From Myxococcus landrumus (GTDB lineage: Bacteria > Myxococcota > Myxococcia > Myxococcales > Myxococcaceae): 64,000 nt of DNA. Positions 1 to 64,000 of this stretch are shown here, piece after piece (the stretch's first letter is position 1; every line of letters begins with the position of its first letter). The notes under the pieces were generated by a model. It did no database searches. It worked only from the letters and a program-made list of their open reading frames with translations, and had not been told where the DNA came from. The stretch is from positions 6,460,001 to 6,524,000 of the forward strand of contig NZ_CP071091.1 of assembly GCF_017301635.1 (NCBI RefSeq), given 5' to 3'. The translations under genes were made by a program, and so were the position numbers.

Positions 1-1848
<1,848 letters not shown>

Positions 1849-1883
1849 GTCGACAGCGCCCGTAACATGCCGGGTACAGCGCT

Positions 1884-2576
1884 TCAATCGGTGGAGGGGC
1901 GCACCTCGTCGGGAGACACCGTCCGCCGCACGACGATGACCGACAGCTTGCCTTCCTTGGCCGGCCCCATCTTGAGCGCAATCTCGTCATTGCTGGAGCG
2001 GAAGACGAGCGGGTCCACTTCCTCGAAGCCCGCCTGGGCCAGCTCGTTGCGGTAGTAGACCTCCACCTCCTGCTGCCGGGCGCTCACCGAATAGACGAGC
2101 GTGCGCGCGCCCTCCATCTCCGTCTGCATCAGCCCCGCGCCACCGGGATACACCGGCGCCACCGTCGACTGCTGACGCGGCGCCTGGGACAGGTCCGCCT
2201 GCCCGAGAAACACCGTGGTCGTCCCGTCTGGATTCGGCTGGAGGATGGCCGTGTACGAGATGAAGGCGCGCGTGTCGATGGCGGTAATCATCGGCTCGCG
2301 CAGGAACTGCGGCTGCTCCGCCATGGGCGGGATGTGGAAGCCCCACAGCGCGAAGCGGTCCACCATCTTCGAGAGGATGACCTCCGGCTTCTCCTTGCTG
2401 CGCACCGCGCTCAGCTTCACGGGGATGCCGCTGGAAATGACCGGCACCGACACCTCCACGACCCCCACCACCCCAGGCACGTCCCACGTGAAGGGCAGGC
2501 GCTGCGCGGCGGCGGGTCCCGCGAGCAACACCAGCCCCACCACCACGCTCCAGGTCCACGACTTCACGTGTGTCAT
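1884..2576 (-). CDS. Secreted hypothetical protein, last gene of Tad-like operon
   Basis: About 230 residues with an N-terminal signal peptide (hydrophobic VVVGLVLLAGPAAAQ, probable cleavage after AAAQ), so exported. I do not recognise a named domain. The body is mixed alpha/beta with no obvious repeats or cysteine pairs, and includes a run of TTTVFLG-like strands. Its ATG at 2576 overlaps the stop of the upstream CX3C protein gene (TGATG), and a GTG one codon earlier is an alternative start. The tight coupling to the TadE/TadG-like genes suggests a job in the same envelope or pilus assembly process, but that is inference from position only. Confidence 0.82.
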   Translation of the reverse strand: MTHVKSWTWSVVVGLVLLAGPAAAQRLPFTWDVPGVVGVVEVSVPVISSGIPVKLSAVRSKEKPEVILSKMVDRFALWGFHIPPMAEQPQFLREPMITAIDTRAFISYTAILQPNPDGTTTVFLGQADLSQAPRQQSTVAPVYPGGAGLMQTEMEGARTLVYSVSARQQEVEVYYRNELAQAGFEEVDPLVFRSSNDEIALKMGPAKEGKLSVIVVRRTVSPDEVRPSTD

Positions 2577-2887
2577 CACGAGCCTTCTTGGATGGGGGCC
2601 GGCTCACCCCTGCGCTTGCGAGGCCGCTTCCCCGTCGCGGGCTTCGCGCAGCCCTCGGAGCACTCCCGAACCTTCTTCTCGACCTTCTCCTGGCAGCGCC
2701 TGGCACAGGAGCGGTAGGGGCCTGATTGCTCCGGGTCCGTGAGCTCGGGGCACTTGTTCATGCATCGTTGCAACGTGTCATCCATCTTGAGGACACAGTC
2801 CGTGTTGCACGTCGGCCCGTCCGCCATCGCCAGCGGCGCCGCCAGCAGGACCAGGAGCCCCGCCATCCATCGCCACCGCTCAATCAC
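2576..2887 (-). CDS. Small exported protein with four CX3C motifs
   Basis: About 103 residues from the GTG at 2887, which overlaps the end of the preceding TadE-like gene; an ATG at 2866 is an alternative, but it would leave a signal peptide without basic residues. The N-terminus (IERWRWMAGLLVLLAAPLAMA) is a good signal peptide. The mature part holds CNTDC, CMNKC, CARRC and CSEGC, spaced so that the first and second, and the third and fourth, are each ten residues apart: two consecutive twin-CX3C hairpins. The tail is basic (KRPRKRRGE). The arrangement suggests disulfide-stapled helical hairpins in the periplasm. Function unknown; position in the Tad-like operon suggests a chaperone or structural role. 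Confidence 0.72.
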   Translation of the reverse strand: MIERWRWMAGLLVLLAAPLAMADGPTCNTDCVLKMDDTLQRCMNKCPELTDPEQSGPYRSCARRCQEKVEKKVRECSEGCAKPATGKRPRKRRGEPAPIQEGS

Positions 2888-3908
2888 AGTCCAACCCCAG
2901 GAAGCAGCCGCCGTCACGCAAGCGATTGACATACGCCGCGCCGTAGTACCCCGAGGTGCCTGCGACAACCGAACCGGGCGACGTGGGCCAGATGAGGGAG
3001 ATGGGGTCCCTGAGCGGCATCACCTGGATGAAGTTGGTCTCCTCGCCCGCGGCGCTGATCCAGAAGGTCTGCTCCTTCATGCCCAGCCCCACCATGGCGA
3101 GTGCCGTGAGGGGCAAGGGGTTGATGTACAAGGCGGCTTCCGCCAGGGCGCTCGCGCCAAGGGGGATGGGCAGCGACGTGGGCGTATAGGTGGACCACGC
3201 GGCCGCATGGAAGGCCGGGTTGGTGCAAGGAAAGAGCTGGTCCTGCTTGGCGATGAGGCAGGTGGGTGACTCCCGCTCTCCCGCAAGGCCCCAGTCATCC
3301 ACGAGCATGGCGAAGCGCCCCGTGCAGGTTCCTCCCACGGGACGACCCACCGCGCAGACCTGCATGGTGGAGATGGAGTCCTCCAGGTGCTTCTTCTTGT
3401 ACAGCGCGCCTTCCGAACCATCGTCGAGGAAGGACGAAGGAAAGCGCCAGGCGCTCAACGTGGCCTGGGCTCCACACGCCGTCCCTCCATTGTCCCGGTA
3501 GACAGGCCGCGTCAGGACGGCCCCGGCCCAGCCCACCCCCACGTCCATGCCGCAGCTCACCTGCATGCCCGTGCCCTGCGTGAAGACCTGGGTGATGCGG
3601 CCCCCGCCCTGCGCGGAGGACAGCCCCTTGAAGTCCGAGTAGCGCGCCTGCGCGTTCGCGGCGGCGCTCCTCATGGAGCCACCCGCCTGGCTGTAGGAGG
3701 CGGGGATGAAGTGCATCTCTCCATGCGTCCCATCCCATAGCGCCGAGACGGCGGCCTCCTGGACCTTGAGCGACAGGAAGCCCACCTCCGCCAGGTGGAT
3801 GCCGAAGACGATGATGGTGACGAAGAGCGTGGCGCCGATGGCCGCTTCCAGCAGGGCCTGCCCTCGCGCGCGACGGGAAGTGACACGACGAGCAAGACGC
3901 GTGGTCAT
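2880..3908 (-). CDS. TadE-like pseudopilin/assembly protein
   Basis: About 342 residues. A basic N-terminus (TTRLARRVTSRRARGQALLE) precedes one hydrophobic segment (IGATLFVTIIVFGIHLAEVGFL), the layout of TadE/TadF-type minor pilins, in which G-Q-A-x-x-E marks the prepilin-like processing region. The rest is a large extracytoplasmic domain with several cysteines that could form disulfides. The ATG overlaps the stop of the upstream gene by four bases (ATGA), so translation is coupled. The family name is by resemblance of the N-terminal segment; the large C-terminal domain is not recognised. Confidence 0.75.
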   Translation of the reverse strand: MTTRLARRVTSRRARGQALLEAAIGATLFVTIIVFGIHLAEVGFLSLKVQEAAVSALWDGTHGEMHFIPASYSQAGGSMRSAAANAQARYSDFKGLSSAQGGGRITQVFTQGTGMQVSCGMDVGVGWAGAVLTRPVYRDNGGTACGAQATLSAWRFPSSFLDDGSEGALYKKKHLEDSISTMQVCAVGRPVGGTCTGRFAMLVDDWGLAGERESPTCLIAKQDQLFPCTNPAFHAAAWSTYTPTSLPIPLGASALAEAALYINPLPLTALAMVGLGMKEQTFWISAAGEETNFIQVMPLRDPISLIWPTSPGSVVAGTSGYYGAAYVNRLRDGGCFLGLDCD

Positions 3909-5566
3909 CGTTGAAGCCCCTTGAAGCCCGCGTTGCGCAGCTCCTCGAAGGTCTGTGCAGCCACGGGGGAGCTGAGGCGCAGGGTGTTCACCGCGTCATC
4001 CACGCCCGTGTTGTCGATGGTCGCGCCCACCAACGTCGCGCGCCAATAGGGGTTGAGGAGGTTGGGCGGCTCGGACCAGTGGTTGATGCCCGCGCTCCCT
4101 CCCCGGTGGTAGTAGGCGATGCCCGTGGAGAGCGCCGTCTGCGTCCCATTGGGCGTGCCGTCCTCCAGCGTGAAGCTCCTGGAGTCATACACGTTGCCCG
4201 CGCCCCCCTTCTCGAAGCGATAGCGGAAGGAGAGGTCCCACGGGTCCAGGGCCCGTGCCTGCAAGTCGCGCTGGACCACGGCGAAGTTCTTGGGCTGTCC
4301 ATAGACGTTGCCCTCACCGTTGAGCAGCCGGAAGGGGTTGTAGTCGAGGAACGGCGGCCAGATGCCGGGGCAAGACGAAACGCCGCCCAGGCAGGGCACC
4401 AGGAAGTGATTGAAGGGGTCGCCACCGGGCGGTCCTCCCGTCCATTTGTGCTCGGGCATGGGGAAGCCCCCGGAGTTCACCAACGAGGAGGAGATGGACT
4501 GGACTCCCGCGACACTCGCGGGACAGGCCACGGGATTTCCCCCATGCAGCAGGTGGTCGTACATCCAGCCAATGGAGCCCCGGTCATCCGCGACAATGGC
4601 CGGCGCATAGGGAGGCAACCAAGGCATCTGGCGCCCCTTCTTGCCGAAGTACGTCGTGCCGTTGGTGTTGGGGAGAATCAGCACCTCGTCCGGGAACCAG
4701 ATGAGGTAGTCCAGGTTGGCTTGATGGATGGCGTAGTGCCGTTCCTTCGACACCACCTGTCTGTGCGTGACGAAGGTGAAGCCGCGGCTGCCCATGGCCG
4801 CGTTCACCGCATGCGCCACGGTCAAGGGAAGGTCGCAGACCGCGCCATCCCCCGAGCACAGCGTGCCGCCACTCAGCTCCTTCTTGTTGACGTTTCCAAT
4901 CGCCGGAACCTTCCAACTGGCGTCGTTGCCATGCTTCCCCGCGCCCATCGCGTTGCCGACAATCCGGTTGGCGAAGGTCTGGTTGTCCAGACGGTCGCGC
5001 AGGTCGCGGTAGACGTCCTGCTGCGCGGCGTAGAGGGCGCCCTGGGCAATCTGATGCCCGAGCATCTGCATCCGCACCATGAACTCCATGGACTGGAAGA
5101 CGGCGTCCACGCGAAGCTTCTCCGCGCGCAGCTTCGCCTGAAGCATGCTCAGGTCCGCCAGCCCCTTGATGCCGCACTTGCACCGCGCCTTGCACCACGC
5201 GTTCTTCCAGGCGCAGGGGCACCCGGTGTTCTTGGCGATCTGGTAGGGCGTCTTGCCAATCCCAAAGCCCGTGTTGGCCGCGTTGAGCTCCGCGCGGTAG
5301 AGCGTGGCCCAGCTCACCAGGCTGGTGGCGCCCGCCTGCGCCACCGCGTGGCCAATCTGCGCGCGGTTCATCACCGCGATGTTGTTGAACGTGCGCGCGG
5401 TGGCCACCGCGTTGGAGTACGCCGCCGCGTCCGTCACCGTCTGCAGCTCGATGCGCTCACGCACCTTCATCGCGAAGGAGACCGTGAGCGTGGCCATCAA
5501 CACCATCAACAGGGTGCCCAGGACGAACAACACCATCGTCTGACCGCGTACGAGAGTTCGCTTCAT
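3905..5566 (-). CDS. TadG-like pilus assembly protein
   Basis: About 553 residues. The N-terminus (MKRTLVRGQTMVLFVLGTLL, then a long hydrophobic stretch and ERIELQTVTDAAAYSNAVA) matches TadG-type proteins: RGQ motif, a single membrane anchor, then the D-A-A-A segment. The remaining 500 residues are extracytoplasmic, with a Cys-rich patch around residues 110-130 (CPCAWKNAWCKARCKC) that could bind metal or be disulfide-linked. Start at 5566 is chosen because the reading frame before it is a shadow and the ATG overlaps the upstream stop (ATGA). In Tad systems such proteins help Flp-pilus assembly; no ATPase, secretin or Flp pilin gene lies nearby, so this may instead be a myxobacterial variant. 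Confidence 0.8.
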   Translation of the reverse strand: MKRTLVRGQTMVLFVLGTLLMVLMATLTVSFAMKVRERIELQTVTDAAAYSNAVATARTFNNIAVMNRAQIGHAVAQAGATSLVSWATLYRAELNAANTGFGIGKTPYQIAKNTGCPCAWKNAWCKARCKCGIKGLADLSMLQAKLRAEKLRVDAVFQSMEFMVRMQMLGHQIAQGALYAAQQDVYRDLRDRLDNQTFANRIVGNAMGAGKHGNDASWKVPAIGNVNKKELSGGTLCSGDGAVCDLPLTVAHAVNAAMGSRGFTFVTHRQVVSKERHYAIHQANLDYLIWFPDEVLILPNTNGTTYFGKKGRQMPWLPPYAPAIVADDRGSIGWMYDHLLHGGNPVACPASVAGVQSISSSLVNSGGFPMPEHKWTGGPPGGDPFNHFLVPCLGGVSSCPGIWPPFLDYNPFRLLNGEGNVYGQPKNFAVVQRDLQARALDPWDLSFRYRFEKGGAGNVYDSRSFTLEDGTPNGTQTALSTGIAYYHRGGSAGINHWSEPPNLLNPYWRATLVGATIDNTGVDDAVNTLRLSSPVAAQTFEELRNAGFKGLQR

Positions 5567-6357
5567 CGGGGGCAGTCCATGGAAGCGAAGTGGCGCCGCT
5601 TGGTGGGCGTCAGCATCCGCATGGTGAAGGTGGTCTCGATGGGGAACACGTACTGCTGCCGGGCCACACGCGAGGCGAGCTCGGAGCGGATGTCTCCCGC
5701 CACCGTGATGGGATTCGAGAACTCCCCCTGGTTCCAGTTCGCGTCCTTCTCCGCGAGGATCAACGGATTGGCCGCCCGGTAGTCCTGGATGCCCATCTGC
5801 GCCATGAACATGCGCGACATCACCCAGTTCGCGAACGGGATGCGCAGCGGGTACCAGTAGATGAGCTGCACCTCCAGTCGCCGCAGGTGCCCCGGCTCGT
5901 CGAACTCCTTGTCCTGCGGGCTGCCCACCCCACCACCGATGATGGCCCGGTTGATCCACACGATGCTTCCCGTGTGCACCCCGTCCAACCCCGCCTGGAA
6001 GCGGTTGTCCCGGCGCGCCCGGAACGCCGCCGCCAACCGCGCTGGCGCTCCACCACCGCCGCCGTGACGCACTTCGTCAGTGCTGCTCGACAGGCCGAGG
6101 AAGGAATGAAACGAAGGTATCAACGCGAGGATGGCCGCGTGCGTCATCCGCTCGCATTCGCCATGCGCCACGCTACCCGCACGGGTGGCTTGGAACGCCG
6201 CGTAATGCGCGAGCACCCTCGCCTGCAACATGAGGAACAATTGCAACGTGCCCAGCAACAGGAACACGACGAGGGGAAGCGTCAACGCCGCCTCTACCAT
6301 CGCTTGTCCTGACTGGCCCTGGTTTCCGCGAGGGTCGGAATTCATGGCAGCACGCAT
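5563..6357 (-). CDS. TadE-family pilus assembly protein, first gene of operon
   Basis: About 264 residues from the ATG at 6357 (a second ATG at 6345 and a TTG at 6393 are alternatives). The N-terminal segment GQSGQAMVEAALTLPLVVFL followed by a hydrophobic stretch is the typical TadE signature: G-Q-x-M-V-E processing region and one membrane helix. The rest faces outward. It starts a chain of five genes that overlap by one to eight bases, ending at the secreted protein that stops at 1884. A candidate sigma-54 promoter lies 50-60 nt upstream, and the preceding gene encodes a sigma-54 activator, so nitrogen-type promoter control is plausible but unproven. Confidence 0.85.
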   Translation of the reverse strand: MRAAMNSDPRGNQGQSGQAMVEAALTLPLVVFLLLGTLQLFLMLQARVLAHYAAFQATRAGSVAHGECERMTHAAILALIPSFHSFLGLSSSTDEVRHGGGGGAPARLAAAFRARRDNRFQAGLDGVHTGSIVWINRAIIGGGVGSPQDKEFDEPGHLRRLEVQLIYWYPLRIPFANWVMSRMFMAQMGIQDYRAANPLILAEKDANWNQGEFSNPITVAGDIRSELASRVARQQYVFPIETTFTMRMLTPTKRRHFASMDCPR

Positions 6358-6405
6358 GTTCCAGGTATTTGCGTCCCCAAGGACATACGTCAACTTGCCC
6401 GTGTC

Positions 6406-6419
6406 GCAAGACTGTCACC
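6406..6419 (-). promoter_or_regulatory. Weak candidate sigma-54 promoter of the Tad-like operon
   Basis: Reading the minus strand, GGTGACAGTCTTGC has the GG-N10-GC spacing required by sigma-54 and a perfect TTGC -12 element, but the -24 element keeps only the GG. Predicted start of transcription is near 6394, about 37 nt before the ATG at 6357. The neighbouring gene encodes a sigma-54 activator. Confidence 0.35.
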
Positions 6420-6456
6420 CAGCCTCGCGCTACAAGCCCGTCGCGGTCATGTTTCA

Positions 6457-6475
6457 CTCAGGGGGATTCCCTGAG
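6457..6475 (-). terminator. Perfect 7-bp inverted repeat after the activator gene
   Basis: CTCAGGG and CCCTGAG separated by five bases, beginning 12 nt beyond the stop of the FHA activator gene. It could end that transcript, or be an activator-binding dyad about 70 nt upstream of the Tad-like operon start. No U-tract follows. Confidence 0.4.
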
Positions 6476-6486
6476 GCCCCGCGGGC

Positions 6487-7920
6487 TCAGCGCGGCTTCA
6501 TGCCCTTCGTGTCGAGCTGATATTTCTTCACCAGCCGCTCGATGGACTTGCGGTGCAGCCCGCTCTCCCGCGCGGCGCGGGAGAGGTTGCCCTCGCAGCG
6601 GGTGAGGACGCTGGTGACGTACTCGCGCTCGAAGTTCTCCAGCAGCTGCTCCTTCGCGTCCTTGAACGAGAGGTGCTCGTTGAAGGGCAGCGGTCCCTCG
6701 CGCGTCTGCCCGCGCACTCGCGGCGGGAGGTGTGCGGGCTGAATCTCCTCGCCCTCGCTGAACGTCAGCACGTGTGACAACACGTTCATCAGCTCGCGCA
6801 CGTTGCCCGGCCACGGATAGGACATCAGCAGGCCCATCGCCTCCGGCGAGAAGCGCTTCTTGCCGTGCTTGAGCACCACCTCCGGGTCCGCCAGCGCCTC
6901 CTTCAAGATGAGCGGAATGTCATCCCGGCGCTGACGCAGCGGCGGCAGCTGAATCGTTATCACCGAGAGGCGGAAGTAGAGGTCCTCGCGGAAGTTCCCC
7001 GCCTGAATCTCCTTCATCAAGTCGCGGTTCGTCGCGGCGATGACCCGACAGCTCACCTCGATGACGTCGTTGCCGCCCACGCGCCGCACCTCGTGGTTCT
7101 CCAGCACCCGCAGCAGCTTGGGCTGGAGGTCCAGGCGCAGCTCGCCCAGTTCGTCCAGGAAGATGGTGCCGCCGTGCGCGCGCTCGAACGCACCGGGCCG
7201 TCCGCTCACCGCGCCCGTGAAGGCGCCCTTCTCGTGGCCAAACAGCTCGCTCTCGATGAGGTTGGGCGGGATGGCGCCGCAGTCCAGCACCTCCATGGGC
7301 GACTTGTTGCGGCCCGACAGCTCATGGATGGCTCGCGCCACCAGCTCCTTCCCCGTGCCCGTCTCGCCTTGGATGATGACGGACACATCCAGCGGGGCGA
7401 TCTTCTTGATGAGCCCGAAAATCTGCCGCATCTTCACGCTCTGCCCCACCATCCCGCACAGCTCGCCGTCACGGTCGGGCTCGATGGTGACTTCCTCGTC
7501 GAGCGGCGCGAAGGTCAGCACGGACGAGCCCGCTCGAATCTGCGAGCCCGGTGAGAGATAGGCGCGCTCAATCCTGCGCCCATCCAGGAACGTCCCGTTG
7601 GTGGAGCCCAAATCCACCAGCAGATAGCCCCGCTCGGTGAACTGGATTTCAAAGTGGTGGCGGCTCGCGGTGCGGTCCTCCACCAGCACCAGGTCATTGC
7701 CCGGATGCGCGCCACAGCGCAGGCGCTCCTTGTCGCTGACGACCGAGCGCCCCGTGTCCGGCCCGGAGGCCACCGCGAGGCGACACTTGTGCAGCTTCAC
7801 CGTGGTGCGTGGGTCCACCACGAGCGTCTCCCCCAACAACGGGGAGTGGGCGAGGTCAAGCCCGGCGGCCTCTCCGGGGCTGGTGTGGATGTCGTCGGGA
7901 TGCGGATCTGTCGCGCTCAT
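6487..7920 (-). CDS. FHA-domain sigma-54-dependent transcriptional activator
   Basis: 477-residue enhancer-binding protein. Order: FHA domain at about 45-137 (GNDLVLVEDRTASRHHFEI and STNG at 106-109, the phosphothreonine-binding signature); AAA+ domain at 155-385 with Walker A GETGTGKE (185-192), the sigma-54 contact loop GAFTGA (232-237) and Walker B TIFLDELGEL (252-261); Fis-type HTH at about 436-470 (GNLSRAARESGLHRKSIERL). FHA replaces the usual receiver domain, so control is expected through Ser/Thr protein kinases, which myxobacteria have in large numbers. ATG at 7920 chosen because the FHA domain starts soon after; further upstream is out-of-family sequence. Targets are unknown; the downstream Tad-like operon and the amidase at 14.6-16.2 kb both have candidate sigma-54 sites. 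Confidence 0.95.
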   Translation of the reverse strand: MSATDPHPDDIHTSPGEAAGLDLAHSPLLGETLVVDPRTTVKLHKCRLAVASGPDTGRSVVSDKERLRCGAHPGNDLVLVEDRTASRHHFEIQFTERGYLLVDLGSTNGTFLDGRRIERAYLSPGSQIRAGSSVLTFAPLDEEVTIEPDRDGELCGMVGQSVKMRQIFGLIKKIAPLDVSVIIQGETGTGKELVARAIHELSGRNKSPMEVLDCGAIPPNLIESELFGHEKGAFTGAVSGRPGAFERAHGGTIFLDELGELRLDLQPKLLRVLENHEVRRVGGNDVIEVSCRVIAATNRDLMKEIQAGNFREDLYFRLSVITIQLPPLRQRRDDIPLILKEALADPEVVLKHGKKRFSPEAMGLLMSYPWPGNVRELMNVLSHVLTFSEGEEIQPAHLPPRVRGQTREGPLPFNEHLSFKDAKEQLLENFEREYVTSVLTRCEGNLSRAARESGLHRKSIERLVKKYQLDTKGMKPR

Positions 7921-8000
7921 CTCGTCACGAGGATAGCAAACGCGCCCCACACGGCCCGCTGTCGTCCAACGGCCCGTGCTACGCTTGAAGTCTCCCGCCC

Positions 8001-8999
8001 ATGTCCCCCCGAAAAATCCAGAAGAAGGCCCCGGCCATGCCTGGGTCCCCGGCACCCGAGCGTCCCGCGCCGCGCCGCCCACGCACGAAGAAGACGGTGG
8101 CCATCCTGTCCCGGAAGCGCTCGCTCTACTCGACGCGCCGGCTGGTATCCGCCATTCGCGAGCGAGGCCATCGTCCCCTGGTGCTGGACACACTGCGTTG
8201 TTGCCTGCTGCTCGCCCAGGGCGCGCCGCGCATGACGTACCGCGGGGTGGAGATTCGCGGGGTGGACGTCGTGGTGCCTCGCATCGGCGCGTCCATCACC
8301 GCCTACGGGCTGGCGGTGGTGAATCACTTCGAGATGATGGGCGTGCCGGTGCTCAACCCGCCGACGTCCATCGCACGCAGCCGGGACAAGCTGCGCGCGC
8401 TCCAGTTCCTGTCGGGCTCCGGCCTGGACATTCCTCGCACCGTCATGGCGCATGACCGCAGCAACGTGCGCCGGCTGGTGGAGGAGGTGGGTGGCCTGCC
8501 CGTCATCATCAAGCTCATCAAGGGCACGCAGGGCGTGGGCGTGATGATTGCGCACACGCTGCCCGAGGTGCAGACCATCCTGGATACGTTCTGGGACCTG
8601 GGGCAGGAAATCGTGCTGCAGGAGTTCGTCGCGGAGAGCGAGGGCCGCGATGTCCGGGCGCTCGTGGTGGGCAGGCGTGTGGTGGGCGCCATGCGACGCA
8701 AGGCGAAGAAGGGCGAGTTCCGCTCCAACATCCACCGCGGCGGTGAAGGGCAGGCAATCGAGCTTCCTCCCGCGTACATGGAGGCCGCCGTGCGGGCCGC
8801 GACCATCGTCGGCCTGGAGGTGGCGGGCGTGGACATGCTGGAGGGCCATGCGGGACCCAGGTTGATGGAAATCAATTCCAGCCCCGGCTTCGAGGGACTG
8901 GAGCGCGCGACGGGCCAGGACATCGCGGGAGAAATCATCGAGCACGCGCTGACTTACGCCGAGCTGAAGGCGAGTGCTCCGCGCCTGTCGCGCACGTGA
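8001..8999 (+). CDS. RimK-family ATP-grasp ligase
   Basis: 332 residues. After a basic, proline-rich N-terminal tail (about 1-35) comes the RimK N-terminal fold (VAILSRKRSLYSTRRLVSAI) and then an ATP-grasp domain: SRDKLRALQFLSGSGLDIPRT, the nucleotide-binding GLPVIIKLIKGTQGVGV, QEFVAESEGRDVRALVVG, and the metal-binding end RLMEINSSPGFEGLE. RimK proteins add glutamate residues to the C-terminus of ribosomal protein S6 or to related acceptors such as glutathione-like or cofactor substrates; the acceptor cannot be read from sequence. It is divergent from the FHA activator gene with an 80-bp shared upstream region. The ATG at 8001 has no clear Shine-Dalgarno; an in-frame ATG at 8037 is an alternative. 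Confidence 0.93.
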   Translation: MSPRKIQKKAPAMPGSPAPERPAPRRPRTKKTVAILSRKRSLYSTRRLVSAIRERGHRPLVLDTLRCCLLLAQGAPRMTYRGVEIRGVDVVVPRIGASITAYGLAVVNHFEMMGVPVLNPPTSIARSRDKLRALQFLSGSGLDIPRTVMAHDRSNVRRLVEEVGGLPVIIKLIKGTQGVGVMIAHTLPEVQTILDTFWDLGQEIVLQEFVAESEGRDVRALVVGRRVVGAMRRKAKKGEFRSNIHRGGEGQAIELPPAYMEAAVRAATIVGLEVAGVDMLEGHAGPRLMEINSSPGFEGLERATGQDIAGEIIEHALTYAELKASAPRLSRT

Positions 9000-9121
9000 G
9001 CAACGACGGCCTCGCGAGGTTGGCCGCATGCCTTGAAGCAAGCGAGCAGCCTGGGCCGAAGGTGCCTTGCATGCTCCTCAGGAACACAGGAATGGATTTC
9101 GCGCTCGCGTGTCATGGGGAG

Positions 9122-9149
9122 TTGGCAGCGGCGCGGCGTGGCCTCTAAT
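9122..9149 (+). promoter_or_regulatory. Sigma-70-type promoter of the DsbA-like gene
   Basis: TTGGCA (five of six bases of the -35 consensus) and TCTAAT (five of six of the -10) are separated by 16 bases. Transcription would start near 9156, only about six to seven bases before the ATG at 9163, and the sequence before that ATG has no Shine-Dalgarno. This predicts a nearly leaderless mRNA. Confidence 0.5.
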
Positions 9150-9162
9150 CTGGCGGCCCCGA

Positions 9163-9834
9163 ATGAAAACGCCGCACAAGCCGCTGCAGGTTACCGTCTA
9201 CCAGGATGTGCTGTGTTCCTGGTGCTATCTCGCCGACCTGCGCCTGGATGTCTTGCGCCAGGAGCTGGGCGAAGCCGTGCGTTGGAGCGTGAGGCCGTAT
9301 CCGCTTCGTCTGCACGACGTGCTTCCCACGGAGCGCGAGAAGCGCGGGCTCGTGGAGGAAGTGCAGCGCGCGCAACGCGAGTCGGACGCGACGGCGCCGC
9401 TGCTATCCACGGACCTGTGGTTGGGAGGAGACCCGCCGCGCAGCAGCGTGCCGGCGCTGGCGGCGCTGGAGGCCGCGCGACTGCAAGGGCCGCAGGCGCG
9501 GGCGTTCCTCGCGCGAGCCATGCAGCGCGCCGCGCTGGAGCAAGGCGTCAACGTGTCGCGCACGGATGTCGTGTTCGAGCTGGCCTCGCGCGTGGGCCTG
9601 GCGATGAACGAGTTCTCCGCGGCGTTCCGTTCCGAGGAGACGCGGCGGCTCATCCTCGACGAGCACCGCGATGCGACCGCGCGCGGCGTGCGCGGTGTGC
9701 CCACGCTGGTCATCGGCGGGCGGTGGATGCTCTGCGGCCTGCGCGAGTTGACCGAGTACCGCGAGCACATCCTGGCCTGCATGGGCCGGGTGGCCGCACC
9801 GCGCTCGGGTTCCTCCGAGCGACTGGTGCACTGA
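9163..9834 (+). CDS. DsbA/FrnE-like thiol oxidoreductase
   Basis: 223 residues with a thioredoxin fold. The strand VTVYQDVLCSWCY has the CxxC pair (Cys18 and Cys21), and the cis-proline region is seen in GVRGVPTLVIGGRWMLCG near the C-terminus, the features of the DSBA-like family that includes FrnE and 2-hydroxychromene-2-carboxylate isomerase relatives. No signal peptide is visible, so a cytoplasmic location is likely. The ATG at 9163 is chosen because homologous sequence starts right there and it sits just downstream of a good sigma-70 promoter. Substrate unknown. Confidence 0.92.
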   Translation: MKTPHKPLQVTVYQDVLCSWCYLADLRLDVLRQELGEAVRWSVRPYPLRLHDVLPTEREKRGLVEEVQRAQRESDATAPLLSTDLWLGGDPPRSSVPALAALEAARLQGPQARAFLARAMQRAALEQGVNVSRTDVVFELASRVGLAMNEFSAAFRSEETRRLILDEHRDATARGVRGVPTLVIGGRWMLCGLRELTEYREHILACMGRVAAPRSGSSERLVH

Positions 9835-9846
9835 AGAGCGACTCCC

Positions 9847-9874
9847 CGGCGCCCGCACGATTCCTGGGGCGCCG
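9847..9874. terminator. GC-rich hairpin between convergent genes
   Basis: CGGCGCCC and GGGCGCCG pair perfectly around a 12-base loop in the 55-bp gap between the DsbA-like gene (ending 9834) and the convergent membrane-protein gene (ending 9890). It could terminate both transcripts; no U-tract on either side. Confidence 0.5.
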
Positions 9875-9889
9875 AGGCACGACGCGACG

Positions 9890-10870
9890 TCAGGACTCCC
9901 GTTGCTCGCCCCGGCTGAGCGACAGGTAGAGGCCCGCGAAGAGCAGGTAGAAGAACCCCATGGCGGGAATCACGGGCAGGCAGCAGAGGAAGACGCTCAC
10001 CATGAGGATGAGGGTGGCCAGGAAGGCGGCCCCGAACATCGACAGGCGCTGCCCCTTCACATAGCCGAAGCACTTGCGGATGGTGTCGATGACCTTGGGG
10101 TTCTCGGTGTCCGCGAGCGCGACGGAGACGAGCGCCAGCGGCATGCCAATCCAGATGCTCGGGACGGCGACAATCAGGACACAGAGCCCCACCGCCACCA
10201 ACAACACGGAGGCCTGGGTCATCTCCATGAGCTGCTTGACGTCACTCACCGAGCTCAGGTCGGACACACTGATGCCCGCCACGGCCACGAAGGCGCCGAC
10301 CATCACGGCGAAGCACAGCAGGATGATGGGGAGGAAGATGGCGACCGCCAGCAGGTTGCTGACGACATAGGCCCCCACCTTGTTGACCTGGCTGAACAGG
10401 CGGCCCACGTCCGCGCGCTGTCCCTGAATCACATCCAGGCAGACACGCATCATCCCCATGATGGCGACGCCCTGCACCACCCACGAGAGCACCGTGCCCA
10501 GCAAGATGAACACGACGCTCGCGGCGCCGCCCATCTTCTCACCGACGAGCTTCAGCACCTCGGAGACGGCACCACCGAGCATGACGCCCATCAAGAACAG
10601 CAGGGCGCAGACGGTCAACATCACCCACTCGCGCTTGAACGCCGCCCAGCTCACCTCGAAGAGGCCACCGATGGTCCAGTTGTTGCGGTCCATCGGGAAG
10701 GCGCGGCCCTGCCCGTCCCGCTCCCGGCAGGTGGGGCACTGCGACTGGGTGCCCTGCTCCCCGCAGATGTCGCACATGAAATTGCCGCAGCGCGTACAGG
10801 TCCGCTGAGCGAGGTTCTCCGGATGAAGCGGGCACGTTGCCCCTCTCCCCCAACCAGCATTCGACTCCAT
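9890..10870 (-). CDS. Zinc-ribbon/B-box-like integral membrane protein
   Basis: 326 residues. The N-terminal 50 residues contain a Cys/His cluster (CPLHPENLAQRTCTRCGNFMC followed by CGEQ and CPTC) like the B-box-type zinc fingers seen on many myxobacterial membrane proteins. Six or so hydrophobic segments follow (for example VMLTVCALLFLMGVMLG, VVFILLGTVLSWVVQGVAIMG, LLAVAIFLPIILLCFAVMVG, and a C-terminal LILMVSVFLCCLPVIPAMGFFYLLFAGLYL region). So it is an inner-membrane protein with a small cytoplasmic metal-binding head. Function not known. Confidence 0.85.
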   Translation of the reverse strand: MESNAGWGRGATCPLHPENLAQRTCTRCGNFMCDICGEQGTQSQCPTCRERDGQGRAFPMDRNNWTIGGLFEVSWAAFKREWVMLTVCALLFLMGVMLGGAVSEVLKLVGEKMGGAASVVFILLGTVLSWVVQGVAIMGMMRVCLDVIQGQRADVGRLFSQVNKVGAYVVSNLLAVAIFLPIILLCFAVMVGAFVAVAGISVSDLSSVSDVKQLMEMTQASVLLVAVGLCVLIVAVPSIWIGMPLALVSVALADTENPKVIDTIRKCFGYVKGQRLSMFGAAFLATLILMVSVFLCCLPVIPAMGFFYLLFAGLYLSLSRGEQRES

Positions 10871-11099
10871 GAAGGTGCCCTCTCCTCGCGCGACGGGTCC
10901 GGCATGCCCCGGCCTTCGAGTCGCGCCTCTGGCGCACCTACACCATCCCGTGCGCTGTCCACCAGGGCACAGTCCCCTAAACAGCGAGCAGGCGGGCGAG
11001 AAGCTCCGGGGTGAATTTTCCTCCGGACCCGGCGTCAGAGGGCCCGTGGTCGCGAAGTGGGACTGGCTGATGGTGCCCTTCGCACGGGAGACTCGTCAC

Positions 11100-12308
11100 A
11101 TGCGCCGACTGCTCGCACTCGCCATCCCTCTCGCCCTGATGATGGGGACGGGTTGCTACGCCCACTACCATGGCCCCGCACGACACGGCGGCGGCGGCGT
11201 GGTGGTGGACTACAGCTATTCGGGTGACCACCCCGTTCCGGACGATGATGGCGGCGGCTGGTGCCCGTACACCCACGTCCACTCGCACGGCTACCGCCCG
11301 TCGACCACGTACTACACCTACACCGACGACGTGTATTACTACCGAGGCCCCACGCTGGTCTGGTACTGGGACTTCCACCTGGACCCGCACGGCTCCTCGT
11401 GCCACCAGCACGGGCGTCACTCGCACGACTACTACCCGAGCTCCGGCCGGGCGTATCGCTGGGAGCGCAGCCGCGGGTACGTGTTCGACCGGACCCATGG
11501 CGCCTCCGCGGGCTACGGCTACTCCCGTGGCCGCTCGCAGCAGCCGTCGCGTCGCCACGTCTCCCGCGACGATGACGGCCCGACGAACCGTCCTCCTCCC
11601 TCCGGCACGGGCTGGGGCACGCAGCCTCCTCGTGGCGGCTCGCGCGACGACAACAACGGCGGCGGCTGGGGCAACGGGGGTTATGGCCGAGGCAACCAGG
11701 GCGGCCCGCGGCGCGACCGGGATGACGATGACGACCGGGGCTCGGACAGGCCGGGACGCGGGTACGGCAACAACAACAATGGCGGCAGCACGCCCGGCGG
11801 CAGCGGCAATGGCAACTCCGGCGGTGGGTGGGGCAACTCGGGTGGCGACGGAGGCAACTCCAACGGCGGCGGCTACGGACGCGGTCGGCGCGACAACGAC
11901 AACGACAGCGACCGGGGGAACAGCAGCGGTGGTGGCTGGGGCAACGGCGGCGGGCGCGGCAACAGCGGCAACAACAGCGGCAACAGCAGCGGCGGCAACA
12001 GCAGTGGCGGCGGCTGGGGCAACGGCGGTGGGCGCGGCAGCAGTGGCAACAGCAGCGGGAACAGTGGTGGCAACAGCAGTGGGAACAGCAGCGGCGGCGG
12101 TTGGGGCAGCGGCGGCGGGCGCGGCAGCAGCGGCAACAGCAGTGGGAACAGCGGCGGCAACAGCAGCGGTGGTGGCTGGGGCAACGGCGGCGGCCGAGGC
12201 TCCAGTGGAAGCTGGGGCAGCGGCGGTGGCTCGCAGAGCTCGGGCGGTGGTGGTGGTGGTGGCGGGAAGTCCAGCTCGCAGAGCAACGACCGCGGCGGCT
12301 GGCGCTGA
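11100..12308 (+). CDS. Gly/Asn/Ser-repeat lipoprotein
   Basis: 402 residues. The N-terminus MRRLLALAIPLALMMGTGCY ends in a lipobox (MGTGC), so it is exported and lipidated at Cys19. Residues 20-150 are rich in Tyr and His (HYHGPARHGGGGVVVDYSYSG and similar). From about 180 to the end the protein is almost only Gly, Asn, Ser, Arg, Asp and Trp, as repeats built on GGGWGNGGGRGSSGNSSGN. Such a sequence is expected to be disordered and sticky, fit for a surface or matrix component. Start at 11100 is chosen for the lipobox; the upstream frame is not protein-like. Confidence 0.85.
   Translation: MRRLLALAIPLALMMGTGCYAHYHGPARHGGGGVVVDYSYSGDHPVPDDDGGGWCPYTHVHSHGYRPSTTYYTYTDDVYYYRGPTLVWYWDFHLDPHGSSCHQHGRHSHDYYPSSGRAYRWERSRGYVFDRTHGASAGYGYSRGRSQQPSRRHVSRDDDGPTNRPPPSGTGWGTQPPRGGSRDDNNGGGWGNGGYGRGNQGGPRRDRDDDDDRGSDRPGRGYGNNNNGGSTPGGSGNGNSGGGWGNSGGDGGNSNGGGYGRGRRDNDNDSDRGNSSGGGWGNGGGRGNSGNNSGNSSGGNSSGGGWGNGGGRGSSGNSSGNSGGNSSGNSSGGGWGSGGGRGSSGNSSGNSGGNSSGGGWGNGGGRGSSGSWGSGGGSQSSGGGGGGGGKSSSQSNDRGGWR
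11640..12290 (+). repeat. Low-complexity repeats encoding Gly-Asn-Ser-rich tail
   Basis: Tandem, imperfect repeats of AACAGCAGCGGCGG-type units encode the tail of the lipoprotein. At least five copies of a GGGWG(N/S)GGGRG block alternate with (GNS)n stretches. They are coding repeats, not a CRISPR array, and are prone to length change by slippage. Confidence 0.85.
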
Positions 12309-12320
12309 GTCCATGGGCAC

Positions 12321-12348
12321 CACCACCGGACTCCACGGTCCGGTGGTG
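12321..12348 (+). terminator. Hairpin just after the repeat lipoprotein gene
   Basis: CACCACCGGAC and GTCCGGTGGTG pair perfectly (11 bp, six-base loop), 12 nt after the stop codon. No U-tract follows, so this may be a weak or first terminator. Confidence 0.5.
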
Positions 12349-12452
12349 CCTTCGGCCTCCGTGGCAATGAGCCCTCGAACCTCACGGGACAACCGAAGGG
12401 GCCTGGGCTGAGCAAGCAGGCGCTACCGGCTCCCCACACTTGATGGATTCCC

Positions 12453-12490
12453 GACACCGGGCCACGCGCGTGGTCCGGTGTCTCTGTTTT
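12453..12490 (+). terminator. Strong intrinsic terminator candidate
   Basis: GACACCGGGCCACG and CGTGGTCCGGTGTC pair over 14 bp (one G-U pair) around two central bases, and the second arm is followed by TCTGTTTT. A long GC stem plus a U-rich run is the classic Rho-independent form. It lies between the repeat lipoprotein gene and the next lipoprotein gene. Confidence 0.7.
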
Positions 12491-12581
12491 CGCGCGGCAT
12501 CTGTCTCCAGTCGTCGGACAGGGGACGATGAACAGGGCGGTGGATTGCCACCCATCCAGGGCATGCCGATGTTGCCCGCGC

Positions 12582-13448
12582 ATGAAGCACCGACTCCTGT
12601 TGGCATCCTGCGTCCTGCTCGGCCTGACGTCGTCGGGCTGCGGCTCCGATGATTCCGCTCCGGATCCTGGCTACAGGACCGAGGACTCCGAGCCCGTCGA
12701 TGTGGACAATCTCAGCATCCGCGTCAGCGGCAAGGCACTCATGCTTCCCGAGGCCGCTCGCTGGCTCGCCTCCACGGGCAAGTCCGCGCCCATCCTGAGC
12801 GGACTCACCGTCACCCTCGAGGAGCCCCTGCGCGTCGCGGTGAATGACCTCGACGCGACCTTCGGCACGAGCACCCTCGACGAGGCGGGCGCCTTCGGCG
12901 TGGCGGGCATCTCCGTGCGAGACGTGAACGTGGGACTCGCCGTGGGCATGAGTGGCCCCGGTCTCGCGCGGACCAGCACCATCATCTACGACAGCGCCTT
13001 CACCGGCTCTCGTCCGCGCACGAACCTCATCGAGACCCGCGCGTACGCGCTTCCCGAGTCCTTCCACGACGCGCTCAGCACGGCCCTCGGCGAATCACGC
13101 CTGCTCGGCCTCACCGAGAACCGCGCGCGAAACCTCCGTGAGGCGGGCTTCGCGCTGGGGCGCGTGGTGGATGAGAACGGACGTCCTCGCGCCGGCGTGC
13201 GCGTGGTGCCGAACCGGACCGACCTGGCCGAACGCATCTTCTACCCTTCATCGGACCTGAGCGGCGTCAACCAGGAGGGCACCTCCGAGGAGGGCCTGTT
13301 CGTCTACGTCCACACGGGCCTCGCGGTGGAGTCGTTCCACGTGAGCGAGGAGGGCGAGGAGAACGCCGTGCCTCGCAACGTGGTCACCGCGCCGGGTTGG
13401 GGGCTGATGCTCACGCTCTACCCCGGCCTCCACCCGCCCATCGAATGA
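12582..13448 (+). CDS. Lipoprotein of unknown function
   Basis: 288 residues. MKHRLLLASCVLLGLTSSGC is a lipoprotein signal with lipobox SSGC (Cys20), followed by an acidic linker. The mature part has a segment (FALGRVVDENGRPRAGVRVV) like carboxypeptidase-regulatory or Greek-key beta domains, in which a gene product often has a GxVxDxxGxPxxGVxV strand. No catalytic motif seen. The ATG at 12582 is chosen for the signal sequence; in-frame codons further upstream would place a Cys-rich, non-signal tail in front. Confidence 0.8.
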   Translation: MKHRLLLASCVLLGLTSSGCGSDDSAPDPGYRTEDSEPVDVDNLSIRVSGKALMLPEAARWLASTGKSAPILSGLTVTLEEPLRVAVNDLDATFGTSTLDEAGAFGVAGISVRDVNVGLAVGMSGPGLARTSTIIYDSAFTGSRPRTNLIETRAYALPESFHDALSTALGESRLLGLTENRARNLREAGFALGRVVDENGRPRAGVRVVPNRTDLAERIFYPSSDLSGVNQEGTSEEGLFVYVHTGLAVESFHVSEEGEENAVPRNVVTAPGWGLMLTLYPGLHPPIE

Positions 13449-13452
13449 CTCA

Positions 13453-13491
13453 GCGCCCAGACTCCCTCGACGACCGAGGGAGTCCAGGCGC
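13453..13491. terminator. Bidirectional terminator hairpin
   Basis: GACTCCCTCG and CGAGGGAGTC form a perfect 10-bp stem with a five-base loop, extended by an outer GCGCC/GGCGC stem after a two-base internal loop. It sits in the 66-bp gap between convergent genes ending at 13448 and 13515. Confidence 0.65.
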
Positions 13492-13514
13492 ATGAGCCTG
13501 TTCACACGCGCGCT

Positions 13515-14621
13515 CTAGCGGCGCGCCACCCAGCGCGGCAACCAGTCCGGCTCCTTCGCGGTGGTGAGCCGCGTCTGGCCGCTGCCATCGGCGCGCATGA
13601 GGTACACGTCCGTGTTGCCCTCGCGCTCCGACACGAAGGCCAGGTACTTCCCATCCGGACTCCAGGCCGGCATGTCGTCGCGCCGCTGCCCATCCGTCAG
13701 CGCCATGGGCACACCGCCCTCCACCGGCACACGCCACAGCCGCGCGCGGGCCTCCGGCTCCCGGCTCACGTACACGAGGTGCTTCCCGTCGGGACTGAAG
13801 ACGGGCTCGCGCTCATCGCCCGAGAAGGATTCTCCAGACACCGCCCGCAGGTCCGAGCCATCCGGCCGAATCAGATACAGCCGCTCCCGATTCTCCCGGT
13901 CGCTGACGAAGACAATCCACTTCCCATCCGGACTCCACATCGGCGCACGGTCCTCGCGATGGAACGCGGTGAGCCGCCGCTCGTTCGTGCCGTCCGCCTT
14001 CGCCACGTAGATTTCAGGGTCGCCCTCACGGCTGCACACGAAGGCCACTTCCTGGCCGTCGGGTGAAATGGAGGGCTCGAAGCACCCTTCCTTCACCTGC
14101 GTCAGCCGCACCTCCGGCCCCTCCGCGCGCGGCTCCAGCCGCACCACGTCGCTGAAGCCCTGGGCATCCGACTCCGCCGTCAGCCAGGAGCCATCCGGCG
14201 ACCAGGCCGCGTTCCGGGCCCGCGCCCGGGGCGCATGCAACGGCACCGCGTCCCCACCCGCCAGGGGCTGGACGCGAAGCTGCTGGAACTGCAACCCGTC
14301 CACCTCGCGCACGGCCACCACCAGCAACGACTTCCCATCGGGCGACACCGGCCCTGGATAGTCGTCCTCCGGCCCTCGGGTGATTTGGGTCTCCGTCCCG
14401 TCAGGGCTCACCTGCCACACGTCCTTCTGTCCCGCCCGCTCCGACAGGAAGACCACCGCGCCCGGAATGGCGCGCGCCTCCTCCTTCGACAGCGGCCCGG
14501 CGCCCGACGCTCCGCCACACCGGCCAGAGCATCCGACGCCGAGCACGGCGAGCGCGGTCCAACACCACCGCGCCCGCCACGGCCAGGAACGTCGCATCCG
14601 TTCGAGGCCTCGCTCCGTCAC
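13515..14621 (-). CDS. TolB-like WD40/PD40 beta-propeller lipoprotein
   Basis: 368 residues from the GTG at 14621, which is one base after the upstream stop; an ATG at 14597 with a GAGG upstream is equally possible. The N-terminus has a signal with lipobox GVGC. The rest is made of PD40 repeats, each with the WSPDGK or SPDGK core ([48 protein letters not shown]), enough for a six-bladed propeller like that of TolB. It probably sits in the periplasm on the inner or outer membrane and binds proteins or glycans; no enzyme domain is attached. It appears co-transcribed with the amidase gene. Confidence 0.88.
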
Positions 14622-14622
14622 G

Positions 14623-16245
14623 TCAGCGCACCCGGATGGCGTCCGCCATGACGACGTAGCCCTCGGTGGCCCAGCGGCTGAGCTGCACCTTGTTCCAGCC
14701 CGCGGGGAACGAGTACGTGCCCAGCGCGTTCCACGCGCTGCCGTTGGCCTGCTGGTTCACCGTCACCGTGCTGTTGCCGCCCGAGTGGGTGATGATGAAG
14801 GGCGCGGAGGACGAGCGGTTGGTGCCCGACACCCACCACGCGTCGATGGTCTTCGTGCCCGCCGCGGGCAGGTAGAAGTTGAACACCACCGGCTCGGAGA
14901 TGGGCTGCGTGGAGGCGTAGTAGTAGCCGCTGCCGTAGTAGCCCGCGCTGGTGCCCGACGCCCACGACGCCGGCACGTCCGTGCGCGCCTTGGCCGAGTC
15001 GTTGTTCGCGTTGTGGCTGTCCACGACGATGGTGCCCGTGCTGCCACCATCACCGCAGTAGCTCTTGATCTTGCTGATGTAGCTGCTCCACGGCCAGTTG
15101 GGACCCGGGTCCGTGCGGGACGACGGCTGGAGCCGGCCGTGCGCGACGATGTGGTAGCTGTCGCGGGTGATGCCCTGGCCCTTGGAGATGTCGCAGGACA
15201 GCTTCGCCGACGAGTCAATCTGGCCCGCGGGGAAGGAGGCCTGGCTGGCGTAGCCGCCGTGCTCGATGCCCACGGAGAAGTGGTTCACCGACGTGCCGTT
15301 GAGGCCGCAGTCCACGTTGCCGTTGAGGCTGCAGCTGTAGCTGGCGCCCACGTGCCAGGCGCGGTCGGACTCGCGCACGAGCTGCGAGACTTCGCTGCCG
15401 CTCTCGTTGACGACGTAGTGCGCGCTCACGCCCGCCGCGGAGTTGGTCAGCCAGCCCCAGCACCCGGAGTAGCCACCCTCACACGTGTGGATGATGATCA
15501 TCGACACGTTCGTGCCCGAGGGGCGCGCGTTGTAGTTGGGCGACGGACGCCAGATGGCCGCCGCGTAGTCCGGACCCGCCGCCAGCGCCTGCATCTTCGG
15601 CACCGCGAACTTCGCCTCCACGCGCGAGCCCTCCAACGACACCGCCACCTTGCCGTGCGGCGTGAAGGCACCCGCGCCCTCGCGCAGTGCCGCGTACACC
15701 TCGTTGTGGACGTAGTTCGCCTGCACATCCAGGTCGGAGATGTCCGACAGCTTCACCACCGCCGAGGCCCACGCGCCCAGGTCCTTGCGGTCGATGCCCT
15801 CTTCCGAGGCGTACTTCGACAAGAGCGCCGCGCCCGCGCGGAGGTTGGCCAGGGGCTCGTCACGCACGGCCGAAGCGGACACACCCGCCAGCGCCGCGCC
15901 GTCCGTCAGCTTGTCACCGCGCAGGGCCAACAGGCCGAACGCCGCGGGACGGCCTTCGAACTCTTCCTCGCCCTTGATGTGCTCGAAGCGCGTCTCCACA
16001 TAGGAGATGGCCTTGAGCAGGCTCACCGGAACGTCGAACTCGCGCGCCGCCTGGGCGAACAGCGCGTCCATCTCTTCCGGCGTGCGGCGGGCCGCGTCGG
16101 CGACCACGTCTTCCGCCGTCTGCGCGGGCGCTTCCGCGGCGGGAGGGGCCTCGGGGGGCGGCGTCTCCTGCTGGGGCTGGGGTCCGCAGGCCGACAGCGC
16201 CAGCGCGGCGGCCGTCGCCGCGAACGTCTTGCTCAACACGTGCAT
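14623..16245 (-). CDS. Lipoprotein with lytic transglycosylase-like, amidase_2 and golvesin-type domains
   Basis: 540 residues. Lipobox LSAC (Cys20), a Pro/Ala/Glu linker, then a transglycosylase-like helical domain at 55-170 with the candidate catalytic Glu84 in SYVETRF and AFGLLAL after it. A peptidoglycan-recognition N-acetylmuramoyl-L-alanine amidase domain follows at 230-395: zinc and catalytic candidates are His253 (IIIHTCEG), His369 (VAHGRLQP) and Asp379 (TDPGPNW). The last 135 residues ([10 protein letters not shown] to DAIRVR) match the golvesin C-terminal carbohydrate-binding-like domain. It probably cleaves peptidoglycan at two bonds, in self-remodelling or in predation. ATG at 16245 has AAGGAG upstream. 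A strong sigma-54 promoter candidate lies 70-95 nt before it. Confidence 0.92.
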
Positions 16246-16324
16246 GGGGATGGAGCTCCTTCGGGGGGTCAAGCAGCTCTTCGTTCCGCACCCGCCATTG
16301 GGCGCGGTACAGCCACCTGCCCTG

Positions 16325-16340
16325 AGCACCATGCATGCCA
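16325..16340 (-). promoter_or_regulatory. Sigma-54 promoter candidate of the amidase gene
   Basis: On the minus strand TGGCATGCATGGTGCT matches the consensus TGGCACG-N4-TTGCW at all but two positions, with GG and GC exactly 10 bases apart. Predicted start near 16314, giving a 5' leader of about 69 nt before the ATG at 16245. Confidence 0.65.
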
Positions 16341-16382
16341 ACCAGGAATTCCCCGTGTTTCGCCGCACCCCTCGGGACGAGG

Positions 16383-16400
16383 TGGAGCATCCATGCTCCA
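16383..16400. promoter_or_regulatory. 18-bp palindrome, candidate activator site
   Basis: TGGAGCATCCATGCTCCA is a perfect inverted repeat (8-bp arms, two-base centre) centred about 77 bp upstream of the predicted sigma-54 start, a usual distance for enhancer sites. Confidence 0.5.
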
Positions 16401-16440
16401 TCTCACTTCCTGGTTCTCAATCTCCAATTCCCGACTCAAC

Positions 16441-16458
16441 ATTTCAACCCATTGAAAT
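16441..16458. promoter_or_regulatory. Second 18-bp inverted repeat, candidate activator or repressor site
   Basis: ATTTCAA and TTGAAAT flank four bases (CCCA). Centre is about 135 bp upstream of the predicted amidase start. Its sequence is unrelated to the palindrome at 16383, so a second regulator would be expected if it is functional. Confidence 0.4.
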
Positions 16459-16701
16459 CAGGATGCGCCCTACATCGAACCACCCGGTTCTACCCCCAGA
16501 AATGGCCGCGGCTGTCGCAGTGGCGTGTTTCGAGACAGGCAATGCGTAAAGAATCGTTACAGATATTTTCGTGACTTCCATCTTTTCGCACCCGACCGGA
16601 AACGGGGCCTGGGGGAGCCGTCCGCCCGGAGGCCAACGAGAGTGGGCCGCTGGCGCGGAGTTCTGGGGCCCGGAGGCCGCGTCATCCGCTATGAGGGGCC
16701 C

Positions 16702-17457
16702 ATGCGGCTCTTCGGAATCGGCGACACCCACCTGCCCTCCACCCGACAGAAGGACATGCAGCGCTTCGGGTGGATGGACCATCCCCTCCCCCTCCAGCGC
16801 GCCTGGGACGAGCGGGTGAGGCCCGAGGACGTGGTCATCGTCGCCGGAGACATCTCCTGGGCCACGCGCCCCCATGAAGTGATGGATGACCTGGCGTGGC
16901 TGGACGCGCGGCCGGGGCGCAAGGTGCTGGTGCGCGGCAACCATGACTATTGGTGGGGAGACTCGGCGTCGAAGCTGCGCAAGCTCCTGGAGCCGTTCCG
17001 CACGCTGGAGGCGTTCCTGCACAACAGCGCGGCCGTCATGGGGCCGTGGGTGATTGCGGGAACGCGGCTGTGGACCGCGCCCGAGGCGCCCCCCATGCCC
17101 GGTGGAGAGATGGGCGATGAGCCCATGGAGCTGGGCTACGTGGAGCGGGAGACCCGGCGCCTGGCGACCTCCATCGAGGACGCGAAGAAGAAGGAAGCCG
17201 CCAGCCCCACGCCGCTGGTGCGCGTGGCCGCGGTGCACTTCCCTCCGCTGTACGCCAACGAGAAGGCCACCGCCTTCAGCGCCCCCATCGAGGCCTTCCA
17301 GCCCAAGGTCTGCGTGTACGGCCACCTGCACTCCACCGGCATCCCCGCGGGCTTCACCGGGGAGCGGGCCGGCGTGCGCTACGTGCTGGCGTCCTGCGAC
17401 GCGGCCGGCTTCGCGCCAGTGTTGCTGGATGAGGTGCTGCCCCCGCTTTCGCCGTGA
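16702..17457 (+). CDS. Calcineurin-like metallophosphoesterase
   Basis: 251 residues. All the dinuclear metal motifs are present in order: GDTH (near residue 6), VAGDISW (near 52), GNHD (near 80), AVHFPP and GHLH (near 208), the pattern of the calcineurin-like phosphoesterase superfamily. It is close to the cytoplasmic YkuE/YvnB-like type with no signal peptide, acting on an unknown phosphoester. ATG at 16702 is chosen because the catalytic fold starts at once (MRLFGIGDTHLPS). The DUF2378 gene follows after 52 nt with its own strong ribosome-binding site. Confidence 0.93.
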   Translation: MRLFGIGDTHLPSTRQKDMQRFGWMDHPLPLQRAWDERVRPEDVVIVAGDISWATRPHEVMDDLAWLDARPGRKVLVRGNHDYWWGDSASKLRKLLEPFRTLEAFLHNSAAVMGPWVIAGTRLWTAPEAPPMPGGEMGDEPMELGYVERETRRLATSIEDAKKKEAASPTPLVRVAAVHFPPLYANEKATAFSAPIEAFQPKVCVYGHLHSTGIPAGFTGERAGVRYVLASCDAAGFAPVLLDEVLPPLSP

Positions 17458-17509
17458 GGCTAAGCTCCGCGCCGCTTCGTGTCCCAGGGGCCGGAGGAGG
17501 AGAGGAGAC

Positions 17510-18091
17510 ATGCCGTCCAACAAGGCCGAGCTCGCCGCGAGGCTCGCGGCCACCCAGCCCGGCGACGCGGTGCGCGGGCTGTTCTTCAAGGCCGTGTTCA
17601 GCCTCATCCAGCAGAAGGCGGGGCTGGCCGCGCTGGAGCAGGTGCGCGTGGGGGATTTGGCCAAGGACTACTCGGACCTGCGCACCTATTCCGTGCGCGA
17701 GTTCCTGAACCTGCTCTACGTCGCGGCGGACGCGCTCGAGCAGGACCTGGGGACGGAGGACGCCGTGTACCACGCGTGCGGCGAGTCCAACGTCACGCGC
17801 TACTCCACCGGCCCGGGGATGCTCATCTTCGGCATCATCTCCCGAGGAGACCCGCAGAAGCTCTTCTCCGGAGCGCAGATGGGCTACAGCGCGGCCGTCA
17901 CGTACGGCACCCGCGAGTATGTGACGACGGGGCCCAAGTCCGGCACGCTTCGCGTCAGGCGGGACATGCTGCCCCCCGCGTACCACGAGGGCATCCTCAC
18001 CGGCGCGCTCAAGGTCCTGGGACTCAAGGGCACGGCCAAGGCCCATCCCCAGGGCATCGACCGCGTGGACTACGACATCACCTGGGAGTGA
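17510..18091 (+). CDS. DUF2378 (TIGR02265) family protein
   Basis: 193 residues, a family expanded in myxobacteria. Typical features: FFKAVFSLIQQKAG, the DYSDLRTYSVREFLNLLY segment, and RYSTGPGMLIFGIISRGDPQKLFSGAQMGYS. No signal peptide or membrane segment. The ribosome-binding site GGAGGAGGAGAGG at 17491-17505 fixes the ATG at 17510. Function is not known; the family's many paralogues in one genome suggest a signalling or adaptor role, which is inference. The stop codon abuts the stop codon of the convergent gene without a single spacer base. Confidence 0.92.
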   Translation: MPSNKAELAARLAATQPGDAVRGLFFKAVFSLIQQKAGLAALEQVRVGDLAKDYSDLRTYSVREFLNLLYVAADALEQDLGTEDAVYHACGESNVTRYSTGPGMLIFGIISRGDPQKLFSGAQMGYSAAVTYGTREYVTTGPKSGTLRVRRDMLPPAYHEGILTGALKVLGLKGTAKAHPQGIDRVDYDITWE

Positions 18092-19123
18092 CTACTCCAC
18101 GCGCTCGAAGGTGACGTCCAGCTCCGCGACGACGCGCTCACCCACCGAGGCCTGGCAGGTGAAGGTGTGGTCGGCGCCCTCGTGCGAGCGCCGCGCCGCG
18201 CCGAACGTCACCGTCTGGCCGGCGTAGGCCAGGCTGTCCGCCTTCAGGCGCACGTCCTTGGCCAGGACGCGGGCCCACGGCGCACCTTCCAGCTTGCGCA
18301 GCAGCGTCGTCGCCACGCGCGTCATGCCGCTGGCCACCACCGCGACGGGCATCACCGGGTGCAGGGCGAAGTGGCCCTTGCACAGGTCCACCGTCACCGG
18401 GCCCAGCGAAGCGGTGAGGCTCTCACCGTCCGGGCGCCAGTCATGCAGCGCCAGCGCCTTCGAGTAGGGGTTCTGCCGCAGCCGCGCCCACTCCTCGGGG
18501 GAGCGCTGCACGCCGTCATCGCGACGGGGCTCGCGGCGCATCTCCACGCGCGCCTCGCCGAACAGGCGGGTGAAGGCGGCGGCGGATAGCACGTTGTAGT
18601 CCACCTCCAGGCGGAACACCGGGGTGCCGTCCGAGTTGGACAGGAGCGTGCGCGCGGTCGCCGTGCGCTTGCCCGTGAGCGACGCCTGCGCCAGGCCCCA
18701 GAGCAGGTCCGTGGCGCGGCCCGTGGCCCCGCGGTTCAGCCACTCACCGCGCGCGCCGCACGCCAGATAGAAGTGCTGTCCGTCCTTGGGCGTCACCAGC
18801 GCCGCGGCGCACGAGCCCAGGATGGCCATGTGGCGCCCCGCCTCCGCGATGCCGATGATGCCCGCTTCCGCGTCCGGGTCCTGCTGCACCGGAATACGAG
18901 CCACCACCTCACCCTGCCCCATCACCGTCACGTCCTTCAGCGCGAAGTACGGGTCCCTCACGCAGATGCGCGGGTACAGCTCCGCGGCCGACAGCACCGT
19001 GTGCGGCGCCAGGTTCGACCAGTCGCGCTGCGGCTGCTCCGTCCACGGAGTCACCGCGGACGAAACCGAAGACAGACCAGAGGAGAGGAGCGAGGCGGCG
19101 GCGTGGGGGGCGACGTCGAGCAT
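18092..19123 (-). CDS. Hypothetical protein, two possible hot-dog-like domains
   Basis: 343 residues. I do not recognise a named family. Both halves have the look of hot-dog folds: the N-half around PYFALKDVTVMGQGEVVARI and GIAEAGRHMAILGSCAAAL, the C-half around HPVMPVAVVASGMTRVATTLL and ASVGERVVAELDVTFERV, similar to dehydratase or thioesterase domains acting on acyl-ACP or acyl-CoA. A His is present at HPVMP but I cannot name a catalytic set. Start at ATG 19123 is chosen for the GAGGT nine bases upstream; a GTG at 19165 is in frame. A long, partly structured leader region lies upstream. Confidence 0.75.
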   Translation of the reverse strand: MLDVAPHAAASLLSSGLSSVSSAVTPWTEQPQRDWSNLAPHTVLSAAELYPRICVRDPYFALKDVTVMGQGEVVARIPVQQDPDAEAGIIGIAEAGRHMAILGSCAAALVTPKDGQHFYLACGARGEWLNRGATGRATDLLWGLAQASLTGKRTATARTLLSNSDGTPVFRLEVDYNVLSAAAFTRLFGEARVEMRREPRRDDGVQRSPEEWARLRQNPYSKALALHDWRPDGESLTASLGPVTVDLCKGHFALHPVMPVAVVASGMTRVATTLLRKLEGAPWARVLAKDVRLKADSLAYAGQTVTFGAARRSHEGADHTFTCQASVGERVVAELDVTFERVE

Positions 19124-19425
19124 GGGGGCTGACCTCAGTTCGGACACGGGGGTTCTGCGCGACACCTGAAAACACTGTAAACGAAGAGACTTCCGCCAGT
19201 ACAGGATTTTTTCTGTCTGGTGAAAGTATCCTCGCCGCGACGCGTGATTTGTTGCTGGTGGGCGGTAATTTTATGCCGGAGCGGGACAAAAACACCGTCT
19301 CCGCGTCACCTGGAGTGAGTCCGCAACCTCCAGAAACCCACACTCGCCGCGCAGCGTCAGGACGCCTCACGGGGTAGGTTCCACCCCATTATCGCCCATC
19401 CCATCGCCGTGTTTCCGAAGAGTTA

Positions 19426-19487
19426 CACCATCACTGAGGCGTCAGACGCAGTGCGTCTTTCCGGACACCGTAGGGAAAGTGATGGTG
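19426..19487 (-). ncRNA. Candidate structured RNA or leader element
   Basis: CACCATCACT pairs perfectly with AGTGATGGTG 42 bases away; between them AGACGC and GCGTCT form a six-bp hairpin with a three-base loop, and on the minus strand TTCC/GGAA can form a third small stem. That is a three-way junction of 62 bases. It lies about 300-360 nt upstream of the hot-dog-like gene on the same strand. No known riboswitch or sRNA was recognised. The two-strand symmetry means orientation is not certain. Confidence 0.35.
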
Positions 19488-19579
19488 ATTCAGAACGATT
19501 CCAATCCAGGCGGCTTTTCCACCCGGAAGGACACGGGTGGAGGCACGGCGGCTCGAAAGGAATTTCCCGCGCATTTTCC

Positions 19580-19613
19580 CGGCCCCGGCCCTCACGAAGA
19601 GAGCCTGGGGCCG
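19580..19613 (-). terminator. Hairpin downstream of kup
   Basis: CGGCCCC pairs with GGGGCCG, extended by a GGCCCTC/GAGAGCC-like stem with small mismatches, starting 13 nt after the kup stop codon. Likely transcription stop for kup; no U-tract. Confidence 0.5.
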
Positions 19614-19626
19614 AAGAAGGCGGGGA

Positions 19627-21552
19627 TTACAGCTCCACCTGACTGCCCAGCTCCACCACGCGGTTGGGTGGAATCCGGAAGTAGGCGGTGGCGCTGCGAG
19701 CGTTGCGGCTCATCCAGGAGAAGAGGGCCTCGCGCCACACAGCCATGCCGGGGCGCTTGGTGGGGATGAGCGTTTCACGGCCCAGGAAGAAGCTGGTGCC
19801 CATGAGCTGGAACTGGAGCCCCTTCTCCCGGCAGCGCTTGAGCACGTCCGGGATGCTGGGGTTCTCCATGAAGCCGTAGGTGGCCACCACCCGGACGAAG
19901 CCCTGCTCCAGGGGCTCCACCACCACGCGCTCGGCGCCGGGGATGTGCGGCACGTCCTCCGAGAGGATGGTCAGCAGCACCACCTGCTCGTGAAGCACCT
20001 TGTTGTGCTTCAGGTTGTGAAGGAGCGCCGGGGGCGTGCCCTCCGCGTTGCCCGTCATGAAGATGGCGGTGCCGGACACTCGCAGGGGGGGGTGGTCCCC
20101 GAAGCTGCCCAACAGCTCCTTCAGGGGGATGCTGGACGCGCGCAGCTTGGCGGCGAGGATGGCCCGGCCGCGCTTCCACGTGGTCATCAGCGTGAAAATC
20201 ATGACGGCCAGCAGCAGCGGGAACCAGCCGCCGTCCGCCAGCTTCATCGCGTTGGCGCTGAAGAGGGCCAGCTCCACCGTGAGGAAGAGGCCCGCGACGG
20301 GGATGGCCAGGGCGCGGCTGACGCCCCAGCGCTCGCGCGCCACGACGTAGGCCATGATGGAGGTGATGACCATGGTGGTGGACACCGCGATGCCGTACGC
20401 GGAGGCCAGCGCGCTGGAGGAACGGAAGGTCACCACCAGCGTGAAGACGCCCACCATCAGCGCCCAGTTGATGCCGGGCAGGTAAATCTGGCCCATCTCC
20501 TCCGCCGAGGTGTGCACCACCTCCATGCGCGGGCTGTAGCCCAGCTGCATGGCCTGGCGGGTCAGCGAGAAGGCGCCGGAGATGAGGGCCTGCGACGCGA
20601 TGACGCCCGCCACGGCCGACAGCGCCACCAGCGGGTAGAGCATCCACGACGGAGCCAGGAGGTAGAACGGGTTGCGCGCGGCGCTCGCGTCCCGCAGGAG
20701 GAGCGCGCCCTGGCCCAGGTAGTTGAGCATCAGCGAGGGCAGCACCACGCCGAACCAGGCCCAGCGGATGGGCTTCCACCCGAAGTGGCCCATGTCCGCG
20801 TAGAGCGCCTCGCAGCCCGTCACCACCAGGAACACGCCGCCCAGCACGAGGAAGCCGTGCCAGCCGTTGTGCACCAGGAGCATGACGCCGTGCACGGGTG
20901 ACAGCGCGCTCAGGACGGCGGGGTTGTGCACCAACTCCTTCACGCCCAGCGCGGCCAGCGTGAAGAACCACACGCACATCACCGGGCCGAAGAGGGAGCC
21001 GATGCGCGCGGTGCCGTGGCGCTGCACCACGAAGAGGACCGTGAGGATGGCCAGGGTGATGGGGACGATGAAGGGCTCGAACACGGGCGTGGCCACGCTG
21101 AGGCCCTCCACCGCGCTGAGCACCGTGATCGCCGGGGTGATGAGGCCGTCACCGTAGAGCAGCGCGGCGCCGAAGATGCCCAGGGTGATGAGGACCGGAC
21201 GGGCCACGGGCGCGGATTGTCCCCGCTGCCGCTGCATGGCCAGCGCCATCAACGCCAGGATGCCGCCCTCTCCCCGGTTGTCCGCCCGCATCACGAAGAT
21301 GAGGTACTTCACCGAGACGATGATGAGCAGGGTCCAGAAGATGAGCGACAGCACCCCCAGCACATTCGTGGGAGTGGGAGCGATGCCGTGCGGGCCGGTG
21401 AAACACTCGCGCAACGCGTACAGGGGGCTCGTCCCGATATCACCGTAGACGATGCCCAGGGCCCCGAGGGCCAGGAGCGCCGTGCGTTTGAAGGTGTCCG
21501 GGCCTTCCCGAACCCCCTCCCCGCTCGACGCACCAGTGGAGGTGTCTTTCAC
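19627..21552 (-). CDS. kup: Kup-family potassium transporter
   Basis: 641 residues. Low-affinity, proton-coupled potassium uptake protein of the inner membrane. Recognised by the N-terminal signature LGALGIVYGDIGTSPLYALREC, by about 12 hydrophobic segments up to residue 440, and by the long cytoplasmic C-terminal domain (HNKVLHEQVVLLTILSEDVP and VVATYGFMENPSIP). Length matches the family. Start is the GTG at 21552 with AAAGGGGGGG just upstream. Monocistronic by layout, with a hairpin after it. No regulatory element such as a KtrAB-type riboswitch was recognised upstream. Confidence 0.96.
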   Translation of the reverse strand: MKDTSTGASSGEGVREGPDTFKRTALLALGALGIVYGDIGTSPLYALRECFTGPHGIAPTPTNVLGVLSLIFWTLLIIVSVKYLIFVMRADNRGEGGILALMALAMQRQRGQSAPVARPVLITLGIFGAALLYGDGLITPAITVLSAVEGLSVATPVFEPFIVPITLAILTVLFVVQRHGTARIGSLFGPVMCVWFFTLAALGVKELVHNPAVLSALSPVHGVMLLVHNGWHGFLVLGGVFLVVTGCEALYADMGHFGWKPIRWAWFGVVLPSLMLNYLGQGALLLRDASAARNPFYLLAPSWMLYPLVALSAVAGVIASQALISGAFSLTRQAMQLGYSPRMEVVHTSAEEMGQIYLPGINWALMVGVFTLVVTFRSSSALASAYGIAVSTTMVITSIMAYVVARERWGVSRALAIPVAGLFLTVELALFSANAMKLADGGWFPLLLAVMIFTLMTTWKRGRAILAAKLRASSIPLKELLGSFGDHPPLRVSGTAIFMTGNAEGTPPALLHNLKHNKVLHEQVVLLTILSEDVPHIPGAERVVVEPLEQGFVRVVATYGFMENPSIPDVLKRCREKGLQFQLMGTSFFLGRETLIPTKRPGMAVWREALFSWMSRNARSATAYFRIPPNRVVELGSQVEL

Positions 21553-21808
21553 GGCCCCCCCTTTAGCCGAACCCTAGAGAGGAGCAACCCACCCGACGCC
21601 CACCTCCGTGGATTCCAACGTCCAGGTGTGAGGATATGCGACACCCTCCCCTGGCCCGTCTCCGCCGGCAGGTGTGCGACGGAGCGTGCGTCCGGAGCGA
21701 ACAGTCCCGGAAGGGCGGATGTTGTCCAGCCATGAAGGAGGGCCGCAGGGCAACCGGGGACATGCCTCACGCCACCATCCCGTGCTCCCATGCCGCCGCG
21801 GGGGCGCA

Positions 21809-24526
21809 ATGACCATGGCAGCATCCCGGCACTCAGATGCGCGGCAGTTCGGGGCCCACGCCCCGGAGGTGGAGGAGCGGCTGGCCCTGCTGGCGGAGGC
21901 GTCGCGCGTGCTGGCGGACGCCAGCCTGGAGCCCCCCGCCGTCATGGAGCGCCTGTGCGCGCTGGTGGTGCCGCTCCTGGGTGCTGCATGCACGCTGCGG
22001 CTGGTGTCGGACGATGGCCAGTGGCTGCGCACCGTGGCCTCGGCCGCCGCCACGCCGGAGGCCCGGCGGTTGTTCCAGACGCTCAGTCCCCCGGCGGTGC
22101 GCGCGGACGAAGGTCCGTCCCACGAAGTGCTGCGCACGGGCGAAGCCCTCTGGGTGCCGGACCTGGACCCGCAGTCTCTGCGCGAGTGGCTTCCACCACA
22201 GCAGCACGGGTTGCTGAAGGACTTTCCCTTCACGCGGATGATGGTGCTGCCGCTGCGCGCGCGCGGGCGGAGCCTGGGGACGCTCACCGTCTGGAAGGAC
22301 CCGGCGGAGGCCGAGCACACCGTCGACGCGGGCGAGCAGCTCCTCCTGCAAGAGCTGGCGGACCGCGCGGCCCTGGCGCTGGATGTGGCGCGCGCGTACG
22401 CGGCGGAGAAGCAGGCCCGGCAGGCAGCGGAGGTGGCGGCGGGGAGGTTGGCGCGGCTGCAACGGGTGACGGCGGAGCTGTCGCGCGTGTTGTCGGCCGA
22501 GCGCGTGGCGGACGTCATCGTCGAGCAAGGCGTGGAGGCGGTGGGCGCGGCGCGCGGCGTGCTGTGGGTGGTGGAGGGAGACCACGCGCGGCTGCTGCGC
22601 TGCTCCGGCTACGAGGACCCCGAGGCGTTCCAGAAGTCCTTCGGCAGGCTCTCCCTGGACGGTGACCATCCAGTGAAGGACGCCATCCGGGAGGCTCGGC
22701 CCATCTGGGTGGAGTCCCCCGAGGCGATGGCGGACCGCTATCCCGAGCTGGATGTGATTCGAAGCCAGACGATGCGCGCGCCCTCGCCCGCCTCGACGTG
22801 TCTGCCTTTGCTCGCCGAGGGCCGCGTGCTGGGGGTGTTGTTGTTCGCCTTCACCGAGCCTCGCGTCTTCGCCCCCGACGAGCGCGCCTTCCTGGAGCTC
22901 TTGGCGCACCACGCGGGGCAGGCGATGGCCCGGGCCCGGTTGCTCGAGCAGGAGCAGCGCGCGCGGGCGGAGCTGGCCGAGGTCAACGAGCGGCTGGCCG
23001 CCATCATCCAGGCCTCCCCCGCCTCCATCATCCTGGTGGACAGCAACGGCACGGTGCGGATGTGGAACCCGGCCGCTGAACGCATCTTCGGGTGGAAGCC
23101 CGAGGAGGTGATGGGCAAGGTGCTGCCCGTGGTGCCCACGGACAAGCAGGGGGAGTTCCGCCGCAACCTGGAGAAGGCGGGACGGGGCGAGTCGCTGGGT
23201 GGCGCGGTGATGCGACGGCAGCGCAAGGACGGCACTCCGCTCCAGGTCGCGCTGTGGACCGCGCTCGTGCAGCCCTCCGGTGGAGGCCCCGAGCAGGTGC
23301 TGAGCATGGCGGTGGACGTCACGGAGCGGCACCGCAGCGAGGCCGCGCAGCACTTCCTCGCCGAGGCCGGAGGCGTCCTGGCCGCGAGCCTGGAGCAGGA
23401 GCAGACGCTGGAGCGCGTGGCCCACCTCGCCGTGCCGTCCTACGCGGAGTCCTGCGGCGTGTTCCTCACGGACCCGGACGGCACCGTGCGCTGTGTGGCC
23501 TCCGCGCATGAGGACGCGGGGCTGCGCTCCCATGACGGACACCCCGCGCCAGGACTCGTCGTCGTGTCGCGAGTGGTGGCCTCCAACGAGGCGGAGCTGC
23601 GCACGGGCACGAGCACGGACACACCGGAGTGCGCGCGGCGCCCCGGTGCCACGGGCGTCTGTTCCTGGCTGTGCGTGCCGCTCCAGGTGCGAGGCCAGAC
23701 ACTGGGCGCGCTCACGTTCGCCACGTCACGGCGTGACTACGACGCCCAGGACCTGTCACTCGCGCAGGAGCTGGCGAGGCGCGCGGCGCTGGCCATCGAC
23801 AACGCACGCCTCTACCACGAGGCCCGGCAGGCCATCCGCCTGCGCGAGGAGTTCCTCTCCATCGCGAGCCACGAGCTGAAGACCCCCATCAGCGCCCTCC
23901 AGTTGCAGGTGCAGAGCTTGATGGCGGGACTGGCGCGCGCGCCCTCGGGCCTGACGCCGGAGCGGCTGGGACGCGCGCTGGAGGTGGTGGACCGGCAGGT
24001 GAAACGGCAGACACAGCTCATCCACGAGCTCCTGGATGTGTCTCGCATCAGCGCGGGGCGGCTGGAGCTGAGCCCCGAGCCGTTGGACTTGTCCGCGATG
24101 GTGCGCGAGGTGGTGGAGCGCTTCGAGCCAGAGCTGGAGCGCACGGGCACGCGGCTGGAGCTGTCGTTGGCGCCCGAGTCGCTGGGACTCTGGGACAAGC
24201 TGCGAATCGACCAGGTGCTCACGAACCTGGTGAGCAACGCGGTGAAGTACGGGCGCGGCAACCCCGTGCACGTGGTGGTGACATCGCTCGAGGACGCGGT
24301 GCGCGTGGAGGTGCGCGACAGCGGCATCGGCATTGGCGAAGAGCACCTGTCGCGCCTGTTCCACCGCTTCGAGCGCGCCGTGTCCGAGCGCAACTACGGC
24401 GGCTTCGGCCTGGGCCTCTGGATTTCGCGCCAGATTGTCGAGGCGATGGGCGGCCACATCACCGTGCGCAGCGAGCTGGGCGTGGGCTCCACCTTCACCG
24501 TGGAGCTTCCACGCCCTCGGGCTTGA
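21809..24526 (+). CDS. Multi-sensor histidine kinase (GAF-GAF-PAS-GAF-HisKA-HATPase)
   Basis: 905 residues, no signal peptide or membrane segment, so a soluble sensor. By eye: GAF-like domain about 15-195, second GAF about 205-395, PAS about 400-515 (LAAIIQASPASIILVDSNGT, ending in SMAVDVTERH), third GAF about 520-670, HisKA with phospho-acceptor His688 in ASHELKTP, and HATPase_c with N box (NLVSNAVKYG), G1 (DSGIGIG) and G2 (GGFGLGLWI). No receiver domain and no response-regulator gene lies beside it, so its partner is encoded elsewhere. Such orphan kinases are common in myxobacteria. ATG at 21809 chosen because upstream in-frame codons are not kinase-like; the ribosome-binding site is weak. 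It shares a 256-bp divergent upstream region with kup. Confidence 0.93.
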   Translation: MTMAASRHSDARQFGAHAPEVEERLALLAEASRVLADASLEPPAVMERLCALVVPLLGAACTLRLVSDDGQWLRTVASAAATPEARRLFQTLSPPAVRADEGPSHEVLRTGEALWVPDLDPQSLREWLPPQQHGLLKDFPFTRMMVLPLRARGRSLGTLTVWKDPAEAEHTVDAGEQLLLQELADRAALALDVARAYAAEKQARQAAEVAAGRLARLQRVTAELSRVLSAERVADVIVEQGVEAVGAARGVLWVVEGDHARLLRCSGYEDPEAFQKSFGRLSLDGDHPVKDAIREARPIWVESPEAMADRYPELDVIRSQTMRAPSPASTCLPLLAEGRVLGVLLFAFTEPRVFAPDERAFLELLAHHAGQAMARARLLEQEQRARAELAEVNERLAAIIQASPASIILVDSNGTVRMWNPAAERIFGWKPEEVMGKVLPVVPTDKQGEFRRNLEKAGRGESLGGAVMRRQRKDGTPLQVALWTALVQPSGGGPEQVLSMAVDVTERHRSEAAQHFLAEAGGVLAASLEQEQTLERVAHLAVPSYAESCGVFLTDPDGTVRCVASAHEDAGLRSHDGHPAPGLVVVSRVVASNEAELRTGTSTDTPECARRPGATGVCSWLCVPLQVRGQTLGALTFATSRRDYDAQDLSLAQELARRAALAIDNARLYHEARQAIRLREEFLSIASHELKTPISALQLQVQSLMAGLARAPSGLTPERLGRALEVVDRQVKRQTQLIHELLDVSRISAGRLELSPEPLDLSAMVREVVERFEPELERTGTRLELSLAPESLGLWDKLRIDQVLTNLVSNAVKYGRGNPVHVVVTSLEDAVRVEVRDSGIGIGEEHLSRLFHRFERAVSERNYGGFGLGLWISRQIVEAMGGHITVRSELGVGSTFTVELPRPRA

Positions 24527-24539
24527 AGCGAAGGTCCGC

Positions 24540-25073
24540 TCACAGCGCCAGGAGCAGCAAGGTGGCCTTCTCCTCGGGGCTCGCCGCCAGGAACTCGTCG
24601 GGCAGCCACAGCTCCGTCTCGGGCACCAGCGACGTGTCACAGCTGCGCTTGCCCGCATAGGAGCGCCCCGACTCTCGAGCCTTCAGCCGGTAGGTGCAGT
24701 CACGCACGTAGACCGTCAACTCGTCCGGGGTCACCTTCACGTTGGCGGGCCGCCCACCAAAGCCTCCCTCCGCCACCAGCGTGTCCCCTTCACGCTTCAC
24801 GTCCAGGTTCACCACCGCGCCACCGAGGGCCCCCTTCACCGTGCCGTTCTTGAACGTCACGTCGACGACGCCCAGGTACGTCCGCCCTCGCAGCCCGTTC
24901 TTCAGCCGCGACACCTGGAAGTCCTGCCCCGTCACGTTGTCGGACGTCATCACCAGGTTGTACTGCTCCCGTGCGACCCGCAGGTTGATGGCGTCCTGCT
25001 TGGGCTCGGACACCGCGACACCCGCGCCCAACAACACCGCCGCCGCCAGCACACCCCTCAGATAACGCTTCAT
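24540..25073 (-). CDS. Small secreted protein
   Basis: 177 residues. MKRYLRGVLAAAVLLGAGVAVS is a signal peptide. The mature protein is beta-rich with LGVVDVTFKNGTVKGALGG and VTPDELTVYVRDCTYRLKA, and one Cys pair (CTYR and CDTS) that may form a disulfide. No family recognised. ATG at 25073 has AAGGAG upstream at a good distance. It is convergent with the sensor kinase, only 13 bases apart, and does not seem part of the type VI island. Confidence 0.8.
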   Translation of the reverse strand: MKRYLRGVLAAAVLLGAGVAVSEPKQDAINLRVAREQYNLVMTSDNVTGQDFQVSRLKNGLRGRTYLGVVDVTFKNGTVKGALGGAVVNLDVKREGDTLVAEGGFGGRPANVKVTPDELTVYVRDCTYRLKARESGRSYAGKRSCDTSLVPETELWLPDEFLAASPEEKATLLLLAL

Positions 25074-25267
25074 GGGGAAGGCTCCTTTCGTTGGAATCCC
25101 GTGCACCAACGTCACTCTGCACATCGCATATCGCGCGCACACCCGAGTGCACACACCTCGATGCCGAGGAGCCAACCTACCCCACCCGCTTCAAGACAGC
25201 AGACCGGTGGCCGCCTGTCTGCTCGCTTCCCCACCCATTCGCGCGGGGCTCGAAGGCAGGGGGCCCC

Positions 25268-26404
25268 TCAAGAGTCTGACGCGCCCACCGCGCGGAGCAG
25301 CACGGCCCCTCTATCGGGGCCGAGCGAGCTGCCCACACACAGGCAGTTCGTCGCGGTCGGTGCGCCTCGGAGGAAGGCCTGCGACGCGACGACCGCCGCC
25401 GTGGGCAACGTCGCCGCCCCGAGGTCTCCGAAGCGCAGCGGCAGCAGGTCGATGGGCAGGTCATCCACCGCGACCGGCCGGTAGTCCCTCCCTCCAGCCA
25501 TGCCTCCGGGCGCCATGGCCCGGGGAAGCGCCAGTTGAAACTCCTCGATGCGGTGGGGCTCGTTGTTCACGTCCCCCAGGAGCCACTCCAACCGCTGCCC
25601 CGCGGCGCTCTGAAGCGCGGTCGCCGCGCGCATCGCCTGCGCCAACCCCGTCCCCGTGCACGGCGTGTCGGAGAAGAGAGAGCCCGACTCCTGGGCCATG
25701 CCCACGGACTCCACTCGGGCCATGAGCGACAGCCCGGCGCTCTTCGCCGTGCGCGCACGGGTGACGAGCAGGAACGCCGCGCCCTCGCCAGGAATCAGCG
25801 AGTCCACGTTCTCCCCATCGAACAAGCGGGACTGCTCCATCAGCTCATCCATCACCTCGGGCGCGTGGTACGTGTCCACGCCGCCGACAATGGCCGCCTC
25901 GAGCTGACCCGCGGCCACCTCCGCGCACGCCTCGGCCAGCGCGAACGCGAGCGAGGCATGGCCTCGCGGCACGCCGATGACCGGGGCGTCTCCCGCGTGA
26001 CGCGCGCACCACTGCTTCACGTGCCCTTCCAGCCGCCGGCGCTCGGCGCCTTGCGCCTTGGACGCCTCGGGCCCGTACCGCTCCGGCAAGCCCAGCCACA
26101 GCCCCAGTCGCGAGTCTCCCCGGAAGCCCGTCAACGGGGTGTTCAACTGGGCGAGTGCCCCATCCACCAGCGCCACCATCCGCTCCACGCCCCACAACCG
26201 GGGCGGCAGCGTGCGAGCGGATATCATCGTGGCGCGCGTCCCGTTGGCGCAGCGGAACGGGCCCTCCGTCACACCCACCGCCTCCGCTCGCCAGAAGGCC
26301 CACGTCTGATGCGCATCGAAGGCGAGCCCATTGAAGGCCCCCATCGCGCACGGCCCCACTTCGCTGCCCTTCGCGTTCCACGACATGGGTGAGCGCGTCG
26401 TCAT
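25268..26404 (-). CDS. Ketosynthase-like (thiolase fold) protein, probable pseudoenzyme
   Basis: 378 residues with the layout of 3-oxoacyl-ACP synthases: GLWLGLPE, FALAEACAEVAAGQLEAAIVGGVDTY, SLIPGEGAAFLLV (PGEGA at 205-209), a late LGDVNNEPHRIEEF and RFGDLGAATLP. The nucleophile segment that normally reads T-A-C-A/S-S is replaced by PRGHAS (146-151), so the active-site Cys appears absent, and the two His positions are not in the usual NGHGT/GNxKxxxGH context. Such proteins are found in type VI effector loci of myxobacteria, where a role in cargo handling is more likely than fatty acid synthesis; that is inference. Its ATG overlaps the stop of the DUF2169 gene by one base. Confidence 0.82.
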   Translation of the reverse strand: MTTRSPMSWNAKGSEVGPCAMGAFNGLAFDAHQTWAFWRAEAVGVTEGPFRCANGTRATMISARTLPPRLWGVERMVALVDGALAQLNTPLTGFRGDSRLGLWLGLPERYGPEASKAQGAERRRLEGHVKQWCARHAGDAPVIGVPRGHASLAFALAEACAEVAAGQLEAAIVGGVDTYHAPEVMDELMEQSRLFDGENVDSLIPGEGAAFLLVTRARTAKSAGLSLMARVESVGMAQESGSLFSDTPCTGTGLAQAMRAATALQSAAGQRLEWLLGDVNNEPHRIEEFQLALPRAMAPGGMAGGRDYRPVAVDDLPIDLLPLRFGDLGAATLPTAAVVASQAFLRGAPTATNCLCVGSSLGPDRGAVLLRAVGASDS

Positions 26405-27420
26405 CAGACCCACGCCTTCTCGAAGACGTTGATGGCCGCGAGCTCCTGGGCTCGCTTCGGCACGGGGACGACGGAGCGCCACGTGAGCTCGAAGGCGCGC
26501 TCATTGGGCTCGAGCAACACCGTGTCCATCACGGGCCGATGCTCCACCTCGCCTCGAGGCAGCACGGCCACCACGCCGAAGGCGAGCTTTGGCAGCTCGA
26601 AGCCGAACTGTCCCTGCGCGCTCATCCCCTCCACCTCCACCAGCTCTCCACCGCTCAGGTACGACGGGCAGATGAGCCCTGGCGCGGCCACGTTGAGGAA
26701 GCGCGCATCGAAGTCCAGCGGTGGCAGCGGCATGCGCTCCTTCTGCCAGCGGTCGTCGTAGGTTCCCGCGAAACGCAGACGCGGCTCGAACTGCGGACCG
26801 ATGGCGCCCACGCCCGCGGGCACCGGGCGCGAGCGCGACGACGTGATGAGGTCGGAGGGGTCTTCAATCTGGGGGCCGGGCTTGTGCTTCAACGTGTCCG
26901 AGTCCGCGGCCACGCCACGCCCCAGCGGATTGCGCGGCTCATTCGCCAGGCGCTGGGGATTGCTGGTGTCCATGCCCCCGTAGGCGTACTCCCACCGCAA
27001 CGGCACTTCTTGAAACGGCTGCGGCGGCGTGAGCGACAGGCCAATCACTCCCGGATACCAGACGCGCGTGCCGAACACCTTGAGCCGCTTGCTCACCGGG
27101 CCGACACGCACCGAGACGTCCAGCTCCTTCACCATCTCCCGATGGATGGCCATGGCACTGCCGGACACCACGACATCCGTGGTCGGCTTGCGCAGGCCCC
27201 CGTCCGCGGGCCGACGGATGCTGCTCTCCTCCGCATCCGGCTCCCACAACTCATCCACCAGCCGCACCCGGGCTCCGCTTTCGCGCCGCACGTGCCCGAC
27301 TCGGACGACGGAGAAACGCTGCTTGATGACCACGACGATGCAGGGCGCTCCGTCCATCCCGAACTGGGGAAGGAGCTGGACGGTCGCGGGCGTGCGGGTA
27401 TTGAGCTCTGGAAGGGACAT
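26404..27420 (-). CDS. DUF2169 family protein of type VI cargo locus
   Basis: 338 residues. The start VVVIKQRFSV, the central KRLKVFGTRVWYPG, PQPFQEVPLRWEYAYGGMD, PRNPLGRG and PAGVGAIGPQFEPRLRFAGTYDD blocks are the DUF2169 signature. These proteins are encoded next to vgrG and PAAR genes and are thought to help load or fold effectors onto the tip; no catalytic motif is seen. No signal peptide. Runs in one operon with the HEAT-repeat gene six bases upstream and the ketosynthase-like gene overlapping at its end. Confidence 0.88.
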   Translation of the reverse strand: MSLPELNTRTPATVQLLPQFGMDGAPCIVVVIKQRFSVVRVGHVRRESGARVRLVDELWEPDAEESSIRRPADGGLRKPTTDVVVSGSAMAIHREMVKELDVSVRVGPVSKRLKVFGTRVWYPGVIGLSLTPPQPFQEVPLRWEYAYGGMDTSNPQRLANEPRNPLGRGVAADSDTLKHKPGPQIEDPSDLITSSRSRPVPAGVGAIGPQFEPRLRFAGTYDDRWQKERMPLPPLDFDARFLNVAAPGLICPSYLSGGELVEVEGMSAQGQFGFELPKLAFGVVAVLPRGEVEHRPVMDTVLLEPNERAFELTWRSVVPVPKRAQELAAINVFEKAWV

Positions 27421-27426
27421 CTCGGC

Positions 27427-29433
27427 TCAGCGCATGAGGTTGAGGGGCCAGGCGCCAGCCGCCGCATGCCGCGCCTCCGGTGACTCGCGCCACCGGGTGA
27501 CCGCCGCCTGTTGCCGGGCGACGAAGTCTCGAGGGTCGAAAGGATGGGTGGCACCCGTGCGCGCCACCAACTCATGCCACGCGAGCCGACGCTCACGCAT
27601 GCTCGCGTAGGCGTGCTCCAACTCCCACAGGTTGTCCTGCGTGGACCACTGGTGGCCCCAGCGATAGCGCTTCGACAGCGAGGCCCGCCCCCGGTGCTTC
27701 TCCCACCAGGCGGTCCACACCTTCGCGTCCGCCGTCAGCTCCAGCTCCAACGGTGGCGGCGAGAAGCCTCCCGTGAAGGGCTCCTCGCCCTTCTCGTACT
27801 CCGGCGCTGGCTCGTCGTCCGTGAGCGAAGCCCCCGTGAGTCGCTGGAGCGCCCCCACCGCGTCCTTCTTTCCCGCACGCAGCCGCGCGAGCAGGAAGTC
27901 CATGAACGCCAGGCTGCCATACCAACCGAGCGCCTCCACCACGACCGGCGACACCGAGGTGCCCGCCAAGGCCGCCTCGAAGTCCTTCCGCGCTTCCACG
28001 CCGCCACCCACCGCCGTCCACAGCGCCGCGTTGGCGAAGGCACCGCGTCCCTCGGCCAACAGCGCGTGCGCGTGCTGAAGCCCCGACGCCGAGCGACGCA
28101 GCAGGAGCGCCTCGATGGCCGCCGCCACCACCTCTTCCCGCTCGTCGCGCAACAGCCTCGCCGTCTCGCGCAGGTCCAGCTCACCGCGCGCGCGCGGCAG
28201 GGCCCGAGCCCCTTCCAACACCAACTCCGGCGCATCTCCCCACACGAGCCCCAACGACTCCCGGCCCTCCAACTCGCCCCGGCGGCCCAGTGCCCGCACC
28301 GCGAACTGGCGCGCGAGGCCCGGCTCCTTCAGCCAGCGGCGCAGCAGTCCTTCGGTCCCAGGATGAGGCACGAAGGTGAGCGCGTCGGCCGCGGCGTCGA
28401 ACACCTCGGGGACTTCGAGTCCGACCGTCTGGAGCAAGCGCTCCACCTGGTGCAGCGCATCGTCCCCCGCGAGACAGCCGTGCAGGAACAACACGCCCCA
28501 CGTCATCTCGGGGTCTGGCAGGGGGCGCTCGTCGAGGAGCTTCACGAGCTCGGGCAACACCCAGGTGCCACAACCGAGGATGCCATCCACTCGCGCCAGC
28601 AGACGGTCCTCCACCGGGCGCAGGTCGCTCCACAAGTCGCCCGCGTCCGGCTGACGCATGAGGCTCATCATCGCCACGTCCTCGAAGAAGGACCGGGCCC
28701 GCGCGAGCTCCACGTCCTCGCGGCGGAGCGTCTCTCCGAACTGCACCCGCTCCACTTCCTCCTGCTCCACCGGAGGCCGAGACTTCGAAGCGGAGGCCCG
28801 TTTCTTCCGCGATGGCTTCGCGGGAGCCGCCAGCGCACGTGCTTGCTGCTGGGCCTGGGCGAGCAACGCGTCGAGAGAGGCGAGGGTGACGGGCTTTCCC
28901 TCGGGCAGCTCCAGCGCGGACGCCCCCACCTGAGGGAGCGCCATGTCCGGCGGCTCTTCCCACTGGAGGACGATGGCGGGCAACAACGGCTCACGCGCAA
29001 GCTGGACGAGCGTGGGCACTTCGCCCTGGGCCCGAGGGACGAAGTCGGCATCGGGCCGAGGCAGACGCAGGGACTCGAGCGGAGTGCGAATCACCGCGTC
29101 ACGCCAGCCGCGCACCACCTCGTCCACCGCGGAGATGTGACGGCGGACCACGGCGTCCTTGCTGCGAGCAGACCGCAGCGAGCGGAGCGCGTCCTCCGCC
29201 CGCACGCGCGCGGTCTCCGCGTGACGGTGGAACACGTCAGAGCCACCCGTGGCCGCGAGCGCCTGGTACAGCGCCCCGAGCGAGGCCGTCAGGTGCCGCT
29301 CCACCGCACGCAATGGCACCGCGGGGTCCTTCACGTCCCGCAGCCCCACGAGCACCCCATCCAGCAGGGCTCGGGCGCGTGACAGGTCCAGACTCCGTGA
29401 CGCCTCCGCCTTCGCGGGTCCCGTCTTCGCCAT
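27427..29433 (-). CDS. HEAT-repeat protein of TIGR02270-like type, type VI associated
   Basis: 668 residues, start at ATG 29433 with GGCAGGAGGGGGA directly before it. Residues 1-230 form a charged helical head and an Ala/Lys linker (ALAAPAKPSRKKRASASKSR). From about 235 the family region begins with EVERVQFGETLRREDVELA, followed by stacked helical repeats (FAVRALGRRGELEGRESLGL, VVAAAIEALLLRRSASGLQH and others), and ends in a region around WTAWWEKHRGRASLSKRYRWG. Such proteins accompany DUF2169 and PAAR-like genes in type VI loci; an assembly or adaptor role is inferred. Not secreted by a signal peptide. Confidence 0.8.
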   Translation of the reverse strand: MAKTGPAKAEASRSLDLSRARALLDGVLVGLRDVKDPAVPLRAVERHLTASLGALYQALAATGGSDVFHRHAETARVRAEDALRSLRSARSKDAVVRRHISAVDEVVRGWRDAVIRTPLESLRLPRPDADFVPRAQGEVPTLVQLAREPLLPAIVLQWEEPPDMALPQVGASALELPEGKPVTLASLDALLAQAQQQARALAAPAKPSRKKRASASKSRPPVEQEEVERVQFGETLRREDVELARARSFFEDVAMMSLMRQPDAGDLWSDLRPVEDRLLARVDGILGCGTWVLPELVKLLDERPLPDPEMTWGVLFLHGCLAGDDALHQVERLLQTVGLEVPEVFDAAADALTFVPHPGTEGLLRRWLKEPGLARQFAVRALGRRGELEGRESLGLVWGDAPELVLEGARALPRARGELDLRETARLLRDEREEVVAAAIEALLLRRSASGLQHAHALLAEGRGAFANAALWTAVGGGVEARKDFEAALAGTSVSPVVVEALGWYGSLAFMDFLLARLRAGKKDAVGALQRLTGASLTDDEPAPEYEKGEEPFTGGFSPPPLELELTADAKVWTAWWEKHRGRASLSKRYRWGHQWSTQDNLWELEHAYASMRERRLAWHELVARTGATHPFDPRDFVARQQAAVTRWRESPEARHAAAGAWPLNLMR

Positions 29434-29461
29434 TCCCCCTCCTGCCGCCCGAGGACTCACC

Positions 29462-30391
29462 TCAGGCCGACCAGTCCTTCGCGCCGACGAGCCGCCGCAG
29501 CCAGGCCCCCGTGCGTTCCTCGTCCGTGAATGGCCCCCAGAACTCGGGGAGCTCGGTCGCGAAGTGCGGCTCGAGCATCCGCGCCACCTCCGCGTAGGCC
29601 TCCGGATAGGCGAAGCGGTTGAGGTCGCCCATCGTGGGCCTCGCGCCGGCGCGCAGCATCAGCCCGGAGCGCACGGGCAAGGTCTCCACGGGCGGCGTCC
29701 ACGCGGTGCGCTTCAGCGCGGCGAGGTCCAGCTCGAGCTGCTTCGCCAGCGGCTCGCCGAGGTACGTCAGCCAGTTGCTCCCGGGCAGCCCCACGGGGGC
29801 GAAGGGCGCGAACTCCTCGGCGTCCTGGATGTCGAGCCCGAGGTAGCGCTGGGCCCACACATAGAACTCACTGAAGGCCAGCTTCGGATACAGCATGTTC
29901 CAGCGCACCGTGTAGCCGCCCACCAGCGAATACACTGGGCCCAGCTCCGTGAGCGCGACGGCGAGCGCCTGCAGGTCCTCCGGCGCATGGCCCTGGGGCA
30001 GCGTGAGCTCCAGCACCGCCGCGCGGGTCGCCCGCCTCGGGTCTATCTCCGTGTACGAGAAGCCCACCGAGGGACAATTGGGCTCGTCCGCCAGCCGGAA
30101 GAAGAAGAGGTGCCGAGGCTTCTCCACCAGCAGCGCGCGCGAGGTCAGCCCGTCCCGCAGCGACTTCAGCATGCGAGGACCGACCTCGTCCCACTCGGTC
30201 ATCACGGACGTCGTGTAGTAGCGGAGCAGGTCCGCCGAGGGCAGGTCCAACATCAGGTCCAGCGCCCGCTGCGCGCCCTCGCGCGCCCAGAACTCGGGCT
30301 CCGCGAGATAGGCGGTCAGCCCCAGCTCCGCGCGGATGACGACATCCCCTGTGTCGGTGTGGCTGCGAGGGGCGAGGAAGGGCTCGGACAT
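29462..30391 (-). CDS. DUF3396 (TsiV-like type VI immunity) protein
   Basis: 309 residues starting MSEPFLAPRSHTDTGDVVIR. The segments FFFRLADEPNCPSVGFSYTE, LELTLPQGHAPEDLQALAVA, and NWLTYLGEPLAKQL match the DUF3396 family, several members of which neutralise type VI effectors in the attacker's own sister cells. It is placed between the PAAR-like gene and the HEAT gene, in the same operon. Its matching effector is not obvious here, since the candidate toxin lies beyond three other candidate immunity genes. Start at 30391 chosen because the preceding frame is out-of-family. Confidence 0.85.
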   Translation of the reverse strand: MSEPFLAPRSHTDTGDVVIRAELGLTAYLAEPEFWAREGAQRALDLMLDLPSADLLRYYTTSVMTEWDEVGPRMLKSLRDGLTSRALLVEKPRHLFFFRLADEPNCPSVGFSYTEIDPRRATRAAVLELTLPQGHAPEDLQALAVALTELGPVYSLVGGYTVRWNMLYPKLAFSEFYVWAQRYLGLDIQDAEEFAPFAPVGLPGSNWLTYLGEPLAKQLELDLAALKRTAWTPPVETLPVRSGLMLRAGARPTMGDLNRFAYPEAYAEVARMLEPHFATELPEFWGPFTDEERTGAWLRRLVGAKDWSA

Positions 30392-30408
30392 GGCGAGAGG
30401 GCGGGCGG

Positions 30409-30813
30409 TCAACCGTGGTTGCCGAAGCCGGGGCTTCCCGTCATCAGGAAGCTCTTGCCACCGACCTGACAATTGGGACAGCCCACCATGGCGGACCCCT
30501 TCTTCATGTTCACGCCGGTGACGATGTCCTTCTTGGGCGTCGAGGGCGGCAGTTGCCCCACCCCGGCCTCGTTGCCCTTGATGCCGCTGAAGGACGAGTC
30601 CGTGTTGGGCACCTTGCCACCCTTGTGCTTCACCTTCGGCACCGGCTTCTTGATGCTGCCGGTGTCCGTGGTGATGGGGAACGGCACGGGGATGCCCTGC
30701 GGGCCCGCGGGCGGAGGCGGCGCGGGGACCAGGCACACGTTGGGCGCCATGGGGACGAAGTTGAGCTTCTGCTTGCTGGTGCCGGCGGACATGCCGCTCG
30801 TCGTCAGGGACAT
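30409..30813 (-). CDS. DUF4150 PAAR-like tip protein
   Basis: 134 residues. The order NFVPMAPNVCLVPAPPPPAG, PVPFPITTDT, SIKKPVPKVKHKGGKVPNTDS, and late GSAMVGCPNCQVGGKSFLM with TGSPG matches the PAAR-like DUF4150 family. Such proteins cap the VgrG spike and carry the effector; the three Cys (one near 27, two in CPNC) may bind zinc as in PAAR. No C-terminal toxin domain is fused, so it is a stand-alone tip. It is eight bases after the DUF6484-like gene. Confidence 0.88.
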   Translation of the reverse strand: MSLTTSGMSAGTSKQKLNFVPMAPNVCLVPAPPPPAGPQGIPVPFPITTDTGSIKKPVPKVKHKGGKVPNTDSSFSGIKGNEAGVGQLPPSTPKKDIVTGVNMKKGSAMVGCPNCQVGGKSFLMTGSPGFGNHG

Positions 30814-30820
30814 GGTCGCC

Positions 30821-31306
30821 TCAGTTCAGGTTGATCATCCGCGCGAGAATCTTCGCCACTTCACGAGCGCGGGTGAGGATGCGAGTGCCGTAGAGCTCCA
30901 CGTCCGAGCCCTTCACCTGCAAGAAGGCCCCGGAGGTCTTCACCGTGGCGCCCTGGCGTGCCTGGAGCTCGAAGCGCTCCACCTGCGCGTCGACGCGGCC
31001 TTGACGGTCCACGCGCAGCGCGCGAGACGTCTGCACCACGCCCACCACCACGGGAGTCGCGGAGGCTTCCACGAGCACCCGCGCGCCATCCTCGAGGGCC
31101 TCGCGCATCAGCGCGGGGTCCACTGAAACATCCAGCGCGAGGACGAGCTCCCGGGTGCCGAGCCGCACACGCCAGCCCTGGGGTTCCTCCGCCAGCACGG
31201 TGGCGAGTCGCACGGCACCGTCGAGCACAGGCTGGGCCTGTGCGGCTGGGACCGGAGGGGTCCGCTTCACCGAGGGTCGTCTCGAGCGCTGCCGGGCTGG
31301 CTTCAT
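30821..31306 (-). CDS. DUF6484-like type VI accessory protein
   Basis: 161 residues, ATG at 31306 with AGGAAA upstream. A basic N-terminus (KPARQRSRRPSVKRT) leads to a beta-rich body (VRLATVLAEEPQGWRVRLGTRELVLALD, VVVGVVQTSRALRV, RQGRVDAQVERFELQARQGATVK) that resembles the short beta-helix needle repeats of VgrG tails (VKTSGAFLQVKGSDVELYG). Proteins of this type are encoded beside PAAR-like genes. The name is by resemblance; the role is unknown. Confidence 0.7.
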   Translation of the reverse strand: MKPARQRSRRPSVKRTPPVPAAQAQPVLDGAVRLATVLAEEPQGWRVRLGTRELVLALDVSVDPALMREALEDGARVLVEASATPVVVGVVQTSRALRVDRQGRVDAQVERFELQARQGATVKTSGAFLQVKGSDVELYGTRILTRAREVAKILARMINLN

Positions 31307-31385
31307 GGAGGTTTCCTGGAGAGGTGTGCGTGGCCCACCTGGGAGTTTCATGGTGGGGATTGAAAGGGTCAATACGGGGGGTGGG

Positions 31386-32333
31386 TCAGAATCGTGCGAG
31401 CTTCTTGCCCTTGCGGAACTTCAAGAGGGCGTCTCGTCCACCAGCGAGGAATGTCTTTCCATCCGAGGTCGCGGCGACGACGTCGTCGCACCCGATGAGC
31501 AGGTCCTGACGGGCGTCGAAGTCCACGGCCCGGAGGTTGGGCTTGATGCACTTGAGCGCGCTCTGACGCTCCATCCACTTGAAGAGTCCGAACCGGCCCC
31601 CGGCGACCCAGAGGCTCTTCTTCCATTTGGCCACGCCCAACAGGGGCATTCCAGGGACGGGCCCTTCCGCCATCGAGTCCCAGCGCCGCCGATTGCCTGC
31701 CAGCAGCGAGCCAGAACCTCCGGTGGCATAGAGCTCGTCTTCAGCCGCCACGAAGACGCTGTTGAGCACCTCGTTCGTAGGGGAGCGGAAGTGCCTCCAG
31801 ACCTTGCCGTTCCACCGCGCGATGCCCCCGCCTACGCCCACCGCGTAGATGAAGTCCGGAGCCAGGCCGTGCATCGCGCGCACCGCGAACCTCGGTGCGG
31901 GCAGCTTCTTCCATGTCCTGCCGTTGTATCGGAAGACATGCTTGGTCCCCTCGTACGTGGAGCCCCAGGTCAACACGAAGTTGTCATCCAGGCCCCACAC
32001 GCCATTGAGGGGCGCGCTCAATTTCGTGCTCTCGAACTGGTGCTTCGGGTCCCCGTGGAGGTCCGGGTGGTAGAGCACCTTGGCATCCGTGATGCTGCTG
32101 ACGAACACCGCGCCCTTGGGTGAGCGCCAGAGCCGACTGAGCCACCCCGTGCTTCCAAAGTGGTGCATCGCCGTCAGCCGCGTCCTCGCCTTGGGGCGGA
32201 GACTCATCACCCAACACTCACCCTCGAAGGGCTTGTAACCCCGCTCTTCGTCGTAGCGCTGACCGAGGAACGCACAGGCGTCCAGCGTCGGACCGCTGGC
32301 GCTGTAGTAGTCGGTTCGAATCCATACACGCAT
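31386..32333 (-). CDS. Candidate immunity protein, propeller-like, copy 1
   Basis: 315 residues, start at ATG 32333 after GAGGGGGAC. No signal peptide. Opens with DYYSASGPTLDACAFLGQRY and holds several short blades (GVWGLDDNFVLTWG, MHGLAPDFIYAVGVGGGIARW, VLNSVFVAAEDELYATGGSGSL, LLGVAKWKKSLWVAGGRFGLF), as in six- to seven-bladed beta-propellers. It is one of three neighbouring paralogues directly downstream of a candidate toxin gene, the usual place of an immunity gene. Copy 1 is clearly more diverged from copies 2 and 3 than these are from each other. No named family recognised; the immunity role is inference. Confidence 0.72.
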   Translation of the reverse strand: MRVWIRTDYYSASGPTLDACAFLGQRYDEERGYKPFEGECWVMSLRPKARTRLTAMHHFGSTGWLSRLWRSPKGAVFVSSITDAKVLYHPDLHGDPKHQFESTKLSAPLNGVWGLDDNFVLTWGSTYEGTKHVFRYNGRTWKKLPAPRFAVRAMHGLAPDFIYAVGVGGGIARWNGKVWRHFRSPTNEVLNSVFVAAEDELYATGGSGSLLAGNRRRWDSMAEGPVPGMPLLGVAKWKKSLWVAGGRFGLFKWMERQSALKCIKPNLRAVDFDARQDLLIGCDDVVAATSDGKTFLAGGRDALLKFRKGKKLARF

Positions 32334-32391
32334 TTCTCTCGTCCCCCTCTTCCCCAGCGCCACCAGGTCGCGTCGAGCGCGCCCGGCTGAA

Positions 32392-33260
32392 TCAGAGCTT
32401 CTTGCCTGCGCGAGCCTTCAAGAGGAAGTCACGCCCGCTCGCAGTGAAGGCCTTGCCGTCCATGGTCGTGGCGATGAAGTCTCGACAGGAGATGAGCAGG
32501 TCCTGGCGAGCATCAAGGTCCACGGACCAGAAGTTGGGCTTGATGCACTCAACTTCGCCACGCCCAGCAGCGGCATTCCAGGCACCGGCCCTTCCGCAAT
32601 CCGTCCCCAGCCGTGCGCGCTTCCCTCCAGCAGCGAGCCAGCACCACCGGTGGCATACATCTCATCCTCATCCGCCACGAAGACGCTGTTGAGCACCTCG
32701 TCCGTTGGCGCGGGGAAGTTCTTCCAGGCCTTGCCGTTCCACCGCGCGATGCCTCCGCCCACGCCCACCGCGTAGACGAAGTTCGGTGCCAATCCGTGCA
32801 TCGCCCTCACCTCGAAGTCAGGTGCCGGCAGTTCCTTCCACTTCTTGCCGTCGTACCGGAAGACGTGCCTCGTCCCCTCGAACGTGGCACCCCACGCCAG
32901 TACGAAGTCATCATCCAGGCCCCACACGCCATTGAGGGTGACCCCCAGCTTCTTGCTCTCGAAGTCATTCTCAGGCTCCCCCTGGAGGTCCGGGTGGTAG
33001 AGCACCTTCGCATCCGTGGTGCTGCTGACGAACACCCCTCCCGTCGGCGAGCGCCAGAGCCGAGTCCACCAGCCCGTGCTACCAAAGTGATTCACCGCCG
33101 ATAGCGCCCCTTCGGCTTCGCGCTGGATGCTCAGGAGCCAGCACTCGCCTTCGAAAGGCTTGTAGCCCCGCCCCTCATCGTAGCGCTGCCCCAAGAACGC
33201 GCAGGCATCGAGCGATGGACCACTGGCGCTGTAGTAGTCGGTCGTAGTCCGCACGGCCAT
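32392..33260 (-). pseudogene. Broken middle copy of the candidate immunity gene
   Basis: The first 235 residues align closely with copy 3 (opening VRTTTDYYSASGPSLDACAF and ending PGMPLLGVAK). Then about 24 codons present in copies 1 and 3 (WKKGLWVAAGQFGLFKR and following) are missing, and the junction, around 32550, is out of frame: the frame continues as LSASSPTSGPWTLM and stops at 32418. One base shifted, the sequence reads VECIKPNFWSVDLDARQDLL and on to AGKKL, ending at a TGA at 32392, exactly as in the paralogues. So a frameshifting internal deletion truncated the protein. A shortened product of 280 residues could still be made but would lack a blade. Confidence 0.85.
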
Positions 33261-33342
33261 TTCCCTCGCCCCCCCTCTTCTCCATCGCCACCGAATTCGC
33301 GTCAGCAGCGGCTCTCCTGGCGCTGCCCTTGCTGCGGCTCCG

Positions 33343-34293
33343 CTAGAATTTCCCGAGCTTCTTTCCCGCTCGCGCCTTCATCAGGGAATCTTTGCCACCA
33401 GCCATGAACTTCTTCCCATCCGTTGTCGCGGCAATGAAGTCCCTGCAAGAGATGAGCAAATCCTGACGGGCATCGAGGTCCACGGACCAGAGGTTGGGCT
33501 TGATACACTCGAGCTTGTTCTGAGTCCCCACTCGCTTGAAGAGCCCGAACTGGCCGGCGGCGACCCAGAGCCCCTTCTTCCATTTGGCCACGCCCAGCAG
33601 TGGCATTCCTGGCACCGGCCCTTCGGCAATCCGGCCCCAGCCGTGAGCACTTCCCTCCAGCAGAGAGCCTGCGCCACCCGTGGCGTACATCTCGTCTTCG
33701 TCCTCCACGAAGACGCTGTTGAGCACCTCATCCGTGGGGGAGGGAAAGTTCTTCCACGTCTTGCCGTTCCACCGCGCGATGCCCCCGCCTACGCCCACCG
33801 CATAGACGAGGTCCGGCGCCAATCCGTGCATCGCCCTCACCTCGAAATCAGGTGCCGGCAACTCCTTCCACTTCTTTCCGTCGTATCGGAAGACGTGCCT
33901 TGTTCCTTCGAACGTGGCACCCCATGCCAGTACGAAGCTGTCATCCAGCCCCCACACACCATTGAGCGGCACGCCCAACTTCGTGCACTCGAACTTATGT
34001 TTTGGATCCCCGCGGAGGTCAGGGTGATAGCTCACCTCAGCATCCGTGGTGCTGCTGACAAACACCGCCCCCCTGGGTGAGCGCCAGAGCCGAGTCAGCC
34101 ATCCCGTGCTTCCATGGTGATACGTCGCCGTCAGGCCCACTTCTTCTTCCTTGGGCCGGAGGCTCATCACCCAGCACTCACCCTCGAAGGGCTTGTACCC
34201 CCGCTCCTCGTCGTAGCGCTGTCCAAGGTACGCGCAGGCATCGAGCGCGGGACCACTCGCGCTGTAATAGTAAGTTGCAATGTGCGTAGCCAT
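33343..34293 (-). CDS. Candidate immunity protein, propeller-like, copy 3
   Basis: 316 residues starting MATHIATYYYSASGPALDAC, the full-length relative closest to the candidate toxin. Contains the same blades as copy 1 (GVWGLDDSFVLAWGATFEGT, MHGLAPDLVYAVGVGGGIAR, VLNSVFVEDEDEMYATGGAG, AKWKKGLWVAAGQFGLF) and ends in AGKKLGKF. No signal peptide, so cytoplasmic unless moved otherwise. It starts 42 bases after the toxin gene's stop, in the same operon. The sequence from about 31.4 to 35.6 kb is visibly less GC-rich than the vgrG genes beside it, as expected of exchangeable toxin-immunity cassettes. Confidence 0.75.
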   Translation of the reverse strand: MATHIATYYYSASGPALDACAYLGQRYDEERGYKPFEGECWVMSLRPKEEEVGLTATYHHGSTGWLTRLWRSPRGAVFVSSTTDAEVSYHPDLRGDPKHKFECTKLGVPLNGVWGLDDSFVLAWGATFEGTRHVFRYDGKKWKELPAPDFEVRAMHGLAPDLVYAVGVGGGIARWNGKTWKNFPSPTDEVLNSVFVEDEDEMYATGGAGSLLEGSAHGWGRIAEGPVPGMPLLGVAKWKKGLWVAAGQFGLFKRVGTQNKLECIKPNLWSVDLDARQDLLISCRDFIAATTDGKKFMAGGKDSLMKARAGKKLGKF

Positions 34294-34335
34294 CTCGCTC
34301 CTTCTCCCAACAACCCAGCCATCTTCGCAAGCACA

Positions 34336-35649
34336 CTACACTTCCGACAAACCACCCTCTACATCTCCAGCGGGATCGGCCTTGTCCGAGCTCGGCACAC
34401 GTCCCTGCATCGGTGTGTGACTGCCGTCGGCCTTGCGGTGCTGCTGGAGCCAGTTGGACTGGTACTGCAGACAGTCCTTCTGCGTGGGCGGATTGTTCGC
34501 CTCTCCGGCGGTCTTCGCACCCTTCTTCTCCAACTTCTTCTGGTCCCGCTCGACGGCTGACATCTTCGGGTTGCCCGTCTTCTTGTTTACCGAAGCATCC
34601 ACCGCCGCCCGCCGCTCCGGTGGCAAATCCGTGTAGCGGATCTTCTTGTTGCGTTGGTCCTTCGGCAGCGTCTTCTTGTACTCCTTGATCTGCTTCTTGC
34701 ACTCGGGCGAGCGCGCCGCGGTCGAGAACTCGTTGATGACGTCGTTGCGCATCTCGTCCAGCGACTGCTTCCACGCGTCCGAGATGCACTCCACCGCTTT
34801 ATCCACCTGCTTCGCCGTGGGCTTCTTCGCCGAGGGCGCATTCGGCTTCTTGCCCTTCCCCTTCCCCGAAGCCCCCGCCTCCGCCGACGCGTTCTCGTTC
34901 GCCTTCAAGTCCGCGGCGTGATGGTCCTTGGCCTCATCACTCCGCTTCCCCTCGGCGATGCGCTCCGGCGTCATCTTGCCGAGATCCTTGTCGTTCTTGG
35001 TGTATTTGCCCTTGCCATTCTGGCGCCCCCCGGCCCCCATCGCCGCGACCTCGGCGGTGCCCTTGGCCCCCTCCATCATCACCCCCTCGGTCACGGCCTT
35101 GACCTTGCGCCGCTCCAGGCTCGCGGCGAACTGGCTCTCCCGGTTGGTGATTTCGTAGTGGATGGTCCCCGGGTTGTTCGCACGCCCCAGGTGGTCCATG
35201 CAGAACGCCTTGTTGTCCCGATAGCCATACGTGCCCCCGTGCTTCCCCTCGGGAGGAACGTTGGAGCACGGGTCCGCGCGCTCGTTCTGGTAGAGCGCAT
35301 TCTGCGAGATGTGACCCGACTGTGAGTTCGCCAGCATCCACTTCTCGGAGCCCAGCTCGAAGTACGCCACGTCGCTCTCGATGCACATGCAGAGCGCCTT
35401 CGGGTCCTTCCCCACCCCACAGTTGCCCTCATGGGGCCGCTTGTTCTTCCCGCGCTGGTTCGCCTCCTTCTTGCGCTGCTCGCGGTACTTCTTGCGCTCC
35501 GCCGCCTGCGCCTTGGCGCGCAAGTCGTACGTGCCGAAGTTCGCGGGATTGATGCCGCAAGCGACCAGCGCTCTCTTGCACGCGGCGCTCCACAACGCCA
35601 ACGCGCCGCCATGAAGCCACGACCCCGGTGTCTGTCCTGGTTGTCCCAT
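34336..35649 (-). CDS. Candidate type VI effector (unrecognised polymorphic toxin)
   Basis: 437 residues. No signal peptide. The N-terminal 45 residues are mildly hydrophobic, then a strongly basic helical stretch (AERKKYREQRKKEANQRGKN). Residues 75-180 look like a folded domain with conserved-looking polar groups and several Cys (GNCGVGKDPKALCMCIESD, SQSGHISQNALYQNERADPC, AFCMDHLGRANNPGTIHYEI), where His and Asn could form a nuclease or hydrolase site. The C-terminal half is Lys/Glu-rich with low complexity (SGKGKGKKPNAPSAKKPTAK). Placed 14 bases after vgrG and directly before three candidate immunity genes, so an effector delivered by VgrG is the best reading. I do not recognise the family and make no claim of the activity. 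Confidence 0.65.
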   Translation of the reverse strand: MGQPGQTPGSWLHGGALALWSAACKRALVACGINPANFGTYDLRAKAQAAERKKYREQRKKEANQRGKNKRPHEGNCGVGKDPKALCMCIESDVAYFELGSEKWMLANSQSGHISQNALYQNERADPCSNVPPEGKHGGTYGYRDNKAFCMDHLGRANNPGTIHYEITNRESQFAASLERRKVKAVTEGVMMEGAKGTAEVAAMGAGGRQNGKGKYTKNDKDLGKMTPERIAEGKRSDEAKDHHAADLKANENASAEAGASGKGKGKKPNAPSAKKPTAKQVDKAVECISDAWKQSLDEMRNDVINEFSTAARSPECKKQIKEYKKTLPKDQRNKKIRYTDLPPERRAAVDASVNKKTGNPKMSAVERDQKKLEKKGAKTAGEANNPPTQKDCLQYQSNWLQQHRKADGSHTPMQGRVPSSDKADPAGDVEGGLSEV

Positions 35650-35663
35650 CGCGCCCCCTCCGC

Positions 35664-38363
35664 CTAGGTACCCAGCGCGTTCTCGTCCAACTCAATCTTC
35701 GAGCCCTCGATGGTCACCTCGGCCGCGCCTTCCACGAGGATGCCATTGGACTTCACGATGACCTTCGAGGGACCACAGATGAGCGTGATGGTCCCCTTCC
35801 CCTTCAGCGACAGCTTCGACGCATTCACGACGACCGGACCGTCCGCGCTCATGCTGTGGCTGCCGGATATCTTCTGCGACTGCCCACCCGCGATGTTGAC
35901 CGCGATGGCCGCCTTCGCATCCGTGACGTACGACTCCTTCGCATCCACCATGTAGACGCCCACCGTCTCCATCTTCACGGCGCCCGTCGTCTCCGACTTG
36001 CTCCCCTTGATGAGCTCCACGCGCGCCGCCCCCACCAGCTCCTTGGACTCGCCCCCCACCGCGAACGAGACACCGCTCAAGGAGTTGATGGCCGCCAGGC
36101 CCCCCACTGTCTCCTTCACCGAGCCCCCCACCACCGTCGCCCACGTCCCGCTCCCGCCACTCGTCGCACTCCCAGCCGCCTCGGGCGCCGCATCGCCGCC
36201 GCCACCCCCGCCTCCTCCTCCACCCCCCGCGCCCCCACCGCCGCCACTCGCCTCCTTCACCGCATCGATGAGCGCGCCGGAGAGCTTGTCCGAGACCATC
36301 GACTCCGCCATGCCCGCCGCAATCTGTCCCGACTCCGCCGCCCCCGCCGCGTCCGACAGCTTGCCCGCCGCCTGCGCGAAGGCCGCGATTTGCGGGTCGC
36401 CGCCTCCGAGCAGCGCCGCCGCGGGCCCCGCGAACTGCGCGGCCGGCCCCACCGCCTCGCGCGCCTGCTGAATCATCGGGAGGATGGGCCCCAACAGCGT
36501 CGCCTCGGCCCGGCTGGCCGCCTTCGCCGCCGCCCCCACGACCTTCCCCACCGCCGCGTTCACGATGAGCTCCAGCACCGCCGCCACGGGATTGCCCACC
36601 TGCACCAGCTCCATCCCGCCCACCTGGAGGTCCATCGCCCCGGCCACCTCCTCCGTGAGGCTGCCCGTCACCTTCACGTCGCGCATGGCGCCCACCTTCG
36701 TGGACTGGTCCCCGCCCACGTTGACGTTGAGGTTGGCCTCGATGGAGATCTTCTCGTTGCCCCCCACGCTCGCGGCGCGCTTGCCATTGACCAGGTGGCT
36801 GGCGTCGTGCCCCACGCTGTACAGCTTGTTGTTGGCCGCCTTCACGAGGATGTCGTGCTTGCCGTTGATGGTGACCGTCTCCTGGCCCGCCGTGTCGTCG
36901 AACAGGACTTCATTCGCGCCACTCCCGCCCGGCGACGACAGCGAGCTGTGCCCCGTCACCGTCTTGCCCGCGGGCAGCTCCACCGGGGGCAGGAAGGTGG
37001 TGTTCCACACCTTGCCCAGACACACCGGTCGGTCCGGGTCTCCCTCCTCGAACTCGACGAGCACCTCCCAGCCGATGCGCGGAATCATCACCGAGCCCGT
37101 CGTGTGCGCCTGGCTGACACGAACCCAACTGGACGTGCGCTCATCGAGCTCGCCCTCCCGGTCCCACGCGAACTGGAGCTTCACCCGCCCGTGGGCATCA
37201 CAGTAGATCTCCTCGCCCGCCGGCCCCGTCACCCGCGCCGTCTGGAGCCCCATCACCCGGGGCCGAGGCGTCAGCCGCGCGGGGCGGAACATCTGCGTGG
37301 AGGGAATCGCCTCCAGCTCCACGTCGTACCGCCAGGGCCCCTCGTCCACCAGGGGTCGCCCGCTCGCGGTCTCCTCTTCCAGCCGGAGCTGGAACCCCAC
37401 CGCCGTGAGGAAGTACTCACCATCCGAAGCCGGGTGTCCCTGGAGCAGGAAGCGCCGACCCGGCGCCACGAAGAGCGCGTCCGTGCGCCCCAGCGCCGTC
37501 ACCCGAGTCCCCCGCAGCTCATCCAACCGCACCGCCGCCCGGCGCTTGCCCTCGGCGGTCGCGCGGAAGCCACCGGGAAACTCGTACCACTCGCGTGAAA
37601 GCGCCTCCGAGGCCTCCGCGCTCGACAGGAGCGAGGTGCTGGGCCGCAGCAGGTCGTAGTCGTTGACGGTCGCCTTCGACGGCCGCAGGCGCGTGCGCAG
37701 CCGGAAGTCCCAGACGCGGGCGAACGGGGCGTCCTCCTGGGGGAAGAAGGAGAAGCCCAGCACGTCCGGCGAGAGCAGGTCCACGCGGGTGCTGTCGTCC
37801 TCGAAGCGCATGAGGACTCCGTCCGCGGAGTGGCTGAAGGCGAAGAAGATGCCCTCGTCCTCGAGCAGCCGGCAGATGAAGTCCCACTCGGACTCGTCGT
37901 ACTGCACGCAGTAGTCGCGCTGGAGGTACCGGCCCGCGACACCGCCCCAGTCGAAGGCCGCCGCGTCCAGGCCCGCGTCCTCGCACACCTTCTTGACGAT
38001 GTCGGGCACCGTCTTCTGCTGGAAGATGCGGAAGCCTCGCCGCAGGCTCAGCACGAGGTACGGCTCTGGAACGAGCACGGCCCGGTAGCGCCCGAAGGCA
38101 TCCTCACCCGCCTGTCCCATGGCCGCGAGGGAGACCTCCTCCACCACGCCGCCCACGTAGCGCCCTCCGCCACGCGGTGACTCCAGCAACAGGGAGGCGC
38201 GAACCCCTGGCGCGGCGTCCACGTCGACGCCCTGCCCGGAGAAGTCCACCTCGAAGCGGTACGGACGGGACGCCTCCTCCCGCCCACGCACCGCATGCAC
38301 CGAGAGGCCTCCGTCGTGTCCGCTGAAGAAGAATGTCGCCACGAGGCGCTGCTCGTCACCCAT
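35664..38363 (-). CDS. vgrG: VgrG (TssI) spike protein with an Ala/Gly-rich insertion
   Basis: 899 residues. The gp27-like base (residues 1-390) holds YLQRDYCVQYDESEWDFICR and LLEDEGIFFAFSH; the gp5-like OB domain follows with the typical RVKLQFAWDREGELDERTSSWVRVSQ and IPRIGWEVLVEFEEGDPDRP. The needle starts near 480 (GANEVLFDDTAGQE). Between about 591 and 740 the beta-helix is broken by a helical, Ala-rich stretch and a Gly run (residues 707-723), after which needle repeats resume (GGSVKETVGGLAAINSLSGV). The two sister VgrG proteins lack this insertion. The spike punctures the target cell and carries effectors; the insertion may be the docking site for the neighbouring cargo. Confidence 0.95.
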   Translation of the reverse strand: MGDEQRLVATFFFSGHDGGLSVHAVRGREEASRPYRFEVDFSGQGVDVDAAPGVRASLLLESPRGGGRYVGGVVEEVSLAAMGQAGEDAFGRYRAVLVPEPYLVLSLRRGFRIFQQKTVPDIVKKVCEDAGLDAAAFDWGGVAGRYLQRDYCVQYDESEWDFICRLLEDEGIFFAFSHSADGVLMRFEDDSTRVDLLSPDVLGFSFFPQEDAPFARVWDFRLRTRLRPSKATVNDYDLLRPSTSLLSSAEASEALSREWYEFPGGFRATAEGKRRAAVRLDELRGTRVTALGRTDALFVAPGRRFLLQGHPASDGEYFLTAVGFQLRLEEETASGRPLVDEGPWRYDVELEAIPSTQMFRPARLTPRPRVMGLQTARVTGPAGEEIYCDAHGRVKLQFAWDREGELDERTSSWVRVSQAHTTGSVMIPRIGWEVLVEFEEGDPDRPVCLGKVWNTTFLPPVELPAGKTVTGHSSLSSPGGSGANEVLFDDTAGQETVTINGKHDILVKAANNKLYSVGHDASHLVNGKRAASVGGNEKISIEANLNVNVGGDQSTKVGAMRDVKVTGSLTEEVAGAMDLQVGGMELVQVGNPVAAVLELIVNAAVGKVVGAAAKAASRAEATLLGPILPMIQQAREAVGPAAQFAGPAAALLGGGDPQIAAFAQAAGKLSDAAGAAESGQIAAGMAESMVSDKLSGALIDAVKEASGGGGGAGGGGGGGGGGGDAAPEAAGSATSGGSGTWATVVGGSVKETVGGLAAINSLSGVSFAVGGESKELVGAARVELIKGSKSETTGAVKMETVGVYMVDAKESYVTDAKAAIAVNIAGGQSQKISGSHSMSADGPVVVNASKLSLKGKGTITLICGPSKVIVKSNGILVEGAAEVTIEGSKIELDENALGT

Positions 38364-38376
38364 GCTTCGCTCCCCC

Positions 38377-40605
38377 TCAGTTGCTCTTGTGACTCAGCTT
38401 CGAGCCCAGCTTCTTCACGCCCTTGAGCTGAATCTTCGACGACTTGATTTTCACCCCCGTGGGGGTGACCTCCACCGTCGAGCCGCCCACTTTCAACACC
38501 ACCTTGGTCTTGCCGGAGATGTTGATGTTCTCCGCCTTGACGCTCAGGCCGCCCGCGGCGGTGATGGCGAGCGCGACCTCGGACTTGTCCACGCGGTTGC
38601 CACCGCACTTCACCTTCTCGGACGCCGCCGTGAGCGCATAGGCCGCGCCGCAGGACACGGCGACCGTCTTGGCCTTCACCATCTTCAAGGCCCCCACCGT
38701 CTCCGTCCGGGCCGTGCCGCACGTGCTCATCCGGCCGTCGGTGCACGCCTCCAGCCACGCCGCGCCCACCGTCGTCTTCGAGCTGCCGACGACCTTGCGC
38801 TCGTAGCCCGTCATGCCGGTGACGGCCTGGAGCCCGCCCACCGTGCGCTCCAGCGCGCCCTGCGTGTCCTCGGTGAGGTCTCCTCCCACGGTGAGCTTGC
38901 GCGTCGCGCCCACCTCGACGACCAGGTCCCCTCCGATGCCGTCCGAGAAGTCCGCCGCGACGTTGAGGCTCTGGTTGACGCCGACCTCGAGCGTGCGGTG
39001 ACTCGTCACCTTGTGGGTGTGGTTGGCGCCGACGCTGAACGTGCGGTTGCCTCCCACCTCCGTGGACTCATCCACCAGCACCTGCGTGGAGGCGTCGTGC
39101 TCCACGGCGACGGTGAGGTCGTGTGAGGCATTGAGGAAGATTTCCTCGGAGCCCGTGGCGTCCTCGAAGCGCAGCTCGTTGGCGCCAGGTCCGCCGCCCG
39201 TGGTGGCCGTCTGGATGGAGCTGAGGGTGGCGTGGTCCGGCAGCGCATAGGGCGGCATCGCCTCGCCGTTGTAGAGGTGGCCGACGACGAGGGGCCGGTC
39301 GCGGTCCCCCAGCTCGTGGTCCACCATCACCTCGAAGCCCACGCGCGGGACAATCATCGAGCCCCCCAGCGCGAGCTGCCCCACGCGCAGCCACGGAGAG
39401 CTGCGGTCGTCCGTGATGCCGGAGCGGTCCCAGGGGAAGCGCACCTTCACCTCGCCGCGCTCGCTGCCGTGCAGCTCCTGGCCCGACGCGCCCGTGACGA
39501 AGGCCACCTGGACACCCGGCGCCGAGCGCTCCGGCGGAGCCTCCGGCCGGAAGAACGCGGGCTTGGAGGGAATGACCCGGAAGGTGTTCTCGTACGTCTC
39601 CTCGGAGGCCCCGGTGTCCCGGGCCCGCACGCCGCCTCGGTGCACCACGGAGAGCACCAGCTGCTCTCCGTTGAGCGCCACGCGCACGTGGCCATCCAGC
39701 ATGAAGGTGCGGCCGGGCTCGAGCTGGGGACAGTCACTCGTCCCCTCGCGCAGGATGACCCGGGACTGGTGCCCCTCGAGGATGCGCTTCGCGCGGCGCT
39801 TGCCATCGGCGAGCTCCTCGAAGCCGCCGGGGTGCAGGTACTCCTCGCGCCCTCGCGCCTCGGGGGCCTTCTCACCGTGGCTCAGGTCCACCGCGGGCCG
39901 CTTCGCGTCGTAGTCGCGCACCATCACGGTGTCCGTCCGCGCCGCGTGGCGGTCCTTCATCGAGAGGACCGTGTCCTCCTCCGTGCGAGTCTCCGCGCGC
40001 TCCAGCAGCACGCCGTCGCCCGCCAGCGGCACCAGGCCATCCGGGCCGTCGAAGAACGCCAGCGTCTCGCCCGCGTCATCGTTGCGCACGGCGAAGACGA
40101 TGCCCTCCTCCGCCAGCAGGCGTCGCAGGAAGGCGTAGTCGCTCTCGTTGTACTGGGTCAGGGCGACGCGCGTGGCCGTCGACTCCTCGAGCATCCACGA
40201 CTGCGCGTCCTCCGGGACGCCCCCCTCCTCCAGCAGCGCCTTCACCACATCGGGGACGGACTGCTCCTGGAACAGCCGCACCTCCTGCCCCAGCTCCAGC
40301 AGGTGGAGGCTCGAGCCCACCTCCAGCCGCAGCCGGAAGTGCTCCGGCTGGAAGGCCTCCAGGCTGGCCTCGTAGACGAGGCCGTGGAAGCACCGGTCCT
40401 GTCCGTCCTCTCCCTGGAGGATGCGCAGCCGGTACGGCTTGCCGGGCATGGACGTCGCGTCCACGGCCTCTTGCGTCTCCACCTCCACCCACCCTCGGCT
40501 GCCCTCGGAGAGGCCCTCTTCCAGCTCGAAGCGGACGACGCGGAGAACCGTCTCGTCTCCCCCGTCGATGGACAGCGCGAACTTCAGGACGCGACCGTTG
40601 CTCAT
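38377..40605 (-). CDS. vgrG: VgrG (TssI) spike protein, second copy
   Basis: 742 residues of standard VgrG layout: an N-terminal gp27-like part with LEEGGVPEDAQSWMLE and ALTQYNESDYAFLRRLLAEE, the OB domain with EVKVRFPWDRSGITDDRSSPW and PRVGFEVMVDHELGDRDRPL, then a long needle of repeats (FEDATGSEEIFLNASHDLTV, EVGGNRTFSVGANHTHKVTS). The tail ends in KSSKIQLKGVKKLGSKLSHK, without an enzymatic extension. Thirteen bases separate it from the vgrG genes on each side. It differs in sequence from its neighbours and so may carry a different cargo. Confidence 0.95.
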   Translation of the reverse strand: MSNGRVLKFALSIDGGDETVLRVVRFELEEGLSEGSRGWVEVETQEAVDATSMPGKPYRLRILQGEDGQDRCFHGLVYEASLEAFQPEHFRLRLEVGSSLHLLELGQEVRLFQEQSVPDVVKALLEEGGVPEDAQSWMLEESTATRVALTQYNESDYAFLRRLLAEEGIVFAVRNDDAGETLAFFDGPDGLVPLAGDGVLLERAETRTEEDTVLSMKDRHAARTDTVMVRDYDAKRPAVDLSHGEKAPEARGREEYLHPGGFEELADGKRRAKRILEGHQSRVILREGTSDCPQLEPGRTFMLDGHVRVALNGEQLVLSVVHRGGVRARDTGASEETYENTFRVIPSKPAFFRPEAPPERSAPGVQVAFVTGASGQELHGSERGEVKVRFPWDRSGITDDRSSPWLRVGQLALGGSMIVPRVGFEVMVDHELGDRDRPLVVGHLYNGEAMPPYALPDHATLSSIQTATTGGGPGANELRFEDATGSEEIFLNASHDLTVAVEHDASTQVLVDESTEVGGNRTFSVGANHTHKVTSHRTLEVGVNQSLNVAADFSDGIGGDLVVEVGATRKLTVGGDLTEDTQGALERTVGGLQAVTGMTGYERKVVGSSKTTVGAAWLEACTDGRMSTCGTARTETVGALKMVKAKTVAVSCGAAYALTAASEKVKCGGNRVDKSEVALAITAAGGLSVKAENINISGKTKVVLKVGGSTVEVTPTGVKIKSSKIQLKGVKKLGSKLSHKSN

Positions 40606-40618
40606 GGCCCCCTCGGCG

Positions 40619-42826
40619 CTACTTGTACTGGATGGTGCCCTTGAGCTTCACGTTGGCGCCATCACCGCCCACCGTGCTCCCCTTGAGCTTCATCGAGGCG
40701 GGAGAGGCCTCCAGCTTCGAACCCGACTTCAACGTGGCCTTGCCGACCGTGATGGTGACGGTGGTGCCCGACAGGTTGAAGTCCTTGCCGCACTGGATGG
40801 ACATGGGGCCACCCGTGGTGATGGCCATGGCCCCGCCCGACGCCAGCGTGAGGTCCTTCCCCGTCTTGATGTTCACCGCGCCCGCGGTCATCACCTTCGC
40901 CGCGCCGATGTTCTCGGCCTTCGACCCGGTGATTTTCTCCACCTTCGCGCCGGCCACCATCTCGGTCTTGTTGCCCGCCACCGCCTCGACGATGGCCCCG
41001 ACGGTGTTGATGCTCAGCACGCCCCCCACGCTCGTGGTGAGGTCCGCGTTGAAGGTCTCCGACACCTTCTGCGCGAGCACGTTGCGCAGGCCGCCGACGT
41101 TCTCCTTCCGAGCGCCCTTCACGTTCGTGGCATGCATGGCGCCCACGCCCCACTGGTCCATCGCGCTCACGACCACCTTCTTCGTGCCCGCGGTGTCCTC
41201 CACCAGCATCCCGGTGACGCTGGCGCTCTGGTCCCCGCCGATGCTGACGTCCTCGGTGACGCCGATGCTGCTCGTGCTGTCCGAGGTGACCTGCACGGCC
41301 TCGTCCACGGCAATCTGCTCCGTGAGGTTGTGTCCCGCCTGGAGCGAGAGGTCCTTCTGCGCATGGATGAAGAACTCCATGCCGCCATTTCCGTCGTTGA
41401 GACGCACCTCGTTGGTGCCCCCGCCCCCCGGCGTCGATGAGGACTGCAGCGCGCTCTGCATCAGGTTGTCTGGCAGGGCGTACGGCGGCATCGTCTCCGC
41501 GTTGTAGACCTTCTGCATCACCACGGGCCGGTCCGGGTCGCCGTGGAGGAAGCCCACCTCCACCTCCCAGCCCACGCGCGGGAGAATCTGGCTGCCCGCG
41601 GTGTTCTGCTGCTGCACCCGCATCCAGCACGAGGCGGTGTCATCCACCTTTCCCTCGCGGTCCCAATAGAAGTGCACCTTCACGCGACCGAACTCGTCGA
41701 CGTGAATCTCCTCACCCGCCGGCCCCGTCACCACGGCCAGCTCCTTGCCATTGACGCGCGGACGCGGCGTCACCCGAGGCGGGCGGAACTCCACCGCGCC
41801 AGGGACGGCGGTGAACTCGGCGCGGTAGTGCGCATCCCCGTCCGCCATCGTCCCCGCCGTGGGGTCGTCATAGAAGTGGCGCACCTCCAGCAGCAGGTAC
41901 CCGCCGTTGAGGGGCGCGGGCTCGGCGTCGAACAGCTCGAAGCGGCGGCCCGGCGCAAGCCTCAGGCACGGCGTCGTCCCGCGCAGGACGCGCTGACGGG
42001 CCCGCACCGCGGTCAGCCGGTCCGCCGCGCGCTGCTTGCCCGCCGCGGCGCTGACGAACCCCGATGGGAACTCGTACTGCTCCAGCCCTCCGCTCTCGGG
42101 CGCCGCGAGCTTCGCCTCGGGCAGCACCTGCGGGGTGAGCCAGTTCCAGTCGCGCAGCATCACCGCGTCCGGCACGACGCGAGAGGTGTACGTGACGCGC
42201 GTGACGACATCGCGCAGCTCCTCGCGCCCTTCCCGGGTGCGGAAGGAGAGCCCGACGGAGCCCTCCATGGGCGCGTGCGCCGCGGGAGAGTCCGCCACGT
42301 GCATCACATGGCCCGAGGCAGAGTGCTCGAACCAGAAGAACATGCCCGCGTCCTCCAGCAGCCGGAGGACGAAGGCCAGCTCACTCTCCCGCCACTGCGT
42401 GCAGTACTCGCGCGCGGGCCCCTCGGCCACGCCCCAGGAGACCGCGTCGTCCGGGAGGCCCGCGCCGGAGAGCACGTCCTTCATGACGGCCACGATGCTC
42501 TGGTCCTGGAAGATGCGGCTGCGCAGCCGGTGCGCCAGCCCCTGGAGCCGAGGCAGCAGCCGCAGCCGGTAGACGAAGAGGTCGCCCCGCCGCTGGACGT
42601 ACTCCGCCTCCTCCACCACGCCGTGGAAGTGCCGGACCGCGTCCCGCTCCACCACGCTCACGCTCGCGTCGGTCCCCAGCAGGGCGCCCAGGTCCCAGTC
42701 GGGGTCCGTGCTGACGCACTCCACATCCGCGACGAAGAGCTGGGAGAGGCCTTCATCCACCCGGAGGCGGGACACGCCCAACTCCGCGGGGAGCCCCCCG
42801 TGGGAAATCGTCGCGGACAAGCGCAT
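40619..42826 (-). CDS. vgrG: VgrG (TssI) spike protein, first gene of the island
   Basis: 735 residues. ATG at 42826 has AGAGGGGG upstream; an earlier in-frame codon at 42844 is less likely. The gp27-like region includes EYCTQWRESELAFVLRLLED, the OB domain VKVHFYWDREGKVDDTASCW and PRVGWEVEVGFLHGDPDRPV, and the needle region begins at VRLNDGNGGMEFFIHAQKDL. No C-terminal extension. It is the promoter-proximal gene of the island, which runs without a gap over about 82 bases to 25268. The 199-bp region upstream is the probable promoter area. Confidence 0.95.
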   Translation of the reverse strand: MRLSATISHGGLPAELGVSRLRVDEGLSQLFVADVECVSTDPDWDLGALLGTDASVSVVERDAVRHFHGVVEEAEYVQRRGDLFVYRLRLLPRLQGLAHRLRSRIFQDQSIVAVMKDVLSGAGLPDDAVSWGVAEGPAREYCTQWRESELAFVLRLLEDAGMFFWFEHSASGHVMHVADSPAAHAPMEGSVGLSFRTREGREELRDVVTRVTYTSRVVPDAVMLRDWNWLTPQVLPEAKLAAPESGGLEQYEFPSGFVSAAAGKQRAADRLTAVRARQRVLRGTTPCLRLAPGRRFELFDAEPAPLNGGYLLLEVRHFYDDPTAGTMADGDAHYRAEFTAVPGAVEFRPPRVTPRPRVNGKELAVVTGPAGEEIHVDEFGRVKVHFYWDREGKVDDTASCWMRVQQQNTAGSQILPRVGWEVEVGFLHGDPDRPVVMQKVYNAETMPPYALPDNLMQSALQSSSTPGGGGTNEVRLNDGNGGMEFFIHAQKDLSLQAGHNLTEQIAVDEAVQVTSDSTSSIGVTEDVSIGGDQSASVTGMLVEDTAGTKKVVVSAMDQWGVGAMHATNVKGARKENVGGLRNVLAQKVSETFNADLTTSVGGVLSINTVGAIVEAVAGNKTEMVAGAKVEKITGSKAENIGAAKVMTAGAVNIKTGKDLTLASGGAMAITTGGPMSIQCGKDFNLSGTTVTITVGKATLKSGSKLEASPASMKLKGSTVGGDGANVKLKGTIQYK

Positions 42827-42973
42827 GCAGCCCCCTCTGGACAACGCGTGACGACAGACACGCGGACAGTGTAGCAGGACACACTTTTTTGGGAGCGTGC
42901 TTGCCAGATGTCCAGAGCCCGGACACCCCTCGGAGACGGCGAGGGTGTCAAAACCACCTCACCTGACCTCGTC

Positions 42974-42991
42974 AGACATTTTGAAATGTCT
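42974..42991. promoter_or_regulatory. 18-bp palindrome upstream of the vgrG island
   Basis: AGACATTT and AAATGTCT flank TG, a perfect inverted repeat in the 199-bp gap between the first vgrG gene and the S9 peptidase gene. It is about 150 bp upstream of the vgrG start and 35 bp after the peptidase stop, so it may be an operator or a weak terminator. AT-richer than its surroundings. Confidence 0.4.
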
Positions 42992-43025
42992 CGAGGGATG
43001 TCTGGGAATCACCCCGCCCGGGGGC

Positions 43026-45050
43026 TCAGGGCTTCGGCTGCGCCGGGGAGCTCAGCTGGCGCTCGAAGAACATCAGCGCGGTGAGCTGGGCGAAGTCGCG
43101 GTTGGCCTTCTTCTGGAAGCCGTGGCCCTCATCGGTGGCCAGCATGTACCAGACGTCCGGCGAGCGCTTGCGCACGGCCTGGACAATCTGCTCCGCCTCC
43201 GACTGCGGGACGCGCGGATCATTGGCCCCCTGTTGCACGTAGAGCGCCGCGCGAATCTTGTCCACGGAGCCCAGGGGCGAGATGCGCTCCTGCACCTTGC
43301 GCACCTCGGGGATGCGCTCGTCGCCGTACTCCGCGCGCCGCAAGTCCCGGCGGTACGCCTGCGTATTCTCCAGGAAGCTGGGCAGCGAGGAGATGCCCAC
43401 CACGTCCACCGCCGCCTTCACGCGCTCGGGGAAGAAGGCCACCGACGCCAGCGTCATGTAGCCGCCGTAGGAGCCTCCGTAGACGCCCACGCGCGAGGCA
43501 TCCAGCTCCTTGCGCGAGGCGATGAAGTCCAGCGTGGCGCCGATGTCCGCGAGGCTCTGCTCGCGCTTCACGCCGTCATCCATGGCCCGGTACGCCTTGC
43601 CGTACCCATCCGAGCCCCGCACGTTGGGCACCAGCACCGCCATGCCCAGCTCCGTCGCGGCGAACTGCGCGAAGGTGCTGAAGGAGGGCAGGCTCTGTCC
43701 CTCCGGCCCGCCGTGGAAGATGACCACCACGGGCACCTTCCCGGTGGCGTTCTTCGGCAGGTACAGGAACGCCGGCACCTGGACGCCGTCCGTGGACGGA
43801 TAGCGCACGAGCGTCGGCGCCGCGAACGAGTCAGGGTTGAGCCCGCCCACCTCGGAGCGCGTCCAGCGCGTGGCCTTGCGCGTCTTCAAGTCCAGGGTCC
43901 ACGCGTCCATGGGGCTCTTCGCGTCCGCCAGCGTGAGGGCCAGCATGTCCGAGCGCTGCCGCGGGAACTCCACCCCGAACACCAGCCCCTGGGGCAGCGA
44001 GTCCACCGGCGAGAGCTTCCGCGTGCGCGTGTCCAGCAAGGACACCTTCGAGTAGCCATCCTCGTTGAAGGACACCGCCAGCCGGCGCCCATCGGGTGAC
44101 AGCGAGAGGTCCGTCACGTTCCACCGCACCGACTTCGTCAACGACTCCGGCGGCGTCGCGGGGGGCGCCTTGTCCAGGTCCACCTGGTAGAGCTCCGCGA
44201 AGTCGCTGTAGCGGTCCGTCACCACGTACACGCTCTTGCCATCGCGAGCGAAGCGGGCCGTGGTGACGCCGCCCTTGCCCTGCCCCTGGGGCGTGAGCGG
44301 ACGGCGCTCTCCCGTCGCCACGTCCACCACGTACAGGTCCACATCGTCGATGGCGCGGTACTGCGACACCAGCAACTTCGAACCATCCGCGGAGAACTCG
44401 ATGGCCCCCCACGAGCCCTCCTCCTGCGTGAGCCGCCGGGCCTGCCGGGGGTCCGACGTAGGCGCCACGTAGACATCCGTGTCCTTGCCGTTGCGGCCCG
44501 TGCCGGAGTACGTCAGCCAGCGGCCGTCCGACGACACCTGCAGGCTTTGATGCCGGCTCTTGCCGTCCGTCAGCAGCTCCGAGCGGCCGGTGTCCCGGTT
44601 CAGGCGAAACACCTGGAAGAACTCCCCGCCCCCCGTGTCCTGCAGGTAGTAGATGACGCGCGCGTTGCCGGGCTGGAATTGCGCCTGGTTGATGGGCTCC
44701 TTCGTGAAAGTGATTTGCGTGCGCGCCCCCATGGGCATCTCCACCACGTGGAGCTGATTGGTGTCCGCGAACCGCGTGACGATGAGCATCTCCTTGCCGT
44801 CATCCCGGATGTCCGTGAGCCCGGCGGAGCGCGCCTCCAGGTATTGCTCCATCCTGCGGCGGAACGCATCCGGCACGGCGGGCACGTTGCTCACCCAGAG
44901 GTTGGGCTGACCAGGGAGCGCTGCGATTCCAGGCACCTGGGACGGCTTCTGCGGGGCCTGGGTCTCGGAGCGAGGGGCCTGCGCCGGAGCGGCGGGCGCG
45001 ACCTGTCCGGTCATCAAAGACACGACAAGGGGAATCATTGCAGGGTTCAT
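43026..45050 (-). CDS. S9-family (prolyl oligopeptidase-type) serine peptidase, exported
   Basis: 674 residues from the ATG at 45050 (GGAG close upstream); a GTG at 45089 is in frame. An N-terminal signal-like segment (IPLVVSLMTGQVAPA) suggests export. The first 380 residues form a beta-propeller with PD40-like blades; the catalytic alpha/beta hydrolase domain holds GGSYGGY with Ser528, Asp611 in ANDPRVP and His643 in DEGHGF. Such enzymes cut short peptides, mostly after proline or with dipeptidyl activity. In a predatory bacterium it may digest prey peptides, which is inference. A second, unlike S9 peptidase is at 61.7-63.8 kb. Confidence 0.93.
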   Translation of the reverse strand: MNPAMIPLVVSLMTGQVAPAAPAQAPRSETQAPQKPSQVPGIAALPGQPNLWVSNVPAVPDAFRRRMEQYLEARSAGLTDIRDDGKEMLIVTRFADTNQLHVVEMPMGARTQITFTKEPINQAQFQPGNARVIYYLQDTGGGEFFQVFRLNRDTGRSELLTDGKSRHQSLQVSSDGRWLTYSGTGRNGKDTDVYVAPTSDPRQARRLTQEEGSWGAIEFSADGSKLLVSQYRAIDDVDLYVVDVATGERRPLTPQGQGKGGVTTARFARDGKSVYVVTDRYSDFAELYQVDLDKAPPATPPESLTKSVRWNVTDLSLSPDGRRLAVSFNEDGYSKVSLLDTRTRKLSPVDSLPQGLVFGVEFPRQRSDMLALTLADAKSPMDAWTLDLKTRKATRWTRSEVGGLNPDSFAAPTLVRYPSTDGVQVPAFLYLPKNATGKVPVVVIFHGGPEGQSLPSFSTFAQFAATELGMAVLVPNVRGSDGYGKAYRAMDDGVKREQSLADIGATLDFIASRKELDASRVGVYGGSYGGYMTLASVAFFPERVKAAVDVVGISSLPSFLENTQAYRRDLRRAEYGDERIPEVRKVQERISPLGSVDKIRAALYVQQGANDPRVPQSEAEQIVQAVRKRSPDVWYMLATDEGHGFQKKANRDFAQLTALMFFERQLSSPAQPKP

Positions 45051-45231
45051 GACGCTCCACGCTAGCAGCAGCACTCCGACAGGGCGCACGCCGCATCGCG
45101 CCGCCCAACAGGTCTCGCGCCCCCTGAAATTCCCAGCACATCAACCAGACGCTCGGGGTCTTCCCGTAATGCCCCGCCACGGACCCGGTCTCGCGCCGTG
45201 AGGGCGCGAACCCTTGCCCGAGGAGCGGAAC

Positions 45232-46698
45232 ATGCCGAGCAATCCCTGGAGAACCCGCTGTGCCGCCGTGGTGTTCACCGCGTTGTCTTCACTCGTGGGG
45301 TGTGGAGAGGACACGCCGTCGCATCCCAACGAGCCGTCGACCCCGAAGGCCCGGCTGCGCATCATCCACGCCTCGCCGGATGCGCCCGCGGTGGACATCT
45401 ACGCGGAGGGCCAGAGCACGCCGCTCTTCAGCCACGTGAAGTATGGAGACACCACCTCCTACGCCTCGGTCCCCACGGGCACGTACAACGTCCAGGTGCG
45501 CGCGGCGGGCGCCGCGGCCACGTCCACGCCTGTCTATTCCACCGGACCACTGACGCTCGGCGAAGGGCACACGCTCAGCGCGGTGGCCGCGGGGCTGCTC
45601 TCGTCCTCCGAGTCGTCGCGAGCCTTCCGCGTGCTCCCGCTCACCGAGGGCTTCAACCCTCCCACGGACGGACGCACGCGCGTGCGCATCATCCATGCGG
45701 GCGCGGATGCCCCCGCCGTCTCCCTGGACGTCGGCGACGACGGCACCTCCGAAATCACCGGGCTGCAGCGCTTCCAGGACACGGGCGCCAGCGGCGTGGA
45801 GCTGCCCTCGGGGCAGGTCCTCCAGGTGGGCATCCGCACGGCGACCCACACGAAGGTGACGTCCTTCACCCTCCCCGCGCTTCCCTCGCGCGGTGAGCTG
45901 TTCGTCATCGCCACGGGTCAGCTCTCCGAGAAGCCCGGCGCGCCCGGGGGCTTCGGCCTGCTGGCCGCGGGCGTGGGCCTGGTCCGGCAGAATCCCGTCG
46001 TCTACGCGCTGCACGCGTCACCCGACGCGCCCTCGGTGGACATCTTCGCGGGCAACGCGGAGCTGGTGGATGGCCTGACCTTCGGCAACCTGTCCGCGCC
46101 CATCCAGGTGCCCCCGGGGCAGTACACCCTGGACTTCTTCGTCAACGTCTCCGGGAGCACGCGCCCCTCGGGCGCTCCCGCCGCCTCGCGCGCCACGCCC
46201 TCGCTGGTGGCCGGTCAGCGTTATCTCGCCCTGGCGTCAGGCTTCCTCAGCCCCGCCGCGAATGACCCGGTGGACTCCACCTTCGAGCTGCTCGCCTTCT
46301 CCGATGACTTCATCTCCGACGCGGACAGCCTGCGCCTGCGGGTCATCCATGCCTCGCCCGACGCGCCCGTCGTGGATGTGTCGCCGCTGGAGGCGGGGCT
46401 CGTCCCGGCCAGCGCGGCCTTCAACGACGTGCCCTACCGCCGGGCCTCCGCCCCCGAGGGCCTGGAGCTCCCCGCCGTGCAAGCCGTGGTGGGCGTGGCG
46501 GCGGCCTCCGCGTCGGACCGCGCGCCCGTGGCCCGGTTCCCGTTGGACACCGCCCCCTTCGTCGGCCGAGGCGTCTTCGCCGTGGCCCTGGGCGCCCTCA
46601 CTCCCACTGTTGGAGAAAACGAGCAGGGCTTCCGGCTGGTGCTCGTGGACACGCGGACTTCGCCTTGGAGTGCATTAGGTGTCCACCCTCTGCCGTAA
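45232..46698 (+). CDS. DUF4397-repeat lipoprotein
   Basis: 488 residues. MPSNPWRTRCAAVVFTALSS with lipobox LVGC, so a lipoprotein. Four copies of the DUF4397 start signature follow: RLRIIHASPDAPAVDIYAEG, RVRIIHAGADAPAVSLDVGD, VYALHASPDAPSVDIFAGN and RLRVIHASPDAPVVDVSPLE, each leading a domain of about 100 residues with a VPxGxY strand. The domains are beta-sandwich-like and probably bind partners at the cell surface; no enzymatic site seen. GAGGAGCGG sits six bases before the ATG at 45232 and fixes the start. A hairpin after the stop separates it from the RCC1 gene. Confidence 0.9.
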   Translation: MPSNPWRTRCAAVVFTALSSLVGCGEDTPSHPNEPSTPKARLRIIHASPDAPAVDIYAEGQSTPLFSHVKYGDTTSYASVPTGTYNVQVRAAGAAATSTPVYSTGPLTLGEGHTLSAVAAGLLSSSESSRAFRVLPLTEGFNPPTDGRTRVRIIHAGADAPAVSLDVGDDGTSEITGLQRFQDTGASGVELPSGQVLQVGIRTATHTKVTSFTLPALPSRGELFVIATGQLSEKPGAPGGFGLLAAGVGLVRQNPVVYALHASPDAPSVDIFAGNAELVDGLTFGNLSAPIQVPPGQYTLDFFVNVSGSTRPSGAPAASRATPSLVAGQRYLALASGFLSPAANDPVDSTFELLAFSDDFISDADSLRLRVIHASPDAPVVDVSPLEAGLVPASAAFNDVPYRRASAPEGLELPAVQAVVGVAAASASDRAPVARFPLDTAPFVGRGVFAVALGALTPTVGENEQGFRLVLVDTRTSPWSALGVHPLP

Positions 46699-46741
46699 CG
46701 TCTTTTCGTTGCGGACGTTCAAGCATTACCCAGGTCATCTG

Positions 46742-46776
46742 GCGGGCCCCGCGGAGCAGTCTTCCGTGGGGCCCGC
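46742..46776 (+). terminator. Hairpin between the DUF4397 and RCC1 genes
   Basis: GCGGGCCCCGCGG and CCGTGGGGCCCGC pair over 13 bp (one G-U), nine-base loop, 44 nt after the DUF4397 stop and 27 nt before the RCC1 start. No U-tract. Either a terminator or a leader structure of the RCC1-sigma-caspase operon. Confidence 0.5.
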
Positions 46777-46802
46777 TGGCTCGTTCGGTGGGAGTGGCGG
46801 TC

Positions 46803-48038
46803 ATGAAGCATCGCGTCGGGGTTGTTCTCGCATGCGTCGCGCTGACGAGCGCGTGCCTGGACCCCATCCAGAGCGCCACCGACACCGTCGAACCTCCCTG
46901 CGGGGAGCCCGGCGCCCCCCTGTGTCCGGCGCCGCCTCCTCCGCGGGGCCTGGCCAAGACGGTGACGGTGGGGAAGCAACACGCCTGCGCGCTGCTGGAG
47001 ACGGGCGGCGTGAAGTGCTGGGGCGGCACGGGGCTGGCGGGGGATGGAACACGCGCGCTGCGCCCCACGGCCGTGGCCGTGCGCGGCCTGGACCGGGGCG
47101 TGCTGACCATCGGCGCTGGCGTGGAGCACACCTGCGCGCTCCTGGAAGGGGGCGTCGTGCGGTGCTGGGGCGGCAACACCCGGTGGCAGCTCGCCATCGA
47201 AAACACCGAGCCCGCGCTGGAGCCCATCTCCATTGGCAAGCTGGGCTCCAACGTCATCGGGCTCGCCGTCGGTGACGAGCACTCCTGTTCGCTCCACGCG
47301 GGGGGCGCGGTGAAGTGCTGGGGAAACAACGACGACTTCCAGCTCGGGGTGGACCCCGCCAGCATGCCTCGCGGCCCGTCGCCCACGCCCGTGTCCGTGG
47401 AGGGGCTGCCCAGCGACGTCACCGTCATCGCCGCGGGGGGCAAGCACACGTGCATCGCCACCGTGGACGGCCAGGCGTGGTGCTGGGGTGACAACACCTA
47501 CGGCGCCCTGGGGGATGGCCAGGCGGCGCCCCTGCTCCGCTCGCTTCCCGTCCAGGTGCAGGGGCTCTCCGGCCCCGTGCGCGCGTTGACGGCGGGCACG
47601 AGTCACACGTGCGCCCGCGTGGGGGATGGCGACATCGAGTGCTGGGGCCTCAACGCCTCGGGCGAGCTGGGAGATGACACCGCGTTGAACCGCGTCGTCC
47701 CCGTGCGGCCGGCGGGACTGCCCTCGGACATGCGTCAGGTGCGAGCGGGGGGTGGCAGCACCTGCGCGCTGAGCATGGACGGACGGGCGCGCTGCTGGGG
47801 GGCGAATGCCGCGGGGCAACTGGGGGACGGGACGCTGCTCCACCGGCCCGCTCCGGTGGGCGTGTCGGACCTGGGCGGTGAAGTCGTGGATGTGGACACG
47901 GGTGCGTCGAACACATGCGCGGTGCTGCGGGACGGGCGCGTGCAGTGCTGGGGCAGCAATGCCACCGGCCAGTTGGGGGACGGGTCGCAGACGGACCGCA
48001 CGACGCCCGTGGTGGTGCAGGGGCTTGGGGCCCCCTGA
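46803..48038 (+). CDS. RCC1-repeat lipoprotein, first gene of the sigma/caspase operon
   Basis: 411 residues. MKHRVGVVLACVALTSAC is a lipoprotein signal (lipobox TSAC). Then seven RCC1-type blades, each with a C-A-L/C-W-G pattern (HACALLETGGVKCWGG, HTCALLEGGVVRCWGG, HSCSLHAGGAVKCWGN, HTCIATVDGQAWCWGD, HTCARVGDGDIECWGL, STCALSMDGRARCWGA, NTCAVLRDGRVQCWGS). Two Cys per blade probably lock each one by a disulfide, which fits the periplasm or cell surface. RCC1-like propellers bind proteins. Only 13 bases separate it from the sigma factor gene, so it may be the sensor or substrate side of the same system; that is inference. Confidence 0.88.
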   Translation: MKHRVGVVLACVALTSACLDPIQSATDTVEPPCGEPGAPLCPAPPPPRGLAKTVTVGKQHACALLETGGVKCWGGTGLAGDGTRALRPTAVAVRGLDRGVLTIGAGVEHTCALLEGGVVRCWGGNTRWQLAIENTEPALEPISIGKLGSNVIGLAVGDEHSCSLHAGGAVKCWGNNDDFQLGVDPASMPRGPSPTPVSVEGLPSDVTVIAAGGKHTCIATVDGQAWCWGDNTYGALGDGQAAPLLRSLPVQVQGLSGPVRALTAGTSHTCARVGDGDIECWGLNASGELGDDTALNRVVPVRPAGLPSDMRQVRAGGGSTCALSMDGRARCWGANAAGQLGDGTLLHRPAPVGVSDLGGEVVDVDTGASNTCAVLRDGRVQCWGSNATGQLGDGSQTDRTTPVVVQGLGAP

Positions 48039-48051
48039 GAGGGAGAATGGA

Positions 48052-48738
48052 ATGTCGCTGCTGAGGGAGAACCCGAAGTTGCTGGAGTCCTTTCGCCGGG
48101 GAGAGCCGGAGGCGCTCACCCGCGTGTACCAGGCCTATTCGGCGCATGTGGCGCGCTTCCTGTCGCGCACCTACGTGTCCCATGGTCCTGGAGGACTGGC
48201 GCGCGTGGGGCCTCTCGACCTGGAGGCCGCGCACCAGGAGACCTTCGTGCGCGCCTTCCGGGAGCAGGCGCGGCTGGCCTACGACGGCGTGCGGCCGTTC
48301 TCCGCGTGGCTGAACGCGGTGGCACGGCAGGCCGCGGTGGATGTGCTGCGCGCCGCTGGACGCATCGCCCGAGAGGCGGTGCCCTTGGATGACACGCTCA
48401 TGGCGGAGCGGCTGGCGAGCAACGCCCCATCTCCCGAGGACCGCGCGCTGGAGGTGGAGACGCGGGAGCTGGTGACGCGCTTCCTCGCGGGGCTCGACGA
48501 GCCGACGCGCAGGTTGGCGGACCTGCGCTTCGTGCAGGGACTCTCCCAGGAGCGCGCGGGCCAGGTGCTGGGGCTGTCCCGGCAGGAGCTGCGGACGCGC
48601 GAGAACAAGCTGCGCCGCGCGATGACCACGTTCCTGGTGGAGGAAGGCTGGCTCACCCCCGAGTCGTCCGACGCCGTGCCCTCCGCCGCCGCCACCGCCG
48701 CCTTGCTGGCCATTCTCTTCCCCCACTTCGTGCCCTGA
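48052..48738 (+). CDS. Sigma-70 family (ECF-like) RNA polymerase sigma factor
   Basis: 228 residues. Region 2 at about 20-103 (EALTRVYQAYSAHVARFLSR, the HQETFVRAFREQARLAYDG core, RPFSAWLNAVARQAAVDVLR) and region 4 at about 138-190 (RFLAGLDEPTRRLADLRFVQ, GLSQERAGQVLGLSRQELRT). The loop between them is short, as in ECF sigma factors. The protein ends with an unusual Ala-rich, hydrophobic tail (AATAALLAILFPHFVP) that may hold it at the membrane or at the anti-sigma protein. Next gene is a membrane protein with an anti-sigma motif, 16 bases after. Target promoters not identified. Confidence 0.9.
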   Translation: MSLLRENPKLLESFRRGEPEALTRVYQAYSAHVARFLSRTYVSHGPGGLARVGPLDLEAAHQETFVRAFREQARLAYDGVRPFSAWLNAVARQAAVDVLRAAGRIAREAVPLDDTLMAERLASNAPSPEDRALEVETRELVTRFLAGLDEPTRRLADLRFVQGLSQERAGQVLGLSRQELRTRENKLRRAMTTFLVEEGWLTPESSDAVPSAAATAALLAILFPHFVP

Positions 48739-48754
48739 CTCGAGCAACCTGACC

Positions 48755-49672
48755 ATGGCCTTGTTCTCCTCACACGTGGACCAACAGCTCGTCCACCTCG
48801 CCAACAACGGCGTCCTGCCGCCTCGCCAGTGGAGCCGGGTGCTGCGCCATGCCCGGGACTGCGCGAGGTGCGGCGCGCGCTACGAGCGGGTGATGAACCT
48901 GCGCCGCGTCTTCGCGCGCGACACCGTCACGGAGCCATCCGGAGGAGAGCTGGAGTGGCTCGCGACGCATCGGCTGGCCAGCGTGCTCGACACGGTGGAT
49001 TGGGAGTCGCGGCATGGAGGCTCCGGGCGTGCGCCGGGCGAAGCGCGCAGTGACACGGGCGTGCGCCGGGCGCATCGCTGGTGGTTGCAGCGGGTGTTCT
49101 CCAAGCGCGTGGCTTCGACGGAGGAGCAGGCGCGGCTGGGCGCTCCGGCGCGCGAGGGCCGAGGGTGGGCCCACCGGCTCCTGGACACGCTCCACTTGAG
49201 CCCCGTGGGTGGAGCCTGGGTCGTCGCGCTGATGGCGGCGGGGGGACTCCTGTGGCTGAGCCTTCCTTCCGAGACCACCGAGTGGGGCGTGCGCGGACAG
49301 GGGCAGGCCGTGGCGGTGCGCTTGTTCTGTGTCCCCGACAAGACGGAGCTTCGGGAGGTGCGGGGCGAAGGCACCTGTCCGGCGGGGGCGTCGCTGGCGT
49401 TCGCCGCGGGGGCTCGGGCTCCGTACACGCACGTCGCCGTGACGATTCGCACGAGTCAGGGTGTGCGCGTGGAGGGCCCGTTCGAGGTGCAGGCATCGCC
49501 GGGCGCGGAGACGGCGCTGGACCTCACGCCTCGGATGCCTGTCAACGGGGAGGTGCGGCTCACCACCACGTTCGCGAACAGCGCGGCCGCGGCGCTCGCC
49601 GCGGCGAAGGGTGAAGCCGTGCGCGATGCCGTGCAGTTCCACCACCGCGTGCGCGTGGGGGACTCACGATGA
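48755..49672 (+). CDS. Membrane anti-sigma factor with ZAS motif
   Basis: 305 residues. The cytoplasmic N-terminus has HARDCARC (His32, Cys36, Cys39), the H-x3-C-x2-C zinc-binding motif of ZAS anti-sigma factors. A basic linker leads to a single membrane segment at about 153-170 (GAWVVALMAAGGLLWLSL), and about 135 residues lie outside, including two Cys (FCVP and GTCP) and a beta-rich end. This is the expected layout for a protein that holds the neighbouring sigma factor until its outside domain is cut. The gene's stop overlaps the start of a 34-codon ORF (ATGA). No signature of a particular anti-sigma subfamily was seen beyond the ZAS motif. Confidence 0.85.
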   Translation: MALFSSHVDQQLVHLANNGVLPPRQWSRVLRHARDCARCGARYERVMNLRRVFARDTVTEPSGGELEWLATHRLASVLDTVDWESRHGGSGRAPGEARSDTGVRRAHRWWLQRVFSKRVASTEEQARLGAPAREGRGWAHRLLDTLHLSPVGGAWVVALMAAGGLLWLSLPSETTEWGVRGQGQAVAVRLFCVPDKTELREVRGEGTCPAGASLAFAAGARAPYTHVAVTIRTSQGVRVEGPFEVQASPGAETALDLTPRMPVNGEVRLTTTFANSAAAALAAAKGEAVRDAVQFHHRVRVGDSR

Positions 49673-49773
49673 GACCGGTGAACGACGTGTTCATGTTTCG
49701 ACTCCGTACCCAGTGGCGCGCGAGTGCTGGCGTGAACCTCTACTCCTCCGAGCACGCGGGAGACGTCCCATGA
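49669..49773 (+). CDS. 34-codon ORF coupled to both neighbours
   Basis: Too short for most gene finders. It starts MRPVNDVFMFRLRTQWRASA and ends ...EHAGDVP. Its ATG overlaps the anti-sigma stop (ATGA) and its own stop overlaps the caspase start (ATGA), so ribosomes could pass through all three. The first 54 bases match the first 54 bases of the caspase gene at 38 positions (MRPVNDVFMFRLRTQW against MTPASDVGMFRLCALW), which suggests a partial duplication of that gene's start. Either a remnant or a small coupling peptide. Confidence 0.45.
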   Translation: MRPVNDVFMFRLRTQWRASAGVNLYSSEHAGDVP

Positions 49774-51506
49774 CCCCAGCAAGCGACGTGGGCATGTTTC
49801 GACTCTGTGCTTTGTGGCTTGCCTGTGTCGCGACGGGAAGCATCGCCCAGCCCGTCGATGCGCCCACCTCGGAGCCAAGTCCCGTACGACGCGCGCTGGT
49901 CGTCGCCTTCAACGGCAGCGATGCCCCCGGAATGCCGCCCTTGCGCTACGCCGATGATGACGGCGTGCGCTGGGCGGAGACGCTCAGGCGCCTGGGCGTG
50001 GACGTGCTGCTGCTCACCGTGCCCGACGCGGACACCGCGAAAGTCGAACGCCGTCAATTGACGGAGGTCCGCGCGCCCACGCTCGCCGCGCTCGATGAGG
50101 CCGTGGCGATGTTCTCCCGGCGCAACCTGGAGGACCGCGCGGCCGGCCGCACGGTGGACTTCCTCTTCATCTACGTGGGCCACGGCCGCACCAGCGAATC
50201 CTCGCGTGCGTACCTCACGCTCGCCGACGGACGGCTGGACCAGGAGGGTCTCTACTCGCGCGTGGTGGAGAAGCTCGACGCGGACTACGTGCACCTGCTC
50301 GTGGATGCCTGCCACGCCGCGGGGGTCGTGGGCAGTCGCGGCGACCCCCTGGTGCTCACGCGACTGCGACGCGCCCTGGAGCAGGAACAACTCGCGGGCC
50401 ACCCTCGCGTGGGCGCCATCTTCGCGGAGAGCAACGAAGGCGAGACCCACGAGTGGTCCCGCATCCGCGCGGGTGTCTTCAGTCATGCGGCACGCTCCGC
50501 GCTGATGGGGGGCGCGGACGTCAACCATGACGGGCTCGTGGAATACAGCGAGCTCGACGCCTTCGTGGCCGCGGCGATTCGCGGCGTCAAATCACCTCAA
50601 GCCCGGCTCGCGGTGCGAACCTTCCCTCCCGCGCTCAGCCCCTCGCGCCCCCTCGTCGGCCCCGCACCCGATGGGCCTCGACTCCACCTGCCCGCGACAC
50701 CGGGCGGCGCGCGCATCTCCGTGGAGGATGCCTCGGGAGTCCGGCTCGCGGATGCACATCAGGCCGCGGGAGAGACGCTGTCCCTCGCGCTGCCCGAGCG
50801 AGAGGTGTACTGGCTGAGCACCCCCACGGGCGAAGCACGCGTGCGACGCGAGGACCTGGACGAGGGCTCGCTTCCACGCCTCACCGAGCCCGAGGTGGCC
50901 CTGCGTGGCGCCACCGAGGAGAGCCTGCTCCAGGGCCTCTTCGCCCTGCCCTTCGGACGCGACTTCTACGAGGGCTACGTCACCTCCTCCGGCATCGCCG
51001 CCGTGGACTTCACCGGCCCCCTGCGCGCCGACGGCCCCTCGGGACTTCCCCGCTCGCTGGGGCTTGAAATCGGCTTCACGCTGTCGACCGCGCCCCTGGG
51101 TGGCACGGGGGCCGCCAGGGGACTGGCCCTGTCATGGCGGATGCCGGGCCCCGGCCTCCTTCGCTGGGGCGTGCGAGCCACCTACGCGATGGCCCCGAAC
51201 TCCTGGGTGGACGACGCCACGCTCCAGCGCGTGGCCGTGATGGCCCTGGGGGGACTGCACGGCCGAGGCGACCTGGCCCCCTTCGCCGAAGTGGGCGCGG
51301 GGTGGCTGATGCTCGTGGTGGACCGCGCCAATAGCAGGCAAGGCGACTCCGCCGGATTCACCGCCCGCTCCGCCGCGGGCCTCCGCTGGCGGCCTGGAGA
51401 TTTCGGGCTGCGCGGCGGACTGACCTTGGACCTGGACTCGGCCCGCGAGGATGGACGTCGCCGTGCGCGTCTGGTCCCCGGCCTGGAGCTGGGGCTGGAG
51501 CGCTGA
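49770..51506 (+). CDS. Caspase-family (C14) protease with signal peptide and C-terminal barrel-like region
   Basis: 578 residues. ATG at 49770 with GGGAG upstream. A signal peptide (FRLCALWLACVATGSIAQ) ends near residue 27. The caspase p20-like fold follows at about 38-270: RRALVVAFNGS, catalytic His138 in FIYVGHGR and Cys181 in LLVDACHAAG. At 250-261 DVNHDGLVEYSE is a near-perfect EF-hand calcium loop. A linker and small beta domain (about 300-370) lead to the last 200 residues with alternating hydrophobic strands (LGLEIGFTLSTAP, GLALSWRMPG, RWGVRATYAMAP, FAEVGAGWLMLVV, LRGGLTLDLDSA), ending VPGLELGLER, as in small outer-membrane barrels. So a protease facing the periplasm, probably fixed in the outer membrane. 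Confidence 0.85.
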   Translation: MTPASDVGMFRLCALWLACVATGSIAQPVDAPTSEPSPVRRALVVAFNGSDAPGMPPLRYADDDGVRWAETLRRLGVDVLLLTVPDADTAKVERRQLTEVRAPTLAALDEAVAMFSRRNLEDRAAGRTVDFLFIYVGHGRTSESSRAYLTLADGRLDQEGLYSRVVEKLDADYVHLLVDACHAAGVVGSRGDPLVLTRLRRALEQEQLAGHPRVGAIFAESNEGETHEWSRIRAGVFSHAARSALMGGADVNHDGLVEYSELDAFVAAAIRGVKSPQARLAVRTFPPALSPSRPLVGPAPDGPRLHLPATPGGARISVEDASGVRLADAHQAAGETLSLALPEREVYWLSTPTGEARVRREDLDEGSLPRLTEPEVALRGATEESLLQGLFALPFGRDFYEGYVTSSGIAAVDFTGPLRADGPSGLPRSLGLEIGFTLSTAPLGGTGAARGLALSWRMPGPGLLRWGVRATYAMAPNSWVDDATLQRVAVMALGGLHGRGDLAPFAEVGAGWLMLVVDRANSRQGDSAGFTARSAAGLRWRPGDFGLRGGLTLDLDSAREDGRRRARLVPGLELGLER

Positions 51507-51652
51507 GCGAGGTCGACGCCGTCCACACCGTGGCCAGGGCACTGTGAACGGCGTTGACACCGTGGGCCTCGCGGAGACGCAAGCCCCTGGAATCAGGCCG
51601 TGACGCCCATGGCAGGTCCCTTGCGATGGACCCACTCCGAAAGGGGCGGGTC

Positions 51653-52888
51653 ATGGACGCGAGCGGTACGCGATGGGGCGAGGCACGTTGGGACACGGGC
51701 AAGGTGGCGCGGTGGAGCGTGCTCCACCTGGGGGCGGCGGCGGGCGGAGTGCTGTGCTTCTCCTGGAGCGCGGTGGCGGTGTTCGCCGGGCTGCTGGTGG
51801 TGACCCTGGGCCTGGGTGTCTCGGTGGGCATCCATCGCGGCGTCATCCACCGGGCCTTCCGTGCCTCGCGTGGAGTGGAGCGGGTGCTGGGGTTCATCGG
51901 CACACTCGCGGGACTGGGCGGTGTCCTCGGCATGAGCCGGATGCACCAGTTGCGCGACTTCCACCAGAACCAGCCGGAGTCCGAGTGCCCCGAGTACTTC
52001 GGCTATCGCGAGGGCTTCACGAGCGCGATGACCCACGCGCTCTTCCGCACCTGGCACGTGCGCGATGAGAACCTCTACCCGCCCGTGGCTCGCGACGTCG
52101 TCGAGGACTCGTTCTTCCGTGCACTGGAGCGCGCGGGCCTGTGGCTCCAGGTGCCGTTGGCCCTCGTGCTGTACGCGGTGGGCGGGCCGTCGTGGGTGGC
52201 GTGGGGCATCTTCGTGCGGCTGGCGCTCACGCAGGACGGCTTCTGGTTCGTCCACTACGTGAGCCACGTCGAGGGCGAGCAGCCCTACGAGCTGCCCGGC
52301 TGCGCGGAGCAGGGCCGCAACGCGGGCTGGCTCGCCGTCGTGAGCATGGGGGAGTCGTGGCACAACAACCACCACGCCTATCCCGGCTCGGCGCGCATGG
52401 GGTTTGGCTGGAAGCAGCCGGACCCGGGCTGGTGGATGGTGCGAGGGCTCGCGGCGCTGGGACTGGTGACAGAGGTGAAGACCCCCAGGAACCTGGAGCC
52501 ACGCGCGGGGACTCGCGAGCAGGAGAGCCCGACACGCAATGACTCGCAGCCGAAGACCTTGCGCAAGAAAGGAACGCCTGGGGTTCCACCAGCGACGGCG
52601 AGCAGGAAGCCGGTCTGTCAATCCCGCACAGCCCTCGCAAGAGGATGGAGGCATTCCCCATGCGTCGTTCGCGTGTACTTCTGGCCGTCGCTTTCCTGTC
52701 GTTGGGCGCGTGTGGTGAAGACCCTGGAGAGGGCCCGGAAGAGCCCGTGGACTACCGAGGCAACGTCACGGGCAGCTACCTCGCCTCGGGGACGCTGCGC
52801 GCCACCATCGACGGGCAGCCCACGTCCACTCCCATCACCTCGACGGTCGTTCGAATCTCCGCGGCCGCCAGCAGCATCTCGGCCCTGA
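51653..52888 (+). CDS. Fatty acid desaturase-like membrane protein with odd C-terminal extension
   Basis: 411 residues from the ATG at 51653 (AAAGGGGCGGG upstream; ATGs at 51626 and earlier possible). Two hydrophobic hairpins and His boxes HRGVIH (61-66), HQLRDFH (98-104, in place of the usual HxxHH) and HNNHH (237-241) place it in the acyl-CoA delta-9 desaturase superfamily, which introduces double bonds into acyl chains. Family-like sequence ends near residue 285 (VKTPRNLEPR). The frame then runs on for about 126 residues of Ser/Arg/Pro-rich, non-family sequence, the last 229 bases of it overlapping the next lipoprotein gene. A one-base shift near 52500 would give a stop at 52540-52542, so a frameshift that removed the normal end is likely. 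Confidence 0.75.
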   Translation: MDASGTRWGEARWDTGKVARWSVLHLGAAAGGVLCFSWSAVAVFAGLLVVTLGLGVSVGIHRGVIHRAFRASRGVERVLGFIGTLAGLGGVLGMSRMHQLRDFHQNQPESECPEYFGYREGFTSAMTHALFRTWHVRDENLYPPVARDVVEDSFFRALERAGLWLQVPLALVLYAVGGPSWVAWGIFVRLALTQDGFWFVHYVSHVEGEQPYELPGCAEQGRNAGWLAVVSMGESWHNNHHAYPGSARMGFGWKQPDPGWWMVRGLAALGLVTEVKTPRNLEPRAGTREQESPTRNDSQPKTLRKKGTPGVPPATASRKPVCQSRTALARGWRHSPCVVRVYFWPSLSCRWARVVKTLERARKSPWTTEATSRAATSPRGRCAPPSTGSPRPLPSPRRSFESPRPPAASRP

Positions 52889-53247
52889 CCCTCCGCATCG
52901 GGTCTTTGGACTGCACCAACGGCATCGAGGCGCGGATGACGGGCGCGCGCACGTTCGAGGTCCTCCGCGCGACGTGCCCGGTTCCCTCCAGCCAACCGGG
53001 CTGCACGTCCGTGCTCGAGCTGAGCAGTGGCCGTGGCGAGCGGAGTCCCGAAAGCCGCCTCACGCTCATGCTCGGGGGCTATCTCAAGCTGACGTGCGGC
53101 AACACCTCCGACTCCGCGGTGGTCAGCATGGACTTCTCCGGCACCCACTCGGGCGCCGCGCTCCCCGACACGTCGCCCGAGGCGCTCTCGACGTCATCGA
53201 ATCTGTCCACCCTCCTGCGAGACCTCACCCGCCTGTCGCGCGACTGA
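52660..53247 (+). CDS. Lipoprotein, paralogue of the next gene
   Basis: 195 residues. MRRSRVLLAVAFLSLGAC is a lipoprotein signal with lipobox LGAC, after GGAGG eight bases upstream. The mature part opens with NVTGSYLASGTLRATIDG and has repeated beta strands and three Cys (LDCTNG, RATCPV, PGCTS, LTCGN), probably disulfide-linked. The next gene has the same opening. Function unknown. Its first 229 bases overlap the desaturase frame, but the signal peptide and ribosome-binding site argue that this is the real gene. Confidence 0.82.
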   Translation: MRRSRVLLAVAFLSLGACGEDPGEGPEEPVDYRGNVTGSYLASGTLRATIDGQPTSTPITSTVVRISAAASSISALTLRIGSLDCTNGIEARMTGARTFEVLRATCPVPSSQPGCTSVLELSSGRGERSPESRLTLMLGGYLKLTCGNTSDSAVVSMDFSGTHSGAALPDTSPEALSTSSNLSTLLRDLTRLSRD

Positions 53248-53410
53248 CGCGGCTTCGCCCTCGAGCAGGAGCTGGGGCCCGGACCGCAGGTCAAAACCGG
53301 ACGCCCACCCCGGTTCATCCTGGAGCAAAGCGCGACACCGAATTGCACGCGCGCAACCGCACCGGAATACTCCCAGGCCAGGCTCCCAGTGGAGCGCGGA
53401 GGACTCTCGC

Positions 53411-53938
53411 ATGACACGTCTGCGCGTGGTGGTGGCGGCACTGCTCTTGGGGCTCGCTGGCTGTGGGGGGGACTCGAACGGCGATGACGACGGAGGTGGA
53501 GGTGGCGGTGGAGGCAACAACCCACCTCCGCAAGACCTCCGCCCCAACGTCACCGGCTCCTATGCGAGCACCGGCACCATCCAAGCCGTCGCCCTCGGCC
53601 AGACGCAGTCGATGGACGTCCAGGACACCGTCCACATCAAGGCGGCCGAGAGCTCCGTGAGCAGCCTGAGCATCAGCTCCGAGACGCTGAGCTGCGACCG
53701 GAACCTCCCCGCCACCATGACAGGGGAGACCACGTTCTCCGTGGGCCAGGGCGCGTGTGAGATTGCACGCGTCCAGGACGGCAAGAACTGCGTCGTCAAG
53801 CTCGCCGTCGCCTCGGGCCAGGGCAGCCGCGCGGCCGCCGGCCCCCTGCGCCTCTCGATGCAGGGCGACTTCTCCACGACGTGCTTCCTGTTCCCCGTCT
53901 CGGGCCAGTTCACCCTGGACCTCACGGGCACGCGCTAG
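53411..53938 (+). CDS. Lipoprotein, paralogue of the previous gene
   Basis: 175 residues. MTRLRVVVAALLLGLAGC (lipobox LAGC) followed by an Asp/Gly run (DSNGDDDGGGGGGGG) and then NVTGSYASTGTIQAVALGQT, matching the N-terminus of the preceding lipoprotein's mature part. Cys-containing strands (TLSCDRN, GACEIA, NCVVK, TTCFLF) occur at similar places. The two look like a local duplication that has diverged. Convergent with the alpha/beta hydrolase gene, nine bases apart. Confidence 0.82.
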   Translation: MTRLRVVVAALLLGLAGCGGDSNGDDDGGGGGGGGNNPPPQDLRPNVTGSYASTGTIQAVALGQTQSMDVQDTVHIKAAESSVSSLSISSETLSCDRNLPATMTGETTFSVGQGACEIARVQDGKNCVVKLAVASGQGSRAAAGPLRLSMQGDFSTTCFLFPVSGQFTLDLTGTR

Positions 53939-53947
53939 ACCTTCCGC

Positions 53948-54904
53948 TCAGCGGTTGTGCACCAGCCGCAGCGGAGAACGCGCGGCCGGTGCCTGGACCA
54001 CCGAGGCCAGCGTCTCCACGGAAGCGGGGGCCACGTCGGCCACGCGCGGCGCCTCTCGGAGGAACGCCACCGCCTGCGACACCACATTCGGCGCGTACAG
54101 GATGCGGTTGTGCCCCAGTCCCTCCGTGAGCGTCAGCCGCGCACCGGGCCATGCGTGGGCCACCGCCTCGCCATCCATGACGGACACCTCGCGGTCCTCC
54201 ACGTCATGGAACACGTGCAGCGGCACATGCCCCAGGGACGGCACGAAGTGCGGCAGCGTCAGGTCCACCAGCTTCACGCTGAACTTCTTCTCGATGCGCT
54301 GCTCCATCCGCATCCACACCTCGTCCGAGAACCCCAGCTCCCGCGCGAAGGCCTGGATGCCATGGCGCGGGTCCGCGGGCGGCGACACGAACACCGCGCG
54401 CCCAACCCTCAACCCGTCCCGCATCGCCACCGCCGTCGCCGCCGCGCCCAGGGAGTGCGCCACCACCGCGCTCACCCCACCCACGGACTCCGCCACCTCC
54501 GCCACCACCTCCGCCATCTCCGGCAGCGAGCTGGTGCGCCCCGTGGACTTCCCATGCGCCGGCGCGTCGTACGTCACGACCGAGTACCCCGCCGCCACCA
54601 GCGGCTCCACGAAGGCCGTGAGCTGCCCGCCATACCCACTCCACCCATGCACCAGCAGCACCCGAGGCCCCTCGCCCCAGCTCCACATCGCCACCTCCTC
54701 GCCGCCCCACCGCAGCCGCTTCGGCTGCCCCCGCGCCAGCACCCCTTCCGCCGTCTTCGACCGACGAGGACGCATCGGCCGGCGGAACAGCCCGTCCGCC
54801 CACACCGCCGTCAGCCCCGGCGCCACCGCTCCGGAGCTCATCGCCAGCGTGCGCAGGCCCCACAGCGCCAGTTTCGCTCGAACGTTCGTGCTATTTTCAG
54901 CCAT
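53948..54904 (-). CDS. Alpha/beta hydrolase
   Basis: 318 residues. Core motifs: LLVHGWSGYGGQ (oxyanion region), YDAPAHGKS, the nucleophile elbow AVVAHSLGAAA (Ser in HSLGA), an Asp in VFHDVEDREV and a His in EGLGHNRIL. No signal peptide. Esterase or lipase activity on an unknown substrate. ATG at 54904 has AAGGAGG eight bases upstream. It is directly downstream of a TetR regulator gene in the same direction, and the start of its coding sequence contains a box matching the one before the TetR gene. Likely induced together with it by a small molecule. Confidence 0.9.
   Translation of the reverse strand: MAENSTNVRAKLALWGLRTLAMSSGAVAPGLTAVWADGLFRRPMRPRRSKTAEGVLARGQPKRLRWGGEEVAMWSWGEGPRVLLVHGWSGYGGQLTAFVEPLVAAGYSVVTYDAPAHGKSTGRTSSLPEMAEVVAEVAESVGGVSAVVAHSLGAAATAVAMRDGLRVGRAVFVSPPADPRHGIQAFARELGFSDEVWMRMEQRIEKKFSVKLVDLTLPHFVPSLGHVPLHVFHDVEDREVSVMDGEAVAHAWPGARLTLTEGLGHNRILYAPNVVSQAVAFLREAPRVADVAPASVETLASVVQAPAARSPLRLVHNR
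54881..54897 (-). promoter_or_regulatory. Candidate TetR box at the hydrolase start
   Basis: AACGTTCGTGCTATTTT (plus strand) includes most of the 10-bp palindrome CGAACGTTCG (54879-54888) inside the first codons of the hydrolase gene. It matches 15 of 17 bases of the sequence at 55557-55573 before the TetR gene. Confidence 0.4.
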
Positions 54905-54944
54905 GAAGAGGTCCTCCTTGGAGAGACACAAACCAGCGGAAAGC

Positions 54945-55544
54945 TCAGCAGTCGGAGCGGCGGGAGTCGCGCATCAGGGTCTCGAAGGCCCTGCGGGTCC
55001 GCTGCTCCGCGCGGGGGTCCTTCATCAGCCGCGCTGAATGATGGAAGCCCAGGAACATGGCGTACATCTCGTGGGCGAACTGCTCCACGTCCACCGTGTC
55101 GAGGAAGTGCCGCTCGGAGATGGCGATGCGCGCGCCCTGGGCCAGGCAGTCCAGCCAGTCGCGCTGCGTCTGCACCAGCCGGTCGCGCGCGGGGCCGGGC
55201 ACGTCGTCCAGCTCCGTGGCCGCCGCGACGAAGATGCAGCCGCCCTCCGGAACCAGCTCCTTCTCCCAGGCCAGCCACCCCTCGAAGAGGGCCCACAGCC
55301 GGGGCTCGCCTCGGGGCTGCATGAGCGCCGGGCGGATGACCCGCTCGGTGAACAGCGCCGTCGCCGCGTTCAGGATTTCGACCTGCAGCGAGGTCTTGGA
55401 ACGGAAGTGCGCGAACAGGCCGCTCTTGGAGAGCTGGAGCTCATCCGCCAGCCCGCCAATGCTCAACCCCTGGAGCCCCAGCCGGCTGGCGAGCTGAATC
55501 GCCCGCTCCAGAATCGCCTGATGGGTGAGCTCTCCCTTGCGCAT
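54945..55544 (-). CDS. TetR-family transcriptional regulator
   Basis: 199 residues. The N-terminal HTH at about 8-55 (ILERAIQLASRLGLQGLSIGGLADELQLSKSGLFAHFRSK) is typical of TetR/AcrR, here of the type that controls an adjacent hydrolase or dehydrogenase. The ligand-binding part holds the WLAWEKELVPEGGCIF region. It is expected to repress its own operon and release on binding an unknown ligand. The 6-3-6 inverted repeat three bases before the ATG (55547-55561) could give autoregulation. Operon with the hydrolase gene 40 bases downstream. Confidence 0.92.
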   Translation of the reverse strand: MRKGELTHQAILERAIQLASRLGLQGLSIGGLADELQLSKSGLFAHFRSKTSLQVEILNAATALFTERVIRPALMQPRGEPRLWALFEGWLAWEKELVPEGGCIFVAAATELDDVPGPARDRLVQTQRDWLDCLAQGARIAISERHFLDTVDVEQFAHEMYAMFLGFHHSARLMKDPRAEQRTRRAFETLMRDSRRSDC

Positions 55545-55546
55545 GG

Positions 55547-55573
55547 GCGTTTTCTAAACGCTCGTGCTTTTTT
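55547..55573. promoter_or_regulatory. Candidate autoregulatory operator of the TetR gene
   Basis: GCGTTT-TCT-AAACGC, a perfect inverted repeat, is followed at once by CTCGTGCTTTTTT; AACGCTCGTGCTTTTTT (55557-55573) matches the box in the hydrolase gene start at 15 of 17 bases. It ends three bases before the TetR ATG, so protein bound here would block translation start or the promoter. Confidence 0.45.
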
Positions 55574-55599
55574 CCGCAAGCCGACCTCGCGAAGGTGGC

Positions 55600-56040
55600 T
55601 CAGCCTTCCTGGTTGCGAAGGAAATCAGCCACTTGGGCGAAGCGCTCGTCCAGGAAGCGGCGCAGGCCCCCGGTGACACCCCGGCCATCCAGGGCCCGCC
55701 CCATGGCGCGCAGCCACGCGTCGCGCATGGCCAGGTCCACCGGAACGTGGGCGTGCCGCATCCGCAGGCGCGGGTGGCCATGCTGGGCGGAGTAGTGCTG
55801 CGGGCCGCCCAGCCAGCCGATGAGGAACAGGCCGAAGCGCTCGCGCGTGCCCTGGTTCACCCGGCCCTTCTCATCCAGCTCGTGCAGCTTCGCCAGCGCG
55901 GGCTCGTGCGCGTCCATCGCGTCGTAGAAGGCGCCCGCCAGCGCCATCACCGCGTCGTCGCCGCCGATGCGCTGATACGGCGTGTCCTCCAGCGTGGGGA
56001 CCCAATCATCCGAGGGGGGAACCTTGAGGTCTACGAGCAT
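55600..56040 (-). CDS. Truncated hemoglobin, group II (trHbO) type
   Basis: 146 residues. ATG at 56040 with GAAGGAAG upstream; an ATG at 56055 is possible. TPYQRIGGDDAVMALAGAFYDAMD is the typical globin start, GLFLIGWLGGPQHY and the RMRHAHVPVDLAMRDAWLRAM block hold the proximal His region and the conserved Trp of group II. It binds heme and probably O2 or NO in the cytoplasm. Monocistronic by its layout; neighbours are unrelated. Confidence 0.93.
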   Translation of the reverse strand: MLVDLKVPPSDDWVPTLEDTPYQRIGGDDAVMALAGAFYDAMDAHEPALAKLHELDEKGRVNQGTRERFGLFLIGWLGGPQHYSAQHGHPRLRMRHAHVPVDLAMRDAWLRAMGRALDGRGVTGGLRRFLDERFAQVADFLRNQEG

Positions 56041-56193
56041 GGCTTCCTTCAACATCCCGTGGGCGCGTGGACTTCCTCTCCCGCTCGGGAGGCTCGCCCC
56101 GACGCGCCACGCAGGGAAGCAGGAGGTCGACAGGTTGGCAGGAGGTCCATCTGTTGCCCACCGGAGAATCACCCCTCGGACAGGCCCGGGGCG

Positions 56194-57078
56194 TCAGTCC
56201 ACCCAGCGCTTCGGCCTGCGCTTGAGGGTGGTGACACCCAGTGTGTCGCAGAAGGGCTCGAACACACTTCGAGGCACCCCCCGCCACGCCACGTCCTCCA
56301 GCGTCCGCGTGCCGGGCAGCGGCGCATCCGTCACCAGCGTGGCGAGGCGGCGATACAGCAGCGCCTCCTCACGATGCGCACGCAGCGTCGCCGCGAGCTT
56401 GTCCGCGCCGCGCGGGCGCACCGACCACGTCGAGGCGTCGTCGGGAATCGCCTCCAGCTTTCCGTACGCGGACAGGAGCGACGACGCGCCCTTCTCCCCA
56501 AAGCCCGGCAGCCCGGGGATGCCGTCCGCGTCATCGCCCATCAGCGCCAGCAGGTCCGGCACGCTCGCGGGGGACACGCCCAGCTTCGCGCGCACGGCGT
56601 CCTCGTCCAGCACCTTCTCCTGACGCCGGTCCACCTGGACCACGCGCTGGCCTCGCACGCACTGCCCCAGGTCCTTGTCCGGCGTGAGCAGCCGCACCTG
56701 CTCCACCTCACCGGCCCACTTCGCCGCCGCGGTGGACAGCGCGTCGTCCGCCTCGTGCTCCTTCATCGACCACACCCGCACGCCCAACGCCGCGACGGCC
56801 TTCTCGACCAAATCAAACTGCGCGCGCAGCTCCGGGGGCACACCCTCGTCGCCCTTGTACCCGTCGAACAGCGCGTTGCGGAACGAGCGGATGGGGTTGT
56901 CGAACGCCACCGCCACGTGCGTCACGGCCTCTTCGCCGTCGTGCAGCAGCATGAGCAGCGAGGACATCACCCCCACGGTCGCCTTCACGTCCTGCCCCTC
57001 TGGCGAGGTGTGCCCCGGCCGAGGCGAGAAGTGGGCGCGGTACAGCTCATAGGTGCCATCCACCAGGTGCAGGCGCAT
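56194..57078 (-). CDS. 5'-3' exonuclease / flap endonuclease-like protein
   Basis: 294 residues. Metal-binding acidic groups appear in the family order: LVDGTYELYRAHF, AFDNPIRSFRN, EHEADDALSTAA, TPDKDLGQCV and ALMGDDADGIPGLPGFGEKG, with the helix-hairpin-helix GLPGFGEKGASSLL after it. This is the stand-alone form of the DNA polymerase I N-terminal 5'-3' exonuclease domain. It acts on flaps and gaps in DNA repair. Length is normal for the family. It lies next to the trHb gene with a 153-bp gap. Confidence 0.94.
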   Translation of the reverse strand: MRLHLVDGTYELYRAHFSPRPGHTSPEGQDVKATVGVMSSLLMLLHDGEEAVTHVAVAFDNPIRSFRNALFDGYKGDEGVPPELRAQFDLVEKAVAALGVRVWSMKEHEADDALSTAAAKWAGEVEQVRLLTPDKDLGQCVRGQRVVQVDRRQEKVLDEDAVRAKLGVSPASVPDLLALMGDDADGIPGLPGFGEKGASSLLSAYGKLEAIPDDASTWSVRPRGADKLAATLRAHREEALLYRRLATLVTDAPLPGTRTLEDVAWRGVPRSVFEPFCDTLGVTTLKRRPKRWVD

Positions 57079-57293
57079 GCCGACGTCCTACCCTTCCCCG
57101 CGCCGGGCGGCCAGCGCCGCCTGCCCTGTCACGCCGCGCGACATGCGCAAGGAGTGCCTGCCTTCGCCAGAGGCTGCCCGGCTCCTCTCCGGTCGGCTTG
57201 TGCCCGTGAGGATTGCCGGGCTGTCGGCCCGAGCACACTTCTGGACCTGGGACGCGACACCCGCGCTCCCTGGACTCCGGCTGGAGGTAGACC

Positions 57294-57653
57294 GTGCGCC
57301 CCAAGCTGCTTGCCGCGATGCTGTGCGTCTCCCTTTTCGGGTGCGCCAGTCAGAGCGTGACACCCACCAAGAACTCGCGACGAACCGAGGCCGTCGCCTC
57401 CATGCGCGCCGCCGAAAGCGCGGGCGCCGCGAGCGTCCCACAGGCCGCGCGACACCTGGAGTTCGCGCGACAACAAGTCGCCAACGGCGACCACCTGCTG
57501 TCGGCGAAGGACCCCGACCGCGCGGACCTGAGCTACCTGCAGGCGGACGCGGACGCGGACCTCGCGCAGGCACTCGCCCGCGCGGTGCCCCTGGAGCAGC
57601 AGGCACAGCAGACCACCCAACAGCTCGAGACGCTGCGGCAGAGCCCGCGCTGA
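57294..57653 (+). CDS. DUF4398-type lipoprotein
   Basis: 119 residues, start GTG at 57294 with GGAGGTAG right before it. The signal ends in lipobox LFGC. The mature protein is one helical domain (EAVASMRAAESAGAASVPQA, RADLSYLQADADADLAQALA) like DUF4398 proteins, which sit in the periplasm, are often next to an OmpA-type gene and form coiled bundles. Followed after 27 bases by such a gene, here with a similar helical N-terminal region. Confidence 0.88.
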   Translation: MRPKLLAAMLCVSLFGCASQSVTPTKNSRRTEAVASMRAAESAGAASVPQAARHLEFARQQVANGDHLLSAKDPDRADLSYLQADADADLAQALARAVPLEQQAQQTTQQLETLRQSPR

Positions 57654-57680
57654 GCCCCAGCCCCAGAGGAGACGACAGCC

Positions 57681-58760
57681 ATGGTGCGAAACAAGCGTGG
57701 ATGGAAAGCCCTCGCCGGAGCCACGTTGCTCCTGGCCGCGGGGAGCGCGAGCGCCTCTCCCCCCAAGGAACTCGAAGAGGCGCGCGCCGCCTACAAGCAA
57801 CTGGCCGCGAGCCCCCAGGGCCGCGAGAGCCCGCGCGAGGTGCAGGTGGCGAAGGCCGCGCTGAAGGCGGCCGAGACGTCCTACAAACACGAGAAGGACT
57901 CCACGCGCACGCGTGTCCTGTCCTACGTGGCCCTGCGCCGGATTGAGACCGCCGGCACCTGGGGCAACGCGAGCCTCGCCTCTCGCCAGCAGTCCGAGGC
58001 CCAGGCGGCGATTCAGCAGGCCCAGGCCCAGCAGCAGGAAGGCCAGCGCCGTCAGCAGCTCGACGCGGAGGCGCAGCGGCTGGCGCAGCAGAACGAGGAG
58101 ATTCAGCGTCAGGCCGAGAGGCGCCAGGCCGAGGAGATGGCGCGAAGCCAGGCGGAGCAGCAGACCACCGCCCAGCTCGACGCCGAGAGGAAGGCACGCG
58201 AGGAGGCCGAGCAGAAGGCGGCCGCGGCCCTGGCGGAGCTGGACAAGGCCAACAAGGACCTCAAGGTCCGCGAGGAAGCACGCGGCACCGTGCTGACGCT
58301 GTCGGGCAGCGTCCTCTTCGCCTCGGGCTCCTCGGAGCTGCTCCCCTCGGCGCGAGACAGGCTGTCGGACGTGGCGGACGTGCTGAAGGAGGGCGAGAAG
58401 CCGTTGCTCATCGAGGGCCACACGGACTCGACGGGCTCCGACTCGCTCAACGAGCGGCTGTCCTATCAGCGCGCCGAGCGCGTGAAGGACTTCCTCGTCA
58501 CCCGCGGCGTGCCCGCCCAGCGCATCGACGTGCGCGGCCTGGGCGAGTACCAGCCGGTGGCCACCAACGCCACGGCCGAGGGCCGCGCCAACAATCGCCG
58601 CGTGGAAATCATCGTCGAGCGCGGGGGCCAGCGCGCCGTCGGCGGCAGCGGTCAGCAGGACTCGAGCGGACAGCCGCAGCAGCAACAGCCCGCCGACTCG
58701 AACCCGGATGCGCAGCAGCAGCACGAGTCCCATGACTCGGGCCAGGACGTGCCGCAGTAG
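57681..58760 (+). CDS. OmpA-family protein with DUF4398-like N-terminus
   Basis: 359 residues. Signal peptide (ALAGATLLLAAGSASA), a helical DUF4398-like region (25-105), a long Gln/Glu/Ala coiled coil (105-200), and an OmpA/MotB peptidoglycan-binding domain at about 205-315 (VLFASGSSELLPSARDRLSD, IEGHTDSTGSDSLNERLSYQ, LGEYQPVATNATAEGRANNR). The tail (316-359) is Gln/Ser-rich and low complexity. It probably tethers the outer membrane or the neighbour lipoprotein to peptidoglycan. Operon with the DUF4398 gene before it. Confidence 0.92.
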   Translation: MVRNKRGWKALAGATLLLAAGSASASPPKELEEARAAYKQLAASPQGRESPREVQVAKAALKAAETSYKHEKDSTRTRVLSYVALRRIETAGTWGNASLASRQQSEAQAAIQQAQAQQQEGQRRQQLDAEAQRLAQQNEEIQRQAERRQAEEMARSQAEQQTTAQLDAERKAREEAEQKAAAALAELDKANKDLKVREEARGTVLTLSGSVLFASGSSELLPSARDRLSDVADVLKEGEKPLLIEGHTDSTGSDSLNERLSYQRAERVKDFLVTRGVPAQRIDVRGLGEYQPVATNATAEGRANNRRVEIIVERGGQRAVGGSGQQDSSGQPQQQQPADSNPDAQQQHESHDSGQDVPQ

Positions 58761-58783
58761 ACCGCGAGGTTCTCCATGGCAAC

Positions 58784-58830
58784 GTGCTCTGGACCTTCGG
58801 GTGGCTTCAGCGCCCGAGGGTCCGGAGCAC
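58784..58830. terminator. Long hairpin between convergent genes
   Basis: GTGCTCTGGACCTTCGGG and CCCGAGGGTCCGGAGCAC pair over 18 bp, the two deviations being G-U pairs on the plus-strand RNA, with an 11-base loop. It lies between the OmpA-type gene (ends 58760) and the convergent GDPD-like gene (ends 58844). Likely bidirectional terminator; no clear U-tract. Confidence 0.65.
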
Positions 58831-58843
58831 GGTCACGTCCGCG

Positions 58844-60469
58844 CTAGTCGTGGTACCAGTCGCCGATGAGTTGCAGGAAATCCATCCCGAACTCGATGAA
58901 CTTGGCCTGTTCCGTTCCGCAGGCATTCAACCGCTGGCAGATGTTCCTCTTGGTCTCCAGGGATGCTCCGGTGAGGTTGTACTTGCGCCAGACGCAATCC
59001 AGGTTCCCCTCGCTGAACGGTTGGTCCAGGAAGCCACGCGGGCCAATAGGCGTCGCCTGCTTCGCGACGATGAACTTGGCGCCGAGGCCGCAGAAGTCCG
59101 TCAGGACCTGGATGCGGAGCGGCTTTCGCTCCTTGGGCAGCCGCTCGGCCTTCATCTCATCGAAGAGCCACAGGAGTTTTCGCAACCTCGCGCACTGGAT
59201 GGACTGCTCGACGGTCAATGCCTGCCGGGTCTCAATCCATTCTCCGAGCGTGCCGAGCTGGATGGGGCTTTCCAGCGGATAGGCTTCGACGCCTGGCGCG
59301 AGCGTGACAATCTTCCCCTTGAACTTCCCGCTGTACATCATCTGGAGCAGCCCGGGGAAATGCAGGCCGTAGCGGACCTCCAGCAGCTCTGACGTATCGG
59401 GGGAGTCCGGGCTCCCGCCATAGACGACGCTCGAGAGCAGGGTCTTGTTCTCGTTCCAGGCCTTGTCGTGCGCATCCTTGGGCGCGGACGACCCGTTGAA
59501 GAGGGCCACCTGGTAGATGCTGGGCCTCTGGCACGACTTCAGGAACCGGCTGACGACCCGCTCGACGGACCGCCAGCGGCCCAGCACCTGGTCCTTCTCC
59601 GGCTGAAGGGCGTTGGAATTGAAGGCGAGGTTCGTGTCCTTCATCTCGACTTCCAGCCGGAGCTGTCGCTCTTCACCCTGGGTCAGCCCGTGGTGCACGA
59701 GGTAGGCCTCGACAATCTGGAGCCAGCGGTCGAGGGTCATGAACCGGGTCGGCAGGTCGCCTGACGCCACATCCTTGACCTTCGCGCCGCTCAGGGGCGG
59801 GGCCACGTTCCGGGTCTGCTCCTGATGGTGCAGGGCCACGATGTTCTGGGTGTGCGTGACGATGGGAACCGCGTCCTGGCTGAACCAGACATCACACTCG
59901 ACGCCGCTCAGCTCCTTGACCCTCCAGGCATCGAGCGCCTTCACGAGCGCGGCCTGGCTGTTCTCGTCCGCGTGCGTGTAGAAGAGGCCGTCGAAGGCAT
60001 TGCGCTCGAAGACCTTGCGGACCTTCTCGAAGGTCGCCCCGTCTCCGCGGTGCGCGATGACGACGACCTTGGAGCGCAGGTTGCGCTTCTTCCATTGCGC
60101 GGTGAGGCGCTCACCGAGCTGCTGGGTGATGTCATCGTCCGGATGGACCGCGCTCAGCGCCGTATAGATTTGATTGTTGAGATAGAACTGCTGCTCATTG
60201 GGCTTCGGCGCGGTGCACCACTGACTCAGCAGCGAGAAGCACCCGAGGATGGCCTGGTCGAGCGATGCGGCGATGGCAGGGGCATTCGGGAACTGCGCCA
60301 CCGCGCCCCGCTTGAGTCGACCACTGATGCGGTTCAGCTTGCGCAGCTCCCTGTTGGCCAACAAGGTACTCGCCACCCCAGCCCGCCACTGATTGTCGAG
60401 GGAGGCCCAGAGCGTCGGGTTCTCCGCGATCTTCACGTCGAGCTTCGCCGGGTCCCATACGTCGGCCAT
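58844..60469 (-). CDS. Glycerophosphodiester phosphodiesterase-like protein, atypical
   Basis: 541 residues, no signal peptide; ATG at 60469 with GAGAGG upstream. A helical region of about 130 residues comes first. Then VVVIAHRGDGATFEKV (His140, Arg141), GVECDVWFSQDAVPIVTHTQ (Glu191, Asp193, His206), which is the metal and catalytic core of GDPD-type TIM barrels; the usual P-E-N-T after HRG is missing. The C-terminal half holds LRLEVEMKDT, a late GLHFPGLLQMMYSGKFKG region and unrecognised sequence. The substrate may not be a glycerophosphodiester. The codon use looks less extreme than in neighbours, so transfer is possible. Confidence 0.75.
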   Translation of the reverse strand: MADVWDPAKLDVKIAENPTLWASLDNQWRAGVASTLLANRELRKLNRISGRLKRGAVAQFPNAPAIAASLDQAILGCFSLLSQWCTAPKPNEQQFYLNNQIYTALSAVHPDDDITQQLGERLTAQWKKRNLRSKVVVIAHRGDGATFEKVRKVFERNAFDGLFYTHADENSQAALVKALDAWRVKELSGVECDVWFSQDAVPIVTHTQNIVALHHQEQTRNVAPPLSGAKVKDVASGDLPTRFMTLDRWLQIVEAYLVHHGLTQGEERQLRLEVEMKDTNLAFNSNALQPEKDQVLGRWRSVERVVSRFLKSCQRPSIYQVALFNGSSAPKDAHDKAWNENKTLLSSVVYGGSPDSPDTSELLEVRYGLHFPGLLQMMYSGKFKGKIVTLAPGVEAYPLESPIQLGTLGEWIETRQALTVEQSIQCARLRKLLWLFDEMKAERLPKERKPLRIQVLTDFCGLGAKFIVAKQATPIGPRGFLDQPFSEGNLDCVWRKYNLTGASLETKRNICQRLNACGTEQAKFIEFGMDFLQLIGDWYHD

Positions 60470-60641
60470 CGGTACACCTCTCGCGTTCTCAGGTCGAACC
60501 GGTGCGTGTCTGCAAGCAGTGCACCACGCGACAGTCCGAGCGGCCTCGCCGGAGCGGGACACCGGCCGCGTGCACGAGGGACGCAATGACAGGTGGGGGC
60601 GTTCGACCAGGACGCGCTAGCCTCCAGGCCCCGCTCCCACC

Positions 60642-61232
60642 ATGGACTCCGACAACCCCATCGTCCTGCTCCTCACCGAACGGCTGCGCATCACCCAGAT
60701 GCCACCGGATGGCGCCGCCCGCGTCGTGGCCTACTACGAGGACAACCAGGCCCACCTGGACCCCGTCTCGCCCTCCCGCCCCGCCCACTTCCACACCACG
60801 ACGTACTGGCGCACGCGGCTGGCCCAGGACCTGGAGGACTCGCGCCGGGACCTGGCCCTTCGGCTGGTGATGCTCCCCCGCTCGGAGCCGCCCTCGTCCG
60901 CGCCCGTCATCGGCAACATCACCCTCACGCACATCCGCCGAGGCCCCTTGCAGGCCGCGGACCTGGGCTATGGCCTGGACTACCGCCATGAGGGTCACGG
61001 CCTCATGACGGAGGGCCTTCGCGCCGTCTGCGCGCATGCCTTCACCACCATGGGCCTGCACCGCATCCAGGCGAACCACCTCCCGGAGAACCTCCGCAGC
61101 GCCGCGGTGCTGCGCCGGCTGGGCTTCACGGTGGAGGGCTACGCCCGCGACTTCCTGCGCATCAACGGCCGCTGGAGGGACCACGTGCTGACCTCCCTCA
61201 CCGCCCCCGAGCGAGACTCCACCGCCGGGTAG
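60642..61232 (+). CDS. GNAT-family N-acetyltransferase (RimJ/RimL-like)
   Basis: 196 residues. Begins VLLLTERLRITQMPPDGAAR, as in the RimJ/RimL type; the acetyl-CoA binding region is DLGYGLDYRHEGHGLMTEGL, then AHAFTTMGLHRIQANHLPENLRSAAVLRRLGF, and EGYARDFLRINGRWRDHVLT at the end. It transfers acetyl from acetyl-CoA to an amine of a protein or small molecule; acceptor unknown. The 172-bp gap from the divergent GDPD-like gene is likely to hold both promoters. Confidence 0.93.
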   Translation: MDSDNPIVLLLTERLRITQMPPDGAARVVAYYEDNQAHLDPVSPSRPAHFHTTTYWRTRLAQDLEDSRRDLALRLVMLPRSEPPSSAPVIGNITLTHIRRGPLQAADLGYGLDYRHEGHGLMTEGLRAVCAHAFTTMGLHRIQANHLPENLRSAAVLRRLGFTVEGYARDFLRINGRWRDHVLTSLTAPERDSTAG

Positions 61233-61322
61233 TTCACGGCAGGCACCGCGTGTCCTCCAGGTGAAAGAGACACTGGCGAGGACGGCGGACAGCTCCTACA
61301 GATGCGGCCAGGAGGTGGAACC

Positions 61323-61649
61323 GTGGCGTATCTGTTCCTGCTGGCCGCCATCGCCAGCGAGGTGGTGGGAACCAGCCTGCTGAAGTCCACGCAGGGCTTC
61401 ACGCGGTTGTGGCCCACCGTGGGCTGCCTCACCGCGTATGCCGTGGCCTTCGCGCTGCTGGCGCAGGCCGTGAAGCAGGTGCCCGTGGGCGTGGCCTACG
61501 CCATGTGGTCGGGGCTGGGGACCGCCGCCATCGTCACCATTGGCGTCGTCTTCTTCAGCGAGCCCCTGAGCCCCGTCAAGCTGCTGGGCGTGGGGCTCAT
61601 CATCGGCGGCGTCATCCTGCTCAACCTGGGCGGCGGTGGAGCCCACTGA
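61323..61649 (+). CDS. SMR-family small multidrug transporter (EmrE-like)
   Basis: 108 residues from the GTG at 61323, placed at the right distance after AGGAGGTGGAACC; an ATG at 61302 overlaps that site and is unlikely. Four membrane helices; the first has the essential Glu (Glu13 in AYLFLLAAIASEVVGTSLLK), and STQGFTRLWPTVGCL, YAMWSGLG and the last helix LLGVGLIIGGVILLNL fit EmrE/SugE. Proton-driven efflux of small cations as a dimer. Convergent with the S9 peptidase, nine bases apart. Confidence 0.95.
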   Translation: MAYLFLLAAIASEVVGTSLLKSTQGFTRLWPTVGCLTAYAVAFALLAQAVKQVPVGVAYAMWSGLGTAAIVTIGVVFFSEPLSPVKLLGVGLIIGGVILLNLGGGGAH

Positions 61650-61658
61650 GCTCCGCGC

Positions 61659-63773
61659 TCAGCGCGGCGGCGCCGACGCCCTGGCGCTGCCGTTGGAGCC
61701 CGCGGGCAGGTGCGTGTCCAGCCACTCCACCGTGCGCCGCATCCGGTCCACGATGTGCTCCAGCCGGTTCAGGTTGTGGCCCTCGTCCGCATAGACGACG
61801 AGCTGCGTCTTCACCCCCAGCTCCTTCAGCGCGCGGTGGAACTCCAGGCTCTGCGTGACGGGGACCTCCAAATCCCGCTCCCCGTGCAGCACCAGCGTGG
61901 GCGTGCGCGCCAGCTTCACGTAGTTGATGGGCGAGCTGCGCGTGTACACCTCCGGCTCGTCGTACACGGACGCGCCGAAGTACGGCCGCATCCACGTGTC
62001 GATGCGGTTGGTGCCGTAGTAGCTCTGCCAGTTGGAGATGCCGGCGCCCGCCACCGCCGCGCGGAAGCGCTGCGTCTGCGTCACCGCCCACATCGACATG
62101 AAGCCGCCGTAGCTCCACCCCATCACCCCCAGCCGCGAGGGGTCCACCGGCGCCTTCGCCAGCACCGCGTCCACCCCCGCGACGATGTCGCGCAGGTCGC
62201 CGAAGCCGAAGTCGCGCCGGTTGGCCTGCACGAAGTCCTCGCCCTGGCCGAAGCTGCCCCGGTAGTTGGGCAGGAACACGTAGTAGCCGCGTGAGGTGAA
62301 CATCACCACGTCCGGCTTGAAGGCGGGCACCGCGCCCGCCGCCGGCCCGCCGTGAATCATCGTCACCATGGGCGCTCGCGCCGGCCCCGTGGGCGCCAGC
62401 GCCGGAGCGGGCGCCACCAGCCACCCCTGCATCTCCATGCCGTCGCCCTTCCACGTCACCTCGCGCGTCTCTCCCACCAGCGCGCGGAAGTCATCCTCGC
62501 GGCGCGTGACACGCTCCCATCCCCCCACCGGCCCCACCCACACGTTGGGCGAGCGCGCATAGGACTCACGCACCACCGCGCTCGTCTTGCCGTCCCGCGA
62601 CAGCGACAACCCCACCGGGCCCCCCGCGCTGATGCGCTCCGCGCCCTTCCACAGCAGCGACAGCTCGCCCTTCACCGGGTCCACCGAGGACACCGCCGAC
62701 TCGCCCCCCTGCTGCGCCCCGAACACCAGCTTGCGCGGCGCCACCCAGTCGAGCGACATCGCCGTCGCCTTCATCTTGGGCGTGAGGTTGCGCGGCTTGC
62801 CGCCATCCAGCGGCACCACCATCACATCGCCCCCGTTGGAGCCCTGGTCGCTCATCAGCCCTTCGATGACGGCGACGTGCTTCCCATCCGGGCTCCACAC
62901 TGGCTCCGCGAGCTGCCACTTGGGCGCGTACAGGACGCGCGCGCGGGCGTTCGCCGTCAGCTCCTGCACATGCAGCTTCGCCACCCACCAGTTCGCATCG
63001 CCCGGGGGCGGCGCCGCGGTGAAGGCCAGCCGCGTCCCATCCGCGCTCCAGGCGTACTCGTAGACGTAGAGCGACTCGGGAGAGACCACGCGGTGCGCGC
63101 CATCCGTCACGGACACCAGCGCCACGCGCCGCACGGGGCTCGCCTCGCGCACCACGCCCGTCTCACGCGCGCCGGGGGCCTTCGGCCCCTTGGCCTCGGC
63201 GGCGCCCGCGCCCTGCATCACCAGCACCGACAGCGACTCGCCATCCGGAGACCACCGCGGCGAGGCCAGCGGCCCCTCGAAGGACGTCAGCTTCCTGGCC
63301 ACGCCCTCCTTGATGTCGGTGACGTACAGCTGCTGCTGCCCGCCCTGGTGCGCGTCGGAGAGGAAGGCCAGGCGCCGGCTGTCCGGGCTCCAGGCGAGGG
63401 AGTCCTCCTCACAGGCGCGCGACTCGGGACAGGCCCACACGCGCCCGGCCACGGGCGCCTCTCCGCCCGGCTCCAGCACGTAGATGTGGCTGCCACCCGT
63501 CAGGGCCGGCTCCACCCACGCCACCCGCTTGCCGTCCGGAGACATCACCACCTGGCGAAAGCGCGACGCACGCGCCACCGCGCCCAGGATGGCCTCCACC
63601 GCCGGCCTGCCCACCTTCGTGGCGCCGGTCTTCGCCGTCATGCCGCCGCGCAGCAGCTCCGCGCCCGCCGCGAAGTCCACCAACGGCGTGGCCTGCGCGG
63701 GCACACCTGCCTGCGCGAAGGCCGGGGTCATCCACCCCAGCACCACAGCCAAACCGACACTTCTCGCCACCAT
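61659..63773 (-). CDS. S9-family (prolyl oligopeptidase-type) serine peptidase, exported
   Basis: 704 residues from the ATG at 63773; a GTG at 63785 and a TTG at 63782 are near and the ribosome-binding stretch GGGGGG is closer to these. Signal peptide VGLAVVLGWMTPAFAQ. Blades of the propeller contain PDGKRV, SPDSRR, SPDGES and SPDGKHV. The catalytic domain holds VMGWSYGGF with Ser554, Asp634 in HGERDLEVP and His666 in DEGHNLN. Same clan as the peptidase at 43-45 kb, but of a different subfamily, closer to acylaminoacyl or dipeptidyl peptidases. Export suggests peptide use outside the cytoplasm. Confidence 0.93.
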   Translation of the reverse strand: MVARSVGLAVVLGWMTPAFAQAGVPAQATPLVDFAAGAELLRGGMTAKTGATKVGRPAVEAILGAVARASRFRQVVMSPDGKRVAWVEPALTGGSHIYVLEPGGEAPVAGRVWACPESRACEEDSLAWSPDSRRLAFLSDAHQGGQQQLYVTDIKEGVARKLTSFEGPLASPRWSPDGESLSVLVMQGAGAAEAKGPKAPGARETGVVREASPVRRVALVSVTDGAHRVVSPESLYVYEYAWSADGTRLAFTAAPPPGDANWWVAKLHVQELTANARARVLYAPKWQLAEPVWSPDGKHVAVIEGLMSDQGSNGGDVMVVPLDGGKPRNLTPKMKATAMSLDWVAPRKLVFGAQQGGESAVSSVDPVKGELSLLWKGAERISAGGPVGLSLSRDGKTSAVVRESYARSPNVWVGPVGGWERVTRREDDFRALVGETREVTWKGDGMEMQGWLVAPAPALAPTGPARAPMVTMIHGGPAAGAVPAFKPDVVMFTSRGYYVFLPNYRGSFGQGEDFVQANRRDFGFGDLRDIVAGVDAVLAKAPVDPSRLGVMGWSYGGFMSMWAVTQTQRFRAAVAGAGISNWQSYYGTNRIDTWMRPYFGASVYDEPEVYTRSSPINYVKLARTPTLVLHGERDLEVPVTQSLEFHRALKELGVKTQLVVYADEGHNLNRLEHIVDRMRRTVEWLDTHLPAGSNGSARASAPPR

Positions 63774-63965
63774 CCGAATCAACACGTCCCCCCACGAGTC
63801 AGGAAGAGGCCACCACACTACATGAGTGAGACGTTTCCGCGCCTACCCACTTGTTACAGCCACTTCGTTGGACCTCGGAGAATGTGCGAGGAAAGCCGCG
63901 TCCATCTCCAGACAGAATCCCAACTTCGTGGCGAGCCTGCGTGCATCCGGTGAAGACTGCCGTCC

Positions 63966-64000
63966 ATGGCACGAACCGAGCTGGAGAAGATGCTGGCGGG
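63966..64000 (+). CDS. 5' end of a probable sugar O-acetyltransferase (maltose acetyltransferase-like)
   Basis: Only 11 codons and two bases are in the window: MARTELEKMLA followed by the first bases of a Gly codon. The motif E-K-M-L-A-G near the start is characteristic of the maltose/galactoside O-acetyltransferase N-terminal domain (Maa/NodL type). The reading is tentative for that reason. Confidence 0.5.
   Translation, partial: MARTELEKMLA

What the first reader, a model, noticed from the sequence alone, without database searches (positions are those of the whole stretch)
46803..51506. Operon with parts for caspase-driven sigma-factor release
In one operon: RCC1-repeat lipoprotein, ECF-like sigma factor, membrane anti-sigma factor with an HxxxCxxC ZAS motif, a coupled 34-codon ORF and a caspase-family protease whose signal peptide sends it to the side where the anti-sigma factor's outer domain lies. 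The protease next to a sigma/anti-sigma pair recalls two known arrangements in which a protease frees a sigma factor by cleavage: the type III CRISPR CalpL-CalpT-CalpS module and the gRAMP-TPR-CHAT-Csx30-RpoE module. Here the protease has an unrelated topology (exported, possibly outer-membrane anchored), so if the comparison holds this is a different, maybe undescribed, version. The RCC1 protein is a candidate sensor. Motifs and order are seen; the mechanism is inferred.
Basis: partly seen in the sequence, partly recalled or inferred. Interest (0 to 1): 0.85.

Follow-up and report, generated by a model that had tools for sequence, protein, structure and literature searches.

The report
Exported caspase paired with anti-sigma factor
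In myxobacteria a caspase-like protease is sent out across the inner membrane, where it probably cuts the membrane protein that holds a gene switch (a sigma factor) silent; the gene trio is widespread and the predicted cutting site can now be tested.

Summary
In detail: RCC1-repeat predicted lipoprotein, sigma factor, one-TM anti-sigma factor with HxxxCxxC, and exported caspase-family protein lie in one operon. The 34-codon ORF is a decayed duplicate of the anti-sigma/caspase junction; RCC1 is an accessory of one clade. The core trio is in 39 of 40 chosen class I loci and in 27 of 40 chosen caspase loci elsewhere in the phylum. Catalytic His/Cys, two candidate acidic S1 residues and a calcium-loop-like motif are invariant or nearly so in 66 caspases. 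The caspase models as a metacaspase-like fold plus an 8-strand outer-membrane barrel. A basic-Gly pair sits just outside the membrane in 89 of 94 caspase-linked anti-sigmas and 1 of 36 others (88-90 against 1-3 with other window settings). I read it as the caspase's cut site (Arg/Lys P1), starting regulated proteolysis that frees sigma. No biochemistry was possible. Most controls have a different outer domain; the matched control is one genus. Sigma-metacaspase operons of Myxococcus were reported in 2012 (PMC3501461) with no mechanism in what I read; CRISPR protease-sigma systems are analogues only. New variant of a known kind.

The parts
46694..46720 (+). ECF-type promoter-like motif CGTAACG-N15-CGTTC, 5' of the operon
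   Evidence: conserved with fixed spacing in 8 of 12 clade IA loci with upstream sequence; the strict pattern occurs once per genome in the window genome and three sisters, at this place, backward control 0. Recognition by this sigma is inferred; the first bases overlap the stop of the gene upstream.
46803..48038 (+). RCC1-repeat predicted lipoprotein; accessory gene of clade IA
   Evidence: 13 of 13 IA and 0 of 27 IB loci; Cys in 12 of 12 available N-termini
48052..48738 (+). ECF-like sigma factor
48755..49672 (+). membrane anti-sigma factor: ZAS-like N-terminus, one TM, Ig-like outer domain
48848..48871 (+). HxxxCxxC motif (H32, C36, C39)
   Evidence: invariant in 37 of 37 aligned class I anti-sigmas
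49202..49261 (+). transmembrane helix, residues 150-169
   Evidence: model
49292..49297 (+). R180-G181, predicted caspase cleavage site between TM and outer domain
   Evidence: invariant in 37 of 37 class I anti-sigmas, inside a stretch (171-182) with pLDDT under 50; motif counts
49669..49773 (+). 34-codon ORF: decayed tandem duplicate of the anti-sigma/caspase junction
49770..51506 (+). exported caspase-family protein with C-terminal outer-membrane barrel
49881..50624 (+). caspase (metacaspase-like) domain, about residues 38-285
   Evidence: 6w8s_A Z 18.4, rmsd 2.9, 214 aligned
49959..49961 (+). D64, candidate acidic S1 residue
   Evidence: 66 of 66; aligned to the D of the metacaspase ND motif
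50181..50183 (+). catalytic His138
   Evidence: 66 of 66
50304..50312 (+). D179-A-C181: candidate acidic S1 residue and catalytic Cys
   Evidence: C181 66 of 66; D179 56 of 66, Ala in 10
50451..50453 (+). E228, candidate third acidic S1 residue (MALT1 E500 position by eye)
   Evidence: 66 of 66
50517..50552 (+). EF-hand-like loop D250-x-N-x-D254-G-...-E261
   Evidence: D250 66, D254 65, E261 66 of 66; weak profile matches to EF-hand proteins
51042..51503 (+). 8-stranded outer-membrane beta-barrel, about residues 425-578
   Evidence: eight strands of 10-18 residues; NspA 1p4t Z 18.0, rmsd 2.6, 149 aligned

Best explanation
The operon encodes a self-contained cell-envelope signalling unit. The sigma factor is held inactive at the inner membrane by the ZAS-type anti-sigma factor, whose Ig-like outer domain lies in the periplasm. 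The exported metacaspase-type protease, probably tethered to the outer membrane by its barrel, when activated (possibly with Ca2+ at its EF-hand-like loop) cuts the anti-sigma factor in the disordered linker about 11 residues outside the TM helix, after R180 (Lys in many relatives) and before Gly. Loss of the outer domain leaves a short periplasmic stub for an intramembrane protease, and the sigma factor is released to transcribe at least its own operon. Shown here: gene order, motifs, conservation, predicted folds. Inferred: catalysis, cut site, Ca2+ role, later proteolysis, promoter recognition, signal.
For: Trio in 39 of 40 class I loci chosen from the listing and, with sigma and a one-TM ORF upstream in order, in 27 of 40 chosen caspase hits elsewhere in the phylum. 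In the own genome nine sigma-anti-sigma-caspase sets, the sigma genes of eight of them besides the window's recognised by Pfam. Anti-sigma and caspase overlap by 4 bases in 31 of 38 class I loci, start codons chosen by script. Dyad, D64 and E228 66 of 66. D64 and D179 align to positions of metacaspases; the corresponding trypanosome residues and MALT1 D365, D462, E500 form S1 pockets, those of MALT1 for Arg (PMC4357240, passages). [RK]G 5-26 residues past the TM core in 89 of 94 caspase-linked anti-sigmas (50 of 53 clusters) against 1 of 36 without a caspase seen (0 of 19 clusters), Fisher p 1.3e-14; in the subset gathered after the motif was noticed, 39 of 41. Four DUF4384-type anti-sigmas of one genus have no caspase in the 4.5-6.5 kb read on each side and no [RK]G. 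Two motif-bearing anti-sigmas first scored as caspase-free have one next door (L138/L212) or about 2 kb away (L260/L316). Linker predicted disordered. Promoter-like motifs upstream.
Against: No biochemistry. 32 of the 36 controls are zf-HC2 anti-sigmas, mostly with other outer domains and only about 1.5 kb of flank read, so the contrast may follow domain type; the four matched controls are one genus, perhaps one event. The window was set; wider windows give 3 of 36 controls. Shuffled linkers give the motif in 35% of caspase-linked and 11% of control cases. Five of 94 lack [RK]G: three have R-S, one K-A, one neither. D179 is Ala in 10 of 27 phylum caspases. Thirteen of 40 sampled caspases lack the module and still keep the dyad and D64, so the S1 residues are not specific to it. 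A barrel fixed in the outer membrane may not reach a site beside the inner membrane. Class II caspases lack the barrel and class III have C-terminal TM segments. S1 geometry and complexes could not be modelled.
Confidence: 0.58

Rival explanations
1. Reverse direction: the anti-sigma linker is a pseudosubstrate that docks in the S1 pocket and keeps the co-translated caspase silent; the caspase is the effector released on stress, and sigma simply makes more of it.
For: The 4-base coupling suggests matched partners; basic-Gly and acidic S1 residues fit a pseudosubstrate as well as a substrate; on strict patterns the only promoter-like site found is that of the operon itself.
Against: An inhibitor at the inner membrane and a protease with an outer-membrane barrel would have to stay in contact; the linker is predicted disordered, though the model has no caspase in it.
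Confidence: 0.15
2. The caspase is only a target or co-regulated envelope protein; another periplasmic protease performs site-1 cleavage.
For: Other proteases also cut after exposed basic residues (recalled); the 2012 survey found caspase genes in many kinds of operon (PMC3501461, section 13).
Against: The motif goes with the presence of a caspase gene, and the dyad is intact in 66 of 66.
Confidence: 0.15
3. Basic-Gly is a structural start of the outer domain and is unrelated to cleavage.
For: It sits five residues before the first strand in the window model; most carriers share a DUF4384-like or related outer domain, and most controls do not.
Against: Four DUF4384-type domains in anti-sigmas without a caspase lack it; its distance from the TM varies from 5 to 24 residues; pLDDT there is under 50.
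Confidence: 0.12

Closest known systems
Sigma-70/metacaspase operons of Myxococcus xanthus and others (Asplund-Samuelsson et al. 2012, PMC3501461; section 13 and passages read)
   Same: Same gene association: four of the five M. xanthus DK 1622 metacaspases lie in predicted operons with sigma factors; also Anaeromyxobacter, Haliangium, Sorangium, Ralstonia, Fibrobacter.
   Different: The words anti-sigma, beta-barrel and periplasm do not occur in its main text; no mechanism or substrate for this operon in the parts I read.
DegS-RseA-sigmaE regulated intramembrane proteolysis (mostly recalled; mentioned in PMC10028731, passages)
   Same: Works alike: a membrane anti-sigma is cut by an envelope-stress protease to release an ECF sigma factor.
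   Different: Protease here is a caspase-family Cys peptidase with a predicted barrel, not a PDZ serine protease (recalled); basic P1 predicted.
Cas7-11-Csx29-Csx30-CASP-sigma (PMC10028731, passages)
   Same: A caspase-clan protease relieves inhibition of an ECF sigma factor.
   Different: There an RNA-guided TPR-CHAT protease and a Csx30 inhibitor; here an exported protease and a membrane anti-sigma, and no CRISPR gene among the four operon genes.
CalpL-CalpT-CalpS (starts of abstracts in the listing)
   Same: Protease-controlled transcriptional response.
   Different: Lon protease with a SAVED domain, triggered by cyclic oligoadenylate; no such domain found here.
ECF54 with CHAT/subtilase neighbours; EACC2-caspase plus ECF sigma (PMC8999054, PMC8195603, passages)
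   Same: Caspase-like genes beside ECF sigma genes.
   Different: ECF54 is proposed to lack an anti-sigma; no anti-sigma is mentioned in PMC8195603 (0 occurrences) and its EACC domains were not found here (NF047832 far below cut-off).

Membership tests
ECF sigma factors | sigma-70 family ECF profile over curated cut-off | tested here: met
   TIGR02937 69.8 bits, cut-off 42.9; PF07638 29.7 (21.1) and PF04542 26.8 (24) over, PF04545 22.6 (24.1) under
ECF sigma factors | assignment to a numbered ECF group | not testable with these tools
   no ECF group models on hand; the classification paper is not held
ZAS membrane anti-sigma factors | HxxxCxxC N-terminus, one TM, encoded beside the sigma gene | tested here: met
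   H32, C36, C39 invariant in 37 of 37; one TM in the model
ZAS membrane anti-sigma factors | binds and inhibits the cognate sigma | not testable with these tools
   no complex modelling available
Caspase family C14 (metacaspase-like) | caspase fold with His/Cys dyad | tested here: met
   PF00656 over cut-off; H138 and C181 66 of 66; 6w8s_A Z 18.4, legumains level at 18.3
Caspase family C14 (metacaspase-like) | acidic S1 pocket for Arg/Lys | tested here: inconclusive
   D64 66 of 66, E228 66 of 66, D179 56 of 66 by alignment; geometry not measured
Caspase family C14 (metacaspase-like) | peptidase activity and Ca2+ dependence | not testable with these tools
   EF-hand-like loop by sequence only
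8-stranded outer-membrane barrels | C-terminal eight-stranded barrel behind an N-terminal export helix | tested here: met
   predicted model only: strands 431-577, helix 7-24 (low confidence there); NspA Z 18.0
CalpL-CalpT-CalpS | Lon protease with SAVED domain | tested here: not met
   protease matches PF00656, and PagL weakly, only
Cas7-11-Csx29-Csx30 | TPR-CHAT protease | tested here: not met
   no TPR or CHAT family among the Pfam or PADLOC matches
EACC1-associated caspases (NF047832) | score over the curated cut-off | tested here: not met
   19 bits, cut-off 140
DUF4384 (PF14326) | score over the curated cut-off | tested here: not met
   no hit for the window anti-sigma at E up to 1; four caspase-linked anti-sigma paralogues in the own genome hit weakly, under the cut-off

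The most novel reading that the evidence does not exclude
The caspase is a sentinel of outer-membrane assembly: once its barrel is inserted in the outer membrane the protease is parked too far from the inner membrane to reach its substrate; when barrel insertion fails or the outer membrane is disturbed, the caspase stays free in the periplasm, cuts the anti-sigma factor next to the inner membrane and switches on the response. The distance itself would be the signal.
Probability: 0.12. Interest if true: 0.9.

Novelty: new variant of a known kind. Interest (0 to 1): 0.7.

Why it matters
Caspase-family genes are common in Myxococcota (PF00656 in 101 of 116 genomes), and the papers I searched name no substrate for these exported ones. 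This gives a candidate substrate and a residue-level cut site, so their function becomes a direct cleavage assay. If true it would be, to my knowledge, the first caspase-family site-1 protease for an envelope sigma factor, a parallel outside CRISPR to protease-gated sigma release.

Tried and rejected
PADLOC scan: one weak match of the sigma factor to JetD (E 0.006), judged spurious; no defence reading. The class I caspase profile found no caspase in the PDB by sequence, mainly EF-hand proteins; the wider profile A3 found metacaspases. Ten paper searches, open-licence PMC texts only: for caspase genes with sigma factors in Myxococcus only PMC3501461 came up; 'ecf', 'anti-sigma factor', 'myxobacteria', 'metacaspase', 'peptidase c14', 'regulated intramembrane proteolysis', at least four of six, gave no paper. 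Strict promoter patterns gave no second site in four genomes, but a wider regulon is not excluded. The codon-based gene finder worked poorly in low-GC lineages, so one search was replaced by stop-to-stop ORFs. VIA-align puts legumains level with metacaspases, so the fold alone does not fix the subfamily. The outer domain matches Ig-like folds only up to Z 8.4, which may be a common arrangement. No family tree and no complex model was made.

Choices and rows dropped. The 40 class I loci were picked by me from about 66 class I rows; I left out most of those on very short contigs. The 40 phylum caspases (30 genomes outside the genus) were picked from the part that was listed, to spread over lineages, not at random. 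The sigma profile used was built from class I-III and own-genome sigmas. In L241 the anti-sigma lies about 0.6 kb, not directly, upstream of the caspase; of 98 caspase-linked anti-sigmas 4 class I rows fell below my TM threshold (they show R-G in alignment A2); of 30 own-genome zf-HC2 loci 3 proved caspase-linked and 16 had no TM or only a distant one, leaving 11; of 29 phylum zf-HC2 loci 8 had no TM, leaving 21; with 4 DUF4384-type ones, 36 controls. L260 is counted as caspase-linked although its caspase is about 2 kb away. L257 and L261 (motif and caspase present) were seen but not counted. In class II the script's hits in L105 and L107 are not in the register of the conserved Arg. One class I caspase running off its contig (L065) is not in the 66.
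Full report
What is there. The window lies in a single-contig genome of 10.4 Mb whose near relatives in the named collection are Myxococcus, Pyxidicoccus and Corallococcus. Its four genes are confirmed. The sigma start follows the RCC1 stop by 13 bases, the anti-sigma start follows the sigma stop by 16.

The 34-codon ORF. In sister loci L056 and L057 the caspase start overlaps the anti-sigma stop by 4 bases. In the window 97 bases separate them; the first 57 bases of the ORF align with the caspase start, and L058 carries tandem copies of about 101 bp of the junction. The 4-base overlap occurs in 31 of 38 class I loci; six have gaps of 46-561 bases and L089 overlaps by 1 (start codons chosen by script). 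I drop the ORF from the mechanism and keep the coupling.

Conservation. In 145 genomes of the order the window caspase has relatives at E 1e-10 in 86, the anti-sigma at E 1e-5 in 54, the sigma at E 1e-10 in 83. Of 40 class I loci that I chose, 40 have the anti-sigma and 39 the sigma, in the same order; the 40th has withheld sequence upstream. RCC1 belongs to clade IA only (13 of 13 against 0 of 27). In the own genome, one search listed 10 C14 hits: six have sigma, anti-sigma and caspase in order, a seventh anti-sigma and caspase without a sigma seen, one has neither, and two lie in a region that could not be judged. The two class I loci and L212 are further, giving nine full sets; the six sigmas, that of L212 and that of the IB paralogue match Pfam sigma families over a cut-off. 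Two other arrangements exist: class II (L105-L110), a barrel-less caspase divergent from sigma and anti-sigma, and class III (L111-L114), whose caspases have predicted C-terminal TM segments.

Across the phylum. PF00656 was found at E 1e-6 in 101 of 116 genomes. From the listed hits I picked 40 in 30 genomes outside the window's genus; 27 of 40 have a sigma and then a one-TM ORF upstream on the same strand. The other 13 do not.

The protease. In 66 caspases (39 class I, 27 phylum) His138, Cys181, D64, E228, D250 and E261 are 66 of 66, D254 65 of 66, D179 56 of 66. In the 13 sampled C14 proteins without the module the dyad and D64 are also 13 of 13, D179 12, E228 10, D254 10, E261 10, so dyad and D64 are family traits and only the calcium-loop and E228 are tighter in the module. 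The broad profile hits metacaspase-4 (6w8s_A, E 2.6e-11), aligning D64 with the D of the metacaspase ND motif and D179 with the D before the catalytic Cys. PMC4357240 (passages) lists C92, D95, S156, D211 in a potential S1 pocket of a trypanosome metacaspase, and D365, D462, E500 as deciding P1 Arg in MALT1. That D64, D179 and E228 are the counterparts is my reading, backed for the first two and by eye for E228. The model (mean pLDDT 79) shows an N-terminal helix, caspase domain, a beta-rich middle and an eight-stranded barrel; Foldseek finds MALT1, metacaspase-9 and caspases for the first part and NspA, Ail, OmpX and OmpA for the barrel, VIA-align metacaspase-4 (Z 18.4), legumains (18.3) and NspA (18.0). 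Of the 27 phylum module caspases 18 end in an aromatic residue, as many barrels do (recalled rule).

The anti-sigma factor and the predicted cut. R180-G181 is invariant in 37 of 37 class I anti-sigmas, in a linker with pLDDT under 50 (171-182) between the TM (150-169) and the folded outer domain (mean pLDDT 92-98 over 191-300). With the rule [RK]G 5-26 residues after the TM core, 89 of 94 caspase-linked anti-sigmas carry it (50 of 53 clusters at 45% identity), against 1 of 36 without a caspase seen (0 of 19 clusters; Fisher p 1.3e-14); shuffled linkers give 35% and 11%. The window was set after a looser look; over six settings the counts are 88-90 of 94 and 1-3 of 36. The motif was first noticed in class I and own-genome proteins; in the 41 gathered afterwards it is in 39. 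The five exceptions are R-S in three class II proteins, K-A in L220 and none in L227. The weak point is the control: 32 of 36 are zf-HC2 proteins, mostly with other outer domains, read with about 1.5 kb of flank. The matched control, DUF4384-type outer domain with sigma upstream and no caspase in the 11.4-13 kb read around each, lacks the motif in 4 of 4, all one genus. Two proteins that first looked like exceptions have a caspase adjacent (L212) or about 2 kb away (L316). Where the motif is present, P1 is Arg in 35 of 35 class I and 5 of 5 class III proteins, Lys in 24 of 25 of the phylum set, 14 of 14 of the DUF4384 set and 6 of 7 own-genome paralogues: suggestive of a specificity switch, but confounded by descent. 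Metacaspases cut after Lys and Arg and depend on calcium (PMC9622860, abstract).

Autoregulation. CGTAACG-N15-CGT lies upstream of the operon in 8 of 12 IA loci with upstream sequence; ACC-N16..20-CGTA upstream of sigma in 24 of 26 IB loci against about 4% of random 200-bp pieces (in L087 the first match is not the aligned one). The patterns were drawn from the alignment. Strict versions occur once per genome in four genomes, at the operon. The operon is probably its own target; a wider regulon was not sought with looser patterns.

Geometry caveat. Nothing here shows that an outer-membrane-fixed caspase can touch a site beside the inner membrane. Either it acts before insertion, or the gap is narrow there, or it is released. 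This is the basis of the novel case.

Prior art. Asplund-Samuelsson et al. 2012 (PMC3501461; section 13 in full, other passages) reported sigma factors in four M. xanthus metacaspase operons and in other genera. So the association is known; I found no description of the anti-sigma partner, basic-Gly site, barrel or promoter in my ten searches of open-licence texts.

Verdict. Observation confirmed, interpretation partly supported, mechanism likely but untested; a new variant of protease-released sigma factors, interest 0.7.

Noticed in passing
L058 (G112) between anti-sigma and caspase; also L060, L061, L062: Tandem copies of about 101 bp of the anti-sigma/caspase junction in L058, and longer insertions of other sequence at the same point in three further relatives: the junction seems prone to duplication or insertion.
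   Followed up: partly
L105:7257-9139 and the matching genes of L107, L110: Downstream of class II caspases lie a protein with one or two predicted TM segments and a putative lipoprotein, possibly further module genes.
   Followed up: no
L114:3954-5282: A putative lipoprotein with FG-GAP-like repeats (recalled motif, not scanned) follows a class III caspase; like RCC1 it may be a secreted propeller, so propeller lipoproteins may recur with these modules.
   Followed up: no
L099:4468-7649: Anti-sigma and a 763-residue caspase whose C-terminal half is a long run of repeats; no sigma gene seen beside them.
   Followed up: no
L316 (G157) 5951-11137: Sigma and anti-sigma divergent from a caspase about 2 kb away with a 701-codon gene between: a split version of the module that keeps the KG motif.
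   Followed up: partly
L312-L315 (one genus of the order): Sigma plus DUF4384-type anti-sigma without a caspase in the 11.4-13 kb read around each: a natural caspase-free version worth comparing.
   Followed up: partly
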